From: Rhodospirillaceae bacterium
GTDB lineage: Bacteria; Pseudomonadota; Alphaproteobacteria; Bin65
DNA: 64,000 bases
Direction: 5' to 3'
Assembly (NCBI GenBank): GCA_009840595.1
Contig: VXNK01000080.1
Location: forward strand, 1 to 64,000
The notes beneath the pieces were generated by a model. The model made no database searches, was not told the DNA's origin, and saw only the letters and a program-made list of their open reading frames with translations. A program made the position numbers and the translations under genes. Every line of letters begins with the position of its first letter. Position 1 is the first letter of the stretch. Positions 1 to 64,000 of the stretch are shown here, piece after piece.

Positions 1-647
1 AAGATCGGCAAGCTGACGCCTGATCCCGCTCGGGCGGTCAGACCGGACGCTTACGAAGGAAATGCGTAGCTGGTGGTTGGCCCGTATGATACAAGGCTTT
101 TGCGCGAGCATCGGGGACATGCCCGGGACGGAACCAAGTAAAGGCGGCAAATGAGGCAATGCGCCACGAGCCATGGGCCCTATGTGCGTAGCGACGGCGA
201 GAAATTCACTACTGAATCGACTTTTTGCGAAAAAGCAGCTATCGTATAGGTACTGGAAGTGTCTCTTTAAGGCCAATCATTGAAAGTGAAGACAGAAGGC
301 GCTTTAGGCTATTGTCCCGAAGAGGATTGCGATCTCGGCGGAGCTCGCCGATGCCTCGCCGATGGGTTGGATCCTCGATCAGGTAAAGTCAGAGTTGAAA
401 AGTGTAATTGCTGGAGGCGGCGATTTAACCTGGTGTTCTTCAAATGATGGCTGGCTATTTATTGGTTGAATCTGATCAATTGTGTTCGGAAAGGCTGGAT
501 CGGTTCATACAGTAAGCGACAGTTGTAGGAGCTTCTGGATCAGTTCGGGCATCCTATACTGGTCTTTGCGTTGATATCATTAATCGCGTTATGGTCTTTG
601 CCAGCAAAGCTGATAAGACAGAATTTATGCAGAATACGTGGGGCGAT
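1..647. other. Left-edge region without a recognisable gene
   Basis: No convincing coding region is seen here. Frame +1 is open from the window edge to a stop at 67-69 and could be the last 22 codons of a gene lying outside the window, but this is too short to support. The remainder has lower GC than the housekeeping half of the window and many stops in all frames. Confidence 0.4.
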
Positions 648-1433
648 CTACGGCGTGTTTCCGTGCGAAACCGACGCTGGTTGCTTAGATAAATCTGAAC
701 GGGACGATATGAAATCGGTGAACCAGATGGTCATCAGAACGATAAACAACGCCAATGCGATTGCCGAAAAGAAACGGTAATATGCTTGCTCCTTTTCAAT
801 GGCGTGTACTCGTTCACTAAGTGCCTTGTCGACTTGAGTAATTTTCTTGGATAGGCCGGCAAAGGATTGGAGTTCGCCAGGGATACGGTTCACTAATCCG
901 GGGTCGATTCCTTTGTTGATCGCTCCGTTCTTCTTGAAGTCGGTTTCCCGGTCGAGGCTGGCGTACCAGATGAGAAATATCGGTTGTCCGCACTTGAGGT
1001 GGATCGTCATCGGGCTGGCGTTGAAAACCGAGAACGTCAGCTGACCACGATAGCCGGGGTCGACATGAAACCCGGAAACATTGACCAAACCTCGGAACTT
1101 GGTCTTGGCTCGAATGGATATAAAGGCGAGTGCATCAGCCGGGACGGAGACAACCTCCTCGGTGTGCAGAAATGCGAACTGGCCGGGAGGAATGGTGAAG
1201 CCATCTCCATCGCTGAACTTTCGGATCGTGACCGTGTTCGGATCTGCGGTCTGATCGTCGGGCGAAACATAGACTTCTGAACCGATCGATAGCGTGTAAG
1301 CGGCGCAATCGATACGCTCGGGCAAGAACGGGTCAATCAGCGTTTCAAGTCGCTCGTGTAGTGTTTCTCCGCTCCAGAACAGGCCTGGGAGCTTGGCAGT
1401 TGCATTGTTTTTTTGCTGCTTTTCATTATTCAT
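648..1433 (-). CDS. dCTP deaminase/dUTPase-fold protein with C-terminal membrane helix
   Basis: A 261-residue protein. Residues about 35-162 match the dCTP deaminase/trimeric dUTPase fold, with VDPGYRG at 124-130 and a beta-rich stretch ending near residue 160. By alignment to E. coli Dcd, the glutamate that carries out deamination (two residues after the strand following DPGxxG) is Ser135 here, so deaminase activity is doubtful. Residues about 195-218 look like a short coiled coil and 222-243 form one hydrophobic transmembrane helix, giving a membrane-anchored protein with a cytoplasmic nucleotide-binding domain. ATG start, preceded by AAGGAG at about 9 nt. The gene lies beside a nucleotide/DNA-modification-like cassette. 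Related enzymes act in phage defence by dNTP depletion, but that role is inference here. Confidence 0.75.
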   Translation of the reverse strand: MNNEKQQKNNATAKLPGLFWSGETLHERLETLIDPFLPERIDCAAYTLSIGSEVYVSPDDQTADPNTVTIRKFSDGDGFTIPPGQFAFLHTEEVVSVPADALAFISIRAKTKFRGLVNVSGFHVDPGYRGQLTFSVFNASPMTIHLKCGQPIFLIWYASLDRETDFKKNGAINKGIDPGLVNRIPGELQSFAGLSKKITQVDKALSERVHAIEKEQAYYRFFSAIALALFIVLMTIWFTDFISSRSDLSKQPASVSHGNTP

Positions 1434-1494
1434 TCACGGCGCTCCTTGGCGTTGAGAGTTCGGTCATGTGTCGACCTAAGGAAAGGCGAATCCT

Positions 1495-1902
1495 TTGACC
1501 GTTGTTGTAGGACATGGCGTTGACTTGGTGAGCGTCGCCGAGATGCAGCGCTGGATCGAGGATCCGCGCGACCCGTTGATTCCACGCTGCTTTGTACAGG
1601 CGGAACTGGATGAGGTCGGCGACGGGGTCAATCGGATTGAGCGGCTGGCGGGACGGTTCGCCGCCAAAGAGGCAGTGCTCAAGGCAATCGGCATTGGCTT
1701 CGGTGCAGGCGTTGCCTTCACCGACGTAATGATATGCCGGTCGCCGGGCGCGGTGCCGGAAGTACGACTTTCGGGCGGCGCGGCGAAGGCCGCCACAGCG
1801 CTGGGGGTGACCGCTTGGAAACTCAGCATCAGTCACGCGGGCGGCATGGCGATGGCGAGCGCTCTTGCGTTGAGCACGAAGAATCACACAGGTGGCTCCT
1901 GA
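1495..1902 (+). CDS. Holo-ACP synthase (4'-phosphopantetheinyl transferase, AcpS type)
   Basis: A 135-residue AcpS-family enzyme, which transfers 4'-phosphopantetheine from CoA to a serine of a carrier protein. The N-terminal GHGVDLVSV motif carries the Mg-binding Asp10, and RFAAKEAVLKA (54-64) carries the second metal/CoA motif with Glu59; a conserved ISHA motif follows near the C-terminus. The start is TTG, with AAGGAAAG about 10 nt upstream. The gene converges on the MazG gene and overlaps it by 19 nt. The window also encodes a small carrier-like protein at 6066-6371 with a DS motif, so this is probably a dedicated activating enzyme for it and not the housekeeping acpS, which usually sits elsewhere in alphaproteobacteria. 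Family assignment is secure; the partner is inferred. Confidence 0.85.
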   Translation: MTVVVGHGVDLVSVAEMQRWIEDPRDPLIPRCFVQAELDEVGDGVNRIERLAGRFAAKEAVLKAIGIGFGAGVAFTDVMICRSPGAVPEVRLSGGAAKAATALGVTAWKLSISHAGGMAMASALALSTKNHTGGS

Positions 1903-2786
1903 TTGGCGGGCGGACCGAGAAAGGCAATGCTCCGTAGGTCCAGATCGACAGCGATACGTCCGCCACGCGAGGCCAGTACAGCGCGCCACACCTCGAACCC
2001 CTGGAGAATGGCTTGCTCCCATTCACCGGTCGTGCATTGGCAAACTTCCAAATGGGACGTCATGTCCTTGATTGTGCGCAGCAACTGAAAATCGAGAACA
2101 GCCACGCCGTCGAGGAAACGATGGCGACGGGCATAGTCGAACGCGAGTGCGACGACACCCTCTTCAATAACGGCCGCTCGTCCGCCGTCTTCGACTTCGT
2201 CGACCAATGGTCGGCTCTTGCGCTTACGACGGAGCAACCCCCGAGTAATCGGCGACCAGCCAAGCACGGCGGCGTAGGCGAAGTGAAAAACGTCATGAAA
2301 TCGATAGCCATCGGGGTCGTAGGCGTTGTCGGTAAGCTGCGAGCCGAATGGCTCGCCATCGATCAGTATCTGAACGTGCTGGCTCTCCCCCTCCCTCTCC
2401 TCCGCGTCGACTAGCTCGACTTCAAACTGTCGCGGAAGGCGCTCCCCTTCGGGAAGCTCGGCGTCGAAGACAAGGGGCTCGGCGCGTTCGCTCGTCCAGC
2501 GATGCCTGACCTTGACCAAATTGGCACCAGCGATTTCGGAGAGCGAGAGATCGAATTTGCTGGCAACGTTCGCGATATACCAAAGAAGGTCACCCAGTTC
2601 CTCGGACACGCGTTCCTTGAATAAACGATGCGCCTCGCCGTCGCGCAGGTGTTTCTTGTACTCGCTGAGCAGCTGCCCCGTCTCGCCTGCGAGGCCGAGC
2701 ATGGGGACGATCAGCGAGGCTGCATCGTCGTCTTCTGGCACGCGATCGGTGCGCAGCGCTTCCTGCTGATAGCTGTTGAAATCCAT
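1884..2786 (-). CDS. MazG-like nucleotide pyrophosphohydrolase with C-terminal extension
   Basis: A 300-residue protein. The first ~100 residues form a MazG/NTP-PPase all-alpha domain, with AGETGQLLSE (33-42) and SEELGDLLW (61-69) supplying the acidic residues (Glu35, Glu62/63, Asp66) that bind Mg-nucleotide. Members hydrolyse (d)NTPs to (d)NMP and pyrophosphate; phage and modification-associated members clear a canonical dNTP from the pool. The ~200-residue C-terminal part, containing a DVFHFAYAAVLGW segment, is not recognised. An ORF extends upstream to 2861 but overlaps the preceding gene; the ATG at 2786 has AAGGAG just upstream and is preferred. Last gene of the leftward operon, 17 nt after the base-hypermodification-like gene. 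Confidence 0.85.
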   Translation of the reverse strand: MDFNSYQQEALRTDRVPEDDDAASLIVPMLGLAGETGQLLSEYKKHLRDGEAHRLFKERVSEELGDLLWYIANVASKFDLSLSEIAGANLVKVRHRWTSERAEPLVFDAELPEGERLPRQFEVELVDAEEREGESQHVQILIDGEPFGSQLTDNAYDPDGYRFHDVFHFAYAAVLGWSPITRGLLRRKRKSRPLVDEVEDGGRAAVIEEGVVALAFDYARRHRFLDGVAVLDFQLLRTIKDMTSHLEVCQCTTGEWEQAILQGFEVWRAVLASRGGRIAVDLDLRSIAFLGPPANQEPPV

Positions 2787-2803
2787 GCGTGGCTCCTTCG
2801 GCC

Positions 2804-3958
2804 TCAAGGGGCGGCAACGGGTTGAGGCTGGTCGACGCGGATCTTGTCGTTGAGCTTCCACTTGGGAGGGTAGAAGAACTCGATGGGTTCCGATATGGGA
2901 ACGAACTTCTGTTTGATGCGGACGCGGCCGGTTTTCCCGGCGACCTGCGGATGCACGACGCGCGCGTATTTGTCGACCTCACAAAACAGGTTCTGACAGT
3001 CGATCAACTGGAGGCGGCGCCCCCAGAGTGATTGGAAATGGAGGCCGAGGCGTTCGAACTCTCGTTCTTGCAGGTCGGCCATGAGCCGGATGAGCTCGGG
3101 CTCGTTCAGACCTCCCGAATCTACGAAGCATTTGCGCAGACCATCGCGTGCCCCTGGACCAGGTACGACGAAGTCCATCTCGCTAAATTCGGTGAGTTCG
3201 CTGTAGTTGATGTCGGTGATGAATTGATAGGCGAGGAAGTCCCCGATAGTTGGATAGGCACGCAGTTTCTCGAATCCCTCTTGCATCGTGCGGGTCTGGG
3301 CCAACCGCTCGGCAAGCCGATCCGCCATCATTCGTTCGAGCAGTAACAGATGGTTCTGATGCTTTGCCGATCGTCCGAAAGCATGGCGGCCAGGAGGCAT
3401 GATGTAGGCGGCGGAATAAATGCGACGACCAGCTTGCCGCGCCGCCGCGAGCACGGCGTCATAGGCGGCGAAGTGATAGTCGTCGAAAGTGATTGGGCCA
3501 ATCGCGCGTTCAAGGAGCTCCCAAGTCTCTATCTTGTTGAAAATCTTGAATAACATGATGCGAAAAAAGACTTCGGGAGGCGACTTGGGCAGGTCGTCGC
3601 GATAGATGACATGGCGGATGAGATATTGGCTGACCCGGTCGGATGCGCGGTAGGCATTTGTAAATTTGTAGATCGCCAGTACCGGATTTTCCGTCCACGG
3701 CTCATTCTCACCGCGCACGCGGCGGAAGAACATTGCCTGCCGTTCGGCTGCGAAACGCCAATAGCTTTCGTAGACCTCAGATGCTTTGGCCGGCGCCAAG
3801 TGGCGCAGGACAGTCGGCGCAGGTGTCGTCGATAGCACCCCGGGTCGAACCGCTATGGCGAGTTCCATCTGGTGCGCTGGGCGAGGTGCGCTGGAATGAG
3901 CCTTTCGGGGACGGCCGCGCGGTCGTTTCTTCGGGTCTTTGGGCGACTCGGCACTCAA
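2804..3958 (-). CDS. Putative DNA base hypermodification protein (5-hmdU kinase helical domain / aGPT-pyrophosphorylase-like) with AT-hook
   Basis: A 384-residue protein. The segment at 67-120 (YWRFAAERQ, then PWTENPVL, then KFTNAYRASDRVSQYL) has the pattern I associate with the helical domain of phage 5-hydroxymethyl-deoxyuridine DNA kinases and alpha-glutamyl/putrescinyl-thymine pyrophosphorylases, families described in phage thymine hypermodification. No Walker A motif is present, so this is the helical, DNA-acting part without a P-loop kinase. Residues 12-19 form a classic AT-hook (PRGRP core), which supports minor-groove DNA binding. The start is TTG, overlapping the preceding stop as TTGA, with GGGAG 9 nt upstream. 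Followed by the MazG gene. Family assignment rests on remembered motif patterns and would need a profile search. Confidence 0.6.
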   Translation of the reverse strand: MSAESPKDPKKRPRGRPRKAHSSAPRPAHQMELAIAVRPGVLSTTPAPTVLRHLAPAKASEVYESYWRFAAERQAMFFRRVRGENEPWTENPVLAIYKFTNAYRASDRVSQYLIRHVIYRDDLPKSPPEVFFRIMLFKIFNKIETWELLERAIGPITFDDYHFAAYDAVLAAARQAGRRIYSAAYIMPPGRHAFGRSAKHQNHLLLLERMMADRLAERLAQTRTMQEGFEKLRAYPTIGDFLAYQFITDINYSELTEFSEMDFVVPGPGARDGLRKCFVDSGGLNEPELIRLMADLQEREFERLGLHFQSLWGRRLQLIDCQNLFCEVDKYARVVHPQVAGKTGRVRIKQKFVPISEPIEFFYPPKWKLNDKIRVDQPQPVAAP

Positions 3959-4809
3959 AGCGCTGCTCCCGCGGTCGCAGCGGCGACAGGCGCGCGCGGC
4001 GCTGGGGCAGTGGCTTGTGACTCGAGTGTCCGAGCAGCCTTGACCAATTGGGTACGTTTCAGCTCGCGCTTGGAGATTCGCTCAAGCTTGGCGACTCCGA
4101 CCATGACGTTCAGTCGCGCTAGCCGTATGCCCATCTCATGGGCCATGAAGGCGCCGAGCTGGGCCAAGCCGAGATAGTTGCCATAGGCTTTGTCGAATAT
4201 CTGCTGAGTGGCGTAGAACGCGTTGGTGATGAGTCCCTCTGAGGTCGGCTCGAAGCTCACCTGTTGAAGGCAGGGAAAGCCGAGTTGCGCGCTGGTGACA
4301 TGATCGCGGCCAGGATCGAAGGTGGTCGCTTGAAGCATCGATCGGCGAACGCCTTTCCGTGACTTGTACTGGGACAAGATCCACTCCAACTGATTTCCGT
4401 CGCACGGCCCGCGCCCGTACATCATCATGCGTTCGAAATACAGGCCGCGGCTGTTGGCCTTGCGATTCACTGCCTTAAGGCGCGGGAACGTCTTGCGATA
4501 TAGTTCGAACAAGCGGTCTCGGTCGCCACGGGACATCTCCCAGTACCGTTGCGGGAAAATCGTGAACGCAACGTTCTCGACCAAGTATCGGCCATTGCGC
4601 TTGAGCAGCTCATCGAGAGCTTGGCGCACCGCTGAATCTTCGACGGCAGTACCCTCTTGGGCGAAGCCGGTCACGCTCAGGATCAATGGCGCGACCTCCG
4701 TGCCGGCGTTGTCAAGTACCTGGAGGAGCAGGCGCGCCCAAGCGCGCGAAAGGTTGGTGTCGTCGATCAGAAAGGGCGGCGGTGCTACCAAGGACTTGGC
4801 CTTACTCAT
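3955..4809 (-). CDS. Thymidylate-synthase-like protein (possible pyrimidine hydroxymethylase)
   Basis: A 284-residue protein resembling thymidylate synthase over residues ~115-240: an RR pair (155-156) matching the phosphate-binding arginines, GFPC with the nucleophile-position Cys180, and YGNYLGL (209-215) matching the DVFLGLPFN segment. The Asp and Asn that read the uracil ring in ThyA appear as Gly210 and Leu218, so the substrate or chemistry may differ, as in dUMP/dCMP hydroxymethylases. The last ~25 residues are an Ala/Pro-rich tail. The ORF opens at 4893, but the ATG at 4809 has GGAGGAGG upstream and overlaps the preceding stop as ATGAGTAA, so I chose it. Neighbours (MazG, base-hypermodification-like protein) support a nucleotide-modification role. 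Confidence 0.7.
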   Translation of the reverse strand: MSKAKSLVAPPPFLIDDTNLSRAWARLLLQVLDNAGTEVAPLILSVTGFAQEGTAVEDSAVRQALDELLKRNGRYLVENVAFTIFPQRYWEMSRGDRDRLFELYRKTFPRLKAVNRKANSRGLYFERMMMYGRGPCDGNQLEWILSQYKSRKGVRRSMLQATTFDPGRDHVTSAQLGFPCLQQVSFEPTSEGLITNAFYATQQIFDKAYGNYLGLAQLGAFMAHEMGIRLARLNVMVGVAKLERISKRELKRTQLVKAARTLESQATAPAPRAPVAAATAGAAL

Positions 4810-5704
4810 CCGGGTCCTCCTCCAAGTGTCGGTATTGCGCGAGCCCGACATAACCGTACGGTTCATTTCTCTGGACCGGGGCAATGCGCACAAAGACTGC
4901 CCAGTCGCCGGCGGTTGCCTGGAATATCCCGGGCTTCACTGCCCGGAACAGGCGTCCGGACGGGAGGTCGCGCTGAAATGCGAATTGGCCGCCAGCCACC
5001 TTTGCGCCGGGAGGCAGCAGAAGCAGCGTATTGACCTCTGCGTCCAAGGTGGGCGCGGTACGATGACGATCGGCGACGATCAGCGGCTCGGGCGTCAACG
5101 CTCCCAGAATTTCCATGCGCAGAGACTTGGGCGTTACGCGCCTGAGCGCGGCGGTGCGGCCACGCGACAGCATCTGAACGCCTGCCGAGAGGTGGGTTAG
5201 AAGCGTCGCGTAGCCAACGCCGAATTCGCAGGCGACCGTGAAGACCTGCGCCGGCGTGGCAGTTTCGGGTGTCCAACCCCGGACCGCAAAGGCGCGGCGC
5301 AGGCCAATGATCGGCATGAGGATGAAGCCAGCGAAAGTATCGGCCAGGAACTCCTTCGGGTCTTCCCAGGGTTGCGCCTTGGCATCTTCGCGCAGTTCGT
5401 CGATCGAGGAGCCATGGCCGAAAATGTGATGGCCAAGTTCATGCGCACAATTATAGGCACGCCGCGGCAGCGGTCGTCGCGCTGAAAGATGAATGCGCGG
5501 AGGTATACCGCGCTGATACATCCCTTCCATGTTGATGTTATTGAAACGCACCACGATGCCCAATGTTTCGCAAAGGCCGTATATGCAGATCGGCCCCGAT
5601 TGGTCGAGATTGGCCTTCGCCCGCGTGGCCGTAGCGGCCTGCATGGCTTGAGTCGCGAGCACGCGGCGGTCGAAACCGGGTTTGATGATGCGCATTTCGC
5701 TCAT
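4802..5704 (-). CDS. ImmA/IrrE-family metallo-endopeptidase
   Basis: A 300-residue protein whose N-terminal half is an ImmA/IrrE-type zinc peptidase: NCAHELGHHIFGHG carries the HExxH metal site, and the glutamate of EFLADTFAGFILMP is the probable third ligand. Characterised members (ImmA, IrrE/PprI) cleave a cognate XRE-type repressor after a DNA-damage or element-induction signal. The C-terminal ~130 residues are a beta-rich domain of unknown function. The ATG overlaps the stop of the adjacent XRE gene (TGATG), the usual repressor-protease pair. Inference: this protein derepresses the cassette on a stress or infection cue. Confidence 0.88.
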   Translation of the reverse strand: MSEMRIIKPGFDRRVLATQAMQAATATRAKANLDQSGPICIYGLCETLGIVVRFNNINMEGMYQRGIPPRIHLSARRPLPRRAYNCAHELGHHIFGHGSSIDELREDAKAQPWEDPKEFLADTFAGFILMPIIGLRRAFAVRGWTPETATPAQVFTVACEFGVGYATLLTHLSAGVQMLSRGRTAALRRVTPKSLRMEILGALTPEPLIVADRHRTAPTLDAEVNTLLLLPPGAKVAGGQFAFQRDLPSGRLFRAVKPGIFQATAGDWAVFVRIAPVQRNEPYGYVGLAQYRHLEEDPDE

Positions 5705-6069
5705 CAGCGATCGCCTCCAGTCGCGGTGGAATCGCTGCGCAAGGCGGCCAACAGCCTGAGCAAGTGTTCCAGGTCGTCGGGCTTGAGTTTGACAAGTTCA
5801 CGCGCGGCGAGCTCAAGCCGGGGGTCTTGAGCGTCGAGTGTCTCGGGCGCCTCGCCGAGCAGCCAGGCCACGCTGACATCATATATCTCCGCAAGCAGGG
5901 CGAGCTCGTCGGCCGAAACGCGGCGTTTGCCCGCCTCCATTTCGGTGACGGAAGGGCGATGAAGGCCGAGCATCCTGGCAACATGGCCCTGCGACAGACC
6001 AGCGAGCTTGCGCGCCTCTTTCAGGCGCTCGGCAATCTCTGTGCGCTTGGCGGAGTCCAGCTTAGTCAT
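5704..6069 (-). CDS. XRE-family helix-turn-helix transcriptional regulator
   Basis: A 121-residue protein. Residues ~10-70 form an XRE/Cro-type HTH: GLSQGHVARMLGLHRPSVTE is helix 2, the turn and the recognition helix, followed by MEAGKRRVSADELALLAEIY and the typical VSVAWLLGE ending. The C-terminal ~40 residues are acidic and leucine-rich, perhaps a dimerisation or protease-recognition tail. It overlaps the upstream carrier gene as ATGA and the downstream ImmA/IrrE gene by 1 nt, implying translational coupling. It probably represses its own operon through the inverted repeat at 6395-6413. Confidence 0.9.
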   Translation of the reverse strand: MTKLDSAKRTEIAERLKEARKLAGLSQGHVARMLGLHRPSVTEMEAGKRRVSADELALLAEIYDVSVAWLLGEAPETLDAQDPRLELAARELVKLKPDDLEHLLRLLAALRSDSTATGGDR

Positions 6070-6371
6070 GCCGCAGCGGCTTCCTGCTCGCTGTGTTTCT
6101 TGTGTATGTCGCAGACGAAGATCGCCATTTCATCTATGGAGCGGGGAAGTTTGGTTGTCTCGTTGATGAAGATGTTTACGTCGTTCGGGATCGTCGCGCC
6201 GATCTCGGTCGCGAGGATTGTGGTTGCGGCGGGCCAGACCTTGCTATCGAACCCCGGCAGATCCTCGACTGGTGTTGTAACGCCGGTCAACGGCGGGCAG
6301 TCGAGGCCGCTGTCCGTCTGGATCTGGCTGAGGATGGGGATGAGATTCTCTTTAACTGCGGCGGGATCCAT
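6066..6371 (-). CDS. Small acyl-carrier-protein-like protein
   Basis: A 101-residue protein and first gene of the leftward operon. The pattern resembles an ACP/PCP four-helix carrier: LPGFDSKVWPAATTILATEIG (39-59) places a DS pair (Ser43) at the start of helix II as in the phosphopantetheine-attachment motif (DSL in ACPs, DSK here), followed by IPNDV and a last helix containing SIDEMAIFVCDIHKK. The AcpS-type transferase gene 4 kb away gives independent support that this is a modified carrier. ATG start with AAGGAGG about 8 nt upstream. What group it would carry is unknown. The similarity is remote; profile or structure comparison is needed. Confidence 0.6.
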   Translation of the reverse strand: MDPAAVKENLIPILSQIQTDSGLDCPPLTGVTTPVEDLPGFDSKVWPAATTILATEIGATIPNDVNIFINETTKLPRSIDEMAIFVCDIHKKHSEQEAAAA

Positions 6372-6394
6372 GGGTGCCTCCTTGATCCGACATA

Positions 6395-6427
6395 AGGTAA
6401 GATATTCTTACCTATTCGTTAAGTCAA
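6395..6427 (-). promoter_or_regulatory. Sigma70-like promoter overlapped by inverted-repeat operator
   Basis: On the minus strand TTGACT (6427-6422), a 17-nt spacer and TATCTT (6404-6399) form a plausible -35/-10 pair 28 nt upstream of the carrier-gene ATG. An inverted repeat with 8-bp arms and a 3-bp centre (AGGTAAGA-tat-TCTTACCT, 6395-6413) covers the -10 and part of the spacer. This is where a repressor would block RNA polymerase, so it is the best candidate site for the XRE protein encoded second in the operon. Confidence 0.6.
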
Positions 6428-7463
6428 GCCGCATTGTTCCTGATCGGCTATGCAGGTAACCGGCCGAGCGATTCGAAAATCGCGGGAGATGCCAGTGTGT
6501 GACGCGACATGTCGCGTCAGGAACTAGATTGATTCTGACGAAAGGGTCATTCACGACGAGCCGCAACCAGCAGTTGAATTCGCCCCCTTCCGACACGAAG
6601 ACGGGGCATGGGCCGGCGCCTCCCGCGCTGCCGTAACCTGCTGCATAAGAACGTCTTTTCCCGCCCCGGCAAGCGCCGCCGCAATCCTGACGAATCAACA
6701 TAAAGCACGGATCTACAGGCGGGACGGGGCCGGTTTCAGCGGAGGGGGCGGATGAGGATTTCGTCAGCAGCCTTGACCGTGCCGTCGGGACCGACGTCAA
6801 GCAGCGAGACCTCAGGAAGGGCCAAACGCAGTCCGGTGCTTGAACGCAACCGCTTCCGCCACGATGACGGGCACTCGCACCCGTTTTTGCGCGCAGGCCG
6901 AGGAATTCCGCGATTCCGCCGAGTTGAGCGAGCCCTTGCCGTCCGAATCGCGGATCCTGACGGAAGCGGCATATTCGTGACTCCCCGTGACAGGGAAGCC
7001 CGTCGTCCAGTCGAGTGCCGACCACAAATTTGCAAGGACTGCGGTTAGCGGGATCAAGGCCGCAAGCGGGGTTTCCGCGTTCTCGTCGGACCGGCGCAGT
7101 CAACGATGCCGGAATGATGATGTTCCGCAGGAGACGCCGGGTCGACCCGATCGAGGCGATGCACGATTGTATGATCCGTAGTCCCAGGCGCGTATCGGCG
7201 CAGGGCAGAAGACGTGTGGCGTCGGGCTGTCGCGGCGCCAGGCTTCCTGGCGCGACCGCCAAGGAGGAACCGGGGCGCTTCTGCGAGCCCTTGGACCGGC
7301 TGGGTCAACTGGCGGGGATGTCGAGAGGACCCAAGCGGTGTGTTACTAGCTTTGCCACGGAAGGTGTCTCGGCGGGAAACGGGGCTGCATTGATGGGGTA
7401 ACCAGGACGAATTTCGGTCAATGAGCCGGCGTGGTCGCGAGATGGAACAGTGAGAAGGGAATT
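6428..7463. other. Region without an intact gene
   Basis: Lies between the cassette promoter and the AAA-ATPase gene. It holds repeat copy A (6567-6710). Minus-strand frames around 6736-7057 show short protein-like stretches broken between frames, possibly a decayed gene, but no family was recognised. Confidence 0.4.
6567..6710 (+). repeat. Diverged direct repeat, copy A
   Basis: About 145 bp beginning CCAGCAGTTGAATTCG and running through a CCTTCCG-CGAAGACGGG-GGGCCGGCG core to CCTGACGAATCAACATAAAG. The same order of blocks recurs in the same orientation at 13763-13910 with many substitutions. The paired copies bracket the ATPase, HEPN-like and zinc-ribbon genes. No transposase gene was found with either copy; it may be the remnant end of a mobile element. 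Confidence 0.6.
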
Positions 7464-10073
7464 ATGGCGGAGAAACGGGAATCAGGGGCGCAGAACCCGC
7501 CGGCCACGATTTGGAGTCAACTCGATGACTGGGCGCACGAGTTCAAGCCGTGGCAGCGGTTTGTGCTCGCCAACGCCGTCCGTATCGGGCGCCTCACGGA
7601 CGAACAAATCGACCGCGCATACCAGGTGTTTCTGCAGGATCACGGCCTAGCCGAAGCGTCCGATCCCCCGATCGAGGTGCTGTCGGCGATCTCTGGCCGG
7701 CCGACCGAGGCCGTTCCCATGCCGATCTGGCTGCGGCGAGTCGGTGACCTCCGCGCCGTAAACGCGTTGCCCGCGGGCGGCGAGCTGACCTTTTCGCCGG
7801 CCCTCACAGTTGTCTATGGCGGAAATGGCGTCGGCAAGAGCGGCTACACGCGGATTCTGTCCAACGTCTGCTTCAGCCGCGCGCAACACCCCATCCTTCC
7901 GAACGTGTATGAAGACGATGCACCGGGAGAGCCTGCCGCCAAGATTGTCGTAACAGACGGGACCCAACGGGAGACGGTTTTCGAGTTTGACGGCTCCACC
8001 GAGTATTCGGAACTCAGGCGGATCGCCGTTTTCGATACGGCTGTTGCCCGCACGCATTTGGTGGAGCAGAGTCCTCTCGGTTTCAAGCCGGCCGGGTTCG
8101 ACGTGTTTCCTGAGATGGCCCGGGTCTACACGGAACTCGGTAATCGCCTTGCTGCGGAGATAGAGCGACGGGACCGGGAAAACACCCTGATACATAGCTT
8201 TGTGGCGCCGGAGAGCTCTGTTTCAAAATTCGTGGCCGGACTGGATGCCGAGACGGATCTCGCAGAACTGCGCCTGTTGGCTGTGTTTGGAGAAACAGAG
8301 GCGGCGAGACTGGAAGAGGTCCAGCGCCAGATCAAGGACCTACAATCCAAATCGGTTGCAGAGACGGTCAAGCAACTACAAGAGGCTAAGCGGGATGTCG
8401 TCGGGCTGCAAAAGCATCTGCTTGAGAGCAGCGACCTTCTGACAGAAGACAGGCGCGGGGTCTATCGGACCCAGCTTGCAACGTTTCGTGAAAAGGCTCG
8501 TGTGATGGCGGCAGAAGGCGCGGGCGCTTTCGGTCGGGATATCTTCAAGGCGACCGGGACAACGGAATGGGAGCAATTTCTCGCGGCCGCGAGCGCATTG
8601 GCACGACAGGAACGCGAGGATTATCCGCAGGACGACGATCATTGCCTGTTGTGCCACAGACCCCTTGATGCCGCCTCTGTGGCTCTAATCAGGCGGTTCT
8701 GGGGGTTCCTGGCCAGTGCGGCGCGCGGCGACGCCGAAAAGGCCGGCGCCCGGCTCGATCGGTCCGTTCGGGATCTGAAGGAACTCCGGCTGGATTTCCT
8801 TTCGGCAAATACAACCGTGCGGGCTCACCTCACGCGGTTGGATCCGGCGCTGTCCAAGCAGGCCGTCGAGGTCGTCGCGGCCATGGACGAGGACAGGTCT
8901 GCAATTATAGCGGTGCTGGAGGCAGGAGATGGCGAGATTCCATCTCCCGGCTTCGAGAGTGTCGCCAGCGAGCTCGCTGATCTTGTTGCGCAAATCGAGG
9001 CAGATATCCGACTTCTCGAAGAAGAGAAGGTCGAAGACGCGATCAAGGCTTTGGAAGCGGAGAGAATCGCGCTTCGCCACCGACAGGTCCTGAATCAAAT
9101 CCTGCCGGAGGCTGAAAGATACGTTTCCGATCAAGGATGGGTACGAAGGGCATCCGGGGAACCGCGGCGTACCCTCAATCCGCTTCCGATCACAAACAAG
9201 GAAAAAGAGCTCTTTGCGAGCATAATTGCGCAGGACTACAAGGAACGATTTTCCGATGAATGCAGGAAATTGAATTGCAGCCTGCCGGTCGAATTCCGAA
9301 CGCAAGGTCAGCGAGGCCAAACGTTGCGCTCGCTCACCATCAAGGGCCGGCATCGGCCGGATGAAATACTGAGCGAAGGGGAGCAGAGAGCGGTGGCGCT
9401 GGCCGATTTTCTGACCGAGGTCTCGCTAAATCCCGCCAATGCCGGCATCGTTCTGGACGATCCTGTGACTTCTCAGGATCATGAACGCAAGGAACGGATC
9501 GCACGCCGGCTGGTTTCCGAAGCCAAGGACCGGCAGGTCATCATCTTCACGCATGACCTGGTGTTCCTGACCATGGTTGCCGGTGCATCGGAAAATCAGA
9601 ATGTGGAATTGTTGACACATTGGATCGAACGAGACGGTCACGGGAATCCCGGTCAAATCTCCCTGGACGACTGCCCGGCCACGACTCCGCAATACCGCAA
9701 CACTCAGAAGGCGAGGAAGACTCTGGCTGAGGCAAAGGAGGCAGCGGGCTCGACGCGCGTGAAACTGGTGCAGCGTGGAATGGGAGAGTTGCGGCGTACC
9801 ATCGAGGAGATTGTCCCGCATCACCTGCTGAAACAGGTCGTGAACCGGTGGACGGATCGGATTATCGTAACCGGCCTCAAGAAGGTGCACTGGGATGAAG
9901 GTCTGATTGCGGACATCATCGCGTCGTATGAAGAATTGTCTGCTTACATAGAAGGGCATAGTCATACGGAAGCGCGCGCCGGTGGGCAGCCGGAGCCCAA
10001 CGATCTCGGCGACATGATCGTCCGGGTGGATGATCTCATTAAGAGAGCACGGGCGGATCGGCCTCGGCAGTAG
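7464..10073 (+). CDS. AAA/ABC-type ATPase with zinc-hook motif (AAA_13-like, putative defence ATPase)
   Basis: An 869-residue SMC/RecF-like ATPase. Walker A is GGNGVGKSGY (119-128). The ABC signature LSEGEQ lies near 635, Walker B GIVLDDP near 660 and an H-loop THD near 696. The region between the ATPase halves is helical and charged (coiled-coil-like) and carries CLLC near 394-397, a CxxC like the zinc hook of Rad50 and RloC. A ~150-residue C-terminal domain follows. The architecture resembles PrrC/RloC-type ATPases linked to phage exclusion, but I cannot confirm an anticodon-nuclease active site. The ORF opens at a GTG (7431); the ATG at 7464 has GAAGG 5 nt upstream and is preferred. It stands alone between repeat copies, consistent with a single-gene defence system. 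Confidence 0.75.
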   Translation: MAEKRESGAQNPPATIWSQLDDWAHEFKPWQRFVLANAVRIGRLTDEQIDRAYQVFLQDHGLAEASDPPIEVLSAISGRPTEAVPMPIWLRRVGDLRAVNALPAGGELTFSPALTVVYGGNGVGKSGYTRILSNVCFSRAQHPILPNVYEDDAPGEPAAKIVVTDGTQRETVFEFDGSTEYSELRRIAVFDTAVARTHLVEQSPLGFKPAGFDVFPEMARVYTELGNRLAAEIERRDRENTLIHSFVAPESSVSKFVAGLDAETDLAELRLLAVFGETEAARLEEVQRQIKDLQSKSVAETVKQLQEAKRDVVGLQKHLLESSDLLTEDRRGVYRTQLATFREKARVMAAEGAGAFGRDIFKATGTTEWEQFLAAASALARQEREDYPQDDDHCLLCHRPLDAASVALIRRFWGFLASAARGDAEKAGARLDRSVRDLKELRLDFLSANTTVRAHLTRLDPALSKQAVEVVAAMDEDRSAIIAVLEAGDGEIPSPGFESVASELADLVAQIEADIRLLEEEKVEDAIKALEAERIALRHRQVLNQILPEAERYVSDQGWVRRASGEPRRTLNPLPITNKEKELFASIIAQDYKERFSDECRKLNCSLPVEFRTQGQRGQTLRSLTIKGRHRPDEILSEGEQRAVALADFLTEVSLNPANAGIVLDDPVTSQDHERKERIARRLVSEAKDRQVIIFTHDLVFLTMVAGASENQNVELLTHWIERDGHGNPGQISLDDCPATTPQYRNTQKARKTLAEAKEAAGSTRVKLVQRGMGELRRTIEEIVPHHLLKQVVNRWTDRIIVTGLKKVHWDEGLIADIIASYEELSAYIEGHSHTEARAGGQPEPNDLGDMIVRVDDLIKRARADRPRQ

Positions 10074-10663
10074 CGACGCCCTGAAGCCCAGCGCAGAAAG
10101 CGCTGTCCCGGGAAGCTCCCAATTGGGCGGCAGGTTCTCGGCAATAGACAGGGCGCGGAACGTGACTGAACAGTGGTCGTGGTGAACTCTGGACCCGGAG
10201 AGACCTACCTGGCTGCTCTGCGGCGCCAATCGACCGCGGCGGTGTCCACGCGGTAGCGAAGTAGACGCTGATCGGCACATCCATGCTCAAGAGCGTCGAT
10301 GCCCGAGCCCAGCTCGACCCTGTGATCCGGCGACTCGCCGGGCCCCGACGGAGCCGGTTCGCCGAAACTCTTTTCTTGCAACCGGACACTGGAGCTGTGG
10401 CTCGATCCGGGCGCATTAGCCGTCCCAAAGTCAACAGCGCCCCGCCCCGCGTGCACTGTTCGATCACGGGCGGCCCAATGTTCTGCTGCGTTTTCGGCAA
10501 ATGCACACGACTGACCCCGCCATCTTGACGGTTCCCGACAAGATATGAATGATTGTTAGCGGTACTGATCGGTGTTGGAGCTAGGTGCCGATCTAGACGC
10601 CAAGAGACCTCTCTTGTTTGAATGTGCGGATGGCCTTTTCTAAAGGATGAAAGAAGTTAGAAA
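10074..10663. other. Intergenic region without recognised gene
   Basis: About 590 bp between the ATPase and the AT-rich HEPN-like gene. Short frames on both strands (for example 10205-10528) are probably chance. Base composition drops sharply near 10540 towards the AT-rich gene, suggesting a recombination boundary. Confidence 0.4.
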
Positions 10664-11827
10664 ATGCTAATAAGGTACACATTCAAGCTGCGCGATCCTA
10701 TAATGTTCGAAGATTTTTGGCCCATTCCGATTATGGGTGGTCGACTTCGCGCACTAAAGAAGAATAATAGGGTAACTGGTTTCCTGGTCGAATTCGAAAA
10801 GCAAGATCCAAATTTGTCCCCTTCTCTGAATCAAACACCCGAAGCAGAGGTTAAAGCGCACATTGTAGGGCGGGACAAACTACTTCCGTTTGTGAAGTTT
10901 CAAATTGAAGAAGCTTTTTCATTTCTACAATGTTACTTTAATGTCGAAATTATCTCAAATGAAGTAGAAACGGAATACATAGCTGAAACGGAGGAAGAAA
11001 AACGACAAATTCAAGTGATGAGCTTTAAGACAGGGAAAAGCGACATTGATCAAATAGTTCCCTTCGACATTTTTGCCCGCGCTGTCATGGCGGCAGAGAA
11101 GGCTCCAAGCCCAGCGTTTGAGTCAAGCTTTCTACACATGGCTCGCGCGGAATTGCTTCGGGAACGTTATATTGACTCGTTCAGATATTCATTCTTGTTG
11201 ATTGAGTCGGTTTACGGAGGCGGAAAGTTCAAGTCGAGTCAACTGAAACAAGAGCTAAAGGAAAACCCGGATTTTGTCAAAGTTGTTACAGATGCTATAT
11301 CCGATAGAATTAAGCCAAAAAATAGAAAACAGTGCGACACCGAACGTTTGCTGTCTACCAATGCTCAAGTGGAAGCTGTCATAGATCATATCGTGGATAA
11401 GAGAGGACTTTATTTTCACGGCAACGCTAGGCGAAAAAATCCTTGGCGACCCGATCAGCAAGAAGAAGCTGAATCTTTGAGCTTATTGACATTTGCTATG
11501 GCGAATTTAATTGCAGTAGAAGCAGCGAAGCCCATGTTTGATGATGCGTTGGTAGAGCGGTACAACAAAGCGGCAAAGGATGCTGGGGCAATCATGAAAA
11601 CGCGAATTCATTTTCGGTTCAAAGATCCGACTGAAAGCTTCGACCGCGAGGGACAGGTAGAAATGAATGTTCCGGGCACTGTGCCTACAGCAAAGCAAGC
11701 AGTTTACCTGGCAAACACATTCCTGCAATATTTCAACAACCAGCTTCCAACCGCTGACTTAGTGTCAGCAACTTGTGTTGATGTCGGAAGCGATGCACAA
11801 CTCTTCACATTTCAGGTTAAGGTTTGA
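10664..11827 (+). CDS. AT-rich hypothetical protein with HEPN-like RxxxxH motif
   Basis: A 387-residue protein whose gene is visibly more AT-rich than anything around it, with frequent AAA/GAA/TTT codons, so recent transfer is likely. The N-terminal ~115 residues are beta-rich. Residues ~150-285 are helical and end in RGLYFHGN (about 246-253), an R-x4-H motif in the setting typical of HEPN ribonuclease-type domains (helix, ..D-K-R-G-L-Y-F-H-G-N.., then another helix with LLTFAMANLI). HEPN proteins are common RNA-cutting effectors in toxin-antitoxin and abortive-infection systems; activity here is inference. No partner gene is adjacent. The ATG is preceded by AAAGGATGAAAGAAG, a usable ribosome site. 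Confidence 0.6.
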   Translation: MLIRYTFKLRDPIMFEDFWPIPIMGGRLRALKKNNRVTGFLVEFEKQDPNLSPSLNQTPEAEVKAHIVGRDKLLPFVKFQIEEAFSFLQCYFNVEIISNEVETEYIAETEEEKRQIQVMSFKTGKSDIDQIVPFDIFARAVMAAEKAPSPAFESSFLHMARAELLRERYIDSFRYSFLLIESVYGGGKFKSSQLKQELKENPDFVKVVTDAISDRIKPKNRKQCDTERLLSTNAQVEAVIDHIVDKRGLYFHGNARRKNPWRPDQQEEAESLSLLTFAMANLIAVEAAKPMFDDALVERYNKAAKDAGAIMKTRIHFRFKDPTESFDREGQVEMNVPGTVPTAKQAVYLANTFLQYFNNQLPTADLVSATCVDVGSDAQLFTFQVKV

Positions 11828-12320
11828 CGTGCGACGTGCGGTTGTCTAGCGCCCGCCGACGGTGTCGGTTTAGGATTCGGCAGAATTCGTGATTGGCGAT
11901 AGCGATGTGAATCGAAAGCGCGAAGGCAAGGGTGCATGGCGAAGTGGTAGAGAACGGCGGCGCGGGAAACTATCGGAAAGGTTTGACAAAGTCCGGATAG
12001 CACCAAAGTGCCAGCAAGAGGACCGGAAGAGCCGGTCGAGGCACTCGCTCCTGCAAGGCCCCAGCGGGTTCGTCAGACCGAGGCGGCGCTCGGCGCGCGT
12101 TTCACAGTATGTTTGGTTTCGACCCTTCCGTCGTAGACATGCGGCGAACGCGATAGCGTGTGCTTTGAGCTAGAGAGTACCACGGACTCCTGGCCAAGCG
12201 GCGACCGCTTCCGCATCGGCTTTGTCCATGGTTCGGTTGGGAAGGAATATCGTCGATACGGGGATTTGCGATAATTTGATTTGCCGGTCAGCGCGGGCGG
12301 CCCAATCTTATTGCTGCCTC
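11828..12320. other. Intergenic region without recognised gene
   Basis: About 490 bp between two convergent genes. I see no supported gene, RNA or repeat here. Confidence 0.4.
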
Positions 12321-13613
12321 TCAACGGTCATAGGCTTCTGCCATTCTTTTCGCCTCTGTCTGGTTCGGCTCGAGTGCCCGTAACTGGCACTTCTGCCAGG
12401 AGTCATAGATGTACTCACAGTGTTGCCTGTTTTCCTGCTGTACGCAGTCGGGCCACATGCAAATCTCTTTATTGTCGGAATCTACCCTGATGGGTGTGCA
12501 CAACACGGTTCCCTCCGGACCTCCGAATAACCTTATCCAGTAAACGACGTTGGGGTGGTGATACAGGAAGACCTTATGGTCCGTCAGCAGCTTCAAGATC
12601 CACATAAGCCATTGGGGAATGGACTCCATGTAGTGCCTGAGGTCAATTCCGGTTCCGAGAGGATTCTCCGCGTGGATGATCTTGTTCAATCGATCATAGA
12701 CAGTGACGAGCCTGTCTTCCGTCAGGAAGTCTCCAACTTTCTCCTTGGGCTCGGGGTAGTATTTGGCGTGTATTGCTCTCAAGTCTTTCATGATCTTTTT
12801 GATGTTCCAGGCCTTCCGGAGCTCGTCCTGAGACTTTCTCCAAGCGTCCTTGTTGGAAACCAAGGATCCGAAAATAATCAATTCCAGGACCATGCGGAGC
12901 TGAAGGCAAACCGACTCCACCCGGGTTTGGTTGATTATTCCGGGCATCGCCAAAAGCCGTTGGATGGCTTCGATCTTGAGCTTTATCTCCTCCATGAGGT
13001 CGGAATACTGCTGGATGTCGAGTTCTTCTGCCTGTTTCAACTGCCATCCGCAGTTTGTGCAGACGATGTTCCATCCCCATCCGACCGGGTCGGTTCCCTG
13101 GAGCTGGAGCATGTCGTCGCCGCAGTCGGGACACACCTCGTACGTATTTCCGTCTATTCCCTTGACCGGTTCGCTGGATCCGAAGCCCAGGCTTGTGACC
13201 ATGTCGCCGAATTTCGGTATTTCCCCGCACTCAGGACACGGCCTGGTGGGCTTGATGCCGTACATCATGTAGTCGAGGGCAGCATCCTGATGTCCACGTG
13301 GGCATTCCCCGTGGGCCTCTATCTGTACGAATTCCGCGAAGAGTGACGATGCCTCCGCATGGGTGCGCATCCCCAGGCACCGGTTAATGTTTTCGATGCT
13401 TTCATCGGTCAGTCGGAACTTTCGGTTAACGCCGGCTTTCTCCCACGCACCCAGGTTGATCACGTCCCCGGCTCGGTACCTTTCCGTGCCCCTGTTTGCC
13501 AAGTGCCAGCAGACCAGGCCGTAGCTATCGGGGTCTTCGGTTTTCAGGAGCTGCTCGAGGACTTCGACCTTCCGAAATCTCCATCTTTTCTTTGGCTTTT
13601 TCTGCTTGGTCAT
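12321..13613 (-). CDS. Zinc-ribbon hypothetical protein with HEPN-like C-terminal segment
   Basis: A 430-residue protein of unknown function. The start is basic (TKQKKPKKRWRFRK). Zinc-binding pairs follow at CPRGH (104-108), CPECG (126-130), CPDCG (161-165) and CTNCG (185-189), arranged as two zinc ribbons. A helical second half includes RLNKIIH (308-314), an R-x5-H motif reminiscent of HEPN proteins, followed by AENPLG. Base composition is more AT-rich than the housekeeping genes. It sits inside the repeat-bracketed block with the ATPase, so a defence role is possible but unproven. Confidence 0.55.
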   Translation of the reverse strand: MTKQKKPKKRWRFRKVEVLEQLLKTEDPDSYGLVCWHLANRGTERYRAGDVINLGAWEKAGVNRKFRLTDESIENINRCLGMRTHAEASSLFAEFVQIEAHGECPRGHQDAALDYMMYGIKPTRPCPECGEIPKFGDMVTSLGFGSSEPVKGIDGNTYEVCPDCGDDMLQLQGTDPVGWGWNIVCTNCGWQLKQAEELDIQQYSDLMEEIKLKIEAIQRLLAMPGIINQTRVESVCLQLRMVLELIIFGSLVSNKDAWRKSQDELRKAWNIKKIMKDLRAIHAKYYPEPKEKVGDFLTEDRLVTVYDRLNKIIHAENPLGTGIDLRHYMESIPQWLMWILKLLTDHKVFLYHHPNVVYWIRLFGGPEGTVLCTPIRVDSDNKEICMWPDCVQQENRQHCEYIYDSWQKCQLRALEPNQTEAKRMAEAYDR

Positions 13614-14244
13614 TGCACGCGTGTTCCTGCTGGGTCTTCGCTGAATGTTCCAATTTCAGCATTGATTGGCAAGGCTGCGGAGCCATTGCAGAGAATGACC
13701 GGATTCGCCGTGCCGGGAGCGCTTTCAGAATCCTACGAAAAGGCCATGCGAGCCCAGCCGTGCCCAGCAGTTGAAATTCACCCCTTCCGGCATGAAGACC
13801 GGGTACGGGCCGGCGGTTTACGCACCACCATAACACACGGAAAACGCGCGTCTTTTCGCGCCTCGGCCAGAAGCGCCGCGATCCTGACGAACTAAAATAA
13901 AACACGACACGGGACATGCTATCAGAGGATGTGCCAGTTGACGCTGCAATGCGGCAGTCCTGTGCCCGAAGGGCAGACCGAATCTCCTCCGGTGCGGTGC
14001 GGTTCGGTCTTTGCGCCGACGGGGTTGCTGACCAACCCCCTGACTCACAACCGGCGCGTCCCGCCGCATTACGTCTCGGGGCGATCGTTGGGCAGGCGCC
14101 CCGCGGCGTCGACGGCTTTCCCGATCGCTCGTCACCGAGACGTGCCTCGCGGGACGAGCACGGTCTCCCAGGGCGCCTCTCCGTCGAGGGCCGCATCCCG
14201 TTGCGCGGTTTCGTCCGGCCGGGTGCGGCTCTCGATGGACGCAG
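13614..14244. other. Region without an intact gene
   Basis: Contains repeat copy B (13763-13910). After it, 13916-14244 is GC-rich with no supported reading frame and runs into the integrase remnant. Confidence 0.4.
13763..13910 (+). repeat. Diverged direct repeat, copy B
   Basis: About 148 bp beginning CCCAGCAGTTGAAATTCA, matching copy A (6567-6710) block by block in the same orientation: CCTTCCG, GAAGACCGGG, GGGCCGGCG, CGTCTTTTC, AAGCGCCGC and ATCCTGACGAA are shared or nearly so. Copies lie about 7.2 kb apart and enclose three intact accessory genes. Confidence 0.6.
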
Positions 14245-14280
14245 GTGCCGGCGCGCCCACGGTGTGGCCCTTGCCGGATC

Positions 14281-14545
14281 TCCGACCTGCTCGAAGAGGT
14301 CGGCGGCCACGGCACGCTGCTGGTGCGCCGCTCCAAGACCGACGGAGAGGGCCAGGGCGAGATCGTCTGGGTCGGGCCGGACAGCCTCAGGCTGGTGAAA
14401 CGCTGGCGCAAGCGCGCCGGCGTCGGGGACGGCTACCTGTTCCGCTCCCTCGACAAGGGCGGGACGGTCCTCGGCGCCCTGCCGCCGGGCCAGGTGGCGC
14501 GCATCTTCAAGCGCATGGCGCGCAGGGCCGGCCTGCCGGACCGCC
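14281..14545 (+). pseudogene. Tyrosine recombinase (integrase) fragment
   Basis: The frame encodes SDLLEEVGGHGTLLVRRSKTD followed by VWVGPDSLRLVKRWRKRAG and FKRMARRAGLP. This is the middle of a phage-type tyrosine recombinase catalytic domain: the beta strands after the first catalytic Arg, up to just before the HxxR box. Both ends are missing, including the catalytic R, HxxR and Y, and the frame then joins unrelated sequence. It is a dead remnant marking past integration at the right edge of the accessory island. Confidence 0.65.
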
Positions 14546-15166
14546 GACCCGCAGGACGAGGCGGACTGGATCGAGGAGGACGAGTCGACCGGCCTCGCGG
14601 ACAGGTTCACGACGGACACGTCGACGGCGGCGACCATCACCGGGCTCAGGGCCACGACCGCCTACCGGGTGCAGGTGCGCGCCGTGAGCCACGGCGCGCC
14701 GGGGCCGTGGTCGGAGTCGGCCTCGGTCACCACTGGCGTGGGGACGGCCGCTCCGCCGGTCGGGGCGCTGGTGTCCAACTCCGGGCAGGCAACCAACCAA
14801 AACTCGCATCTTCTAATTGACAGCGTTGCGCAGACGTTCGGCACCGGCGGCAGCGCAGGCGGCTACAAGCTGACCGCGGTGACTGCGACCGTGGCCGGCG
14901 GCACCGGCACGCCGACGTACACCGCGCACATCTTCCTCGCCGACGACGGGATAGCGGCGGAGAAGTCGCACCGCTGGATGGCCGAGCGCATCTGGGGCGA
15001 GGCGAGGGTGGCCTCGGAGTGGAGTTCCGAAAGCTGGATGCGGGCGCAGGTCCGGCGCTGGATCCCGAAGGCCAGGGCGCTGGCAGAGGGCGGCTGGCGC
15101 GACCTCGTGCCCCGCCAGGTGCCGGAGCTGTGGCGGGGAGCCCCGGCCGCGGGACCGGACCCGTAG
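14546..15166 (+). pseudogene. Mosaic gene debris: fibronectin-III fragment fused to unrelated sequence
   Basis: Directly after the integrase remnant the frame reads TTDTSTAATITGL, then AYRVQVRAVS and GPWSESASVTTG, the C-terminal half of a fibronectin type III domain. It is followed by a Gly/Thr-rich surface-protein-like stretch (AQTFGTGGSAGGYKLTAVT). From about 14955 the frame encodes an unrelated basic helical segment (RWMAERIWGEARVASEW) and stops at 15166. I read this as several broken genes joined by deletion, not a functional protein, though an open frame runs from 14669 to 15166. Confidence 0.5.
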
Positions 15167-15623
15167 CGGACGTGTGCCAGGCCGCAAGCGGGAAGTCGCA
15201 TTGCGGCATCCGCCGTCCGGCGCTACCGTCGGCGTCGCCGAATCGGAAACGTCGCCGCAATTGGGCGGTTGCAGGGGACAAGCAGGGCCGGGGGTTTGAC
15301 TGAATCGGCTTGCGAATTGAAGACCGAGAAATACAGTCCCTGTCCAACTCATTGTAAATGAAGCAAGAAACTTTCTTTCTGACAGAACATGACATTTCAT
15401 GACATAGGCCATCCCCTCTCCCGCCGTTCCGGACGGGCCGGCGCGGTCGCATCGCGAACGAACCCCGGCAGAATAAATCCTGCCAGGCACTCATGTGCGC
15501 GGCCGGTTTCGGCTTGCGGTCAATTATTTTATATATAAAATATTTAGACCTAAACTATTTGCGGCCGGTTTCCGCGGGACGGCGCCGTCGGACCGACCGG
15601 ACCGCCGCCGGGATGGCAAAGCG
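15167..15623. other. Intergenic region upstream of OYE-like gene
   Basis: About 450 bp with no supported gene. It contains an AT-rich perfect palindrome at 15525-15542 (separate entry). Confidence 0.4.
15525..15542. promoter_or_regulatory. 18-bp perfect AT palindrome, candidate operator
   Basis: TATTTTATATATAAAATA is a perfect palindrome in an otherwise GC-rich stretch, about 80 bp upstream of the OYE-like start. It could be a regulator site or part of an AT-rich promoter. No cognate regulator gene is adjacent. Confidence 0.35.
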
Positions 15624-17084
15624 ATGTGGAAACCGCCGGAACGGATCAAGTATGCGCCCGAGCCGGGCGCCTGGCCGACGGCCGAACAGGCCTCGCAATC
15701 CCTGTGGTTCAGCCCGATCCGCATCGGGCCGCTGACGCTCACCAGCCGCACCTGGGTGCCGGCGATGGTGCCCTGGCGCTCGAACGAGGACGGCTGGGTC
15801 ACCGACGACGTGCTCGACTGGTACGAGCAGTTCGCCCGCGGCAAGCCGGGCGGCCTGGTCATCGAAGCGACCGGGATTCGCGACATCCCCTCAGGCCCGC
15901 TGCTGCGGATCGGGCACGACCGCTACATCCCCGGCCTGCGGGAAATCGCCCAGACCGTGCAGCGCGCCAGCGAGGGCCAGACCCGCCTGTTCATCCAGTG
16001 CATCGACTTCCTGGCGATCCGGCGCCGGCCGGACCCGGCGAAGTTCCTCGACCGCTTCCTCGTCGTGACCGACGACATCCGGGCCGCCCTGGGTATGGAA
16101 GACGCGCCGGAGGCCGACATCCGCGAAACGCTGAAAGCGATGCCGGACGCGGACCTGGACGGCGTCCTCGACGCGCGCCAGCTCGAATCGCTGCGCATGG
16201 GCTTCCGCGAACGGGTCGGCGACACCCATGTGCCGCATATCCGCGACCTGCCGAAGGTGCTGCCGGACCTGTTCGCCGACGCCGCCCGCCGGGCGCAGGA
16301 AGCCGGCATCGACGGCGTCGAGCTGCACTATGCCCACGCCTATACGATGGCCTCCTTCCTGTCCCGGACCAACGACCGGGACGATGGCTATGGCGGCTCG
16401 CGGGAGAACCGGGTCCGCCTGCCGCTGGAAGCGTTCGCCCGGGTGCGGGAGGTCGTCGGCGCGGATTACCCGGTCGGCTGCCGGTTCCTGACCGAGGATA
16501 TCGTCGACGGCGGCTCGGAAGTCCCGGACAGCAGCTACTACGCCGCCGAATTCGCCCGCGCCGGCATGGATTTCCTGTCCCTGTCCCGCGGCGGCCGGTT
16601 CGAGGACGCCAAGCAGCCCAATGTCGGCGAGGCGGCCTACCCCTATACCGGCCGGTCGGGCTACGAATGCATGCCGGCCTATATCTCGGACGAGCGCGGG
16701 CCGTTCGGCCGCAACGTCGAACCGGGCGCGGCGATCCGCAAGGCGGTGCGCGACGCCGGGTTCGAGACGCCGGTCATCGTCACCGGCGGCATCCACGGCT
16801 TCGAAAAGGGCGAACGCATCCTGCAGGAGGGCAAGGCGGACATCGTCGGCATCGCCCGGCAGGCGCTCGCCGATCCGGACTTCTTCCTCAAGGTGCGGGC
16901 CGGCTGCGGCAGCGAGGTGCGGGTCTGCGAATACACCAACTATTGCGAAGGGCTCGACCAGAAGCACAAGCAGGTGACCTGCAAGCTGTGGGACCGCAAG
17001 GAACTGGACGAGCCCGGCGTGAAGCGGACCCTGGACGGCAAGCGGCGCACCACGGCGCCGGCCTGGACCGGCCCGGCCGCCTGA
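15624..17084 (+). CDS. NADH:flavin oxidoreductase / Old Yellow Enzyme-like protein
   Basis: A 486-residue FMN TIM-barrel oxidoreductase of the OYE/2,4-dienoyl-CoA-reductase type. It shows DGVELHYAHAYTMASFLSRTNDRDDGYGGSxxNR-type active-site and substrate motifs near residues 230-265, and the phosphate-binding VIVTGGI...GKADIVGIARQALADPDF segment near 385-420. Cysteines follow at CEYTNYC, but the full four-cysteine cluster and the C-terminal NAD domain of dienoyl reductases are absent. The frame opens at 15495; the ATG at 15624 is chosen because homology starts just after it. It heads a four-gene run with a hydroxylase, a dioxygenase and a RidA protein, so it is likely part of aromatic-compound catabolism; the substrate is unknown. 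Confidence 0.8.
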   Translation: MWKPPERIKYAPEPGAWPTAEQASQSLWFSPIRIGPLTLTSRTWVPAMVPWRSNEDGWVTDDVLDWYEQFARGKPGGLVIEATGIRDIPSGPLLRIGHDRYIPGLREIAQTVQRASEGQTRLFIQCIDFLAIRRRPDPAKFLDRFLVVTDDIRAALGMEDAPEADIRETLKAMPDADLDGVLDARQLESLRMGFRERVGDTHVPHIRDLPKVLPDLFADAARRAQEAGIDGVELHYAHAYTMASFLSRTNDRDDGYGGSRENRVRLPLEAFARVREVVGADYPVGCRFLTEDIVDGGSEVPDSSYYAAEFARAGMDFLSLSRGGRFEDAKQPNVGEAAYPYTGRSGYECMPAYISDERGPFGRNVEPGAAIRKAVRDAGFETPVIVTGGIHGFEKGERILQEGKADIVGIARQALADPDFFLKVRAGCGSEVRVCEYTNYCEGLDQKHKQVTCKLWDRKELDEPGVKRTLDGKRRTTAPAWTGPAA

Positions 17085-18275
<1,191 letters not shown>

Positions 18276-18370
18276 CCGGCCGCCGGCGCATGCCGGCGCG
18301 AGAATTTCTTTGCGCCGGCGCCGGTCCGCTGCATACGATGGGACCGGACATTCGGGACGGAGGGCTCGAT

Positions 18371-18886
18371 ATGTTACCGATGCCAGTCGGCGACCTGCAC
18401 GCCATCTCCCGGGAGCTTGCCGAAACCGGCCGGCGGGTGCATGTGCTGTGGCAGGAGCCGGAAACCCTGCTGTTCGTCGCCCGCGGCCGCGAATACCGCA
18501 GCGAGTTCCACATCAATCCGAGTTCCGAGGTCATGTACATGATCTCGGGCGAGATGAACCTGCATTATCGCGACCCGGACGGGAAGGAGGACATCCAGGT
18601 CCTCAAGGCGGGCGAGGCGGTCTACACCGCGCCGCTGATCCCGCATTCGCCGCGCTTTCCGCCCGACGCCTTCCTGCTGGTCCAGGAACGAAAGCGGCGG
18701 CCGGGCGAGATCGACCGCTTCCAGTGGTTCTGCCCGGAATGCGACGCCTTCCTGCACGAGGAGGAATTCGTGGTCGCCGACTACGCCCTCGATCCGGTCT
18801 CGAAGGCCTACGCCAATTTCTTCGACGTCGAGGCGCACCGCACCTGCGCATCCTGCGGCCACGTCATGCCCGCGCCCGCCGAATAG
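18371..18886 (+). CDS. 3-hydroxyanthranilate 3,4-dioxygenase
   Basis: A 171-residue cupin dioxygenase. EFHINPSSEVMYMISGEMNL (~45-64) provides the iron-binding His/Glu, IPHSPRFPPDAFLLVQERKR the second half of the cupin, and CPEC plus CASC the C-terminal rubredoxin-like iron site of bacterial enzymes. It opens the ring of 3-hydroxyanthranilate to 2-amino-3-carboxymuconate semialdehyde. The ATG has GGAGGG upstream. It is followed 17 nt later by a RidA-family gene, matching a pathway that goes on through 2-aminomuconate. A longer frame covering this gene is an extension over pobA in another frame. Confidence 0.87.
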   Translation: MLPMPVGDLHAISRELAETGRRVHVLWQEPETLLFVARGREYRSEFHINPSSEVMYMISGEMNLHYRDPDGKEDIQVLKAGEAVYTAPLIPHSPRFPPDAFLLVQERKRRPGEIDRFQWFCPECDAFLHEEEFVVADYALDPVSKAYANFFDVEAHRTCASCGHVMPAPAE

Positions 18887-18903
18887 GCTTCCGGGGAACC
18901 GCC

Positions 18904-19308
18904 ATGCCCAAGCAATTCGTCACCTCCGCCACCGCGCCAACCACGGGCTTCACCGACCGCAAGACCGCCTCGCCGCTCGCCCAGGGCATCCGCTGGGGCG
19001 ACATGCTGTTCGTCTCCGGCCAGGGGCCGCTGGACCCGGCGACCCGCGAGGTCGTGTCCGACGACATCCAGGTCCAGACCCGCCAAACGCTGACCAACCT
19101 TCAGGGCGTATTGACGGCGGCCGGGGCGACCTTCGCCAACGTCGTCAACATGCGGGTGTGCCTGCGCGACACGGCGGACTTTCCGAAATTCAACGAGGCC
19201 TTCACCGAATTCATGGCCGGCGAACGGGTGACGCGCACCTGCATCGGCGGCACGCCCCACCGCAAGGGCGTGAATGTCGAGATCGACTGTATCGCGATGT
19301 TCGACTGA
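18904..19308 (+). CDS. RidA-family deaminase (2-aminomuconate deaminase-like)
   Basis: A 134-residue RidA/YjgF/UK114 protein with SGQGPLDPATREVV, VVNMRVCLRD (with the conserved active-site Arg), and VNVEIDCIAMFD ending. RidA proteins hydrolyse reactive enamines/imines; a subgroup is 2-aminomuconate deaminase. Placement directly after 3-hydroxyanthranilate dioxygenase favours the catabolic role over housekeeping RidA. ATG start with GGGGA upstream. No terminator-like hairpin is obvious before the convergent smpB. Confidence 0.82.
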   Translation: MPKQFVTSATAPTTGFTDRKTASPLAQGIRWGDMLFVSGQGPLDPATREVVSDDIQVQTRQTLTNLQGVLTAAGATFANVVNMRVCLRDTADFPKFNEAFTEFMAGERVTRTCIGGTPHRKGVNVEIDCIAMFD

Positions 19309-19334
19309 GGCGGACGCTACGGGACCGCCCCGCC

Positions 19335-19808
19335 CTACCCCTTCTCGCGCATCAGCCGCGCCTTCTCGCGCTGCCAGTCGCGCCGCTTGTCGGTCTCGCG
19401 CTTGTCGTGTTGTTTCTTGCCGCGCGCCAGGCCCAGATCGAGCTTGGCGACGCCGCGCTCGTTGAAATAGACCGACAGCGGCACCAGCGCGATGCCCTTT
19501 TCCTGGACCGCCGCGATGAGGCGCGCCATCTCCCGCCGGCGCAGCAGCAGCTTCCGTGGCCGGCGCGGCTCGTGGTTGTTGTAGCTGCCGGCGTCGTATT
19601 CCGGGATATAGCTGTTGAAGAGATACAGCTCGCCCCGGTCGTCCCGGGCGTAGGCTTCGGCAATATTGCCCTTGCCGGCGCGCAGGGATTTCACCTCCGT
19701 GCCGGTCAGGACGATCCCGGCCTCCAGGGAGTCGTCGATGAAATAGTTGCGCCGCGCCTTGCGGTTCTGGGCCACGAGGCGGTGGGCATGCCGGTCGTTC
19801 CGCGCCAT
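19335..19808 (-). CDS. smpB: SsrA-binding protein SmpB
   Basis: A 157-residue SmpB, the tmRNA partner that rescues stalled ribosomes. Diagnostic stretches are [32 protein letters not shown] and the basic C-terminal tail [20 protein letters not shown]. The frame extends upstream, but the ATG at 19808 begins the family's standard N-terminus. No tmRNA gene was recognised in this window. Confidence 0.95.
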
Positions 19809-19993
19809 GGCCGGAAAGTGGCCTGTTCCGCCCGGTTTGTCATGGGGCAAAGCGGCCGGCGCCCGTTGCCGCCGCCTCCCCCACGTCCTCGGCATTCCGG
19901 GCGTCGTCCCGGCACGATCGGCCGGCCCGACTCCTGCGGCGACGCCTGTGATACCCTGCAAGGAAGCGCGAATTCTGCGGACGGAAAGGGGAC

Positions 19994-20848
19994 ATGTCGG
20001 AGATCGTCGCCACAAACGAACCGGCCATCAGGCTCGGTTTCTTTTTCGGCATCTTCGCCCTGGTCGCGCTGTGGGAGATCGCCGCGCCGCGCCGGGCGCT
20101 CTCCCGGCCGCGCTGGCTGCGCTGGTACGGCAATATCGGCATCGTGGCGCTCAACACCGTCCTGGTGCGGCTGATCTTCCCGCTGGCGCCCGTCGGGCTG
20201 GCCCTGCTGGCGGCGGAGCGCGGCTGGGGCCTGCTCAACGCGGTCGCCCTGCCCTTCTGGCTCGAGGTCGCGCTCGCGGTCGTCGTGCTGGATCTGGTCA
20301 TCTACCTCCAGCACGTCATGTTCCACGCCGTGCCGGCGCTGTGGCGGCTGCACCGTATGCACCATGCCGATCTGGATTTCGACGTGACGACCGGCTCCCG
20401 CTTCCATCCGGTCGAGATAATCCTGTCGGTCCTGCTCAAGCTGGCCGCCGTCGTCGTGATCGGCCCGCCGGCCGTCGCCGTGCTGATCTTCGAAGTGCTG
20501 CTGAACGGCACCTCGATGTTCAACCACGGCAACGTGCGCCTGCCTGCGGGGCTCGACCGGGCGCTGCGCTGGTTCGTCGTGACGCCGGACATGCACCGGG
20601 TCCATCATTCCGACATCCCGGCGGAGACCAACAGTAATTTCGGCTTCAACCTGCCGTGGTGGGACCGGCTGTTCGGCACCTACCGGGCGCAGCCCGCGCT
20701 CGGCCATGAGGGAATGACGATCGGTCTCGATACCTTTCGCGAAAGCGGCGAACTGCATCTGCACCGAATGCTGCTCCAGCCTTTCCGGCGCGGCAGAGGC
20801 GGCTATGCGATCAACCGCCGCCCCTGGGACAGCGGCGGGGACTCCTGA
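19994..20848 (+). CDS. Sterol desaturase / fatty acid hydroxylase family membrane protein
   Basis: A 284-residue membrane protein with about four hydrophobic segments in its first 190 residues and the di-iron histidine boxes HVMFH, HRMHH and HRVHH. Family members hydroxylate or desaturate lipids such as sterols, carotenoids or ceramides at the membrane. The substrate cannot be told from sequence. It is divergent from smpB, and ATG follows GGAAAGGGGAC. Confidence 0.85.
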
Positions 20849-20854
20849 CCCCGG

Positions 20855-21559
20855 CTACACCGAACGCGTGATGCCGCCGTCGACGCGGATATTCTGGCCG
20901 GTGATGTAGGCGCCGCCCGGCGAGGCCAGAAAGGCGATGGTGTCGGCAATCTCCCCGACCGTGCCGTAGCGCTGCATCGGGATCTGCGCGCGGAATTCCT
21001 CCTGCGGCGGGAAGCTGTCGATATAGCCCGGCAGCACGTTGTTCATCCGGATATTGTCGGCGGCGTATTTGTCGGCGAAGAGCTTGGTGTAGGCGCCGAG
21101 GCCGGCGCGGAACACGCTCGACGTCGGGTAGGTCGGCGACGGCTCGTAGGCGGCGTAGGTCGAGATGTTGACGATGGCGCCGCCGCCCTGGCGCTGCATG
21201 ACCGGCGTCACCAGCCGGGCGGCGCGCGCGACGCAGAGGAAATAGACCTCCATGCCGGTGTGCCAGTCCTCGTCGCTGATCTCCAGGATCGGCGCGCGCG
21301 GGCCGTGGCCGGCGCTGTTGACCAGCACGTCGATCCGGCCCCAGGCCGCCATCGTCTTGTCGACCAGCGCCTGAAGGTCGTCGTTCGACCGGTTGGACCC
21401 GGTCACGCCGACGCCGCCCAGCTCCTTTGCCAGCGCCTCGCCCTTGCCGGATGAGGACAGGATGGCGATCCGGTAGCCCAGTTCCGCCAGTCTGCGGGCC
21501 GCCGCGGCGCCCATGCCGCTGCCCGCCGCCGTCAGCACGGCAACCTTTTCATCGGCCAT
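20855..21559 (-). CDS. SDR-family oxidoreductase with atypical active site
   Basis: A 234-residue short-chain dehydrogenase. A Rossmann motif (LTAAGSGMG), an NSAGHG motif and the C-terminal ASPGGAYITGQNIRVDGG are clear. The catalytic Ser is in NIST, but the usual Tyr-x3-Lys is not in register: the segment reads TYPTSSVFRAGLGAYTK, with Ser/Arg where Tyr/Lys normally fall. It may use a different mechanism or be a non-catalytic paralogue. Convergent with the sterol-desaturase gene, 6 nt apart. Confidence 0.8.
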   Translation of the reverse strand: MADEKVAVLTAAGSGMGAAAARRLAELGYRIAILSSSGKGEALAKELGGVGVTGSNRSNDDLQALVDKTMAAWGRIDVLVNSAGHGPRAPILEISDEDWHTGMEVYFLCVARAARLVTPVMQRQGGGAIVNISTYAAYEPSPTYPTSSVFRAGLGAYTKLFADKYAADNIRMNNVLPGYIDSFPPQEEFRAQIPMQRYGTVGEIADTIAFLASPGGAYITGQNIRVDGGITRSV

Positions 21560-21780
21560 CTCAGCCCTTCTCCCCGGAAATCGTTTCGCCGCGGACCGGT
21601 TGTAGCGGAACGGCCCGGCCAGTCACCGGAAAAGTCGGCGCGCCGGGAAAACTTGATGCAGGGAGGCGCAGGCCTACCGCCCCGCCGCATCGGAGGCGGC
21701 GGTCCCGGCGGCCCGGATTGCCGGGGGGCGACCGGTGGACGCCGCCCCCGGAAGGGGCAGCGCCCAAGGCCGTCTGTTGC

Positions 21781-23100
21781 CTACAGCTTCTGTTTGCGGA
21801 AGTCGAAGCGCGGCGGCAGCAGCGATTCCATTTCCGCGCGCGGGATCCGCCGTTTGACGACGAATTTGTCGTTCAGGACCTGGCTCATGTAGCAGTCGAT
21901 CATGCCGCTGTGGTCCTCGCCGCGCAGCAGCTTGGCGCCTTGCGGATGCGCCAGGGAATTGTCCATCTCCAGGCCTTCCAGCGCCTGGATGGCGCCCGGC
22001 GTGTCCTTCTTGCGCTGCCAGCCCGACGCTTCGATGGCCTTTTTCAGCACGAAGAAGTTCTCGTAGGACTGCCAGGCATGGCTTTTCGCCATAACCCGGT
22101 CGGAGCCGTTTTCCTGGGCGTGGACCGGATCGATATTCATCATCTCGATGAATTTCTTGTGGTGCTCGTCGTTCTTGTACTCCAGCGGGCGCGGGAAGTT
22201 CTCGAGGAAATAGACGTTTTCCGCGGCGCCGTTGATCGCCTTCGGATGGATCGCCTCGATCGTGCCGCTGACGGAGTACATCTTCATCTTCTCGTCGAGC
22301 CGCATTGCCTTCGACTGGGTATAGAAGGCGACCGACAACGCGCCGAAAAAGACCGAGAACAGAACTTCGGTTTCTTCCGGAATCTTCGCGAGATAGGGCA
22401 CCAGGTCCTTCGTGCCGAGCGGCACCGCAATCGGATCGTTGACCTTGCCGCCCATCGATTCGATCAGCTTGCGATGTTCCTGGTGATGACTGTGGCCCCA
22501 GGCATAGTCGGGGAAGATCATCGTCCAGTTCTTGCCGAGATTCTTGAAGGCCCAGGGAGCACCCGCCGCCGCCAGGGCATAGGTGTCGGTGCCCGTGCGG
22601 AAACTGTAGCGCGAGCCCCTGGAACCCGTTGCCTCGGTCGCCTCCCCGGCGGAGAAATAGGGCGTCTTCAGCTCGGTCGCGATCGGAATCGACGCGAGCA
22701 TGATGCCGGAATGGACGGAGCCGACGACGAAACGCGCGCGCGAGCGCTGAATCAGGGAACGCAGCTTGCGCGCGCCCGCTGCCGGATTCGATTCCGTATC
22801 GACTACCGGTACTTCGAGCTTCCGGCCGGCGATGCCGCCGCCCTCGTTGATCAGCGTCGCGGCGGCCTTGGCGCATTTGTCGTGCCAGTAGCCCCAGGAC
22901 GAAAATCCGCCCGTCAGTTCGCATTGATGCCCGATCACGATGGGCCCGCTCTCCTTTGCGACGAGATCGCGGGTGAGCGACAGATAGGCGGTCGACGCCA
23001 CCGCGCCGCCGGCGAGCGCCGTCTGCAGGAAGGACCGACGCGGCAGTTCCGCCCGAACCTTCTTTGCAGTCGGATTGCTTTTCTCGATTTTGCGGGTCAT
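21781..23100 (-). CDS. ABC transporter substrate-binding protein (branched-chain amino acid/amide type)
   Basis: A 439-residue periplasmic binding protein of the Peripla_BP_6 (LivK/AmiC/UrtA) class. The N-terminus has a twin-arginine-like signal, PRRSFLQTALAGGAVAS, followed by VIGHQCELTGGFSSWG and the paired Rossmann-like lobes. The frame opens at 23232; the ATG at 23100 gives the proper signal peptide and has GAGAGGAA upstream. It is the last gene of the five-gene importer and supplies substrate specificity, which could be branched-chain amino acids, amides or aromatic-derived acids. Confidence 0.85.
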   Translation of the reverse strand: MTRKIEKSNPTAKKVRAELPRRSFLQTALAGGAVASTAYLSLTRDLVAKESGPIVIGHQCELTGGFSSWGYWHDKCAKAAATLINEGGGIAGRKLEVPVVDTESNPAAGARKLRSLIQRSRARFVVGSVHSGIMLASIPIATELKTPYFSAGEATEATGSRGSRYSFRTGTDTYALAAAGAPWAFKNLGKNWTMIFPDYAWGHSHHQEHRKLIESMGGKVNDPIAVPLGTKDLVPYLAKIPEETEVLFSVFFGALSVAFYTQSKAMRLDEKMKMYSVSGTIEAIHPKAINGAAENVYFLENFPRPLEYKNDEHHKKFIEMMNIDPVHAQENGSDRVMAKSHAWQSYENFFVLKKAIEASGWQRKKDTPGAIQALEGLEMDNSLAHPQGAKLLRGEDHSGMIDCYMSQVLNDKFVVKRRIPRAEMESLLPPRFDFRKQKL

Positions 23101-23120
23101 TTCCTCTCTCCCTAAAGTTA

Positions 23121-23819
23121 CTATGCGGCCATACCGAGATACCGATGAATGACATCGGGCTGGGTCTTGAGGTCTGCAGCGCTCGACCGATGAACGATGG
23201 CCCCTTTTTCCATCAGGTAGATGACGCTGCAAATCTTGAAAGCTGTCACCAGATTCTGCTCGACCAGGAGAATGGATACGCCGGTCTTGTTGATCTTGCG
23301 GATTTCGGATCGGATTTCCCTGATCAGGATCGGCATGATTCCTTCGGTCGGCTCATCGAGAATCAGCAGTTTGGGCTGCATGACGAGGCAGCGCGCGATC
23401 GCCAGCTGTTGCTGCTCGCCGCCGGACAGCGTGCCGCCCTTTTGAGCCAGCCGTTCCTGCAACTGCGGGAAGCGATCGAAGATCAGGGCGCGTTGCTGCG
23501 CCGACGGTTCGCTCCTGAGGCCGAGAAACAGATTCTCCTCGACGGAGAGATTCGGAAAAATCCCCCGCCCCTGGGGAACATAGCCGATGCCGTGAGCCGG
23601 CACCCTGTGCGCAGCAAGGCCGGTAAGGTCGACGCCGTCGAACGTCGCCCGCCCGGCCGAAGCACGGACCAGACCCATGATCGCTTTCAGCGTCGTGGTC
23701 TTGCCGACGCCGTTACGGCCCAGCAGACCGACGATTTCGCCGTCGGCGACATCCAGCGAAACGCCCTGGAGCACTTCCACCTTGCCGTAACTGGCGTGAA
23801 GGTCGCGCACCTCAAGCAT
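23121..23819 (-). CDS. livF: Branched-chain amino acid ABC transporter ATPase LivF
   Basis: A 232-residue ABC ATPase with Walker A LLGRNGVGKTTT, signature LSGGEQQQLAIAR, Walker B LLILDEPTEGI and an H-loop in SILLVEQN. Its length and the EGI(M/Q)P sequence after Walker B are typical of LivF. It overlaps the livG stop by 8 nt. Works with LivG at the cytoplasmic face of the LivHM channel. Confidence 0.92.
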   Translation of the reverse strand: MLEVRDLHASYGKVEVLQGVSLDVADGEIVGLLGRNGVGKTTTLKAIMGLVRASAGRATFDGVDLTGLAAHRVPAHGIGYVPQGRGIFPNLSVEENLFLGLRSEPSAQQRALIFDRFPQLQERLAQKGGTLSGGEQQQLAIARCLVMQPKLLILDEPTEGIMPILIREIRSEIRKINKTGVSILLVEQNLVTAFKICSVIYLMEKGAIVHRSSAADLKTQPDVIHRYLGMAA

Positions 23820-24582
23820 CGGGATCGTCCTCGTCGTCCTCTTCCTCGCCGAGATAGGCTTCCCGCACAGCGGCGTTGTTCGCGATCTCGTCCGGAGCGC
23901 CCCGGGCCAGGATGCCGCCCTGCGCCATTACCGTGATCCTGTCGGCGAGATCGAACACCACCGGCATGTCGTGCTCGATGACGATAATATCGACCGACTC
24001 GGCCAGATGGCGAATTTTCTCGACCGTCGCCGCGGTTTCGGCCGGCCCCATCCCGCAAATCGGCTCGTCGAGCAGGAGAAGGGACGGCCCGGTCGCGAGC
24101 GCAATGCCGATTTCCAGCAGGGCGACGTCGCCGTAGGACAGTGTGCCCGCCGGGACGCTGCGCAGCCCGGAAAGGCCGGTCTGTTCCAGGACTTCATCGA
24201 CGCGCTCGGCGGTCCGGCCGAAGCGGGAGCGGCTGGCGAAGGGATGCATGACGCCCTGCCTCGCCTGCGCCGCGATCCACAGATTCTCGGCCACGGTCAT
24301 CGAATCGAACACGCTCTTGATTTGCAGCGACCGGCTCATGCCGAGACGGCTGATCCGGTGCGGCGCCATCCCCGATATATCCGTGCCGCGAAACCGCACC
24401 GTGCCGGAATCCGATTTGAGCATGCCGGAGATCGTGTTGAACAAGGTCGTCTTGCCGGCCCCGTTCGGACCGATGATCGCGTGCAGCACGTCCGGTTCGA
24501 AGTCGAGCGTCACATGATCCAGCGCCACCAGGCCGCCGAAGCGCTTGGTCAGGTTGTCGATCTCCAGCATGGGCGCGGTCAT
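23812..24582 (-). CDS. livG: Branched-chain amino acid ABC transporter ATPase LivG
   Basis: A 256-residue ABC ATPase: Walker A IIGPNGAGKTTLFN, signature LSYGDVALLEIG (Asp at a position usually Gln), Walker B LLLLDEPICGMGPAET, and H-loop VIEHDM. Start ATG at 24582 overlaps livM by 4 nt. A longer frame to 24939 is an extension over livM. The C-terminus is strongly acidic (EEEDDEDDPDA). Confidence 0.92.
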   Translation of the reverse strand: MTAPMLEIDNLTKRFGGLVALDHVTLDFEPDVLHAIIGPNGAGKTTLFNTISGMLKSDSGTVRFRGTDISGMAPHRISRLGMSRSLQIKSVFDSMTVAENLWIAAQARQGVMHPFASRSRFGRTAERVDEVLEQTGLSGLRSVPAGTLSYGDVALLEIGIALATGPSLLLLDEPICGMGPAETAATVEKIRHLAESVDIIVIEHDMPVVFDLADRITVMAQGGILARGAPDEIANNAAVREAYLGEEEDDEDDPDA

Positions 24583-25625
24583 GGGCGGCCCTCGCGGGGA
24601 ACCGGCGCGGCGGCGGCGTCCTCTTCCTGCGGCGGCGCCTCTCCGGCCGCCCGATCCGCGGGCCGCTGGCTCAGGCGGTCGAGCAGCGCATTCCAGAAAC
24701 CCATCAGCCCCTTGGGCGCGAAGATGACCGTCAGGATGACGACGATCCCGACCAGAATGGGATAGTGCTCCCACATATTGGAAAGTTCTTCGCGGACGAC
24801 GATCAGGAGCGCGGTGCCGACCACCGGGCCGAACAGCGTCCCCGCACCGCCGATGATCGTCCAGACCACGCCCTCTCCGGACACATGATAGAACATGTAT
24901 GTCGCCGAAGCATAACGCCCGAACATGGCGAACAGGCATCCCGCCAGCCCGGCGAACGCGCCGGCGATCACGAAGGCCGACCAGCGCAGGAAGTAGACGT
25001 TCAGGCCGATCAGGGATGCGCGAACATCGTTCTCCCGAACCGCCATGAGCGCCATGCCGAACGGGCTCCGGACGATCAGGAACTTCACGAAATAGGCTGC
25101 TGCTACGACCGCGAGAATAAAGAAATACTGCACCGTCTGGTCTGTGAGGCTGAGTTCGAATTCGCCGGCCTCCAGCATGGCCGGCATGACAAAACTCGTT
25201 CCGTCGTCGCCGCCGGTCAGCGGTTTTGCGCTCAATGCGATGAAGTAGAAGATCAGCGAGAAGACGACGGTGATGATCGCGAAATAATGCCAGGTCAGCC
25301 GGACCGCGAGCGCGCCGGTGATCGCCGCCGTTCCGACGGCAACCGCCATGCCCAGCCCCAGGGCCGGCCAGAATCCGAGTCCGAGCTTCGCGATGCCGAT
25401 CGCGACGCCGAACATGCCCATCCCGAAAAACAGCGCCTGCCCGAAAGACAGCAGCCCGGCATAGCCGAACAGAACATTGACGCTTGCCGCGAACAGGGAC
25501 CAGATCAGGACTTCGGCCAAGATATCGAGCCAGAATTCGTGCTCGACCGCCTGCAGGATCCAGGGCGCCACGATCAGAAGCGCCACAACGGCAAGCAGGA
25601 CGGTGCGGTCGATGCGCGCCTTCAT
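24579..25625 (-). CDS. livM: Branched-chain amino acid ABC transporter permease LivM
   Basis: A 348-residue permease with about eight to ten membrane segments, including GYAGLLSFGQALFFGMGMF and RENDVRASLIGLNV, typical LivM loop motifs that contact the ATPases. A charged, Ala/Pro-rich tail of ~30 residues follows. ATG at 25625 overlaps livH as ATGA; the longer frame to 25991 is discarded. Confidence 0.92.
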   Translation of the reverse strand: MKARIDRTVLLAVVALLIVAPWILQAVEHEFWLDILAEVLIWSLFAASVNVLFGYAGLLSFGQALFFGMGMFGVAIGIAKLGLGFWPALGLGMAVAVGTAAITGALAVRLTWHYFAIITVVFSLIFYFIALSAKPLTGGDDGTSFVMPAMLEAGEFELSLTDQTVQYFFILAVVAAAYFVKFLIVRSPFGMALMAVRENDVRASLIGLNVYFLRWSAFVIAGAFAGLAGCLFAMFGRYASATYMFYHVSGEGVVWTIIGGAGTLFGPVVGTALLIVVREELSNMWEHYPILVGIVVILTVIFAPKGLMGFWNALLDRLSQRPADRAAGEAPPQEEDAAAAPVPREGRP

Positions 25626-26479
25626 CGCGTTGCGCCGGTAAAGAGGCCGTGCGGCCGTGCGATCAGAACGGCGCTCATGAGGCAGAGCGATACGATGCGC
25701 GCGACCGTCGGATCGGTAAAGCTGGTCACCACGCCTTCGGTAACGGCAAGAAGAACCGCGGCGGCCACCGTTCCCGGCAGGTTGCCCAGGCCCCCGATTA
25801 TGACCGCCATGAAGCAGAAGGGCAGCACATCCACGCCGGTCTGGAAGTCCACCGTTGTGATCGGCGCGGCCACCGCCCCGCCGAGCGCAGCCATCGAGAA
25901 TCCGAGGGCGAAGGTCACCATGTAGACGGTGCGTGCCGGCACCCCCATGGCGAGCGCGGTGTCGCGGTCGAAGCGGACGGCGCGCATCCACGTACCCAGC
26001 TTCGTGCGATGCAGGAAGGCGAAGAACACGAAGATCGCGATGACGGAAACCGCCGCCGCAAAGATCCGGTAGTAATCATACTCTATGCCGAAGAGCGGTA
26101 TCGTTCCCTCGATCGGCGGCAGGATGCGTTTCGGAGCGGCGCCATAGCCCGCCCGCACGACTTCCTGAATGATGATCGAGAGACCGAACGTCGCCACGAT
26201 GGAGAGCGCCGCCATGCCGCGGATCGGCTGAATGACCGAACGCTCCACCAGAGCCCCCAGCAGGAAGCCCAGGAGCGGCACGATCAGAAACGCAAGCCAG
26301 TAGTTCCCGGTCGCTTCGAGCACGAACCAGGTGAGGACCGTCCCCACCATGAAAAAATCGCCGTGCGCCAGATTGATGATGTCGAGCAGCCCGAAGATGA
26401 TCGACAGGCCGAGCGCGATCAGCGCAATGATCAATCCCCAGACCAGGCCGTTCAGGGCCAAGGCGATGACAAGATCCAT
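25622..26479 (-). CDS. livH: Branched-chain amino acid ABC transporter permease LivH
   Basis: A 285-residue permease, first gene of the importer operon (livH-livM-livG-livF-binding protein). NGLVWGLIIALIALGLSIIFGLLDIINLAHGDFFMVG is characteristic of LivH, and GGLGNLPGTVAAAVLL near the C-terminus fits the family. The 188 bp upstream carries no recognised operator. Confidence 0.92.
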   Translation of the reverse strand: MDLVIALALNGLVWGLIIALIALGLSIIFGLLDIINLAHGDFFMVGTVLTWFVLEATGNYWLAFLIVPLLGFLLGALVERSVIQPIRGMAALSIVATFGLSIIIQEVVRAGYGAAPKRILPPIEGTIPLFGIEYDYYRIFAAAVSVIAIFVFFAFLHRTKLGTWMRAVRFDRDTALAMGVPARTVYMVTFALGFSMAALGGAVAAPITTVDFQTGVDVLPFCFMAVIIGGLGNLPGTVAAAVLLAVTEGVVTSFTDPTVARIVSLCLMSAVLIARPHGLFTGATR

Positions 26480-26667
26480 TGGCCGGCTGCTTACCCGAAT
26501 CGCTTTCCGCTATGCCGGAACCCGCTTCCGATTGCGCCCGCGAGAGAGTTCAGGGTGAGATACAATTGGTTAAGTGTCCCCCGGTTTGAAAAAAATGCGC
26601 GATCGAGGATGTTCCCGATCGCCGCGCGAAAGGTCCTCCGCTTCGGAAAATCCGGTTTGAACCGGCC

Positions 26668-27366
26668 CTATCCGGCCTGGACCGCGGCGAGAACCGCTGC
26701 CTCGCGCTGGGCCTGGCGTTCGCTCGCCGCCGAACGGGCTGCCGCCTCGATGTCTGCGCCCGCTGCTTCCGGCGATCCGGCATCGAAGGGCGGCTGCGGA
26801 TTGTATTCTATGGCGAGCTGTATCTTTTTCGCGACATCCGGGCCGAACAGTTCGCCGGCAACGGTCAGGGCGAAATCGATCCCGGCCGTCACCCCGCCAC
26901 CCGAGATGATGTTCCCGTCTATGACGACCCGGGACGGATCCGGAATCGAACCGAAAGCCGACAACATTTCCCGAGACATCCAATGGCACGCGGCCCGCCG
27001 CCCCTTCAGGAGCCCCGCCGCTCCCAGGACCAGAGAGCCCGTGCAGACCGACGTGACGTAGCGCGCGCCCTGGGCCTGCCGGCGAAGAAAATCCAGAGTG
27101 TCCGTATCCGTCAGCAGGGCGTTCATGCCGGCGCCGCCCGGCACACAGACGAGATCCAGCTGGGGACAATCGTCATAGGTCACATCCGGCAGAATCCGCA
27201 TTCCGCCGCCTGACCGCACCGGGTCGAGGGACTTTGAGACCAGTAGCACCTCGGTGTCGGGAAAATTGCAAAAGACCTCATGCGGCCCGGTCATATCGAG
27301 TTGCATGATATCGGGAAAAAGCAGCAAGCCGATTCGAAACGCCATTTCAAAACCATCGATTTCCAT
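26668..27366 (-). CDS. DJ-1/PfpI family protein (isonitrile hydratase-like)
   Basis: A 232-residue DJ-1/PfpI protein. IGLLLFPDIMQLDMTGPHEVF matches isonitrile hydratase (InhA) N-termini, and VTSVCTGSLVLGAAGLL holds the nucleophile-elbow Cys. GGVTAGIDFAL follows. Members hydrate isocyanides or act as glyoxalase- or chaperone-like proteins. ATG at 27366 is used; an ATG seven codons later (27345) is equally possible, and neither has a strong ribosome site. Lies just upstream of, and on the same strand as, the importer operon. Confidence 0.78.
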   Translation of the reverse strand: MEIDGFEMAFRIGLLLFPDIMQLDMTGPHEVFCNFPDTEVLLVSKSLDPVRSGGGMRILPDVTYDDCPQLDLVCVPGGAGMNALLTDTDTLDFLRRQAQGARYVTSVCTGSLVLGAAGLLKGRRAACHWMSREMLSAFGSIPDPSRVVIDGNIISGGGVTAGIDFALTVAGELFGPDVAKKIQLAIEYNPQPPFDAGSPEAAGADIEAAARSAASERQAQREAAVLAAVQAG

Positions 27367-27601
27367 CCACCCGGCGGAATGATTCCACGATTTAGAATCC
27401 CTTGCAACCTGCCGGCTCCCAAGGCTTTGGGACGCTCCGGCAAACACGATCGCTTCGCGGACTTTCCATGCCGCGGCGCGTCGACAGGGTGTCTCCGACG
27501 AGCCGGAGGCCGGCAAAAGATGTGCCCGCACGGACACCGGTCGCAATCGCCGGGGACTATACCGCGGTCCTGGTTTCCACGGGCAAAGCCGGCGGGCGGC
27601 G

Positions 27602-30600
27602 TCACTCGGCCGGAACCGGCACTCCGGCGGCGCGCGGATCGCGGCCCAGGAAAACGCGCCCGAAATCGGCCTGGATGGCGATCAGCGACGGCACGACGAA
27701 CAGGACCAGAAGGGTTGCGACCATCAGGCCGAAGACCAGCGTAATCGCCATCGGGATCAGGAACCGCGCCTGGAGGTCGGTCTCGAACAGGAGCGGCGTC
27801 AGACCGCCGATGGTCGTCGCCGAGGTCAGGATGATGGCGCGCAGGCGGTCGCGCGCGCCGTTGGCGATCGCATCGTAGACAGGCTCTCCGGATTCGATGC
27901 GTTCCTTCACCACCGACACCAGGATGATCGAATTGTTCACCACGATGCCCGACAGGCCGATCAGCGCGATCAGGCTGAGGATGCTCAGGTCGAAACCCAT
28001 CAGATAGTGGCCGAGCACCGCGCCGATGAAACCCATCGGGATCACCGACATGACGACCAGCGGCCGCAGGTAGCCGGCGAACACCCAGGCCAGAATAATG
28101 AAGATCAGGGTGAGGCCGATGCCGGCGCCGATCTGCATGTCCTTGAAAGTGCGCCTCTGCTCCTTGTCGCGCCCTTCGAAGCGGTATTCGACACCGTATT
28201 TCCGGGCGATGTCGTCCAGTCCGGACTTTTTCATTTCGGCGACGGCCTGCTGGGTCGTCATCACGCGGGTGTTCAAATCGGCGGTCACGGCGACCTCGCG
28301 CAGCCCGTCCTCGCTCTTGATCCGGGCAAATCCCTGTTTTTCCCGGATGCTGACAACGGCGCCCAGCGGCACGAAACTGCCGTTCGGCGCGCGAAGATGC
28401 AGGCTGTGGAGCGCTTCGGAGGTCAGCCGGTCTTTCGGGAAACGCACCCGGACGACCACTTCCTCGTCGCCGCGCGCAAACCGTTTGGCGATTGCGCCCT
28501 CGAACGTGTTGCGGACCTGGCGGCCGACGCTTTCCGTCGTGAAGCCAAGCGCCCGGCCACGCGGGGTCAACTCGAGGATCGTCTCGATCTTGCCGTAGGG
28601 CAGATTGTCTTCCGTTGCCCGAACGCCCGGGATCGTCTGCAGGACGAGCTTGAGTTCCTCGGCCGCCTTCTTGAGTTCGAGGGTCGATGGGCCGGTCAGG
28701 CGGACATCGACATCCCTGCCTGGCGGCCCGCCGGTTGCCGACTTGATCTTCAGCTGCTGCTGCCCGGGCATGCTGCGAATCCGCTCCTTCCAGGCCGCGA
28801 TGAATTGATCGGACAGGATCGTGCGCCGGTCGGCCGGAACGAGTTGCACGAACATGCCGCCGACATGGCCGCCCCGGACCGGCGATTCGTTCGGCCGGGT
28901 GCCCAAGGGATAGCCGATCACGCTGTAGCTGAAGCGGACCAGGCCGTTCTTGCCGCCGGTCAGGTGCCGTTCCGCGGCGCGCATGGCCCGTTCCATCTCT
29001 TCGACCATTGCCTTTGTGTGCGCCCGCGGCGTCCCGGCGGAAAACTCGACGGTGGCGAAGACGTTGTCGACCTCGGGATTGGCGAAGAAGACGAAATTCA
29101 TGCGCCCGCCGGCGACGATGGACGCAGCGCCGATCAGGGCGGCGAGCGCCAGCGCGACGGTCGTATAGCGCCAGCGTATCGTCGTGCGGACGATCGGGAG
29201 AAAAATCCGCTCGCGGAAAAATTCGAACGCGCGGTCGAACCCGCGCTTGAACGCCATCAGAATGCGGATAAGCAGGCGCAGAACCAGAACCAGGGGAATC
29301 GCGGGCCAGAGCCAGACGAGCGGGATGCCGAACAAGGGCGCAAACCAGCGCGCCGGCCCGCGCCGCCGGGCGGTGAGTTCCAACGCGTGGCGCATATGGC
29401 CGGGCAGCACCAGGAAGCATTCGATCAGGCTGGCGATAATCACGGCGATCACCACCAGCGGGATGGTCCGGATAATGGAACCGATGATGTCGGTAATCAG
29501 CAGCAGCGGCAGAAACGCCGCGATCGTCGTCAGCGCCGCGCAGATCACCGGCGTCGCCATGCGCCGGGCGCCCGCTTCGGCCGACAGCTTGTTGTCGTAG
29601 CCCTGCCGGTGCAGCGCCTCGGAATGCTCGCCGACGACGATGGCGTCGTCGACGATGATGCCGATGGCCATGATGATGCTGAACAGGCTGACCATGTTGA
29701 TCGACTGGCCGGACAGCCACATCACCAGCATCGTCGCGGCCAGCGAGATCGGGATGCCGGCAGCCACCCAGAACGCCACCCAGCCGTTCAGGAACAGAAA
29801 CAGGACGACCAGCACGATCAGCAGTCCGGTCGCGCCGTTCTCGAGCAGCAGGTTGATGCGGCTGCGGACCAGCTCCGCCTGGACGTCGAAACGCTCCAGT
29901 TTCAGGTTGGGCGGCAGCGTCGGGCCGATTTCCGCAAGATACCGGTCGACCTCGTCCGCCAGGATCAGGGCGTCGTCCGCCGGCGTGCGCTTGGCGTGCA
30001 GTTCGATAGCGCGGTTGCGGCCCCGCCAGTAGCTCCGCCCGTCGTCGTCGAAGGCCTCTCGTACATTCGCGATGTCGCGCAGCAGGATTTTCTCGCCGCT
30101 GGCGAGCGACTTGATTTCGATTCTGCCGAGTTCCCGGGCCGATTTGACGTCGCCGACGCTGCGCAGTTGGCGCTCCGCCCGGCCCGCGACATCGCCGGAC
30201 GGGACATCCTGCGTGATCTGGCGGATTTTCTGGGCAACCTCGTTCAGCGTCAGTTCGAGGCGGCGCAGCGTTTCCGGCTTGATTTCGACCAGGATTTCCT
30301 CGCTGCGGCCGCCGCCGATGTCGATCTTGTCGATGCCCCGACGGAGCAGACCGTCGCGGATCTGCTTGGCGTAGACCTTGAGCGCGGCCTCCGAATACGG
30401 CCCGGACACCAGGATGCGCGACAGGGTATCGTAGCGCACGATGCGCCGGACGGTCGGGGTCTCGGCATCCTGCGGCAGGGTGGTCACCTGGCCGACTGCG
30501 GTCTCGATATTCGAAAGCGCGCTCTGCATATCCGAGCCCGCTTCGAATTCGACCGCGATCGAGGCCCGCCCTTCGAAAGCCGAGGATTTGACCGCCTTCA

Positions 30601-30913
30601 CGCTGTCGATGAAGCGGACTTCCCGTTCGACGGCCTGAACGATGTTGCTGTCGACATCGCTGGCACTTGCGCCGGGCCACGAAACGGAAACCAGGACGAC
30701 ATCGATCCCGAAATCGGGAAAAAACTGCGTGGTCATCCGGTACAGGCCGAAGAATCCGGCGACCAGCATCAGCACCATCAGCAAATTCGCCGCCGTGCGG
30801 TGACGCGCGAACAGGCCGATCAGATCGTTCTTCCGGCGGATATTGCGCGGCCCGTATCCGGTATCGGACCGGGTACTGCCCGGCACTCCCGAACGGTCTG
30901 CCGAAACGCTCAT
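27602..30913 (-). CDS. RND-family efflux transporter permease (AcrB/HAE1-like)
   Basis: A 1103-residue inner-membrane proton-driven pump. The first membrane helix is followed by TTQFFPDFGIDVVLVSVSWPGAS, typical of AcrB-like proteins. GIIVDDAIVVGEH carries the proton-relay Asp pair in TM4, and the second repeat is visible from about residue 580. An insertion of two or three hydrophobic stretches near residues 505-560 makes it longer than E. coli AcrB. Starts 10 nt after the adaptor gene; no outer-membrane channel gene is adjacent, so it would use one encoded elsewhere. Confidence 0.92.
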   Translation of the reverse strand: MSVSADRSGVPGSTRSDTGYGPRNIRRKNDLIGLFARHRTAANLLMVLMLVAGFFGLYRMTTQFFPDFGIDVVLVSVSWPGASASDVDSNIVQAVEREVRFIDSVKAVKSSAFEGRASIAVEFEAGSDMQSALSNIETAVGQVTTLPQDAETPTVRRIVRYDTLSRILVSGPYSEAALKVYAKQIRDGLLRRGIDKIDIGGGRSEEILVEIKPETLRRLELTLNEVAQKIRQITQDVPSGDVAGRAERQLRSVGDVKSARELGRIEIKSLASGEKILLRDIANVREAFDDDGRSYWRGRNRAIELHAKRTPADDALILADEVDRYLAEIGPTLPPNLKLERFDVQAELVRSRINLLLENGATGLLIVLVVLFLFLNGWVAFWVAAGIPISLAATMLVMWLSGQSINMVSLFSIIMAIGIIVDDAIVVGEHSEALHRQGYDNKLSAEAGARRMATPVICAALTTIAAFLPLLLITDIIGSIIRTIPLVVIAVIIASLIECFLVLPGHMRHALELTARRRGPARWFAPLFGIPLVWLWPAIPLVLVLRLLIRILMAFKRGFDRAFEFFRERIFLPIVRTTIRWRYTTVALALAALIGAASIVAGGRMNFVFFANPEVDNVFATVEFSAGTPRAHTKAMVEEMERAMRAAERHLTGGKNGLVRFSYSVIGYPLGTRPNESPVRGGHVGGMFVQLVPADRRTILSDQFIAAWKERIRSMPGQQQLKIKSATGGPPGRDVDVRLTGPSTLELKKAAEELKLVLQTIPGVRATEDNLPYGKIETILELTPRGRALGFTTESVGRQVRNTFEGAIAKRFARGDEEVVVRVRFPKDRLTSEALHSLHLRAPNGSFVPLGAVVSIREKQGFARIKSEDGLREVAVTADLNTRVMTTQQAVAEMKKSGLDDIARKYGVEYRFEGRDKEQRRTFKDMQIGAGIGLTLIFIILAWVFAGYLRPLVVMSVIPMGFIGAVLGHYLMGFDLSILSLIALIGLSGIVVNNSIILVSVVKERIESGEPVYDAIANGARDRLRAIILTSATTIGGLTPLLFETDLQARFLIPMAITLVFGLMVATLLVLFVVPSLIAIQADFGRVFLGRDPRAAGVPVPAE

Positions 30914-30923
30914 CGGCGTGGAA

Positions 30924-32306
30924 TCATTGGGTATTGCGGGCAGACGCAGAGGGCACGTTGACCTTCAGGCCCGGCCCGATTTCAGGAAATGTGCGCGCTA
31001 CGATCCGGTCGCCATCCGCGATTTCGCCCCGCACCAGAATGTCGTTGCCGACCCGCCCGGCAATCGTAACCGGCCGCCGCACTAGGCGTCCGTCAACCAC
31101 GACATAGACGAAGCGCCCGTCGTCGAGCGCGTCGTCCGGCAGCCGGAACACGTTCCGGTACGTCGTGTCCGCCATCCTGACCTCAACGAAGACCCCGGGC
31201 CGCAACAGGGTCGTGGTGTCCGTCGCCTGCAAGCGGGCAAACAGGTTGACGCCGCCGCTTGCGCTTGACACCAGGCCGGAAACGCGGGCGATGGTAGCCG
31301 GAAATGTGAAATTGCGGCCGCCCGTCTGCCAGACAACGGATGCCGGCCTGCCGATCACCCTCCCTTCGCGGACCAGTCGGCCGTACTGGGCGTCGCTGAC
31401 CTGGAACTCGGCTTCGAAGCGTCCGGCGTCGGTCAGGCGCGCGATCTTGTCGTTAACCCCGACCTTCTTGCCGATCTCGGTCGAGATATCGCTCAAAAAT
31501 CCGTCGAACGGGGCAACCAGCCGGGTATCGCGCAAGTTCCGTTCGGCGCGGGTAAGGGCCCATTCGGCTCGCGCGATAACCGCTTTCTGCTGGACCAGGC
31601 GCGCTTCCAGCGTTGTCGCGCGGCGTATGCGTTCGTCCAGCCGCTGCCTCTGACCGCTCAAGGCAAGCTTCGAATCGTCGAGCAGCTTCACGGTGCCGGC
31701 CCCGCGTTCGAGCAACGATTGCCGCCGGGCAAGATCGCGCTGACGCAGTTCGATCTGGTTCCGCTCGTGCTGGATCAGGGCTCTTTCGCCCTTCAGGTCT
31801 GCTTCGATCTCGGTCAGGCGCGCTTGCGCCTCGGAAAGCTGGGCTTTGCGTTCCGTCACCGCGATCCGGTAGTCGAACAGGTCGATCTCGACCAGGAGGT
31901 CGCCTTTCCTGACGATGCCGCCGTCGGAAAAGGATTTGGCGACGCGGACAACGCGGCCGGAGACCAGGGGACGTAACTCGACCTCGCGCCCGGCGACGAT
32001 ATTGCCGTAGAGCACCAGCCGCGGCGCGATCGTGCGTTTGGACCCCGTGACCGTGTCGACGAAATAGACCTTTTCCGCCACCGGCTTGCGAACGACCTCC
32101 GGCCGGGTGGCCATCATATACTGGAAGACCAGGAACGCGCCGCCGAGGACGGCCACCGGGACGGCCGCCTTGAACAGCAGTACAATGCCGCGGCCGACCG
32201 CGCGAAAGAATCCGCCCTTTCCGGCAGGCCGCGAAGCATCCGCAGCCGTCCCAATTTCCCCGGACGGCTGCGCCGGCGGACCCTCTTGTTGCTCCTCAAC
32301 TGTCAT
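30924..32306 (-). CDS. RND efflux periplasmic adaptor (HlyD/AcrA-like)
   Basis: A 460-residue membrane-fusion protein: Pro-rich cytoplasmic start, one membrane helix near 40-62, lipoyl halves VSGRVVRVAKSFSDGGIVRKGDLLVEID and LVAPFDGFLSD, a long coiled-coil hairpin between them (~130-235), then beta-barrel domains. It links the RND pump to an outer-membrane channel. ATG with GGAAA upstream; the 272 bp before it divide it from the divergent pentapeptide gene. Confidence 0.92.
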   Translation of the reverse strand: MTVEEQQEGPPAQPSGEIGTAADASRPAGKGGFFRAVGRGIVLLFKAAVPVAVLGGAFLVFQYMMATRPEVVRKPVAEKVYFVDTVTGSKRTIAPRLVLYGNIVAGREVELRPLVSGRVVRVAKSFSDGGIVRKGDLLVEIDLFDYRIAVTERKAQLSEAQARLTEIEADLKGERALIQHERNQIELRQRDLARRQSLLERGAGTVKLLDDSKLALSGQRQRLDERIRRATTLEARLVQQKAVIARAEWALTRAERNLRDTRLVAPFDGFLSDISTEIGKKVGVNDKIARLTDAGRFEAEFQVSDAQYGRLVREGRVIGRPASVVWQTGGRNFTFPATIARVSGLVSSASGGVNLFARLQATDTTTLLRPGVFVEVRMADTTYRNVFRLPDDALDDGRFVYVVVDGRLVRRPVTIAGRVGNDILVRGEIADGDRIVARTFPEIGPGLKVNVPSASARNTQ

Positions 32307-32578
32307 GAGCGCCGACTTTCCTCAAGTAACGACCCGTTAATCGGCTGACCGGCCGTGCGTTCGACAAATAGGAAAACGAATCGCCGATACGAGTCCGTCG
32401 CAGCTTCGTGCGGCAAGTTACGCCAGTTCCGCCAATTTTTCCATTGTGTCGAATTCCCGATCTGCGCACCTGGTAACATAGGCCCTCGCCCGGCCGCACT
32501 CCACGCACCCGAAAGAGCTTGACCTTTGAGGCTGACCGGGGTCCGTGTGGCGCGTTCGGAAAGGAGACCCGGCCGGCG

Positions 32579-33034
32579 ATGACGCGCGCGGAATTCGACG
32601 AGATTTTCCGGAGGCACATGACCTGGCTGCTTACGGGCGGCAAGGCCGGTGCGCGCGGCGACTTCCGTGGCGCAGCGCTCGATGGCCTCAACCTCCACGG
32701 CCACACGCTGGAGGGGGCGGACATGGAGGGCTGCTCGCTGCGCGGCGCCGAACTGATCCGTGCCGACCTGTCCCGCGCCAACCTGAAGGGCGCAGACCTG
32801 TCCGGAGCGTTCATGCACCGGGCGCTGCTGGTCGAGACCGACCTTACCGGCGCCAACCTGGCCGGCGCCGAACTCAACCACGCCAACCTGGAGCGGGCGC
32901 AGTTGGCCGGCGCCGTGCTTGCCGGCGCCGATCTGTACGAAGCCCGGCTTGGCAATGCCGGCCTCGTCGGAACGCGGTTCGACGGCGCAATGCTGGACGG
33001 CGCTCTGGGCCTGTCCGATTCAGCGACCGGATAG
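32579..33034 (+). CDS. Pentapeptide-repeat protein
   Basis: A 151-residue protein. From about residue 28 it consists of repeated A(D/N)LxX units ([52 protein letters not shown]), which build a right-handed quadrilateral beta-helix. Some members mimic DNA and protect gyrase (Qnr/MfpA); others are of unknown use. ATG at 32579 has AAGGAG about 12 nt upstream; a possible start at 32519 adds 20 residues unlike the family. Confidence 0.85.
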
Positions 33035-33083
33035 CCGACTGCCGGATAGTTCGCATGCAATCCGACGAAGGAGCCTTTACCGT

Positions 33084-33620
33084 ATGACCCTTTACAGCCT
33101 GGACGGGATAACGCCCGACTGCCGCGATGCTCTCTGGATAGCGCCGGACGCCAGCCTGATCGGCAGGGTCTCGCTGGCGAAGGATTCCAGCGTTTGGTGG
33201 CAGGCGGTGCTGCGCGGCGACAACGAGCCGATTAGCGTCGGCGAAGGCAGCAACGTCCAGGATTTCGCGATGCTTCACACCGACATCGGTTTCCCGCTCG
33301 ACATCGGCCGGGAGGTGACCGTCGGCCATCATGTGACCCTGCACGGTTGCACGATCGGCGACCGGGCGCTGATCGGGATTGGCGCAACGGTCCTGAACGG
33401 CGCGACCATCGGCCCGAACTGTCTGGTCGGCGCCGGGGCGCTGGTCACCGAGGGCAAGTCCTTTCCGGAAGGCTCGTTGATCGTCGGCGCGCCAGCCAAG
33501 GCGGTCCGCCAACTGGATGCGCACCAGATCGACGGCCTGCGGTTGAGCGCGCAGTACTATATCGAGAATGCCCGGCGCTACCGCGGCGGGCTGAAGGAGG
33601 CAGGTCCGGCGGTTCGGTAA
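33084..33620 (+). CDS. Gamma-carbonic anhydrase family hexapeptide-repeat protein
   Basis: A 178-residue left-handed beta-helix protein (YrdA/PaaY type). The hexapeptide rungs include [42 protein letters not shown], and metal-binding histidines appear in LHTD and GHHVTLHG. It ends with the family's C-terminal helix. Some members are carbonic anhydrases or act on CoA thioesters. ATG has AAGGAG 9 nt upstream and starts 49 nt after the pentapeptide gene, so the two may be co-transcribed. Confidence 0.88.
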
Positions 33621-33645
33621 ACGGCCAGGCGCCCGCTAAACGGTT

Positions 33646-34764
33646 CTATCCCCAAACCTCGCGCGAGAGATCGACGATCAGGCCGAGCTTGGCCCACTGC
33701 TCACCGGGGCTGAGTGCGTTGCCGTGGTGCGTGCTGGAGAAGCCGCATTGCGGGCTCAGGCACAGCCGGTCGAGCGGCAGGAACTTCGCTGCCTCTTCGA
33801 TGCGCCGGAGCACGTCGCCGCGGTTTTCCAGTGCGCCGGTCTTGCTCGTAACCAGGCCGAGCACGATCTGCTTGTCGGCGGATGCGCAGGAGAGCGGCTC
33901 GAAACCGCCGGCCCGGTCTGTATCGTATTCCAGGAACAGGCCGTCGACGCCCAGCGTCGGGAACAGGGTTTCCGCCACCCGGCCGTAGCCGCCCTCGGCG
34001 ACCCAGCTGCTTTTGAAATTGCCGCGGCACATATGGGTCGTGACGGTCAGGCCGGCCGGCCGGTCGCGCAGCGCCTCGTTGGTGACGTCGCGATAGAGGC
34101 GCAGCACCTCGTCCGGGTCCTCGCCGCGGTCGCGGAAGCCAGCGCGCTGGCTGTCGTCGCACAGGTAGGCGAAGCTCACATCGTCGATCTGCAAGTAGGT
34201 GCAGCCGGCGTCCGCCAGCGCGGCAATCTCCCGCCGGTAGGCTGCCGCAAGATCGGACCAGAACAGATCCATGTCGGTATAGGCTGCGGGATCGACGGCC
34301 TTTTTGCCGGCGCGCAGCTGCGTCATGCCGGGACCGGGAATCGTGATCTTCGGCGTCGCACCGGGGGCGATTTCGTCGATCGCCGCCGTCAGCCGCCGGA
34401 AGGCGTCGACGAAGATGCCGCCGTCCGGCCAGCCGATTTTCCCGATACAACGGACGAGCGGCGGCTGTTCGGCCACCTTGAAGCCGCCGCCCAGCTCGGT
34501 GCGCCACATCTCCATGCCGTCGAACCCGGCGAGAAAGTCGAGATGCCACCAGTCGCGCTGGTATTCGCCGTCCGTGATCGCCTGCAGCCCGGCATCGCGC
34601 TGGCCCGCAACGACATCGCGAAGCGCCACCCTTTCGACAGCGCGGAAATCGTCTTCGGGCATGTCCCCGGCCTGCCAGCGCCGCCGGGCGTCCGCCAAAT
34701 CCGGCGGCCGGAGCAGGCTGCCGACGTGATCGGCGCGAAACGGCGGTGTCGTACGCTGGCTCAT
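33646..34764 (-). CDS. MetE C-terminal-like methyltransferase (cobalamin-independent methionine synthase II family)
   Basis: A 372-residue TIM-barrel protein similar to the catalytic half of MetE, without the N-terminal half. Zinc ligands are visible as THMCRGN (His and Cys) and SPQCGFSS (Cys), with YLQIDDVSFAYL as a core strand. Such stand-alone proteins move methyl or alkyl groups between thiols and unknown substrates; it does not need to make methionine. It is last in a leftward operon with aromatic ring-cleavage genes, so a catabolic demethylation or thiol-transfer role is plausible. Confidence 0.8.
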   Translation of the reverse strand: MSQRTTPPFRADHVGSLLRPPDLADARRRWQAGDMPEDDFRAVERVALRDVVAGQRDAGLQAITDGEYQRDWWHLDFLAGFDGMEMWRTELGGGFKVAEQPPLVRCIGKIGWPDGGIFVDAFRRLTAAIDEIAPGATPKITIPGPGMTQLRAGKKAVDPAAYTDMDLFWSDLAAAYRREIAALADAGCTYLQIDDVSFAYLCDDSQRAGFRDRGEDPDEVLRLYRDVTNEALRDRPAGLTVTTHMCRGNFKSSWVAEGGYGRVAETLFPTLGVDGLFLEYDTDRAGGFEPLSCASADKQIVLGLVTSKTGALENRGDVLRRIEEAAKFLPLDRLCLSPQCGFSSTHHGNALSPGEQWAKLGLIVDLSREVWG

Positions 34765-35771
34765 GCTGCTTCGTTTTCCTCCGACGGACCGCCGTCATAG
34801 CGGTACAGCCCGGCGATTGCCGCCTTCTGCGCCGCCAGGGCGTAGACGATATCGATGGTCGGCGTGTCGATCCCGGCGATGTCGCCCATTTCGCGCACCG
34901 CGTTCACGATGACATCCAGCTCGACCGGGCGGCCCTGCTCGAAATCCTGCCGTGTCGACGTCTTGAAACCGGCCAGGGAGCCGCCGAGGTCGATGCGCGC
35001 TTCCGCCGTCATGCCGGGATCGAGGCCGAAATGCCGGCCGACCGCGGCGGCCTCTTCGAACATGTCCAGCATGAGTCGGCGAATATCCGGCGTGCCGGCC
35101 ATGACGTCGTTGATCTCTCCGGTAATCATGCTGATCGGCGCGAAAGGCAAATTGCCGAGCAACTTGATCCATACTTCCTGCTGAATACGCGCCGTCGCTT
35201 CGACACCGATTCCGGCAGCAGTCATGGCGTCGACCAGGCCGGTGACCCGCGAACTCAGCGTGCCGTCGGGTTCGCCCAGGATGAAGCGGTTCAGTTTGTT
35301 GTGCCGGATCAGGCCCGGCTCCGGCACATCGCAGGCGATATGGATGACACAGCCGACCAGGCGCTCCCGGTTGCCGAACCGGGCGAGCGCGCCATCGCCG
35401 TCGACCGTCCGGAGCGTCAGGCCGTCATGCTCGCCGAAACCGTCGAACATCCACCAGGGAATGCCGTTCATGGCGGTGACGATCGGCGTCTCGGACCCCA
35501 GCAACGGTTTCAGCATCGGCAGAACGCCCGGCAAGGACGGCGCCTTCACCGCAACGATGACACAGTCTTGCGGACCGAGGTTCGCCGGATCGTCGGAAGC
35601 CTCGACCGCGGCCGTAATCCGGCGCCCCTCGAAATCGAGGCGAAGGCCGCCGCTGCGTATGGCGTCGAGATGGGCGCCGCGGGCGACGACGGAGACCTCA
35701 TGGCCGGCTTCGGCCATCAGGGCGGCGATGAAACCGCCGATCGACCCGGCGCCGACGATGCAGAGCTTCAC
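34761..35771 (-). CDS. 2-dehydropantoate 2-reductase family protein (PanE/ApbA-like)
   Basis: A 336-residue NADP-dependent reductase: KLCIVGAGSIGGFIAALMA Rossmann start, VAVKAPSLPGVL, and a C-terminal all-alpha domain including EVWIKLLGNLPFAPISMIT. GTG start, 1 nt after the aldolase stop. Although it matches ketopantoate reductase, placement in a ring-cleavage operon suggests reduction of another 2-keto acid. It overlaps the MetE-like gene by 4 nt. Confidence 0.82.
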   Translation of the reverse strand: MKLCIVGAGSIGGFIAALMAEAGHEVSVVARGAHLDAIRSGGLRLDFEGRRITAAVEASDDPANLGPQDCVIVAVKAPSLPGVLPMLKPLLGSETPIVTAMNGIPWWMFDGFGEHDGLTLRTVDGDGALARFGNRERLVGCVIHIACDVPEPGLIRHNKLNRFILGEPDGTLSSRVTGLVDAMTAAGIGVEATARIQQEVWIKLLGNLPFAPISMITGEINDVMAGTPDIRRLMLDMFEEAAAVGRHFGLDPGMTAEARIDLGGSLAGFKTSTRQDFEQGRPVELDVIVNAVREMGDIAGIDTPTIDIVYALAAQKAAIAGLYRYDGGPSEENEAA

Positions 35772-35772
35772 G

Positions 35773-36567
35773 CTACGCCCTGTAGGACGGATCGACCGCG
35801 TCGACGGTCCGGCGCAGCGCGTCGAACACGTTCTGGCCGCCGCCGTACTTCCGGTCGAACTGGAGGTTGACCCGGGCGCACTGCTGGCGGACTTCCTCGG
35901 ACAACGGAATCGACGGGCCCGGTATCCCTTCGGCGGCCATCTGGATTTCGCAGGCCCGGTTCAGGGTCCACAGGCGAGCGAAGGCCTCGGCGATGGTTTC
36001 GCCCCAACTCAGCAGGCCGTGGTTGCGCAGGATGAGCTGGCGCTTGTCGCCCAGGCTGGCGAGCAGGCGGACCTTCTCGCCGGGGTTCACCGTGATGCCC
36101 TCGAAATCGTGGTAGGCGACCTGGTTGTAGATCTGGGCCGAATAGAAATTGTTCCAGTCCAGCCCGGCCGTCTTGCACGCCACCGCCATGCCGGCGGTCG
36201 TGTGGGTGTGCATGACGCAGTGGGCGTTGGGGTGATGACCGTGAATGGCGCTGTGGATCGGCAGGCCCGCCGGATTGATGCCCCAGGCGCTGTCGCCGAT
36301 GATGTTTCCGTCCAGATCGATCTTGACCAGATTGGACGCCGTCACCTCCCGGTACATCAGGCCGAACGGGTTGATCAGGAAGTGGACCTCCCCGCCGCTC
36401 GCGCTTTCCGGCACCCGCGAGGTGATGTGGTTGAAGATCAGCTCGATCCAGCCGAGATGGTCGAAGATGCGGTAGCAGGCCGCCAGCTCGACGCGCATAA
36501 GCCACTCTTCTTCGTGGATGTGCGACGGCCGGTCGGCCAGGTCGTCCAGCGTTACGGAACCGTCCAT
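35773..36567 (-). CDS. Class II aldolase/adducin family protein
   Basis: A 264-residue zinc enzyme. The metal-binding histidines appear in HCVMHTHTTAGMA and LRNHGLLSWG, with FNHITSRVPE at the substrate-binding end. Class II aldolases cleave sugar phosphates or act as decarboxylases on ring-fission products. Two ATGs are adjacent; AAGGAGG sits 5 nt before the second (36567) and only 2 nt before the first (36570), so I use the second. In the meta-cleavage operon it could act as the late lyase. Confidence 0.85.
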   Translation of the reverse strand: MDGSVTLDDLADRPSHIHEEEWLMRVELAACYRIFDHLGWIELIFNHITSRVPESASGGEVHFLINPFGLMYREVTASNLVKIDLDGNIIGDSAWGINPAGLPIHSAIHGHHPNAHCVMHTHTTAGMAVACKTAGLDWNNFYSAQIYNQVAYHDFEGITVNPGEKVRLLASLGDKRQLILRNHGLLSWGETIAEAFARLWTLNRACEIQMAAEGIPGPSIPLSEEVRQQCARVNLQFDRKYGGGQNVFDALRRTVDAVDPSYRA

Positions 36568-36577
36568 CATCGCCTCC

Positions 36578-37399
36578 TTATTGAACGCCCATGGTCGCCA
36601 CTGTGCAGCCGACAGCAAAGATCGGGATCGGCGCATAGAACCACAATTCGCCGGTCGCGCCTTCCGTCGCCGCGGCGATCGCGATGAAGGTGCGGATCTC
36701 GAAACCGCCGTGGCCGGCCTCGCGATAGACTTCCTCGTCAGTGTAGGCGAGCAGGTCGTCTTTTCGGTTATTGACGAACTTGTCGAGAAAATCCCGGTCG
36801 AACGCCTCGTTCACCGTGCCGCTGTCCGGCGTGCAGGGCCAGTGCGAGATACCGCCGGTGCCGATGAGCGCGATACGCTCCGGCGCGGCGTCGCAGGCCT
36901 TGCGCAGCGCCTTGCCGAACGCCCAGGTGCGGTGGAGCGGAGTCAGCGGCGGCTCTTGGCAGTTGATGTTCACCGGAACCACCGGCAGGTCGTAGCGCGG
37001 CGTCAGGAAATGCAGCGGCACCGAAATGCCGTGATCGAATTTCCACTCCTGGGCGTAGGCGACGTCGCAATCGTCCATGACCCGGGCGATCAGCCGCTTC
37101 GACAGATCCGGCGCACCCGGAATTCGCCGGCGCTGGATGCCGAGCCATTCCTCGTCCTCGATCGGGCCCTCGTAGAAGTCGGCCATGCCGATGCAATAGG
37201 CCGGCATGTTATCGAAGAAGAAATTGGCGAAATGCTCAGCACCGACGACCACCAGGGCGTCCGGCCGGCTTGCTTCCAGCGCGCCGCGCAGCCTGTGATA
37301 ATGGCTGTAGAACTCGTCGCGGATCGCCGCATCGGCCAGATGCGCCCGGCCGGTGATCCCGGGGGCATGGCTGCATACGCCGGCGAAGACCAGCGGCAT
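36578..37399 (-). CDS. Extradiol ring-cleavage dioxygenase, LigB-type catalytic subunit
   Basis: A 273-residue class III extradiol dioxygenase (LigB fold). VFAGVCSHAPGITG carries the first iron ligand, VVVGAEHFANFF another conserved His region, and GTGGISHWPC follows. Family members use Fe(II) and O2 to open catechols such as protocatechuate or homoprotocatechuate at the meta position. Start ATG at 37399 has GGAGGAG upstream and lies 4 nt after the LigA-type gene, its expected partner. Confidence 0.87.
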   Translation of the reverse strand: MPLVFAGVCSHAPGITGRAHLADAAIRDEFYSHYHRLRGALEASRPDALVVVGAEHFANFFFDNMPAYCIGMADFYEGPIEDEEWLGIQRRRIPGAPDLSKRLIARVMDDCDVAYAQEWKFDHGISVPLHFLTPRYDLPVVPVNINCQEPPLTPLHRTWAFGKALRKACDAAPERIALIGTGGISHWPCTPDSGTVNEAFDRDFLDKFVNNRKDDLLAYTDEEVYREAGHGGFEIRTFIAIAAATEGATGELWFYAPIPIFAVGCTVATMGVQ

Positions 37400-37403
37400 C
37401 GCG

Positions 37404-37706
37404 CTACTCCTCCAGCATGGCGTAAAGGCCTTCGCGCACCTTGCCGTGCTCCTCGACCCCGTCACGCATCGCCTGAATATAGTCGGCCCAAGGATACCGG
37501 TGCATCGCCGCGTAGTGCATCAGGAGTTGGCCGTTGACGCCGAGCACGAACAGCAGGCCGATATCCGGCTTGCGGATGGCCTCCAGTTCCTCGTCCGTCA
37601 ACTCGTATTCCTGCAGCAGGCTTTCCGGATCGGCCTCGAAGCGCTCGCGCACCCGGGGATCGCGGTTGAGCTGGTACATCAGTTTCTGCACATAGTAGAG
37701 GCTCAT
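37404..37706 (-). CDS. LigA-type small subunit of extradiol dioxygenase
   Basis: A 100-residue LigA-like helical protein (YYVQKLMYQLNRDPRVRERFEADPESLLQEY, later NGQLLMHYAAMHRYPW). In protocatechuate 4,5-dioxygenase LigA forms a lid over the LigB active site. The protein is a little shorter than LigA of sphingomonads. ATG at 37706 begins 4 nt after the dehydrogenase stop; a longer frame to 37859 is an extension. Confidence 0.85.
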   Translation of the reverse strand: MSLYYVQKLMYQLNRDPRVRERFEADPESLLQEYELTDEELEAIRKPDIGLLFVLGVNGQLLMHYAAMHRYPWADYIQAMRDGVEEHGKVREGLYAMLEE

Positions 37707-37710
37707 CGCG

Positions 37711-39227
<1,517 letters not shown>

Positions 39228-39231
<4 letters not shown>

Positions 39232-39638
39232 TCGGCCGCCTCTGCGGTTTCCGCCCGCGCTCTCATATGGTCCCGGATGTTGCCGACCTTGAAGTTCAGG
39301 TCCGGATGAATCTCGGCGATTTCGAAGGAAAGGGCAATCGGCCGGCACGCCAACAATCCTGCCATATGATCGCTGAGTGCAGCGAACACCGCCTCGCCGG
39401 CGCGGCGCAATGTCGGAACGTCCCGCCCGGCGCCGACCCGCAACTCGACATGGACGAAGCCGTTGTCCGGATGGCCGTCTGCGATCCGGTACGAGTCCCG
39501 CGGCAACGCCCGGCAGCGGATACCGGCCAGCGGAAAAACGCCGGTGCCGGCGGCGACTTCGGTCAGCCTGTCCAACAACGCCGGTACGTCCAGCGCCGCT
39601 TCCAGGTTGCGTGAATACTCGACTCTGAAATGGGGCAT
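39228..39638 (-). CDS. hpaF: 5-carboxymethyl-2-hydroxymuconate delta-isomerase
   Basis: A 136-residue CHMI-family tautomerase. It begins Met-Pro-His-Phe, so Pro1 after Met removal is the catalytic base as in the 4-oxalocrotonate tautomerase superfamily; FEIAEIHPDLNFKVGNIRDHM closes the protein as in HpaF. It isomerises the ring-fission acid of homoprotocatechuate. First gene of the leftward catabolic operon, divergent from the hpaG-like gene. Confidence 0.88.
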
Positions 39639-39693
39639 GACAGGGATCCCCGCCCGTCGCAGCGGCGCCGATTGACCTGCCGCCGCCAGACTA

Positions 39694-39705
39694 TTAACAT
39701 GTTAA
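39694..39705. promoter_or_regulatory. Candidate HpaR operator in divergent promoter region
   Basis: TTAACATGTTAA is a perfect 12-bp palindrome in the 154-bp gap between divergent hpaF and the hpaG-like gene. TTGACC at 39672-39677, with TAACAT 17 nt later, could be a rightward promoter that the palindrome overlaps. A MarR/HpaR-type repressor gene lies just beyond hpaG, so it is the likely binder. Confidence 0.5.
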
Positions 39706-39792
39706 GTAATATTGCCTGCGGGTCCTGCTGTCAATCGGATCGCCGGTTTGTGCAGGTCGCATGAATCCCCCCAAGACGGGAGAAACAGCCTC

Positions 39793-40674
39793 TTGAAACT
39801 GTTGAGCTTCCATGCCGACGGGCAGGACCGCTGGGGCGCCGTCGACGATGCCGGCGCGATCGATCTCGGTGCCCGGCTGGGGCGCTATCCCGATCTCCTG
39901 TCGCTGTTGCGCGCCGAGGCGCTCGCTGAGGCTGCACAAGCGGCCCGCGGCGCAGTTGCCGATTTTGCCCTGGAAGAAATCCTGTTTCTGCCCCCGGTGC
40001 CCAACCCGGAAAAGAATCTGTGCATCGGCGTGAATTATGCGAACCGGAACGACGAATATGCAGACAATTCGGACCTGCCGAAATATCCGAACGTGTTCAT
40101 GCGCACGCCGGGATCGCTGACCGGACACCGGCAACCGATCCTGCGGCCGCCTGAATCCGAACAGTTCGACTATGAGGGCGAGATCGCCATCGTCATCGGC
40201 AAGCCGGGCCGGCGCATTTCGCAGGACCGGGCCGAAGAGCATATCGCCGGCCTGACCTGCCTCAACGAAGGCTCGGTCCGCGACTGGATGCGCCACGGCA
40301 GGTTCAACATCACCCAGGGCAAGAATTTCGAGCGGTCCGGCGCCGCCGGCCCCTGGATGGTGACGGCCGACGAATTCGACGGGTATGACGATCTGCGCGT
40401 CACGACACAGGTGAACGGCGAGGTCCGCCAGGACGATACCACCGCCAACATGATCTTCGGTTTCCGCTATCTGATCGCCTACGTCTCGGCCTTTACGGCG
40501 CTGAAGCCCGGCGATGTGATTTCCACCGGCACGCCGACCGGCGCCGGCATCCGCTTCGACCCGCCGAAATGGCTGGTGCCGGGCGACACGGTCGAGGTCG
40601 AGGTGACGGGCGTCGGCACCCTTTCGAACAGGGTAGCGGACGACGAGGTTCCGGCTGCCCGGTTCGACGGGTGA
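39793..40674 (+). CDS. Fumarylacetoacetate hydrolase family protein (HpaG-like)
   Basis: A 293-residue FAH-fold enzyme. NLCIGVNYANRNDEYA, DYEGEIAIVIGKPGRRIS (acidic metal ligands), GKNFERSGAAGPWMV and GDVISTGTPTGAGI are the family motifs. In homoprotocatechuate degradation HpaG decarboxylates and isomerises the ring-fission acid. The start is TTG at 39793 with GGGAGAAA upstream; the frame opens earlier at 39712, but that part is non-homologous and covers the promoter region. Confidence 0.85.
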   Translation: MKLLSFHADGQDRWGAVDDAGAIDLGARLGRYPDLLSLLRAEALAEAAQAARGAVADFALEEILFLPPVPNPEKNLCIGVNYANRNDEYADNSDLPKYPNVFMRTPGSLTGHRQPILRPPESEQFDYEGEIAIVIGKPGRRISQDRAEEHIAGLTCLNEGSVRDWMRHGRFNITQGKNFERSGAAGPWMVTADEFDGYDDLRVTTQVNGEVRQDDTTANMIFGFRYLIAYVSAFTALKPGDVISTGTPTGAGIRFDPPKWLVPGDTVEVEVTGVGTLSNRVADDEVPAARFDG

Positions 40675-41135
40675 GCCACGGGAACGACGCCGGCGTGCCG
40701 ATGCGAGACTTCTCCCGCTCCCTGCCCATGGCGCTGCTCAGGGCGCGCGAAGCGGTGATGGACCGGTTCCGGCCATCGCTGCGCGATTTCGGCGTGACCG
40801 AGCAGCAATGGCGGGTGCTGCGCGCCCTGTACGACCGCGGCGAGGTCGAGACCGGCACGCTGGCCCGCCTGTGCTGCCTGCTGACGCCGAGCCTCAGCCG
40901 CATCCTGAAGCATCTGGAAGCGACCGGCCTTGTCGCGCGCCGCCCCGCGCCGTCGGACCAGCGCCGGACCCTGGTCGCCATCGCGCCGGCCGGCCGCGCA
41001 CTTCTGGAGCGGCGGGCTCCCTATTCGGAAGCCCAGTACCGCGCCATCGAAGAGGCGTTCGGAAAGGAGCGGACCGCCGCCTTGTATGAAACGCTCGAAG
41101 ATCTGCACAACGCCCTGCAAAACCCGAAATCGTGA
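40671..41135 (+). CDS. hpaR: MarR-family regulator, HpaR-like
   Basis: A 154-residue winged-helix regulator. PMALLRAREAVMDRFRPSLRDFGVTEQQWRVLRAL closely follows HpaR of the homoprotocatechuate operon, and LTPSLSRILKHLEATGLVARRPAPSDQRRTL is the recognition helix and wing. GTG at 40671 overlaps the hpaG-like stop as GTGA; an ATG at 40701 would give 144 residues. It probably represses the divergent hpaF/hpaG promoters and is released by an aromatic ligand. Confidence 0.85.
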   Translation: MSHGNDAGVPMRDFSRSLPMALLRAREAVMDRFRPSLRDFGVTEQQWRVLRALYDRGEVETGTLARLCCLLTPSLSRILKHLEATGLVARRPAPSDQRRTLVAIAPAGRALLERRAPYSEAQYRAIEEAFGKERTAALYETLEDLHNALQNPKS

Positions 41136-41666
41136 ATTGACATATTGCCGGTGCGGATCAACACTATTCGCCAGCTGCCGATGAGGCAGTGCGGTGACAC
41201 CCTTTTCAGGAGGCGCCGTATGACGAACGAACCGCCGTACAGTTTACCGGGCCGTCCCATTCGCTGACGCCCGAACCGGTCAACGGAAAAGACGGCCCGC
41301 TTCACTGGAAAATTGAAAAAGCATCTGCGGCTTTATCAAAAAGAGCCGCCGTTACCGGTCCGAGAGACCGTTACGCGCAAAATGCGCCGAACCCCGTCTG
41401 ACTTCGCGCCCGCGCTTATCCGGCGCCGGCGTTACAAGCGGCGGGGTTCTTCGGTATATTCCAAACAAGTTAGTCGAGAACTTTCCGATCATTTTATTCC
41501 CGGTACGAAATTCTTCGGCCAGCTGGAATTGTGCCGGATCTGATCCCTTATCTGCCGGCAGTTGACAAGCGCGGCGCGGCTTGCTTGCTGGAATGGCCGA
41601 GTGTCGGTTCCGGCCCGCTCTGTCGTAACGCCGGTTGCCAGTAACCGCGAGAAGGGAGCGCTGACC
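41136..41666. other. Intergenic region without recognised gene
   Basis: About 530 bp between hpaR and the second MetE-like gene, more AT-rich in places. No supported gene, RNA or repeat was seen. Confidence 0.4.
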
Positions 41667-42824
41667 ATGTCCATGCCCGAAGGCCGCATCCCCGTTACCC
41701 ACGCCGGCAGCCTGCCGCGGCCGCACGACCTGCTGGACATGATGAAGGCGCGGCTGACCGGCGAAAGCAGCCTGCCGGACGAAGCGGCCTACCGCGCGCG
41801 CGTCGCCGAAGCGGTGGCGGATATCGTCGACCGGCAGGCCGAATGCGGCATTGATATCGTGTCGGACGGCGAAATGTCGAAGGCCGGATTTTTCGCCTAT
41901 GCCGAACAGCGGCTGTCCGGTCTCGAGCCGCGGCCGGACGCCAAATACGAAATCTACACCGCCGAACGGGAGGCTTTCCCGGAATATTACGAGGCCTACA
42001 TGGCCCGGGCCATGTTGGGCGGCAATGTCGCGAAGGTCGTGCCGCTCTATTGCGTCGGTCCGCTGGAATATGCCGGCACGGAAGAGCTGGAGTGCGATCT
42101 GGCCAATCTGCGCGCCGCCCTCGACGCCACGGACTGCGCAGGCGCCTTCGTGCCGGCCACCGCGCCGAGCGGGATCGGCTGGAACGAATACTACCGGTCC
42201 GAAGAAGAATTTTTCTTCGCCGCCGCCGACGCGATGCGCACCGAATACAAGGCAATCGTCGACGCCGGTTTTTTCCTGCAGGTCGACGATCCCTTTCTCT
42301 CCGACATTTTCGGCGACCCGAAACTCGACGACGGAGAACGCGTCCGAAAGGCGGACATGTATGTCGAGAGCATCAACCATGCCCTGCGCGGCCTGCCGCA
42401 AGAAAAAATCCGCTTCCACACCTGCTACGGCATCAACGAGGGCCCGCGTATTTTCGAGCCGCAGCTCGGCGACGTGATCAGCCACATTCTGCGGATCGAC
42501 GCCTCAATCTACTCCTTTGAGGCGGCCAACCCGCGCCACGAGCACGACTATCATGTCTTCGAAACGGTCAGGCTGCCCGAAGGCCGGAAAATCATGCCCG
42601 GCATGATTACCCACGCCAGCAATATCGTCGAGCATCCGGAACTGATCGCGGAATGGCTGGTCCGCTTCGCCGGCCTGGTCGGCCGGGAAAACGTGGTCGC
42701 GGGAGCGGACTGCGGCTTCTCCTCCCAGGCCTGTTACCATACCGAGGTCCACCCGACGGTCATCTGGGCCAAGTTCAGGGCGCTCGCGGAAGGCGCACGG
42801 CTGGCGAGCGGCAAATTGTGGTGA
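41667..42824 (+). CDS. Second MetE C-terminal-like methyltransferase
   Basis: A 385-residue homologue of the MetE catalytic domain, distinct from the one at 33646-34764. VTHAGSLPRPHDL is the typical beginning; zinc ligands lie in FHTCYGIN and GADCGFSS, with FFLQVDDPFLSDIF as the core strand. ATG at 41667 has GGGAG upstream; the frame to 41562 is an extension. Convergent with the UGSC selenoprotein gene. The acceptor and donor are unknown. Confidence 0.8.
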   Translation: MSMPEGRIPVTHAGSLPRPHDLLDMMKARLTGESSLPDEAAYRARVAEAVADIVDRQAECGIDIVSDGEMSKAGFFAYAEQRLSGLEPRPDAKYEIYTAEREAFPEYYEAYMARAMLGGNVAKVVPLYCVGPLEYAGTEELECDLANLRAALDATDCAGAFVPATAPSGIGWNEYYRSEEEFFFAAADAMRTEYKAIVDAGFFLQVDDPFLSDIFGDPKLDDGERVRKADMYVESINHALRGLPQEKIRFHTCYGINEGPRIFEPQLGDVISHILRIDASIYSFEAANPRHEHDYHVFETVRLPEGRKIMPGMITHASNIVEHPELIAEWLVRFAGLVGRENVVAGADCGFSSQACYHTEVHPTVIWAKFRALAEGARLASGKLW

Positions 42825-42834
42825 GAGACCGGGA

Positions 42835-43359
42835 CTAACCGTCCGCGCCGGTGAGCAGCCGCGCGCAGTCGGCAGCAGCGCGCTGTGCCCGGGCGGCCAG
42901 GGCCGGCCCGTCGGCACTGCTGATCGGATGCTCGATAACGGCGAAGGGATAGCCATCTGCGCCGAGCACGCGGGCCATCAGTTCGGCCGCGCTGACGAAA
43001 GTCTCCGTCATGATGCCGGCGGAGGGGATCCCAAGGCGCTCACCGGCAACCGCATCGTGCAAACTGCACGACGAACAACTGCCTCAGTCGCCCACCCCGG
43101 CGACCAGCGCATGCCAGCGTTTCGCCTCGTCCATCAGTGCCGCGTCCGCCGGCGCGCTGTAGTTGGACTTGGTGCGCAGCACGACCTGCGCGACGCCGTA
43201 GCGCTGCCGGAGTTCCCTTTCGAAAGCGGCGAAGAAGCCCGAGGTGCCTTCCTTGCCGTTGGAGATCACCCCGACGGTCGCGCCCTCCAGCGCATCGAGC
43301 CGGCCCGCCGGAACGAAGTCCTCGGCACCCTCCTCGTGCGACGGATCGAGTATCTGCAT
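42835..43359 (-). CDS. UGSC-family selenoprotein (in-frame TGA read as selenocysteine)
   Basis: Reading from ATG 43359 the frame meets TGA at 43086-43084 after 91 codons, then continues without a break in the same frame to TAG at 42835-42837, giving 174 residues with selenocysteine at 92. The codons after TGA are GGC AGT TGT, so the product reads U-G-S-C followed by SSC, the signature of the UGSC (seleno)protein family, whose members have either Sec or Cys at this position. Both halves are protein-like (LEGATVGVISNGKEG before; GERLGIPSAGIMTETF after). A stem-loop directly follows the TGA. GGAGG lies about 11 nt before the ATG. Function of the family is unknown; the U/C motif suggests redox chemistry. 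No sel genes are in the window. Confidence 0.85.
43045..43083 (-). promoter_or_regulatory. SECIS-like stem-loop after the selenocysteine codon
   Basis: Immediately 3' of the TGA the message can pair TCGTGC (43071-43066) with GCACGA (43060-43055) around the loop AGTTT, and GGCA (43083-43080) with TGCC (43048-43045) outside it. The 39-nt size, place and GT-containing apical loop fit a bacterial SECIS element recognised by SelB. Folding was done by eye. Confidence 0.5.
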
Positions 43360-43386
43360 CTGGTCTTCGCCCTCCGAACCGCCCGG

Positions 43387-44436
43387 CTACGGCACCTCGC
43401 AATCGACGCAGGCGCCGATCGCCACCGTCACCGCCCGGCTTTTCCCGCCCAGCCAAGGCGGGATGACCGCACCGAAACCGCCCGCCGGGCCACCGGCCGC
43501 CACCACGAGCAAATCCTCCGGGGCGGTCAGCGCGGCATATTCCCGGTCACCGCGGTCGCGTACCACTGCCCCCTTGCCGCACTCGGCCCACTCGGCCCGC
43601 TTGATGCGCGCTTTTTCGAAAATGCAGGCGCGGATATCGGCCTTGGACCATCCGGCAGCGTTGAAATGGGCTCGCAGCTGCGGCGGCACGACGATGGCGT
43701 AGTTGCCCGGCCAGATCGAATAATGGCGCATGTTGGCGCGCATTTCGGCCGCATAGGTATCGAGGATTTCTTCCGGAACCGTGGTCCATTCGTTCATCAG
43801 TTGCCGCGGCGCGCCGGCCGCCATCACCGTGACGCAGGACGCACCGGACGGCATGCCGCGTTCGTCGGCAAGCGGCAGCCATTCCGAGCCGGCCTCGTCC
43901 TCGGCGAGGCAGTAGCTGATCTTGCCCGGATGGCCGAGCGATGAGCGGTCGATATCGCCGGGCCGGACATCGAGCAGGTTGATCAGGCACAGGCGAAGCG
44001 CCCGGCCGATGACCGTCGAGGCGCGGTCGCTGGAGGCCAGCGCATTGAAGGTCGGGTCCATGCCGATCTCGGCGGCGATCGGCCCGTTGACGATGAGCAG
44101 CACAGCGCAACCGCCCGTGCTGGCCGTCGCGCCGTGCAGCAGGAAGGGCTCCCGAAGCATCGCGGTGAAGGCCGCCACGACAACCGGAAAATGCATCGGC
44201 AGGCAACCGGCCATGACGGCGTTGACCGCCAGCTTTTCAGCGGTCAGCGCACGGGCGCGTACCGGCTCGATGCCGACCAGATAGTCCGGTGCGAGCATCG
44301 CCCATTCCAAGCACGCTTCGACGGCGACCTCGGTCGGCGGCACGACCGGCAGCCCGTCGGTCCAGCCCCGGCCGTGGTAGAATTCCTGCGCCGCCATGAC
44401 GTCGGCGACATCGTAACGCCGGGATGCAAGCTGCAT
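43387..44436 (-). CDS. UGSC-associated hypothetical protein with C-terminal CxxC
   Basis: A 349-residue protein of unknown function ending 27 nt before the UGSC selenoprotein gene, so the two are probably one operon. The N-terminus reads AQEFYHGRGWTDGLPVVPPTE; the middle is rich in small residues with helices around ALTAEKLAVNAVMAGCLPMHFPVVVAA. The last residues are CVDCEVP, a CxxC that could pair with the Sec/Cys of the partner. Soluble as far as can be seen. ATG start at 44436. Confidence 0.7.
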   Translation of the reverse strand: MQLASRRYDVADVMAAQEFYHGRGWTDGLPVVPPTEVAVEACLEWAMLAPDYLVGIEPVRARALTAEKLAVNAVMAGCLPMHFPVVVAAFTAMLREPFLLHGATASTGGCAVLLIVNGPIAAEIGMDPTFNALASSDRASTVIGRALRLCLINLLDVRPGDIDRSSLGHPGKISYCLAEDEAGSEWLPLADERGMPSGASCVTVMAAGAPRQLMNEWTTVPEEILDTYAAEMRANMRHYSIWPGNYAIVVPPQLRAHFNAAGWSKADIRACIFEKARIKRAEWAECGKGAVVRDRGDREYAALTAPEDLLVVAAGGPAGGFGAVIPPWLGGKSRAVTVAIGACVDCEVP

Positions 44437-44557
44437 CGGTTCTCCAGTGCTGGAATGCGGCCATCGGCCGGTAGATCGCGGCGCATGGTGACCCGGCGGC
44501 GGTGCCGGCGCAAGCGCGGAACCATCGCGAAGCCATTGCCGTTGCGCGATTCGCGGA

Positions 44558-45283
44558 TCAGGGATCGGCTCCGGGAAATGACCGTTCCCGGTCGTCGAGA
44601 TCGATCAGCGGGTCGGGCACGCATCTGGCGCGCACCAGTTCCGGATCCCGAAGCACTACCTGGCGGCCGGATACCGAAACGCCATACTCGCGCAGTGACG
44701 CGAATGCCCGGGATACGCTTTCGGGCGTCATGCCGAGTCGGACCGCAAGCTGCCGTTTGGGAACCGGCAGCGCAAACGCAATACTGCCGGTCCTTTCGCG
44801 CTGGAGCATCAGATAACAGCCGAGCCGTTCCGTTGCCGTGCGCAAATTAAGATTTTTTACCCGGCCGACAATCGAACGGAACTGGCGCGCCTGCGCGCCC
44901 ATCAAATTCAGGGCGAGGCGATGGTCGGACGCGACGCCTTCGCGGACGGTCTGCGATGAGATCGTCAGCACCTTTACCGGCTCGACCGCCAGTGCCCCCA
45001 GCAGACAGGGCCTGTCGGTGAGAACGGCGGCAAGAAAGAAGAAATCTATCGGTTCGCAACACCGAACGACGGACTCGCGCTCGTCCCGCCCCTTGCCGAT
45101 TAATTCGACGCTTCCTTCCAGCAGCACGTTGAGAAATTCCGGGGCGGCGCCCTGTTCCGCGATCTGTGTGCCGGCGGGATAACGACGAATCGAAGCGCCG
45201 CGGGTTAAATTGTCCAGCGTTTCGCGCGAAATACCGGTCAGGGGCCCAAGCGAGCCAAGTCGACTGCTAATCTCGCCATTCAA
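44558..45283 (-). CDS. Crp/Fnr-family transcriptional regulator
   Basis: A 241-residue regulator. The N-terminal cyclic-nucleotide-binding-like barrel includes YPAGTQIAEQGAAPEFLNVLLEGSVELIGKG. The C-terminal HTH reads VPKRQLAVRLGMTPESVSRAFASLREYG, with the E..SR of FNR-type recognition helices. An N-terminal FNR cysteine cluster is lacking, so it is more likely an NNR/DNR- or FixK-type regulator or NO/redox sensor. No ATG fits; TTG at 45283 is the best match to family length, with TTG at 45337 as an alternative. Divergent from narK, with an FNR-type box between them. Confidence 0.8.
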   Translation of the reverse strand: MNGEISSRLGSLGPLTGISRETLDNLTRGASIRRYPAGTQIAEQGAAPEFLNVLLEGSVELIGKGRDERESVVRCCEPIDFFFLAAVLTDRPCLLGALAVEPVKVLTISSQTVREGVASDHRLALNLMGAQARQFRSIVGRVKNLNLRTATERLGCYLMLQRERTGSIAFALPVPKRQLAVRLGMTPESVSRAFASLREYGVSVSGRQVVLRDPELVRARCVPDPLIDLDDRERSFPGADP

Positions 45284-45355
45284 AGCAGAACCGCCAAGTG
45301 AGACTGGCTCTTCGGCCGGAAGGCATAAAAATATCAAATGCAACGAACGAAGAAC

Positions 45356-45369
45356 TTGATCTAAGTCAT
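45356..45369. promoter_or_regulatory. FNR/FixK-type box upstream of narK1
   Basis: TTGATCTAAGTCAT matches the FNR/FixK consensus TTGA-N6-TCAA at 7 of 8 defining bases. Its centre is about 69 nt before the narK1 ATG. A GATACG-like -10 at 45390-45395 would place the box near -41, the usual site for class II activation under low oxygen. It could also serve the divergent regulator gene. Confidence 0.6.
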
Positions 45370-45430
45370 TTTGTGAGAGGGTCGCGCCCGATACGCTGGG
45401 CAAATACTTGTGGTTCGGAGGCCGCGATCC

Positions 45431-46759
45431 ATGCACGACCTGACGGAGGTCACCGGGAGTGACCGGTACCGTGCGCTCGGTCTGAGCACTTTTGCCTTCA
45501 CCGTCTGTTTCGCCGTCTGGACGATCTTTTCGATCATCGGCGTCAAGATCAAACAGGATCTCGGCCTGTCGGAGACCGAATTCGGCATCCTCGTGGCAAC
45601 GCCGGTCCTCACCGGATCCGTCAGCCGGATATTCCTGGGCGTATGGACCGAGCAGTATGGCGGGCGCCTTGTCTTCACCATCCAGATGCTCGCCACCGCG
45701 GTGGCCTGCTGGCTGCTTTCCGAGGTCCGCACCTACGAGGTGTTCCTGATCGCGGCCCTCGGCGTCGGACTGGCCGGTGGGTCGTTCATCGTCGGCATCG
45801 CCTACACCTCGCAATGGTTCGAGAAGCAGCATCAGGGCACGGCGCTGGGCATTTTCGGCGTCGGCAATGTCGGCGCCGCGGTCACCAATTTCGGCGCGCC
45901 GTTCCTGGTACTGGCATTCGGCTGGGAACAAACCGCCCAGATCTACGCCGTCCTGCTCGCGCTGACCGCCGTCGCGTTTTACTTCCTGGCCAAGCCGGAT
46001 CCGTCGGAGGTGGCGCGCAAGCGCGAGGGCCGCAAACCGGTTTCCACCAAAGACCAGTTGGCACCACTCAGGAACATGCAGGTCTGGCGCTTCGCCACCT
46101 ATTACTTCTTCGTGTTCGGCGGCTTCGTCGCGCTCGCCTCCTACCTGCCGCGCTTCTATGTCGGCGCCTACGACCTGTCGCTCGCGACTGCCGGGATGCT
46201 GGCGGCGGCTTACTCGATGCCCGGTTCGGTGTTCCGCGCGCTTGGCGGATGGATGTCCGACAAGTGGGGCGCGCGCTTCGTGATGTACCTGACCTTCATC
46301 GTGTCGCTGATCTGCCTGTTCATCATGAGTTACCCGAGCACCCAGTATACGGTGCAAGGAATCGAAGGGCCGATCGAATTCACCTTCGGAGTCAGCCTGA
46401 CGGTCTTCGTCATCCTCAGCGTGCTGCTCGGTTTCGTGATGTCGCTCGGCAAGGCTGCCGTCTACAAACATATCCCGGTCTACTACCCGCACCATGTCGG
46501 CTCCGTCGGCGGGCTGGTCGGCATGATCGGCGGCCTCGGCGGCTTCGTCCTGCCGATCACGTTCGGCATTCTCAACGACTGGTTCGGCGTCTGGACCAGT
46601 TCCTTCATGCTGATGTTCGCAATCGTGCTGGTGAGCACGGTCTGGATGCACGTCGCCATCCGTCTCATGGAGCGCCGCCGCCATCCGGGGCTCGCCGAAG
46701 AGCGCTATCTCAGCGACGTGCCCAACGCGCCGGAGCCGGCGCCCGCCTCCGCACAGTAA
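45431..46759 (+). CDS. narK: Nitrate/nitrite transporter, MFS, NarK1-like
   Basis: A 442-residue, 12-helix MFS transporter. It shows GVKIKQDLGLSETEFGILVATPVLTGSVSRIFLGVWTEQYGGR and GNVGAAVTNFGAPFL, the nitrate-signature-like region of NarK/Nar proteins. ATG at 45431 has GGAGG 9 nt upstream; an upstream GTG (45410) adds seven residues. First gene of the nitrate respiration operon; NarK1-type proteins import nitrate with protons. Confidence 0.9.
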   Translation: MHDLTEVTGSDRYRALGLSTFAFTVCFAVWTIFSIIGVKIKQDLGLSETEFGILVATPVLTGSVSRIFLGVWTEQYGGRLVFTIQMLATAVACWLLSEVRTYEVFLIAALGVGLAGGSFIVGIAYTSQWFEKQHQGTALGIFGVGNVGAAVTNFGAPFLVLAFGWEQTAQIYAVLLALTAVAFYFLAKPDPSEVARKREGRKPVSTKDQLAPLRNMQVWRFATYYFFVFGGFVALASYLPRFYVGAYDLSLATAGMLAAAYSMPGSVFRALGGWMSDKWGARFVMYLTFIVSLICLFIMSYPSTQYTVQGIEGPIEFTFGVSLTVFVILSVLLGFVMSLGKAAVYKHIPVYYPHHVGSVGGLVGMIGGLGGFVLPITFGILNDWFGVWTSSFMLMFAIVLVSTVWMHVAIRLMERRRHPGLAEERYLSDVPNAPEPAPASAQ

Positions 46760-46813
46760 GGCGCAGCGCCGCCCGGCGGTTTCCGCCGGAACGGTCCAAA
46801 GAGAGGGAATTTG

Positions 46814-48421
46814 ATGGCCAAGAACCTGGCGACCTGGGATCCGGAGGACGACTCCTTCTGGCAAGCCGAAGGCAAGCGCGTCGCAACCCGGAACCTGTGG
46901 ATCTCGATTCCCTGCCTGCTGTGCGGCTTCGCGGTGTGGCTGTACTGGGGGATCATCACGGTTCAGATGATCAATCTCAAGTTCCCCTTCTCCCAGGCGG
47001 AACTGTTCACCCTTGCCGCGATCGCCGGATTGAGCGGCGCGACCCTGCGCATCCCCTCCTCCTTCTTTATCCGCATCGCAGGCGGCCGCAACACGATTTT
47101 CCTGACGACGGCGCTGTTGATCCTCCCGGCGGCCGGAACCGGCTTCTTGCTGCAGGATCCGACGACGCCGCTGTGGCAGTTCCAGATCATGGCGCTGCTG
47201 TCGGGCTTCGGCGGCGGCAACTTCGCCTCCTCCATGTCGAACATCTCGTTCTTCTATCCGAAGAAGGTCCAGGGCTACTCGCTCGGCATGAATGCCGGCC
47301 TCGGCAATTTCGGCGTCACCACGATGCAGATTCTCGTGCCGCTGGTCATGACAGTGGGCGTCTTCGGCGGCTCCGCCCTGATTCTCGAGAACAGTTCGGG
47401 GACGCTGGTCGGCAAGATCCCCGCCGGAACCGAGACCTATATTCACAATGCCGGCTATATCTGGGTCGCCATCCTGATTCCGCTGGTCATCGCCGCCTGG
47501 TTCGGCATGAACAACATCACCGCGAGCCACGTTTCGCCGGGGCTTGGCTCCACCTTTACCGCGTTCGGCAAGATTCTCGGCATGCTTGCAATCGGCCTCG
47601 TCATGGCGGCGATCGGGCTGTGGCTGCTGCTGCCGGAGAAGGCCGGCGGTTCGGGACTGGAGCTCAGCAAGTGGCTTGTGTTGCCTCTTGTGATCGCCGC
47701 CACGGTTTTTGCCCTGCGGCTCATCCCCGGCACGATCCGCCAGAGCCTCGACCAGCAATACTCGATCTTCCGGAACAAGCACACCTGGGCGATGACGGTC
47801 ATCTACACGATGACCTTCGGTTCCTTCATCGGCTACGCCGCCGCCTTCGGCCTGGCGATCAAGGTCGTGTTCGGCTTCCAGCATATCGAAGTCGACGGCG
47901 TGATGACTCACACCACGGTGAACCCAAACGGGCCGAGCGCGCTGATGTATGCCTGGACCGGGCCCTTCATCGGCGCGTTGATCCGCCCGATCGGCGGCAT
48001 GATCTCGGACCGTCTGGGCGGCGCGCTGGTCACGCAGATCATCTCGGTCGTCATGGTCGTCTGTGCCCTGGGCGTCGCGTATTTCCTGTCGTTGGCGTAC
48101 GCCTCGCCGACACCGGAAGAATACTTCACACCGTTCCTGATCCTGTTCCTGATCCTGTTCGCCGCAACGGGCATCGGCAACGGCTCCACTTTCCGCACCA
48201 TCGCCATCGTTTTCGACAAGGTGCAGGCCGGCCCGGTTCTGGGCTGGACGTCGGCGGTCGCCGCCTACGGCGCCTTCATCATCCCGAAGGTGTTCGGCGA
48301 GCAAATCAAGGCGACCACGCCGGAATACGCCCTTTATGGCTTCGCAGCCTTCTATTTGGTTTGTATCGGCATCAACTGGTGGTTCTATCTGCGCAAGAAC
48401 GCGTATGTGAAAAACCCGTGA
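46814..48421 (+). CDS. narK: Nitrate/nitrite transporter, MFS, NarK2-like
   Basis: A 535-residue MFS transporter of the longer NarK2/NarU class. WGIITVQMINLKFPFSQAELFTLAAIAGLSGATLRIPSSFF and GGGNFASSMSNISFFYPKKVQGYSLGMNAGLGNFGVT are the NarK signature regions. Loops between helices 6 and 8 are extended, which accounts for the length. ATG has GAGAGGGAA upstream. NarK2-type proteins exchange nitrate for nitrite. Paired narK1-narK2 before narGHJI is common in denitrifiers. Confidence 0.9.
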   Translation: MAKNLATWDPEDDSFWQAEGKRVATRNLWISIPCLLCGFAVWLYWGIITVQMINLKFPFSQAELFTLAAIAGLSGATLRIPSSFFIRIAGGRNTIFLTTALLILPAAGTGFLLQDPTTPLWQFQIMALLSGFGGGNFASSMSNISFFYPKKVQGYSLGMNAGLGNFGVTTMQILVPLVMTVGVFGGSALILENSSGTLVGKIPAGTETYIHNAGYIWVAILIPLVIAAWFGMNNITASHVSPGLGSTFTAFGKILGMLAIGLVMAAIGLWLLLPEKAGGSGLELSKWLVLPLVIAATVFALRLIPGTIRQSLDQQYSIFRNKHTWAMTVIYTMTFGSFIGYAAAFGLAIKVVFGFQHIEVDGVMTHTTVNPNGPSALMYAWTGPFIGALIRPIGGMISDRLGGALVTQIISVVMVVCALGVAYFLSLAYASPTPEEYFTPFLILFLILFAATGIGNGSTFRTIAIVFDKVQAGPVLGWTSAVAAYGAFIIPKVFGEQIKATTPEYALYGFAAFYLVCIGINWWFYLRKNAYVKNP

Positions 48422-48434
48422 GGAGGCGAACCGG

Positions 48435-51400
48435 ATGAGCCATTTTCTGGATCGGCTGACCTTCTTCAGGAAGACCGTCGACACTTTTTCCGACGGACAC
48501 GGCATCGTCACCAACGAGGACCGGGACTGGGAGGATTCCTACCGGGCGCGCTGGCAGCACGACAAAATCGTGCGCTCGACCCACGGCGTGAACTGCACCG
48601 GCTCGTGCAGCTGGAAGATTTACGTCAAGGGCGGGATCATCACCTGGGAAACGCAGCAGACCGACTATCCGAGGACCCGGCCGGACCTGCCGAACCACGA
48701 ACCTCGCGGCTGTTCGCGGGGCGCCAGCTATTCCTGGTACATCTACAGCGCCAACAGGCTGAAATATCCACTGGTGCGCAGCCGGCTGGTCCGGCACTGG
48801 CGCGAGGCGCGCAAGACCATGGCGCCGGTCGCGGCGTGGGCGTCGATCGTCGAAGACCCAGCCAAGCGCAACGACTACCAGCGCGTGCGCGGACTGGGCG
48901 GGTTCGTGCGCTCGGACTGGAACGAGGTCAACGAGATCGTCGCGGCAGCCAACGTCTACACGGTCAAGACCCACGGGCCGGATCGGGTGATCGGCTTCTC
49001 GCCGATCCCGGCGATGTCGATGGTGTCCTACGCCGCAGGTTCGCGTTACCTGTCGCTGATCGGCGGCGTGTGCATGAGCTTCTACGACTGGTATTGCGAC
49101 CTGCCGCCGTCGAGTCCGCAGACCTGGGGCGAGCAGACCGACGTGCCGGAAAGCGCGGACTGGTACAACTCCACCTTCCTGATGATGTGGGGCTCGAACG
49201 TGCCGCAGACGCGCACGCCCGACGCCCATTTCATGACCGAGGTCCGCTACAAGGGCGCGACCACGGTGACGGTCACGCCGGACTACAGCGAGGCGTCGAA
49301 ATTCGCCGACATCTGGCTCAATCCCAAGCAGGGCACAGACGCCGCGCTCGCGCTGGCGATGGGCCATGTGATCCTCAGGGAATGGCATCTCACCGGCAAG
49401 AGCGCGTATTTCGAGGACTATTGCCGGCGCTATACCGACATGCCGTTCCTGGTGACCCTGCGGAAGACCGGCGACGGCTATGTGCCGGACCGCATGCTGC
49501 GCGCTTCCGACCTGCCCGGCGCGCTCGGGCAATCCAACAATCCCGAGTGGAAGACCGTCGCGGTCGACCAGGCCCGGAGCGATGCGCTGGTCTGCCCGGT
49601 CGGCTCGATCGGCTTCCGCTGGGGCGAAACCGGCAAGTGGAACATCGAGGAAAAGGACGGCGCAGACGGAGCGGAGACGAAACTGCGTCTGAGCCTGATC
49701 GACATCAGGGACGATATCGCTCCGGTCGGTTTCCCCTATTTCGGCAATGCGAAGCACGATCATTTCGCCGGCACCGACCATGACGACGTGCTGTGGCGCA
49801 ACGTGCCGGTGAAAACCGTCGAGACGCAGAACGGCCCTGTGCCGGTCGCTTCGGTCTACGATCTGTTCGTCGCGAATTACGGGCTTGATCGCGGGCTCGG
49901 CGGCGGGAATGTCGCCGAATCCTACGACGACGACGTGCCCTACACTCCGGCATGGCAGGAGCGCATCACCGGGGTCGCCCGTGACAAGGTGATCTCCGTG
50001 GCACGCCAGTTCGCGGAGAACGCGCACAAGACCGAGGGCCGCTCGATGGTCATCGTCGGAGCGGCGCTCAACCACTGGTACCACATGGACATGATCTACC
50101 GCGGCATCATCAACATGCTGGTGATGTGCGGGTGCGTCGGCAAACCCGGCGGGGGCTGGTCGCATTATGTCGGACAGGAGAAGCTGCGGCCGCAGACCGG
50201 CTGGCTGCCGCTCGCCTTCGCCCTCGATTGGAACCGCCCGCCGCGGCAGATGAACAGCACCTCGTTCTGGTACAACCACACCGACCAGTGGCGCTACGAG
50301 AAGCTGGCGGTCGACGAAATCGTCTCGCCGCTGGCTCCGGAAGGCGAATGGGAGGACCTGAGCCTCATCGACTTCAACGTCCGTTCGGAACGCATGGGCT
50401 GGTTGCCCTCCGCCCCGCAACTGGAGACAAATCCACTGGAGGTCGCCCGGGCCGCCGGCGACGGCGATCCGGTGGCGGCGGCGGTCGACGGGCTCAAGGC
50501 AGGCACCCTGCGCCTGTCCTGCGAAGATCCGGACAATCCGAAAAACTGGCCGCGCAACCTGTTCGTCTGGCGGTCCAACCTTCTCGGGTCGAGCGGCAAG
50601 GGGCATGAGTATTTCCTGAAGCATCTGCTGGGCACCCAGCACGGCGTGCAGGGCAAGGAACTCGGCGAATCGGGCGGCCGGAAACCGGTCGAGGTCGCCT
50701 GGCACGACGCCGCGCCGGAAGGCAAGCTCGACCTGCTGGTCACGCTCGACTTCCGCATGTCGACGACCTGCCTCTACTCGGACATCGTGCTGCCGACGGC
50801 GACCTGGTACGAGAAGAACGATCTCAACACGTCGGACATGCACCCCTTCATCCACCCGCTGTCCGCGGCGGTCGATCCGGTGTGGGAGACGCGCAGCGAC
50901 TGGGAGATCTTCAAGGGCATCGCGAAGAAATTCTCCGAGGTCGCCGAAGGGGAACTGGGCACGGAGCGCGACCTCGTGCTGGTGCCGACCCTGCATGACA
51001 CTCCAATGGAACTGGCGCAGGCGACCGGTGTCACGGACTGGAAGAAGGGCGAGTGCGACGCCGTTCCGGGCAAAACCATGCCGAACATGGTCGTCGTCGA
51101 GCGCGACTATCCGAGCACCTACAAGAAATTCACCGCGCTCGGTCCGCTGATGGCGAAGGCCGGCAACGGCGGCAAGGGCATCAGCTGGAACACCGAGGAC
51201 GAAGTCGCCTTCCTGAAGCAGCTGAACGGCGAAGTCCGCGAGGACGGCGTCTCGAAGGGCCTGCCGAAGATCGATACCGATATCGACGCGACCGAGGTCG
51301 TCCTGGCGCTGGCGCCGGAGACCAACGGCCATGTTGCGGTCAAGGCGTGGGCGGCGCTGGGCAAGGCCACCGGCCGCGAGCACGAGCACCTGGCGGCGGC

Positions 51401-52190
51401 GCGCGAGGAGGACAAGTTGCGCTTCCGCGATCTGCAGGCGCAGCCGCGCAAGATCATCTCCTCGCCGACCTGGTCTGGCGTCGAGGCGGAAAACGTCACC
51501 TACACCGCCGGCTACACCAACGTCCACGAACTGATCCCGTGGCGCACGCTCAGCGGGCGGCAACAGCTCTATCAGGATCATCTGTGGATGCGCGCCTTCG
51601 GCGAACAGCTGTGCGTGTACAAGCCGCCGGTCGATACGAAAACGATCCGGCCGATCATCGACGACAAGGACAACGGCAGTCCGCAGGTCGTGCTGAATTT
51701 CATCACGCCGCACCAGAAATGGGGCATTCACAGCACCTACACCGACAACCTCCTGATGCTCACGCTGTCGCGCGGCGGGCCGATCGTGTGGATCAGCGAA
51801 GTCGACGCCCGCAAGGCCGGCATCGAGGACAATGACTGGATCGAGGCCTACAACGCCAACGGGGCCCTGGTCGCCCGCGCTGTCGTCAGCCAGCGGGTGC
51901 CGGAGGGCATGACGCTGATGTACCACGCCCAGGAGAAGATCGTGAACGTGCCGGGCAGCGAAGTGACCGGATCGCGCGGCGGCATCCACAATTCGGTCAC
52001 CCGCGCGACGGTCAAGCCGACCCACATGGTCGGCGGCTACGCGCAGCAGTCCTACGGCTTCAACTACTACGGCACCGTCGGCTCGAACCGCGACGAGTTC
52101 GTGATCGTGCGCAAGATGCAGACGGTCGACTGGATGGAAGGTCCCTATCGGGCCCCCGAAATGAACGCGGCGACGGAGGCGGCGGAATGA
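48435..52190 (+). CDS. narG: Respiratory nitrate reductase alpha subunit
   Basis: A 1251-residue Mo-bisMGD subunit that reduces nitrate to nitrite at the cytoplasmic face. The N-terminal FS0 iron-sulfur ligands His50, Cys54, Cys58 (THGVNCTGSC) and Cys93 (PRGCSRG) fall at the same numbers as in E. coli NarG. The Asp region of WYNSTFLMMWGSNVPQTRTPDAHF is conserved. The length equals the family's usual ~1245. ATG has AGGAGG upstream and overlaps nothing; narH overlaps its stop by 4 nt. Confidence 0.97.
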   Translation: MSHFLDRLTFFRKTVDTFSDGHGIVTNEDRDWEDSYRARWQHDKIVRSTHGVNCTGSCSWKIYVKGGIITWETQQTDYPRTRPDLPNHEPRGCSRGASYSWYIYSANRLKYPLVRSRLVRHWREARKTMAPVAAWASIVEDPAKRNDYQRVRGLGGFVRSDWNEVNEIVAAANVYTVKTHGPDRVIGFSPIPAMSMVSYAAGSRYLSLIGGVCMSFYDWYCDLPPSSPQTWGEQTDVPESADWYNSTFLMMWGSNVPQTRTPDAHFMTEVRYKGATTVTVTPDYSEASKFADIWLNPKQGTDAALALAMGHVILREWHLTGKSAYFEDYCRRYTDMPFLVTLRKTGDGYVPDRMLRASDLPGALGQSNNPEWKTVAVDQARSDALVCPVGSIGFRWGETGKWNIEEKDGADGAETKLRLSLIDIRDDIAPVGFPYFGNAKHDHFAGTDHDDVLWRNVPVKTVETQNGPVPVASVYDLFVANYGLDRGLGGGNVAESYDDDVPYTPAWQERITGVARDKVISVARQFAENAHKTEGRSMVIVGAALNHWYHMDMIYRGIINMLVMCGCVGKPGGGWSHYVGQEKLRPQTGWLPLAFALDWNRPPRQMNSTSFWYNHTDQWRYEKLAVDEIVSPLAPEGEWEDLSLIDFNVRSERMGWLPSAPQLETNPLEVARAAGDGDPVAAAVDGLKAGTLRLSCEDPDNPKNWPRNLFVWRSNLLGSSGKGHEYFLKHLLGTQHGVQGKELGESGGRKPVEVAWHDAAPEGKLDLLVTLDFRMSTTCLYSDIVLPTATWYEKNDLNTSDMHPFIHPLSAAVDPVWETRSDWEIFKGIAKKFSEVAEGELGTERDLVLVPTLHDTPMELAQATGVTDWKKGECDAVPGKTMPNMVVVERDYPSTYKKFTALGPLMAKAGNGGKGISWNTEDEVAFLKQLNGEVREDGVSKGLPKIDTDIDATEVVLALAPETNGHVAVKAWAALGKATGREHEHLAAAREEDKLRFRDLQAQPRKIISSPTWSGVEAENVTYTAGYTNVHELIPWRTLSGRQQLYQDHLWMRAFGEQLCVYKPPVDTKTIRPIIDDKDNGSPQVVLNFITPHQKWGIHSTYTDNLLMLTLSRGGPIVWISEVDARKAGIEDNDWIEAYNANGALVARAVVSQRVPEGMTLMYHAQEKIVNVPGSEVTGSRGGIHNSVTRATVKPTHMVGGYAQQSYGFNYYGTVGSNRDEFVIVRKMQTVDWMEGPYRAPEMNAATEAAE

Positions 52191-53731
52191 AGATTCGCGC
52201 GCAGATCGGCAAGGTCCTGAACCTCGACAAGTGCATCGGCTGCCACACCTGCTCGGTGACCTGCAAGAATGTCTGGACCAGCCGCGAAGGCATGGAATAC
52301 GCCTGGTTCAACAATGTCGAGACCAAGCCCGGCGTCGGCTATCCCAAGGAGTGGGAGAACCAGGAGGTCTGGAACGGCGGCTGGGTCCGCAAGAAGAACG
52401 GCCGCATCGTGCCGAAGATGGGCGGCAAGCTGCGCATCCTGGCGAAGATCTTCGCCAATCCGGACATGCCGCAGATCGACGACTATTACGAGCCCTTCAC
52501 CTTCGACTACGAGCATCTGCACAACGCGCCCGAATCCCAAGCGCCGCCGACGGCGCGGCCGCGCTCGCTGATCAGCGGCGAGCGCATGGACAAGGTGAAA
52601 TGGGGCCCGAACTGGGAGGAAATCCTCGGCGGCGAATTCTCCAAACGCAGCAAGGACGTGAATTTCGAGGCGCTCGAAAAGGACATCTACGGCCAGTTCG
52701 AGAACACCTTCATGATGTACCTGCCGCGGCTGTGCGAGCACTGCCTGAACCCGAGCTGCGTCGCGGCCTGCCCGTCGGGGGCGATCTACAAGCGCGAGGA
52801 GGACGGCATCGTCCTGATCGACCAGGACAAGTGCCGCGGCTGGCGCATGTGCGTCTCGGCCTGCCCCTACAAGAAGATCTATTACAACTGGCGGTCCGGG
52901 AAGTCGGAGAAGTGCATCTTCTGCTATCCGCGCATCGAGGCGGGGCAGCCGACGGTCTGTTCGGAAACCTGCGTCGGGCGCATCCGCTATCTCGGCGTGC
53001 TGATGTACGACGCCGACCGGATCGAGGAGGCCGCGGCGGCGGAAGATCCCCAGGACCTGTACCAGGCGCAGCTCGACATCTTCCTCGACCCGTTCGACCC
53101 CGCCGTGATCCGGCAGGCGCTGGAAGACGGGGTACCCCAGGCCTGGATCGACGCGGCGCAGCGCTCGCCGGTCTGGCGCATGGCGATGGACTGGAAGGTC
53201 GCCTTCCCGCTCCATCCGGAATACCGCACCCTGCCGATGGTCTGGTACGTGCCGCCGCTCTCGCCGATCCAGTCGGCGGCCGAGGCGGGCGCATTGGGCC
53301 TGAACGGCGCCATCCCGGACGTGTCGCAACTGCGCATCCCGCTCCGCTACCTAGCCAACATGCTGACGGCGGGCGACGAGGCGCCGGTCAAACTGGCCCT
53401 GGAGCGGATGCTCGCCATGCGGGCCTACATGCGGGCCAAGCATGTCGACGGCACGCGCGAAATACGCGTCCTCGAGCAGGTCGGGCTCACCGAAACCGAT
53501 ATCGAGGACATGTACCAGACCATGGCGATCGCGAACTTCGAGGACCGGTTCGTGATCCCGACCACGCACCGCGAATATGCCGAAGAGGCCTTCGACCTGC
53601 GCGGCGAGTGCGGCTTCAGCTTCGGCGACGGCTGCAGCGGCGGCAGCGGCAAGCTCGACCTGTTCAGCCACGAGGTCCGGGTCGGGCCGAGCGCCGGCGG
53701 CCGGGCGGACCGGGTCGGCGCGCCCCGATGA
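52187..53731 (+). CDS. narH: Respiratory nitrate reductase beta subunit
   Basis: A 514-residue electron-transfer subunit with four iron-sulfur cluster motifs: CIGCHTCSVTC, CEHCLNPSCVAAC, CRGWRMCVSAC (Trp in the second position, giving the [3Fe-4S] site) and CIFCYPRIEAGQPTVC. It passes electrons from NarI haems to NarG. Overlaps narG as ATGA. Its stop lies in the first of three 14-bp tandem units leading into narJ. Confidence 0.97.
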   Translation: MKIRAQIGKVLNLDKCIGCHTCSVTCKNVWTSREGMEYAWFNNVETKPGVGYPKEWENQEVWNGGWVRKKNGRIVPKMGGKLRILAKIFANPDMPQIDDYYEPFTFDYEHLHNAPESQAPPTARPRSLISGERMDKVKWGPNWEEILGGEFSKRSKDVNFEALEKDIYGQFENTFMMYLPRLCEHCLNPSCVAACPSGAIYKREEDGIVLIDQDKCRGWRMCVSACPYKKIYYNWRSGKSEKCIFCYPRIEAGQPTVCSETCVGRIRYLGVLMYDADRIEEAAAAEDPQDLYQAQLDIFLDPFDPAVIRQALEDGVPQAWIDAAQRSPVWRMAMDWKVAFPLHPEYRTLPMVWYVPPLSPIQSAAEAGALGLNGAIPDVSQLRIPLRYLANMLTAGDEAPVKLALERMLAMRAYMRAKHVDGTREIRVLEQVGLTETDIEDMYQTMAIANFEDRFVIPTTHREYAEEAFDLRGECGFSFGDGCSGGSGKLDLFSHEVRVGPSAGGRADRVGAPR

Positions 53732-53769
53732 AGACCCGATGATGAAGACCGGCCGATGAAGACCTACCG
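53728..53769 (+). repeat. Three 14-bp tandem units at the narH/narJ junction
   Basis: ATGAAGACC recurs at 53728, 53742 and 53756 with exact 14-bp spacing; the other five bases vary. The first unit contains the narH stop, and only the third ATG is in the narJ frame. It looks like a small duplication of the narJ start. Confidence 0.7.
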
Positions 53770-54502
53770 GGCCCTGGCGGCCCTGCTGCACTATCCCTCT
53801 GCCGAACTGGCCGAGGCGGCGGGCGAGGTCGCCGCCCTGGTCAAGGCGGAGGCGCGCCTGTCCCGGCAGGCCGCGGCGGCGCTCGACCGGCTGGCGGCCC
53901 AGCTGACCCTCGGCGACCTGCTGAGCGCGCAGGAGGCCTATGTCGGCCTGTTCGACCGGTCGCGCAGCCTGTCCCTGCACCTGTTCGAGCATATCCACGG
54001 CGAATCCCGCGACCGCGGCCAGGCGATGGTCAACCTGGCGGCCCATTACGAGGCCCACGGTTACAGCATCGACTCGAACGAACTGCCCGACTATCTGCCG
54101 CTGTTTCTCGAATTTCTCTCCCTGGTCGAGCCGCGCGAGGCGGCGGATCTGCTGGCCGACGTGGCCCACATTCTCGCCGCGATCCGCATTCGGCTGGAGC
54201 AGCGCGGCAGCGACTATGCCGGGGTCTTCCGGGCGCTCGAGGAACTGGCCGCCAGGAAACCCGACCGGGCCGCCGTCGACAGCCTCCTGGAACGGGACCG
54301 GGCGCCGGAAGACGAAGCGGCCGACCTCGACAAGGAATGGGAGGAGGCGCCGGCCTTCGACGGCGCCCCGGCAGGAACCCCGGACGGCGGCTGCGCGGCG
54401 GCGCGCGACACCCTCAACCGCATGGCGGAGCTTGCGGCGGCCCCCCACGAGCACGGACAGGGCCCGCACGGAAACGGCCCGCCCCGGCAGGACGGAGCAT
54501 GA
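53756..54502 (+). CDS. narJ: Nitrate reductase assembly chaperone
   Basis: A 248-residue NarJ (TorD-like helical chaperone) that helps insert the Mo cofactor into NarG. YRALAALLHYPSAELAEA, VGLFDRSRSLSLHLFEHIHGESRDRGQAMV and DYLPLFLEFLSL are diagnostic. The C-terminal ~60 residues are low-complexity, acidic then His/Gly-rich. ATG at 53756 is the last of three ATGAAGACC repeats. Confidence 0.93.
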   Translation: MKTYRALAALLHYPSAELAEAAGEVAALVKAEARLSRQAAAALDRLAAQLTLGDLLSAQEAYVGLFDRSRSLSLHLFEHIHGESRDRGQAMVNLAAHYEAHGYSIDSNELPDYLPLFLEFLSLVEPREAADLLADVAHILAAIRIRLEQRGSDYAGVFRALEELAARKPDRAAVDSLLERDRAPEDEAADLDKEWEEAPAFDGAPAGTPDGGCAAARDTLNRMAELAAAPHEHGQGPHGNGPPRQDGA

Positions 54503-55209
54503 TCATGGGCGACTGGTTCCATATCCTCGTCTTCGGCTACTACCCCTATTTCGCGGCCACGGTGTTCCTGGCCGGCAGCCTGATCCGCTTCGACCGCGAG
54601 CAATACACCTGGCGCAGCGGGTCGAGCCAGCTGCTGCGGCGCCGGCAGCTCATCATGGGCAGCGTGCTGTTCCATGTCGGCATCCTGATGCTGTTCCTCG
54701 GCCATCTCGTCGGCCTGCTGACGCCCAAGGAGATCTACCACGCCGTCGGCCTCAGCTCCGGTGCCAAGCAGATGCTGGCGATCGTCGCCGGCGGCATCTT
54801 CGGCATCGTCTGCTTCATCGGCCTTTCCATGCTGCTGCACCGGCGCCTCGCCGACCCGCGCATCCGCCGCACGTCGAGCGTCATGGACATCGCGATCCTG
54901 GCCCTGCTGTGGGTCCAGCTCGTGCTCGGCATGGCGACCATCCCCTTCTCCTGGGCGCACCGGGAGGGCGGCGAGGTCATGGTCGCCCTGTCGCTGTGGG
55001 CGCAGAAGATCGTCACCTTCCAGGCCGACGCGGCGGACTATGTCGCCGACGTCCACTGGGTCTACCAGCTGCACATCTTCCTCGGCGTCACCGTCTTCCT
55101 GGTCTTCCCGTTCAGCCGCCTGGTCCATATCTGGAGCGCGCCGGTCGGCTATCTCGGGCGGCGCGGCTATCAGGTGGTGCGCACCCGGGAAGGCCGCCGC
55201 CCGGCCTGA
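54499..55209 (+). CDS. narI: Respiratory nitrate reductase gamma subunit (cytochrome b)
   Basis: A 236-residue membrane protein with five hydrophobic helices that oxidises quinol and carries two haems b. His-bearing helices include GSVLFHVGILMLFLGHLVGLL and the pair WVYQLHIFLG and FSRLVHIWSAPVGYL. ATG at 54499 overlaps narJ as ATGA; an ATG two codons later is possible. The longer frame from 54337 overlaps narJ and is rejected. Confidence 0.95.
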   Translation: MIMGDWFHILVFGYYPYFAATVFLAGSLIRFDREQYTWRSGSSQLLRRRQLIMGSVLFHVGILMLFLGHLVGLLTPKEIYHAVGLSSGAKQMLAIVAGGIFGIVCFIGLSMLLHRRLADPRIRRTSSVMDIAILALLWVQLVLGMATIPFSWAHREGGEVMVALSLWAQKIVTFQADAADYVADVHWVYQLHIFLGVTVFLVFPFSRLVHIWSAPVGYLGRRGYQVVRTREGRRPA

Positions 55210-55216
55210 ATCGAAT

Positions 55217-56080
55217 ATGCCTGATCCGGACAGACCCGCTCCGACCATGCCCGATCCGAACCCGCCCGATCCGCCCGCGGCCGATCCGACAACGCCCGGT
55301 CCGCCGGCAGCCGCGATCCGCGTCAATGATCGCTGCATCGACGAGGATGCGATCCTGCGCGAGATGCAGTATCACCCGGCGGAGAATGTCGCCGCCGCCC
55401 GCCATGCCGCGGCCGAATGGCTGGTCATCCGGGCCCTGCTGCTGGACCGGGCGCGCGCCCTCGGCCTCGACTCGGCGGACGACGGGGCGGACGAGGCGGC
55501 GGCGGTCCAGGCCGTGATCGAGCGCGAGGTCGACGTGCCGGCGCCGGCCGAGGCCGAATGCCGCCGCTACTACGACAACAACCCGGCGCGCTTCCGCAGT
55601 GCCGACCTGGTCGAGGCGGCGCACATCCTGCTGGCCGCCGCGCCCGACGACGCGGACGGGCGCGCCAAAGCCGAGGCGCAGGCCGCGGAGCTGATCGACC
55701 GGCTGGCCGCCGCGCCGGAGCGCTTCGGCGAGCTGGCGCAGGCGCATTCAGCCTGCGATTCGCGGCACAATGACGGCCGGCTCGGCCAGCTGTCGCGCGG
55801 CGATACGGTGCCGGAGATGGAGACTTTCCTGTTCAACCTGGAGGAGGGGCAGATCTCGCCGGTCCCGGTCAGGACTCGCTACGGCGTCCATGTCGTGCGC
55901 GTCGACAAGCGCGTGGCCGGCCGGGCGCTGCCCTACGAGGCGGTCGCCGGCAAGGTGGCCGACTATCTGCAGGAGGCGTCCTGGCGCCGCGCCTTCCGGC
56001 AGTATGTCCAGCTGCTCGCCGGCGACGCCCGCATCACCGGCTTCGACATCGCCGCCGCGGAGTCGCCGCTGGTTCAATAA
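55217..56080 (+). CDS. Parvulin-type peptidyl-prolyl isomerase of the nar operon
   Basis: A 287-residue PpiC/NifM-like protein. A Pro/Asp-rich start (PDP repeats, ~1-32) is followed by a helical segment, then the parvulin domain (~130-255) with EAAHILLAAAP, FGELAQAHSACDS, GRLGQLSRGDTVPEMETFLFNLEEGQ and RYGVHVVRVDKR. No signal peptide, so it is cytoplasmic. Starts 7 nt after narI; parvulins in this position are thought to help fold or mature nitrate reductase. Confidence 0.85.
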   Translation: MPDPDRPAPTMPDPNPPDPPAADPTTPGPPAAAIRVNDRCIDEDAILREMQYHPAENVAAARHAAAEWLVIRALLLDRARALGLDSADDGADEAAAVQAVIEREVDVPAPAEAECRRYYDNNPARFRSADLVEAAHILLAAAPDDADGRAKAEAQAAELIDRLAAAPERFGELAQAHSACDSRHNDGRLGQLSRGDTVPEMETFLFNLEEGQISPVPVRTRYGVHVVRVDKRVAGRALPYEAVAGKVADYLQEASWRRAFRQYVQLLAGDARITGFDIAAAESPLVQ

Positions 56081-56220
56081 CACGCGGCGGCGCACCGAAC
56101 GCCCTCGCATTCGGTTCAGGATTCCGCCCCGGCCGCTGGATACCGCGGGTCGGCGGTCAAGCCTCCGACAGCATCGTCACCGCAGCGAAGCGGCGCGGGC
56201 CGGCCGACCCGAACACGCAC

Positions 56221-58308
56221 CTAATGCGCCAGCACCGCTAGCATGAGCAGCGCAACGATGTTGGTGATCTTGATCATCGGGTTGACCGCAGGCCCAGCGG
56301 TGTCCTTGTAGGGATCGCCGACGGTATCGCCCGTCACGGCGGCCTTGTGGGCCTCGCTGCCCTTGCCGCCATGGTTGCCGTCCTCGATGTATTTCTTGGC
56401 ATTGTCCCAGGCGCCGCCGCCGGCGGTCATCGACAGGGCGACGAACAGGCCGGTCGCGATCACACCCAGCAGCATGGCGCCGACGCAGGACAGGGCCGCC
56501 GACTTGCCGCCGATCCCCCAGATCACCAGGAACAACACGATCGGGGAGAGGACCGGTAGCATCGACGGCACGATCATCTCCTTGATCGCGGCCTTGGTGA
56601 GCAGGTCGACGCAACGGCCGTATTCCGGCTTGCCGGTGCCTTCCATGATGCCGTCGATCTCGCGGAACTGGCGGCGCACCTCCATGACGACCGCTCCGGC
56701 GGCCCGGCCGACTGCCGTCATGCCGAGCGCGCCGAACAGGTAGGGCAGCAGGCCGCCGACGATCAGGCCGACCACGACGTACGGATTGGACAGCGCAAAG
56801 TTCACCGTCACGTCCTTGAAGAAAGGCACCTCCGCCGTCTTGAAGTAGGCGATGTCCTGCGTGTAGGCGGCGAACAGGACCAGCGCGCCGAGGCCGGCCG
56901 AACCGATGGCATAGCCCTTGGTTACCGCCTTGGTGGTGTTGCCCACGGCGTCCAGCGCGTCGGTTGTGTTGCGCACCTCTTCTTCCAATTCCGCCATTTC
57001 GGCGATGCCGCCGGCATTGTCGGTGACCGGGCCGTAGGCGTCGAGCGCCACGACCATGCCGGCGAGCGCCAGCATTGCGGTAACGGCAATGGCGATGCCG
57101 AACAAACCGGCCACCAGATAGGTCGCCAGAATGGCCACGCAGATGATGATCGCCGGCAGGGCCGTGGCTTCCATCGAGATGGCGAGGCCCTGGATCACGT
57201 TCGTGGCATGCCCGGTCTCCGAAGATTTGGCGACCGAGCGAACCGGCCGGTAATCCGTGCCGGTGTAGTATTCCGTCACCCAGATGATCAGGCCGGTGAC
57301 GACCAGACCGATCACGGCGCAGACGAACAGGTCCATGCCGGTGAAGGCGGTGCCGCCGGCCTCGAAGGCCGTATCGAAGCCGAGGACGAGTTCGGTGACG
57401 ATGGCGATGCCGACAAGCGACAGGACGGCTGCCGCGATGAAGCCCTTGTAGAGCGCACCCATGATGCTGCCGGACGCGCCGAGCCGGACGAAGTAGGTGC
57501 CGACGATCGAGGCGATGATGCAGACGCCGCCGATCGCGAGCGGATAGATCAGTCCCGCCTGCATGCCGAAGATCAGCGCCAGCACCATGGTGGCGACGAC
57601 GGTCACGGCGTAGGTCTCGAACAGGTCGGCCGCCATGCCGGCGCAGTCGCCGACATTGTCGCCGACATTGTCGGCGATCACGGCCGGGTTGCGCGGATCG
57701 TCTTCCGGAATGCCGGCTTCGACCTTGCCGACCAGATCGGCGCCGACATCGGCGCCCTTGGTGAAGATGCCGCCGCCGAGACGGGCGAAAATCGAGATCA
57801 GGGAAGCGCCGAAGCCGAGCGCCACCAGCGCGTCGACCAGGCCGCGCTGGTCCATGCCCAAAGCGTTCAGGACGAGCAGGTATCCGGCGACCGCCAGCAG
57901 GGCGAGGCCGGCCACCAGCATCCCCGTAACCGCGCCCGCCTGGAAAGCGATCTTCAGCCCCTGGGCAAGCCCCTGGCGCGCCGCTTCGGCCGTTCGGACA
58001 TTGGCCCGGACCGACACATTCATGCCGATATAGCCGGCTGCGCCGGACAGGATGGCGCCAATTGCGAAACCGACGGCAACCCACACGCCGAGCAGCAGGG
58101 CCACGATGATCGCGATTGCGACGCCGGCCACGGCGATCGTCAGATACTGGCGGTTGAGATAGGCCCGCGCGCCTTCCTGAACGGCGGCGGCGATTTCCTG
58201 CATCCTCTCGTTGCCCGCCCCGGCCGACAGCACCATGCGACTGGTGACAATGCCGTAGACGACCGCAAGCAGCGCGCAGACGAGCGCGAAATACGGTACC
58301 CAATCCAT
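56221..58308 (-). CDS. hppA: K+-insensitive proton-pumping membrane pyrophosphatase
   Basis: A 695-residue, ~16-helix H+-PPase that couples pyrophosphate hydrolysis to proton export. The pyrophosphate site appears in [35 protein letters not shown] and in the C-terminal [34 protein letters not shown] has Lys where K+-dependent enzymes have Ala, so it should be K+-independent. It is transcribed leftward, towards the nar operon, with a 140-bp convergent gap containing a short ACCGAA/TTCGGT hairpin. Confidence 0.95.
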
Positions 58309-58552
58309 TTCAGGAATGTCCTCTTCCCAAGATTCTCTTCGCGGAGTCCGTTCGGAGGCCCGGCCAACGCCGGGACTCCACCATATGCGGCTTCCGATGA
58401 AGCCCGGCCCCGTTGCCGGTCATTGCCGGGCGCATGGCCGGCGGATCGATCTCCGACGCGCCTCGGCGCGCACGGCGACGCGGCCGGACAATGCCGAAAC
58501 GATCAAGGGCGAGCAATGTGACAAGTTTGCGGCGCAAGCCTGCACGGGCGGC

Positions 58553-59533
58553 CTAGCGGTGCCGCCATCCGGTTCGCGCGACCGGAACGGGCGCCCCGTC
58601 CCGGTCGAGCACCTGTATGCCTGAGCCCGCCCTCATTCTGCCGATTCGGGTGACGGGCGTTTCCGTTTTCCGGGCGGTCCCCCTGACCGCGTCCCGCCGA
58701 TCCGGCGGCGCCGTAAATGCAAGTTCGTAGTCGTCACCCGCCACGATCCGCTCGGTCTCGGGAAAGGAGGATGCCTCGGCGGCATCGGACCGCGGCACGT
58801 CCGCCAGCAGAATTTCGGCCGCAAGGCCCGACGCCCGGGCCAGATGGCCGAGATCCGCAACCAGCCCGTCGGACACGTCCAGGCACGCGGTCGCGGTGCC
58901 GACCAGGGCCGGACCGAGTTCGACCCGGGGTTCGGGAAGCCGGTAGCGGTCGACGGCAAACCGGCGCTGAGCGGCATCGAGTCCGGTCGCCTCGCCGCGG
59001 CAGACCTGCAGGCCGAGGCCGCCGTCGCCGATCGTTCCCGTGACCCAGACATCATCGCCGGCCGCCGCGCCGCCGCGACGCAGTGGCGGGCCGTGCGCGA
59101 GGCGGCCGATTGCGGTGACCGCGAGCATAGCCGGCCCGGCGCCGCCGACCGTATCGCCGCCGATCAGAGTGACGCCGTAGCGCGCCTGGTCCGCCGCCAG
59201 CCCCCGCGCCATGGCGGCGACCCATTCGTCGTTCCGGTCTTCCGGAATCCGGAGCGCCAGGGTGTAGACCTCCGGCGTCGCGCCCATCGCCGCCAGATCG
59301 GACAGGTTCACCCGCAGCGCCTTTTGCGCGACCCGGTCGGGCGGATCGTCCGGCCGGAAGTGCGTTCCCTCGACAAGAGCGTCGGTCGTGACGATGCGGT
59401 CCGCGCCGTCGGAGACGCCGAACAGGGCGGCATCGTCGGTCAGTCCGAACGCGCCGGACCGGCTGGTCGCCAGGGGCGCAAAATGGCGGGCTATGAGGTC
59501 AAACTCGCCCGACCGGGCGCTTCGCGCCGCCAC
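58553..59533 (-). CDS. thiL: Thiamine-monophosphate kinase
   Basis: A 326-residue ThiL, which makes thiamine diphosphate from the monophosphate with ATP. GEFDLIARHFAPLA is the typical start, LTDDAALF and TTDALVEGTHF hold metal/ATP aspartates, and LIGGDTVGG and CLDVSDGLVADL are later motifs. GTG at 59533 follows the nusB stop by 4 nt with GGAGG upstream; the frame to 59620 is an extension. Conserved alphaproteobacterial neighbour of nusB. Confidence 0.93.
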   Translation of the reverse strand: MAARSARSGEFDLIARHFAPLATSRSGAFGLTDDAALFGVSDGADRIVTTDALVEGTHFRPDDPPDRVAQKALRVNLSDLAAMGATPEVYTLALRIPEDRNDEWVAAMARGLAADQARYGVTLIGGDTVGGAGPAMLAVTAIGRLAHGPPLRRGGAAAGDDVWVTGTIGDGGLGLQVCRGEATGLDAAQRRFAVDRYRLPEPRVELGPALVGTATACLDVSDGLVADLGHLARASGLAAEILLADVPRSDAAEASSFPETERIVAGDDYELAFTAPPDRRDAVRGTARKTETPVTRIGRMRAGSGIQVLDRDGAPVPVARTGWRHR

Positions 59534-59537
59534 GGCC

Positions 59538-60134
59538 TCAGGCCTCCGGCCCGGCCTTGCCTGCCGTCGGAGCGGAATTCCGGATATCCATGGCTTCCGA
59601 CGCTTCGGGTTCTTCGCCAAACTCCCCGGATCTCAGGGTCCGGGCCAGGCGATCGAGCACGCCGTTTACAAAGGCGGGCTCGCGCTTGTCGAAGAAACCC
59701 CTGGCGACATCGACATATTCGGCGATGACGACGCGGGCCGGCGTTTCCACCCGGCCGAGCAGTTCCCAGGCGCCGGCATTGAGCACCGCGACGAGGACGC
59801 GGTCCATCCGCTCCAGCGACCAGTTTTCGGACAGCGACTCCCCGATCATCCGGTTGAGCGCCGCCCGGTCGCCGCAGGCGCCGCGAACGATTTCCTCGAA
59901 CAGCGCCTTGTCGGCGACGGCGGCCGGGCCCGCCTCGCGCATCCGGTGCAGATGGAATTCGTCGACGACGTCGTCCGGCGCGGCATCCGTGGCGCTGAGT
60001 TGATACAGCGCCTGCACGGCTGCAATCCGGGCTTGCGTCCGTCGATCGTGTCGCCGGTCGTGCTGGCGGGCAGCCGGGCGGCCGGACCCGGCCTCGGGAC
60101 GAGCGTCGCTGGTCCCTGCCGGGGCCGCCGCCAT
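59538..60134 (-). CDS. nusB: Transcription antitermination factor NusB
   Basis: A 198-residue NusB, longer than usual because of an Ala/Arg-rich ~30-residue N-terminal tail and an acidic C-terminal tail. The core ARIAAVQALYQLSATD, MDRVLVAVLNAGAWELL, VVIAEYVDVARGF and VNGVLDRLAR is clear. It binds boxA RNA with NusE in rRNA antitermination. Confidence 0.93.
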   Translation of the reverse strand: MAAAPAGTSDARPEAGSGRPAARQHDRRHDRRTQARIAAVQALYQLSATDAAPDDVVDEFHLHRMREAGPAAVADKALFEEIVRGACGDRAALNRMIGESLSENWSLERMDRVLVAVLNAGAWELLGRVETPARVVIAEYVDVARGFFDKREPAFVNGVLDRLARTLRSGEFGEEPEASEAMDIRNSAPTAGKAGPEA

Positions 60135-60138
60135 GGCC

Positions 60139-60573
60139 TCAGGTGCCGGTGAAGCGGCGCTTCACCTCGATCATGCGCAAGCAGGCGACAACGGCGTCGC
60201 GGCCCTTGTTCTTTTGCTTCGGATCGGCCCGGACGACAGCCTGTTCCCGGTTTTCCGTCGTGAGGATGCCGTAGCCGATCGGTGCGCGCTTGTGCAACGC
60301 CAGTTCCTGCAGGCCGCGCGCGCTTTCGGAGCAGACATAGTCGTAGTGGGTGGTTTCGCCGCGAATCACGCAACCCAGAGCCACGAAACCGTCGAACCGG
60401 TCGAGAGCGAAATTGATCGTCGCCGGAATTTCGAACGTGCCCGGCACGTCGATCCGTTCCCAGGTTGCGCCCACCTCGGTCAGCGCCGCTTCGGCGCCCA
60501 GCACCAGCAGGTCGGCGATATCGGTGTAAAACCGCGCCTCGACGATGAGAATGTGGGGCGGACGGGAATTCAT
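60139..60573 (-). CDS. ribH: 6,7-dimethyl-8-ribityllumazine synthase
   Basis: A 144-residue lumazine synthase. ILIVEARFYTDIADLLVLGA, VPGTFEIPATI, ALGCVIRGETTHYDYVCSESARGL and PIGYGILTTENREQA match the family, including the catalytic His of GETxHxD. Joins the RibA/RibD pyrimidine product with the RibB four-carbon unit. Lies 4 nt before nusB and just after ribBA. Confidence 0.95.
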   Translation of the reverse strand: MNSRPPHILIVEARFYTDIADLLVLGAEAALTEVGATWERIDVPGTFEIPATINFALDRFDGFVALGCVIRGETTHYDYVCSESARGLQELALHKRAPIGYGILTTENREQAVVRADPKQKNKGRDAVVACLRMIEVKRRFTGT

Positions 60574-60587
60574 GCGGGCGCCCGGTT

Positions 60588-61763
60588 CTAGTCGGCCGGG
60601 ATCGGCCGGCGTTCGCCGATCGAAAGATCGTAACCGTCCAGACCGATCACGGTGCGGTTGCTGTTGGTCAGGAGGATCATGTCGCGGATGCCGAGATCCG
60701 TCAGTATCTGTGCACCGACGCCGTAGTTGCGCAACTCGCCCTGCGGTCCGTCAGCCTTGTCGCCAACCGATGCGCGGTTTCCCAGATGGCCCGATGTTGC
60801 CAGCGACAAAGGCTCACGGATCAGCACGGCGGCGCCGCGGCCGGCATTACCGATCATGCCCATGGCGCGCTGAAGTTCGCCCGACTTGCCCGTGCCGGCC
60901 TGGTACAGGAGATCGCTGAATACGTTGAGCGCATGCATCCGGACCATGACCGGCGCGCCGTCCGCGACATCGCCCTTGACCAGTGCGATATGCTCGGTGC
61001 CGGAAATCCGGTTGCGGTAAATGATGGCGCGGAAAGTGCCGCCGAAATCCGATGTGAAATCGCCTTCTTCCACCCGCTCGACGATCTTGTCGAAGCGTCG
61101 GCGATAGGCGATCAGATGCTCGATCGATCCGATTTTCAGGCCGTGGAATTGCGCGAAGGCGACCAGTTGGGGCAGCCGCGCCATTGAGCCGTCCTCATCC
61201 ATGATCTCGCAGATCACGCCGGACGCGTGCAGGCCGGCCAGCCGCGCCAGATCGACCGCCGCTTCGGTATGCCCGGTCCGCACCAGCACGCCGCCGTCGC
61301 GCGCGACCAGCGGGAACACATGGCCGGGCGTCGTGATCGCGCTGGCGTCCGACGCCTCGTCGATCGCGACCGCGATGGTGTGCGCCCGGTCATGGGCGGA
61401 GATGCCGGTCGTCACCCCTTCCCGCGCTTCGATCGAAACGGTAAACGCCGTCGAGAACCGGCTGTTGTTCTTCTGGGGCATCAACTGGAGGCCGAGATGG
61501 GCCGCCCGTTCGCCGGTCATGGCGAGGCAGATCAGGCCGCGGCCGAACTTGGCCATGAAATTGATCGTCTCCGGCGTCGCCTTCTCCGCCGGGATGACCA
61601 GGTCGCCTTCGTTCTCCCGGTCCTCGTCGTCGACCAGGATGAACATCTTGCCCTTGCGCGCGTCTTCGATGATCTCCTCGATCGGCGACAGAAAGGCGAG
61701 GTCGTCGGCCGCGCGGCGCACGTCCTGCTTCGAAACCACGCTCAGACGGTCGCGAACGCTCAC
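60588..61763 (-). CDS. ribBA: RibBA: DHBP synthase with degenerate GTP cyclohydrolase II half
   Basis: A 391-residue protein. Residues ~25-225 are an intact 3,4-dihydroxy-2-butanone-4-phosphate synthase: FILVDDEDRENEGDL, SRFSTAFTVSIEAREGVTTGIS, TPGHVFPLVARDGGVLVRTGHTEAAVDL. The C-terminal half follows GTP cyclohydrolase II, but the zinc-binding cysteines are missing (VRMHALNVFSDLLYQ where active enzymes have the Cys-rich motif), as known in many alphaproteobacteria, so another cyclohydrolase must supply the purine-derived branch. GTG start overlapping ribE as GTGA. Confidence 0.92.
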   Translation of the reverse strand: MSVRDRLSVVSKQDVRRAADDLAFLSPIEEIIEDARKGKMFILVDDEDRENEGDLVIPAEKATPETINFMAKFGRGLICLAMTGERAAHLGLQLMPQKNNSRFSTAFTVSIEAREGVTTGISAHDRAHTIAVAIDEASDASAITTPGHVFPLVARDGGVLVRTGHTEAAVDLARLAGLHASGVICEIMDEDGSMARLPQLVAFAQFHGLKIGSIEHLIAYRRRFDKIVERVEEGDFTSDFGGTFRAIIYRNRISGTEHIALVKGDVADGAPVMVRMHALNVFSDLLYQAGTGKSGELQRAMGMIGNAGRGAAVLIREPLSLATSGHLGNRASVGDKADGPQGELRNYGVGAQILTDLGIRDMILLTNSNRTVIGLDGYDLSIGERRPIPAD

Positions 61764-62386
61764 GCCGAAGACTCCCCGCTCGCCGATTCAAAGGCCAACA
61801 TGCGCTGAACGTAGCGCGCCATCAGGTCCACTTCCAGATTGATCGCGCCGCCCTGCTGCAAATCGCCCAAGGTCGTCACGGTCAGCGTGTGCGGAATCAG
61901 GTTTACGAAAAACCGCGTGTCGGCGCCGTCTTTCACCGCATTGACCGTCAGCGAGACGCCGTCCACGGCGACCGAGCCCTTCGGTGCAATGTAGCGGCTG
62001 ACCGCCCGGTCGACGGCGAAACCGAAGACCTCGCTGCCCGATGCCGGTTCGCGCGACTCCACCCGGCCGACCGTATCGACGTGGCCGGCAACGATATGCC
62101 CGCCCAGTTCGTCTTGCGCGCGCAGGGCCCGCTCCAGGTTGATGCGCCGGCCTTCGCGCCAGTCGCCCAGGGTGGTGCAGGAGAGGGTTTCGTCCGACGC
62201 CTGCACGGCAAACCAGTCCGGCCCGGTTTCAACCACTGTCAGGCAGACGCCGCTGCACGCGATCGAGGCGCCGATGGCGACACCGGTCGTGTCGTACGCC
62301 GTGCCGATCTCGAACCGCGTGTCACCGCCGGCCGGCCGCGTGCGGCGGCGGATGCGGCCGATATCGGTTACGATTCCGGTGAACAT
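61760..62386 (-). CDS. ribE: Riboflavin synthase alpha chain
   Basis: A 208-residue two-barrel enzyme that dismutates two lumazines into riboflavin. MFTGIV begins the family; paired motifs ACSGVCLTV and AVDGVSLTVN, LGGHIVAGHVDTVG and NLIPHTLTVTTLG mark the two repeats. ATG at 62386 overlaps the end of ribD by 19 nt. Confidence 0.95.
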   Translation of the reverse strand: MFTGIVTDIGRIRRRTRPAGGDTRFEIGTAYDTTGVAIGASIACSGVCLTVVETGPDWFAVQASDETLSCTTLGDWREGRRINLERALRAQDELGGHIVAGHVDTVGRVESREPASGSEVFGFAVDRAVSRYIAPKGSVAVDGVSLTVNAVKDGADTRFFVNLIPHTLTVTTLGDLQQGGAINLEVDLMARYVQRMLAFESASGESSA

Positions 62387-63504
62387 GGGCCGTCCTTCGC
62401 CAGGTCGCCGCACGCATGCCCGTCGCGATGCCAGATTTCCAGCAGATCGTCGCCGCAGGCCTCGCGGGAATGCAAGCGCCATGCGGCGGCGTCGGTCAGG
62501 CGATCGAGGCCGAGTTCGCCGACCGCCGGCCGGGCGTCGCTGCCCAGCACTGCGCCAGCGCGAAACCAGTAAAGCCGGTCGACGAGACTGGTACACATCA
62601 GGCTTGCGGCCACCTGCCCGCCGCCTTCGACCAACACATCGTTCAACCCCTCACCGCCGAGCGCGGCGGCAACGATATTCGGATCGGGCCGGCCCGTGCT
62701 GTCGGCAACAACGGAAAACCGGCGGACCGGCGTTGCCGCCGGCGCTTGCCCAGCGGTCGAAAACTGCCAAACGGGGTGTTCGGCCGCGGTTTGGACCAAG
62801 CGGCAGTCCGCTGGCAGCCGGGCCTGCGAATCGAGGACGATGCGACGGGTTTGCCGCGTGACGCCGGGCAGGCGGCAGGTGAGCAGCGGATCGTCTGCCA
62901 GCGCGGTGCCGATGCCGATTATGACGGCGTCGTGCACCGCGCGCAGTGCGTGCCCGCGCGCCCGGGCCAACGGGCCGGTGATCCACTGGCTGTCGCCGCC
63001 AGCCGTCGCGATGCGCCCGTCCAGGCCGGTTGCCAGCTTGAGCGAGAAACGCGGGCGCCCTGCCCGCTGACGCATGAGATAGCCGCCGAGATTCTCGGCG
63101 GCTTCTTCTGCACAAATGCCATTCGTTACTGCGATTTCGCTCTGCTTGAGCAGGGCCAATCCCTGTCCGGCGACGCGGCTGTCCGGATCGCCCAGTGCGG
63201 TCACGACACGCGCAACGCCGGCCTCGATCAGGGCGTCGGCGCAGGGCGGTGTGCGGCCGCTATGGGCGCAGGGCTCCAGGGTGACATAGGCGGTGGCTCC
63301 TCGAGCCGCAGCACCGGCCCGGCGCAGCGCTTCGGTTTCCGCATGCGGCCGTCCGCCCGGCTGCGTCCAGCCGCGCCCGACGACGCAGCCGTCCTTGACC
63401 AGGACGCAACCGACCGATGGATTGGGCGCGGTCGTGCCGAGGCCTCGCCGGCCCAAGGCCAGCGCCGTCTTCATCCAGCGGCGGTCTGCGGCGCCGTCGC
63501 TCAA
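62368..63504 (-). CDS. ribD: Bifunctional pyrimidine deaminase/reductase RibD
   Basis: A 378-residue protein. The N-terminal deaminase has zinc motifs HAETEAL and [11 protein letters not shown]; the C-terminal NADPH-dependent reductase has [24 protein letters not shown] and [13 protein letters not shown]. Together they perform the second and third steps of the purine-derived branch of riboflavin synthesis. TTG start overlapping nrdR as TTGA. Confidence 0.95.
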
Positions 63505-63977
63505 TCTTCGACCGCCGGTTCCTCTTCCCGCTCGCCCAGGCTGCCGAGGAACTGCTCGAAATCCCTGGCTTCGCGGAAGTTCTTGTAGACCGAGGCGAAG
63601 CGGACGTAAGCGACCTGGTCGAGGCCGGCGAGCGCCTCCATCACAAGCTCGCCGATATGCTTGGCGGGAATGTCCGATTCGCCGGAACTCTCCAGCCGGC
63701 GGGTGATCGAATTGACGATCCGGTCGATCCGGTCTTCCTCGATCGGCCGCTTGCGCAGAGCGATGGAGAGCGAGCGGAACAGCTTGTCGCGATCGAACGG
63801 CACGCGCTGTCCGTTCTTCTTGACCACCACGAGATCGCGGAGCTGCACCCGCTCGAACGTCGTGAATCGCGAGCCGCAGGACGCGCAGAACCGGCGGCGC
63901 CGGATCGACGAGCCGTCCTCGGTCGGCCGCGAATCCTTGACCTGGGTGTCGTCACCTCCGCAGAACGGACAGCGCAT
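63501..63977 (-). CDS. nrdR: Transcriptional repressor NrdR
   Basis: A 158-residue zinc-ribbon/ATP-cone repressor of ribonucleotide reductase genes. [20 protein letters not shown] and [17 protein letters not shown] form the zinc ribbon; [16 protein letters not shown] begins the ATP-cone. ATG preceded by AAGGAGA. First gene in the window of the leftward nrdR-rib-nusB-thiL block; glyA often lies upstream in related genomes, but the window ends here. Confidence 0.96.
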
Positions 63978-64000
63978 GGCCCCTCTCCTTTTCGACCCCC

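What the first reader, a model, noticed from the sequence alone, without database searches (positions are those of the whole stretch)
1495..6371. Cassette combining carrier protein, phosphopantetheinyl transferase, TS-like, base-hypermodification-like and MazG proteins under XRE/ImmA control
Six leftward genes, four of their five junctions overlapping by 1-8 nt, plus a convergent AcpS-type gene bring together parts not normally found together: a carrier-like protein and its activating enzyme, a thymidylate-synthase-like protein, a DNA-acting protein like phage thymine-hypermodification enzymes, a dNTP pyrophosphohydrolase and a repressor/protease pair. Phage hypermodification uses a TS homologue, pool clearance by MazG-like enzymes and DNA-level tailoring. 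Here a carrier protein could deliver the tailoring group as a thioester. Alternatives: a defence system that alters or senses nucleotides on infection, or a decayed prophage module. The set as a system is not known to me.
Basis: partly seen in the sequence, partly recalled or inferred. Interest (0 to 1): 0.92.

Follow-up and report, generated by a model that had tools for sequence, protein, structure and literature searches.

The report
Carrier-protein nucleotide-modification defence cassette
A mobile, probably damage-switched bacterial gene cassette joins a fatty-acid-style carrier protein to an altered thymidylate-synthase relative and nucleotide/DNA-base enzymes; it recurs across three bacterial phyla and looks like an unstudied kind of anti-virus chemistry.

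Summary
Six tightly packed leftward genes (carrier protein, XRE, ImmA, TS-like, HMUDK_hel, MazG) plus a convergent AcpS recur in the same order in all 13 loci found in other genomes, and on conjugative plasmids of rhizobia and (without AcpS) cyanobacteria; rearranged forms occur in Streptomyces, sphingomonads and Bradyrhizobium. The 101-aa protein is a carrier protein: ACP fold, one serine invariant in 29/29 cassette homologues. AcpS keeps its catalytic residues; one cassette carries a different (Sfp-type) transferase instead. The TS-like protein keeps the catalytic Cys but has lost folate-side residues, and has no match in 50,697 phage genomes. Carrier and TS-like genes travel together; HMUDK_hel also occurs without them, beside TIR, Nmad2 and phospholipase genes. 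A palindromic operator overlaps the promoter, and XRE/ImmA resemble CapH/CapP. The neighbouring 'dCTP deaminase' lacks its catalytic Glu and has a membrane helix. Best reading: a mobile, inducible nucleotide-modification conflict (probably anti-phage) system in which the carrier serves the TS-like enzyme. The phage-hypermodification analogy is only partly right. Function is inferred; phage protection and chemistry are untested.

The parts
6395..6413 (.). Operator palindrome AGGTAAGAATATCTTACCT overlapping the promoter-like -10 (TTGACT-17-TATCTT, 6427-6399), proposed XRE site
   Evidence: a GGTAAGA..TCTTACC-type palindrome or close variant ~40 nt upstream of the carrier gene in type A cassettes incl. 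two cyanobacterial plasmids (imperfect in L012 and L037); 0.02 chance matches expected in the window
6066..6371 (-). Carrier protein (ACP fold), Ser43 = proposed phosphopantetheine site
   Evidence: AF2 pLDDT 88.9; top 50 PDB fold hits all ACPs or ACP chains of complexes; Ser invariant 29/29
5704..6069 (-). XRE repressor, CapH-like
   Evidence: HTH_3 3e-14; PADLOC capH 5.5e-17
4802..5704 (-). ImmA/IrrE metallopeptidase, CapP-like, with unclassified C-terminal ~130 aa (type B copies have a chagasin I42 domain there)
   Evidence: PF06114 4e-15; capP 8e-10
3955..4809 (-). TS-like protein, catalytic Cys180 and Asn211 kept, folate-side and nucleotide-site residues changed
2804..3958 (-). HMUDK_hel-family protein (TTG start); DNA-glycosylase / amino-acid:DNA-transferase-like fold weakly suggested
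   Evidence: PF18723 1.4e-111; low-confidence model, best PDB fold hits 2h56 and 8z2n
1884..2786 (-). MazG pyrophosphohydrolase domain + MazG_C
   Evidence: PF18722 2e-76, PF03819 0.001
1495..1902 (+). AcpS-type phosphopantetheinyl transferase (cassette-specific; the likely housekeeping copy lies beside a pdxJ-like gene on another contig)
   Evidence: Asp10, Glu59, Lys63 invariant
648..1433 (-). DCD-like protein with C-terminal membrane helix; Glu138-equivalent is Ser: proposed nucleotide sensor/effector, not a deaminase
   Evidence: PF22769 2e-18
7431..10073 (+). AAA_13/SMC-like ATPase, PADLOC candidate PDC-S06: neighbouring defence-type gene, not part of the conserved cassette
   Evidence: DNA homology to related loci stops at 6411-6458

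Best explanation
A mobile, inducible nucleotide-modification conflict cassette, most likely anti-phage. Proposed working: (1) the XRE repressor binds a palindrome over the promoter; DNA damage or ssDNA during infection activates ImmA, which cleaves XRE (inferred from CapH/CapP and PprI/DdrO). (2) AcpS loads phosphopantetheine on Ser43 of the carrier (strongly indicated by sequence, not shown). (3) The TS-like enzyme attacks a deoxyuridine nucleotide with its conserved Cys, but its one-carbon donor site is altered; the carrier's pantetheine arm supplies, or is, the group joined at C5 (inferred). (4) MazG/MazG_C reshapes the dNTP pool, and HMUDK_hel (in other subtypes a uracil-DNA glycosylase) acts on the altered base in nucleotide or DNA (inferred). 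(5) The outcome harms phage replication or aborts infection; the membrane-anchored, catalytically dead DCD-like protein, where present, may sense the altered nucleotide (speculative).
For: Conserved unit. Purifying selection. Carrier: (PF00550 over cut-off in Streptomyces copies). Transferases, including an independently recruited Sfp-type one in L058. Carrier present in every cassette with this TS-like gene and an intact upstream side; the carrier profile finds nothing in nine loci that have HMUDK_hel without this TS-like gene, so the carrier tracks the TS-like gene. TS-like residues. Housekeeping thymidylate from ThyX, no ThyA match. Regulation; PMC10904395, PMC13373217. Defence association: HMUDK_hel with TIR and Nmad2 in Gloeothece, Parabacteroides and an alphaproteobacterium, with a patatin phospholipase in Gloeothece; cassettes near Shedu, SIR2, AbiEii and ABC-three-component genes; an E. 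coli screen validated defence systems containing a 5-hmdU kinase domain and a TS domain (PMC13092281). Patchy: TS-like family in 6 of 385 alphaproteobacterial genomes, in none of four other genomes of its own genus.
Against: No direct evidence of phage protection, of carrier modification, or of what the TS-like enzyme makes. No recognised enzyme that loads a group on the carrier is in the cassette. HMUDK_hel fold matches are weak (pLDDT 62, E 0.09-0.2). R166-, H207- and Y209-equivalents that contact the nucleotide are also altered in the window's subtype, so dUMP binding is not assured. The DCD-like gene is not in every copy. Genes in defence islands are not all defence genes.
Confidence: 0.5

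Rival explanations
1. Self-DNA or plasmid-DNA modification: the cassette installs a modified thymine in the element's own DNA to evade host restriction, as hypermodified phages do.
For: MazG, TS and HMUDK_hel families are also found in hypermodifying phages; carriage on conjugative plasmids.
Against: No 5-hmdU kinase or amino-acid:DNA transferase; some copies have uracil-DNA glycosylase in place of HMUDK_hel; damage-type regulators; TS-like gene not in phages; HMUDK_hel relatives beside TIR and phospholipase genes.
Confidence: 0.17
2. Thymineless-death-like abortive infection: the cassette corrupts the dTTP/dUTP balance so that uracil-like bases enter DNA and are excised by UDG or HMUDK_hel, fragmenting replicating phage DNA.
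For: UDG stands where HMUDK_hel is missing; MazG_C accompanies the TS-like gene in most copies; the HMUDK_hel model weakly resembles DNA glycosylases.
Against: Does not explain the carrier and its transferase; the DCD-like protein lacks the deaminase Glu.
Confidence: 0.18
3. Toxin-antitoxin or plasmid-addiction module controlled by XRE/ImmA, with the carrier as regulator or decoy rather than a loaded carrier.
For: Plasmid carriage; ImmA-chagasin fusion beside a papain-like peptidase in type B.
Against: Invariant Ser in 29/29 otherwise dissimilar carriers and linked PPTases of two different families argue for a loaded carrier.
Confidence: 0.07
4. Secondary metabolism: biosynthesis of a modified nucleoside natural product.
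For: Carrier + PPTase + TS-fold enzyme; weak profile match of the TS-like family to CMP 5-hydroxymethylase (E 0.18).
Against: No adenylation, transport or tailoring set; XRE/ImmA head; patchy mobile distribution; MazG; defence-type neighbours.
Confidence: 0.08

Closest known systems
Predicted and partly validated nucleotide-modification defence systems (5-hmdU kinase domain, TS, dNMP kinase, NMAD in E. coli; predicted MazG / MazG-C / aGPT-Pplase / dUTPase sets; DefensePredictor, PMC13092281)
   Same: HMUDK-type, TS-fold, MazG_C and nucleotide-binding proteins as candidate or tested defence parts; HMUDK_hel relatives beside Nmad2 and TIR here
   Different: Carrier protein with its own transferase, the XRE/ImmA head and this altered TS-like family are not named there (only the main text was readable; supplements and the 2013/2015 Aravind-group papers were not)
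Phage thymine hypermodification (M6-like Yuavirus, Ackermannviridae)
   Same: HMUDK_hel family; a TS homologue or MazG-like gene nearby
   Different: Cassette lacks 5-hmdU kinase PF18748 and ADDT PF18724; its TS-like family is absent from phages; carrier protein is new
CapH/CapP and PprI/DdrO regulation
   Same: XRE repressor + ImmA-type protease at the operon head; PADLOC capH/capP hits; operator over the promoter
   Different: ImmA has another C-terminal region (chagasin I42 in type B); cleavage and ssDNA response untested
Type II acyl carrier protein / AcpS
   Same: Fold, Ser at the start of helix II, AcpS catalytic residues; textbook DSL in many copies
   Different: Window subtype has FDSKVWP, no sequence hit to PF00550, and no fatty-acid or polyketide enzymes nearby in the cassette
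dCTP deaminase (Dcd)
   Same: DCD-fold domain
   Different: Catalytic Glu138 position is Ser/Ala in 9/9 cassette-type copies and a C-terminal membrane helix is added

Membership tests
Acyl/peptidyl carrier protein | Four-helix carrier fold | tested here: met
   AF2 pLDDT 88.9, pTM 0.80; top 50 PDB fold hits are carrier proteins or complexes in which the matched chain is one, prob up to 0.99, though E-values 0.05-1
Acyl/peptidyl carrier protein | Invariant Ser near the N-terminus of helix II | tested here: met
   29/29; helix II starts at residue 46
Acyl/peptidyl carrier protein | Sequence-profile match to PF00550 (a detection aid, not a defining property) | tested here: inconclusive
   No hit for the window protein; over cut-off in positional orthologues L039, L045, L080; profile comparison of type A with other types weak (E 0.003, prob 10%)
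Acyl/peptidyl carrier protein | Phosphopantetheine attached by a PPTase | not testable with these tools
   Linked AcpS with intact catalytic residues is indirect
AcpS holo-ACP synthase | PF01648 match and catalytic Asp, Glu, Lys | tested here: met
Thymidylate synthase (ThyA) | Catalytic Cys (C146) and Asn177 | tested here: met
   14/14 members
Thymidylate synthase (ThyA) | Folate-side Asp169 and Gly173, nucleotide-site His207 and Tyr209 | tested here: not met
   Asp169 to Q/Y/F/L, Gly173 to K/R in 14/14; His207 and Tyr209 replaced in all. Filed as TS-like only
Phage thymine-hypermodification pathway | 5-hmdU DNA kinase PF18748 and amino-acid:DNA transferase PF18724 | tested here: not met
   Absent from the cassette; present near HMUDK_hel in phage Aergia
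Phage thymine-hypermodification pathway | Modified base in DNA | not testable with these tools
   needs LC-MS
CapH/CapP regulators | XRE repressor + ImmA protease pair at the operon head, operator at promoter | tested here: met
CapH/CapP regulators | ssDNA-activated cleavage of the repressor | not testable with these tools
   inferred from PMC10904395, PMC13373217
CBASS | CD-NTase cyclase | tested here: not met
   None among Pfam/PADLOC hits of the cassette
dCTP deaminase | Catalytic Glu138 | tested here: not met
   Ser/Ala in 9/9
Anti-phage defence system | Protection from phage | not testable with these tools
   only mobility, regulators and neighbours support it

The most novel reading that the evidence does not exclude
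A carrier-protein-dependent immune chemistry: the altered TS-like enzyme joins a pantetheine-borne group (or the pantetheine thiol itself) to C5 of a deoxyuridine nucleotide, giving a carrier-made modified nucleotide that acts as an immune signal or poison and is read by a membrane-anchored, catalytically dead DCD-fold sensor. Carrier proteins would then have a role in nucleotide-based immunity.
Probability: 0.2. Interest if true: 0.95.

Novelty: new variant of a known kind. Interest (0 to 1): 0.8.

Why it matters
Carrier proteins are known from lipid, polyketide and peptide synthesis. A conserved, horizontally moving module that ties one, with its own activating enzyme, to a thymidylate-synthase relative and DNA-base enzymes under damage-type control would add a new chemistry to bacterial immunity or nucleotide biology, and it makes clear, cheap experiments possible. 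I found no paper in the searchable open library that describes it, but two key Aravind-group papers could not be read.

Tried and rejected
Decayed prophage: rejected (intact ORFs, dN/dS 0.06-0.39; TS-like absent from phages). Housekeeping thymidylate synthesis: rejected (ThyX present, no ThyA match, changed active site). Active dCTP deaminase: rejected. Homology of the window ImmA C-terminal region to the chagasin I42 domain of type B ImmA: not supported (hhalign prob 0.6%). Carrier relatives in the PDB by sequence: nothing up to E 10. TS-like family in viral contigs: none with the type A alignment; with the broad alignment three contigs, all carrying XRE/ImmA cassettes. A carrier in L061 was sought and not found; its TS-like gene is cut by the contig start; L062 holds only broken TS-like pieces. 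Weak hits to longer TS-family proteins in 13 other proteobacterial genomes (E above 1e-11) were taken as other TS paralogues and not followed. Iyer 2013 and Burroughs 2015 are not held; one search fetched a wrong paper.
Full report
OBSERVATION. The genes and junctions are as described. Leftward: carrier 6066-6371, XRE 5704-6069, ImmA 4802-5704, TS-like 3955-4809, HMUDK_hel 2804-3958 (TTG start), MazG/MazG_C 1884-2786, with overlaps of 4, 1, 8 and 4 nt and one 17-nt gap; AcpS 1495-1902 is convergent and overlaps the MazG end by 19 nt. A DCD-like gene (648-1433) is divergent from AcpS. Family searches confirm AcpS, MazG_C, HMUDK_hel, ImmA and XRE; the TS-like protein is a weak match to TS models and the carrier has no sequence match.

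IT IS A CONSERVED UNIT. A scan of GTDB genomes with the TS-like protein gave 13 loci (L001 and L002 overlap at 100%, so 12 are independent), all but one labelled as alphaproteobacterial taxa. All have carrier-XRE-ImmA-TS-like-HMUDK_hel-MazG in the same order; AcpS is in 12 of 13 (not found in L006, co-directional in L007, whose MazG is divergent). DNA homology to the nearest relatives ends at 6411-6458 on the right and at 83, 771 or about 1505 on the left, depending on whether the DCD-like gene is shared. Pairwise protein distances of the genes correlate (r 0.75-0.97 without L007; carrier-AcpS 0.95, carrier-TS-like 0.94); shared organismal descent was not separated from co-inheritance. dN/dS against L001 and L004 is 0.06-0.39 where it could be computed.

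SPREAD. Tblastn of plasmids and annotated regions show the same cassette on conjugative plasmids of Rhizobium, Sinorhizobium, Allocoleopsis and Nostoc, and a rearranged form on Streptomyces plasmids (TS-like about 27% identical; HMUDK_hel and MazG on the other strand). A second subtype (Bradyrhizobium, Sulfitobacter, Sphingobium, Sphingomonas) has carrier-XRE-ImmA(+chagasin)-C1 peptidase-TS-like facing uracil-DNA glycosylase-MazG. The window's own genome carries one of these too (L057, G000:C4), while none of the four other genomes of its genus in the sample matched. Of 385 alphaproteobacterial genomes, 6 hold the TS-like family.

CARRIER. AlphaFold2 gives a confident four-helix model (pLDDT 88.9); the top 50 PDB fold matches are all carrier proteins or complexes that contain one (probabilities up to 0.99, E-values weak). 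Across 29 cassette carriers, some only 13-22% identical to the window's, one serine is the only fully invariant column; many copies have the textbook DSL motif and three actinobacterial-type copies pass the PF00550 cut-off. PPTases sit by the cassette as AcpS in type A, L042, L046 and L061, and as a Sfp-type enzyme in L058, i.e. recruited more than once. Cyanobacterial and Streptomyces copies have none in the stretches viewed.

WHICH GENE DOES THE CARRIER SERVE? It was found upstream of XRE in every TS-like cassette whose upstream side was present. L061, cut through the TS-like gene by the contig start, is the one locus where it was sought and not seen; L062 holds only broken TS-like pieces. 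The carrier profile finds no carrier in nine loci that hold HMUDK_hel without this TS-like gene (L040, L041, L044, L048, L063, L064, L066, L087, L088, no hit better than E 0.15). L046 has a carrier but no recognised TS-like gene. So the carrier tracks the TS-like gene rather than HMUDK_hel.

TS-LIKE. Against E. coli ThyA the catalytic Cys146 and Asn177 are kept in 14/14; Asp169 and Gly173 of the folate side become Q/Y/F/L and K/R, and His207 and Tyr209 are replaced, with the same Cys-to-Asn spacing (31 residues) in the window type. The N-terminal half, including the Glu58 position, does not align reliably. The roles of these ThyA residues are from established knowledge. The genome has ThyX and no PF00303 match. 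The family has no match in 50,697 phage genomes.

HMUDK_hel. Relatives are in 488 phage records, notably Ackermannviridae and M6-like Yuavirus. In phage Aergia it stands near the P-loop 5-hmdU kinase (PF18748), an amino-acid:DNA transferase (PF18724), radical SAM and TS genes; the cassette has neither the kinase nor the transferase. A low-confidence model (pLDDT 62) best resembles a DNA glycosylase and a 5-PmdU glycinyltransferase. Outside the cassette, HMUDK_hel stands with ThsB-type TIR and Nmad2 in Gloeothece, Parabacteroides and an alphaproteobacterium, with a TIR in Rhodococcus and with a patatin phospholipase in Gloeothece.

REGULATION. XRE and ImmA resemble CapH and CapP, which respond to ssDNA in CBASS and related operons (PMC13373217, PMC10904395). 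A GGTAAGA..TCTTACC-type palindrome overlaps a promoter-like -10 in the window and recurs about 40 nt upstream of the carrier gene in the type A copies examined, including cyanobacteria, imperfectly in L012 and L037. Several type B copies show a different, TGTC..GACA-like palindrome.

DCD-LIKE. Nine cassette-type copies all lack the catalytic Glu138 of Dcd and carry a C-terminal hydrophobic helix; a tenth (L085) reads the same way by eye. I propose a membrane-anchored nucleotide sensor or effector; this is speculative, and the gene is missing from several copies.

MECHANISM AND VERDICT. The best reading is a mobile, inducible nucleotide-modification conflict system, probably anti-phage, in which a pantetheine carrier partners a TS-fold enzyme that has lost the usual folate site. 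Shown: gene content, conservation, carrier fold and invariant Ser, residue changes, operator, mobility. Inferred: pantetheinylation, chemistry at C5 of a deoxyuridine nucleotide, damage control, defence. A 2026 screen validated E. coli defence systems containing a 5-hmdU kinase domain and a TS domain (PMC13092281), so the general kind is known; the carrier, its transferase and the XRE/ImmA head were not found described in the papers I could search. Two key earlier papers were unavailable, so novelty is provisional.

Noticed in passing
G000:C4:24000-39150 (L057): A second, type B cassette (carrier, XRE, ImmA-I42, C1 peptidase, TS-like, UDG) in the same genome, cut by the contig end.
   Followed up: partly
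L042:5312-7014, L043, L049, L026: ImmA fused to a chagasin-type (I42) cysteine-peptidase inhibitor directly upstream of a papain-like C1 peptidase: possible two-step protease switch.
   Followed up: partly
L041:114-4660: Gloeothece plasmid operon: patatin (annotated as CBASS phospholipase), HMUDK_hel, MazG, TIR, Nmad2; related TIR/Nmad2/HMUDK_hel sets in L048 and L063, and TIR near HMUDK_hel in L087 and L088.
   Followed up: partly
window 7431-10073: Large AAA_13/SMC-like ATPase matching the PADLOC candidate family PDC-S06 (2.5e-133) next to the cassette.
   Followed up: no
window 10664-11827 and 12321-13613: Two genes in a lower-GC stretch without a significant family match (the second with weak zinc-ribbon similarity).
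   Followed up: no
window 13900-14820: GC content jumps at about 14 kb near an ORF that reads like an integrase fragment (no Pfam hit): possible edge of the acquired island.
   Followed up: partly
L003:11384-13552: 722-aa protein with a metallophosphoesterase domain and a faint TS match, directly beyond AcpS where the DCD-like gene sits in other copies.
   Followed up: no
L085:3683-4738: Another gene annotated thymidylate synthase beside the cassette in Sinorhizobium fredii, next to a DCD-like membrane protein; ABC-three-component genes on the other side.
   Followed up: no
L087:4435-8086: Sinorhizobium chiapasense TS, O-methyltransferase and HMUDK_hel genes downstream of TIR genes: a different TS/HMUDK_hel defence-type set.
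   Followed up: no
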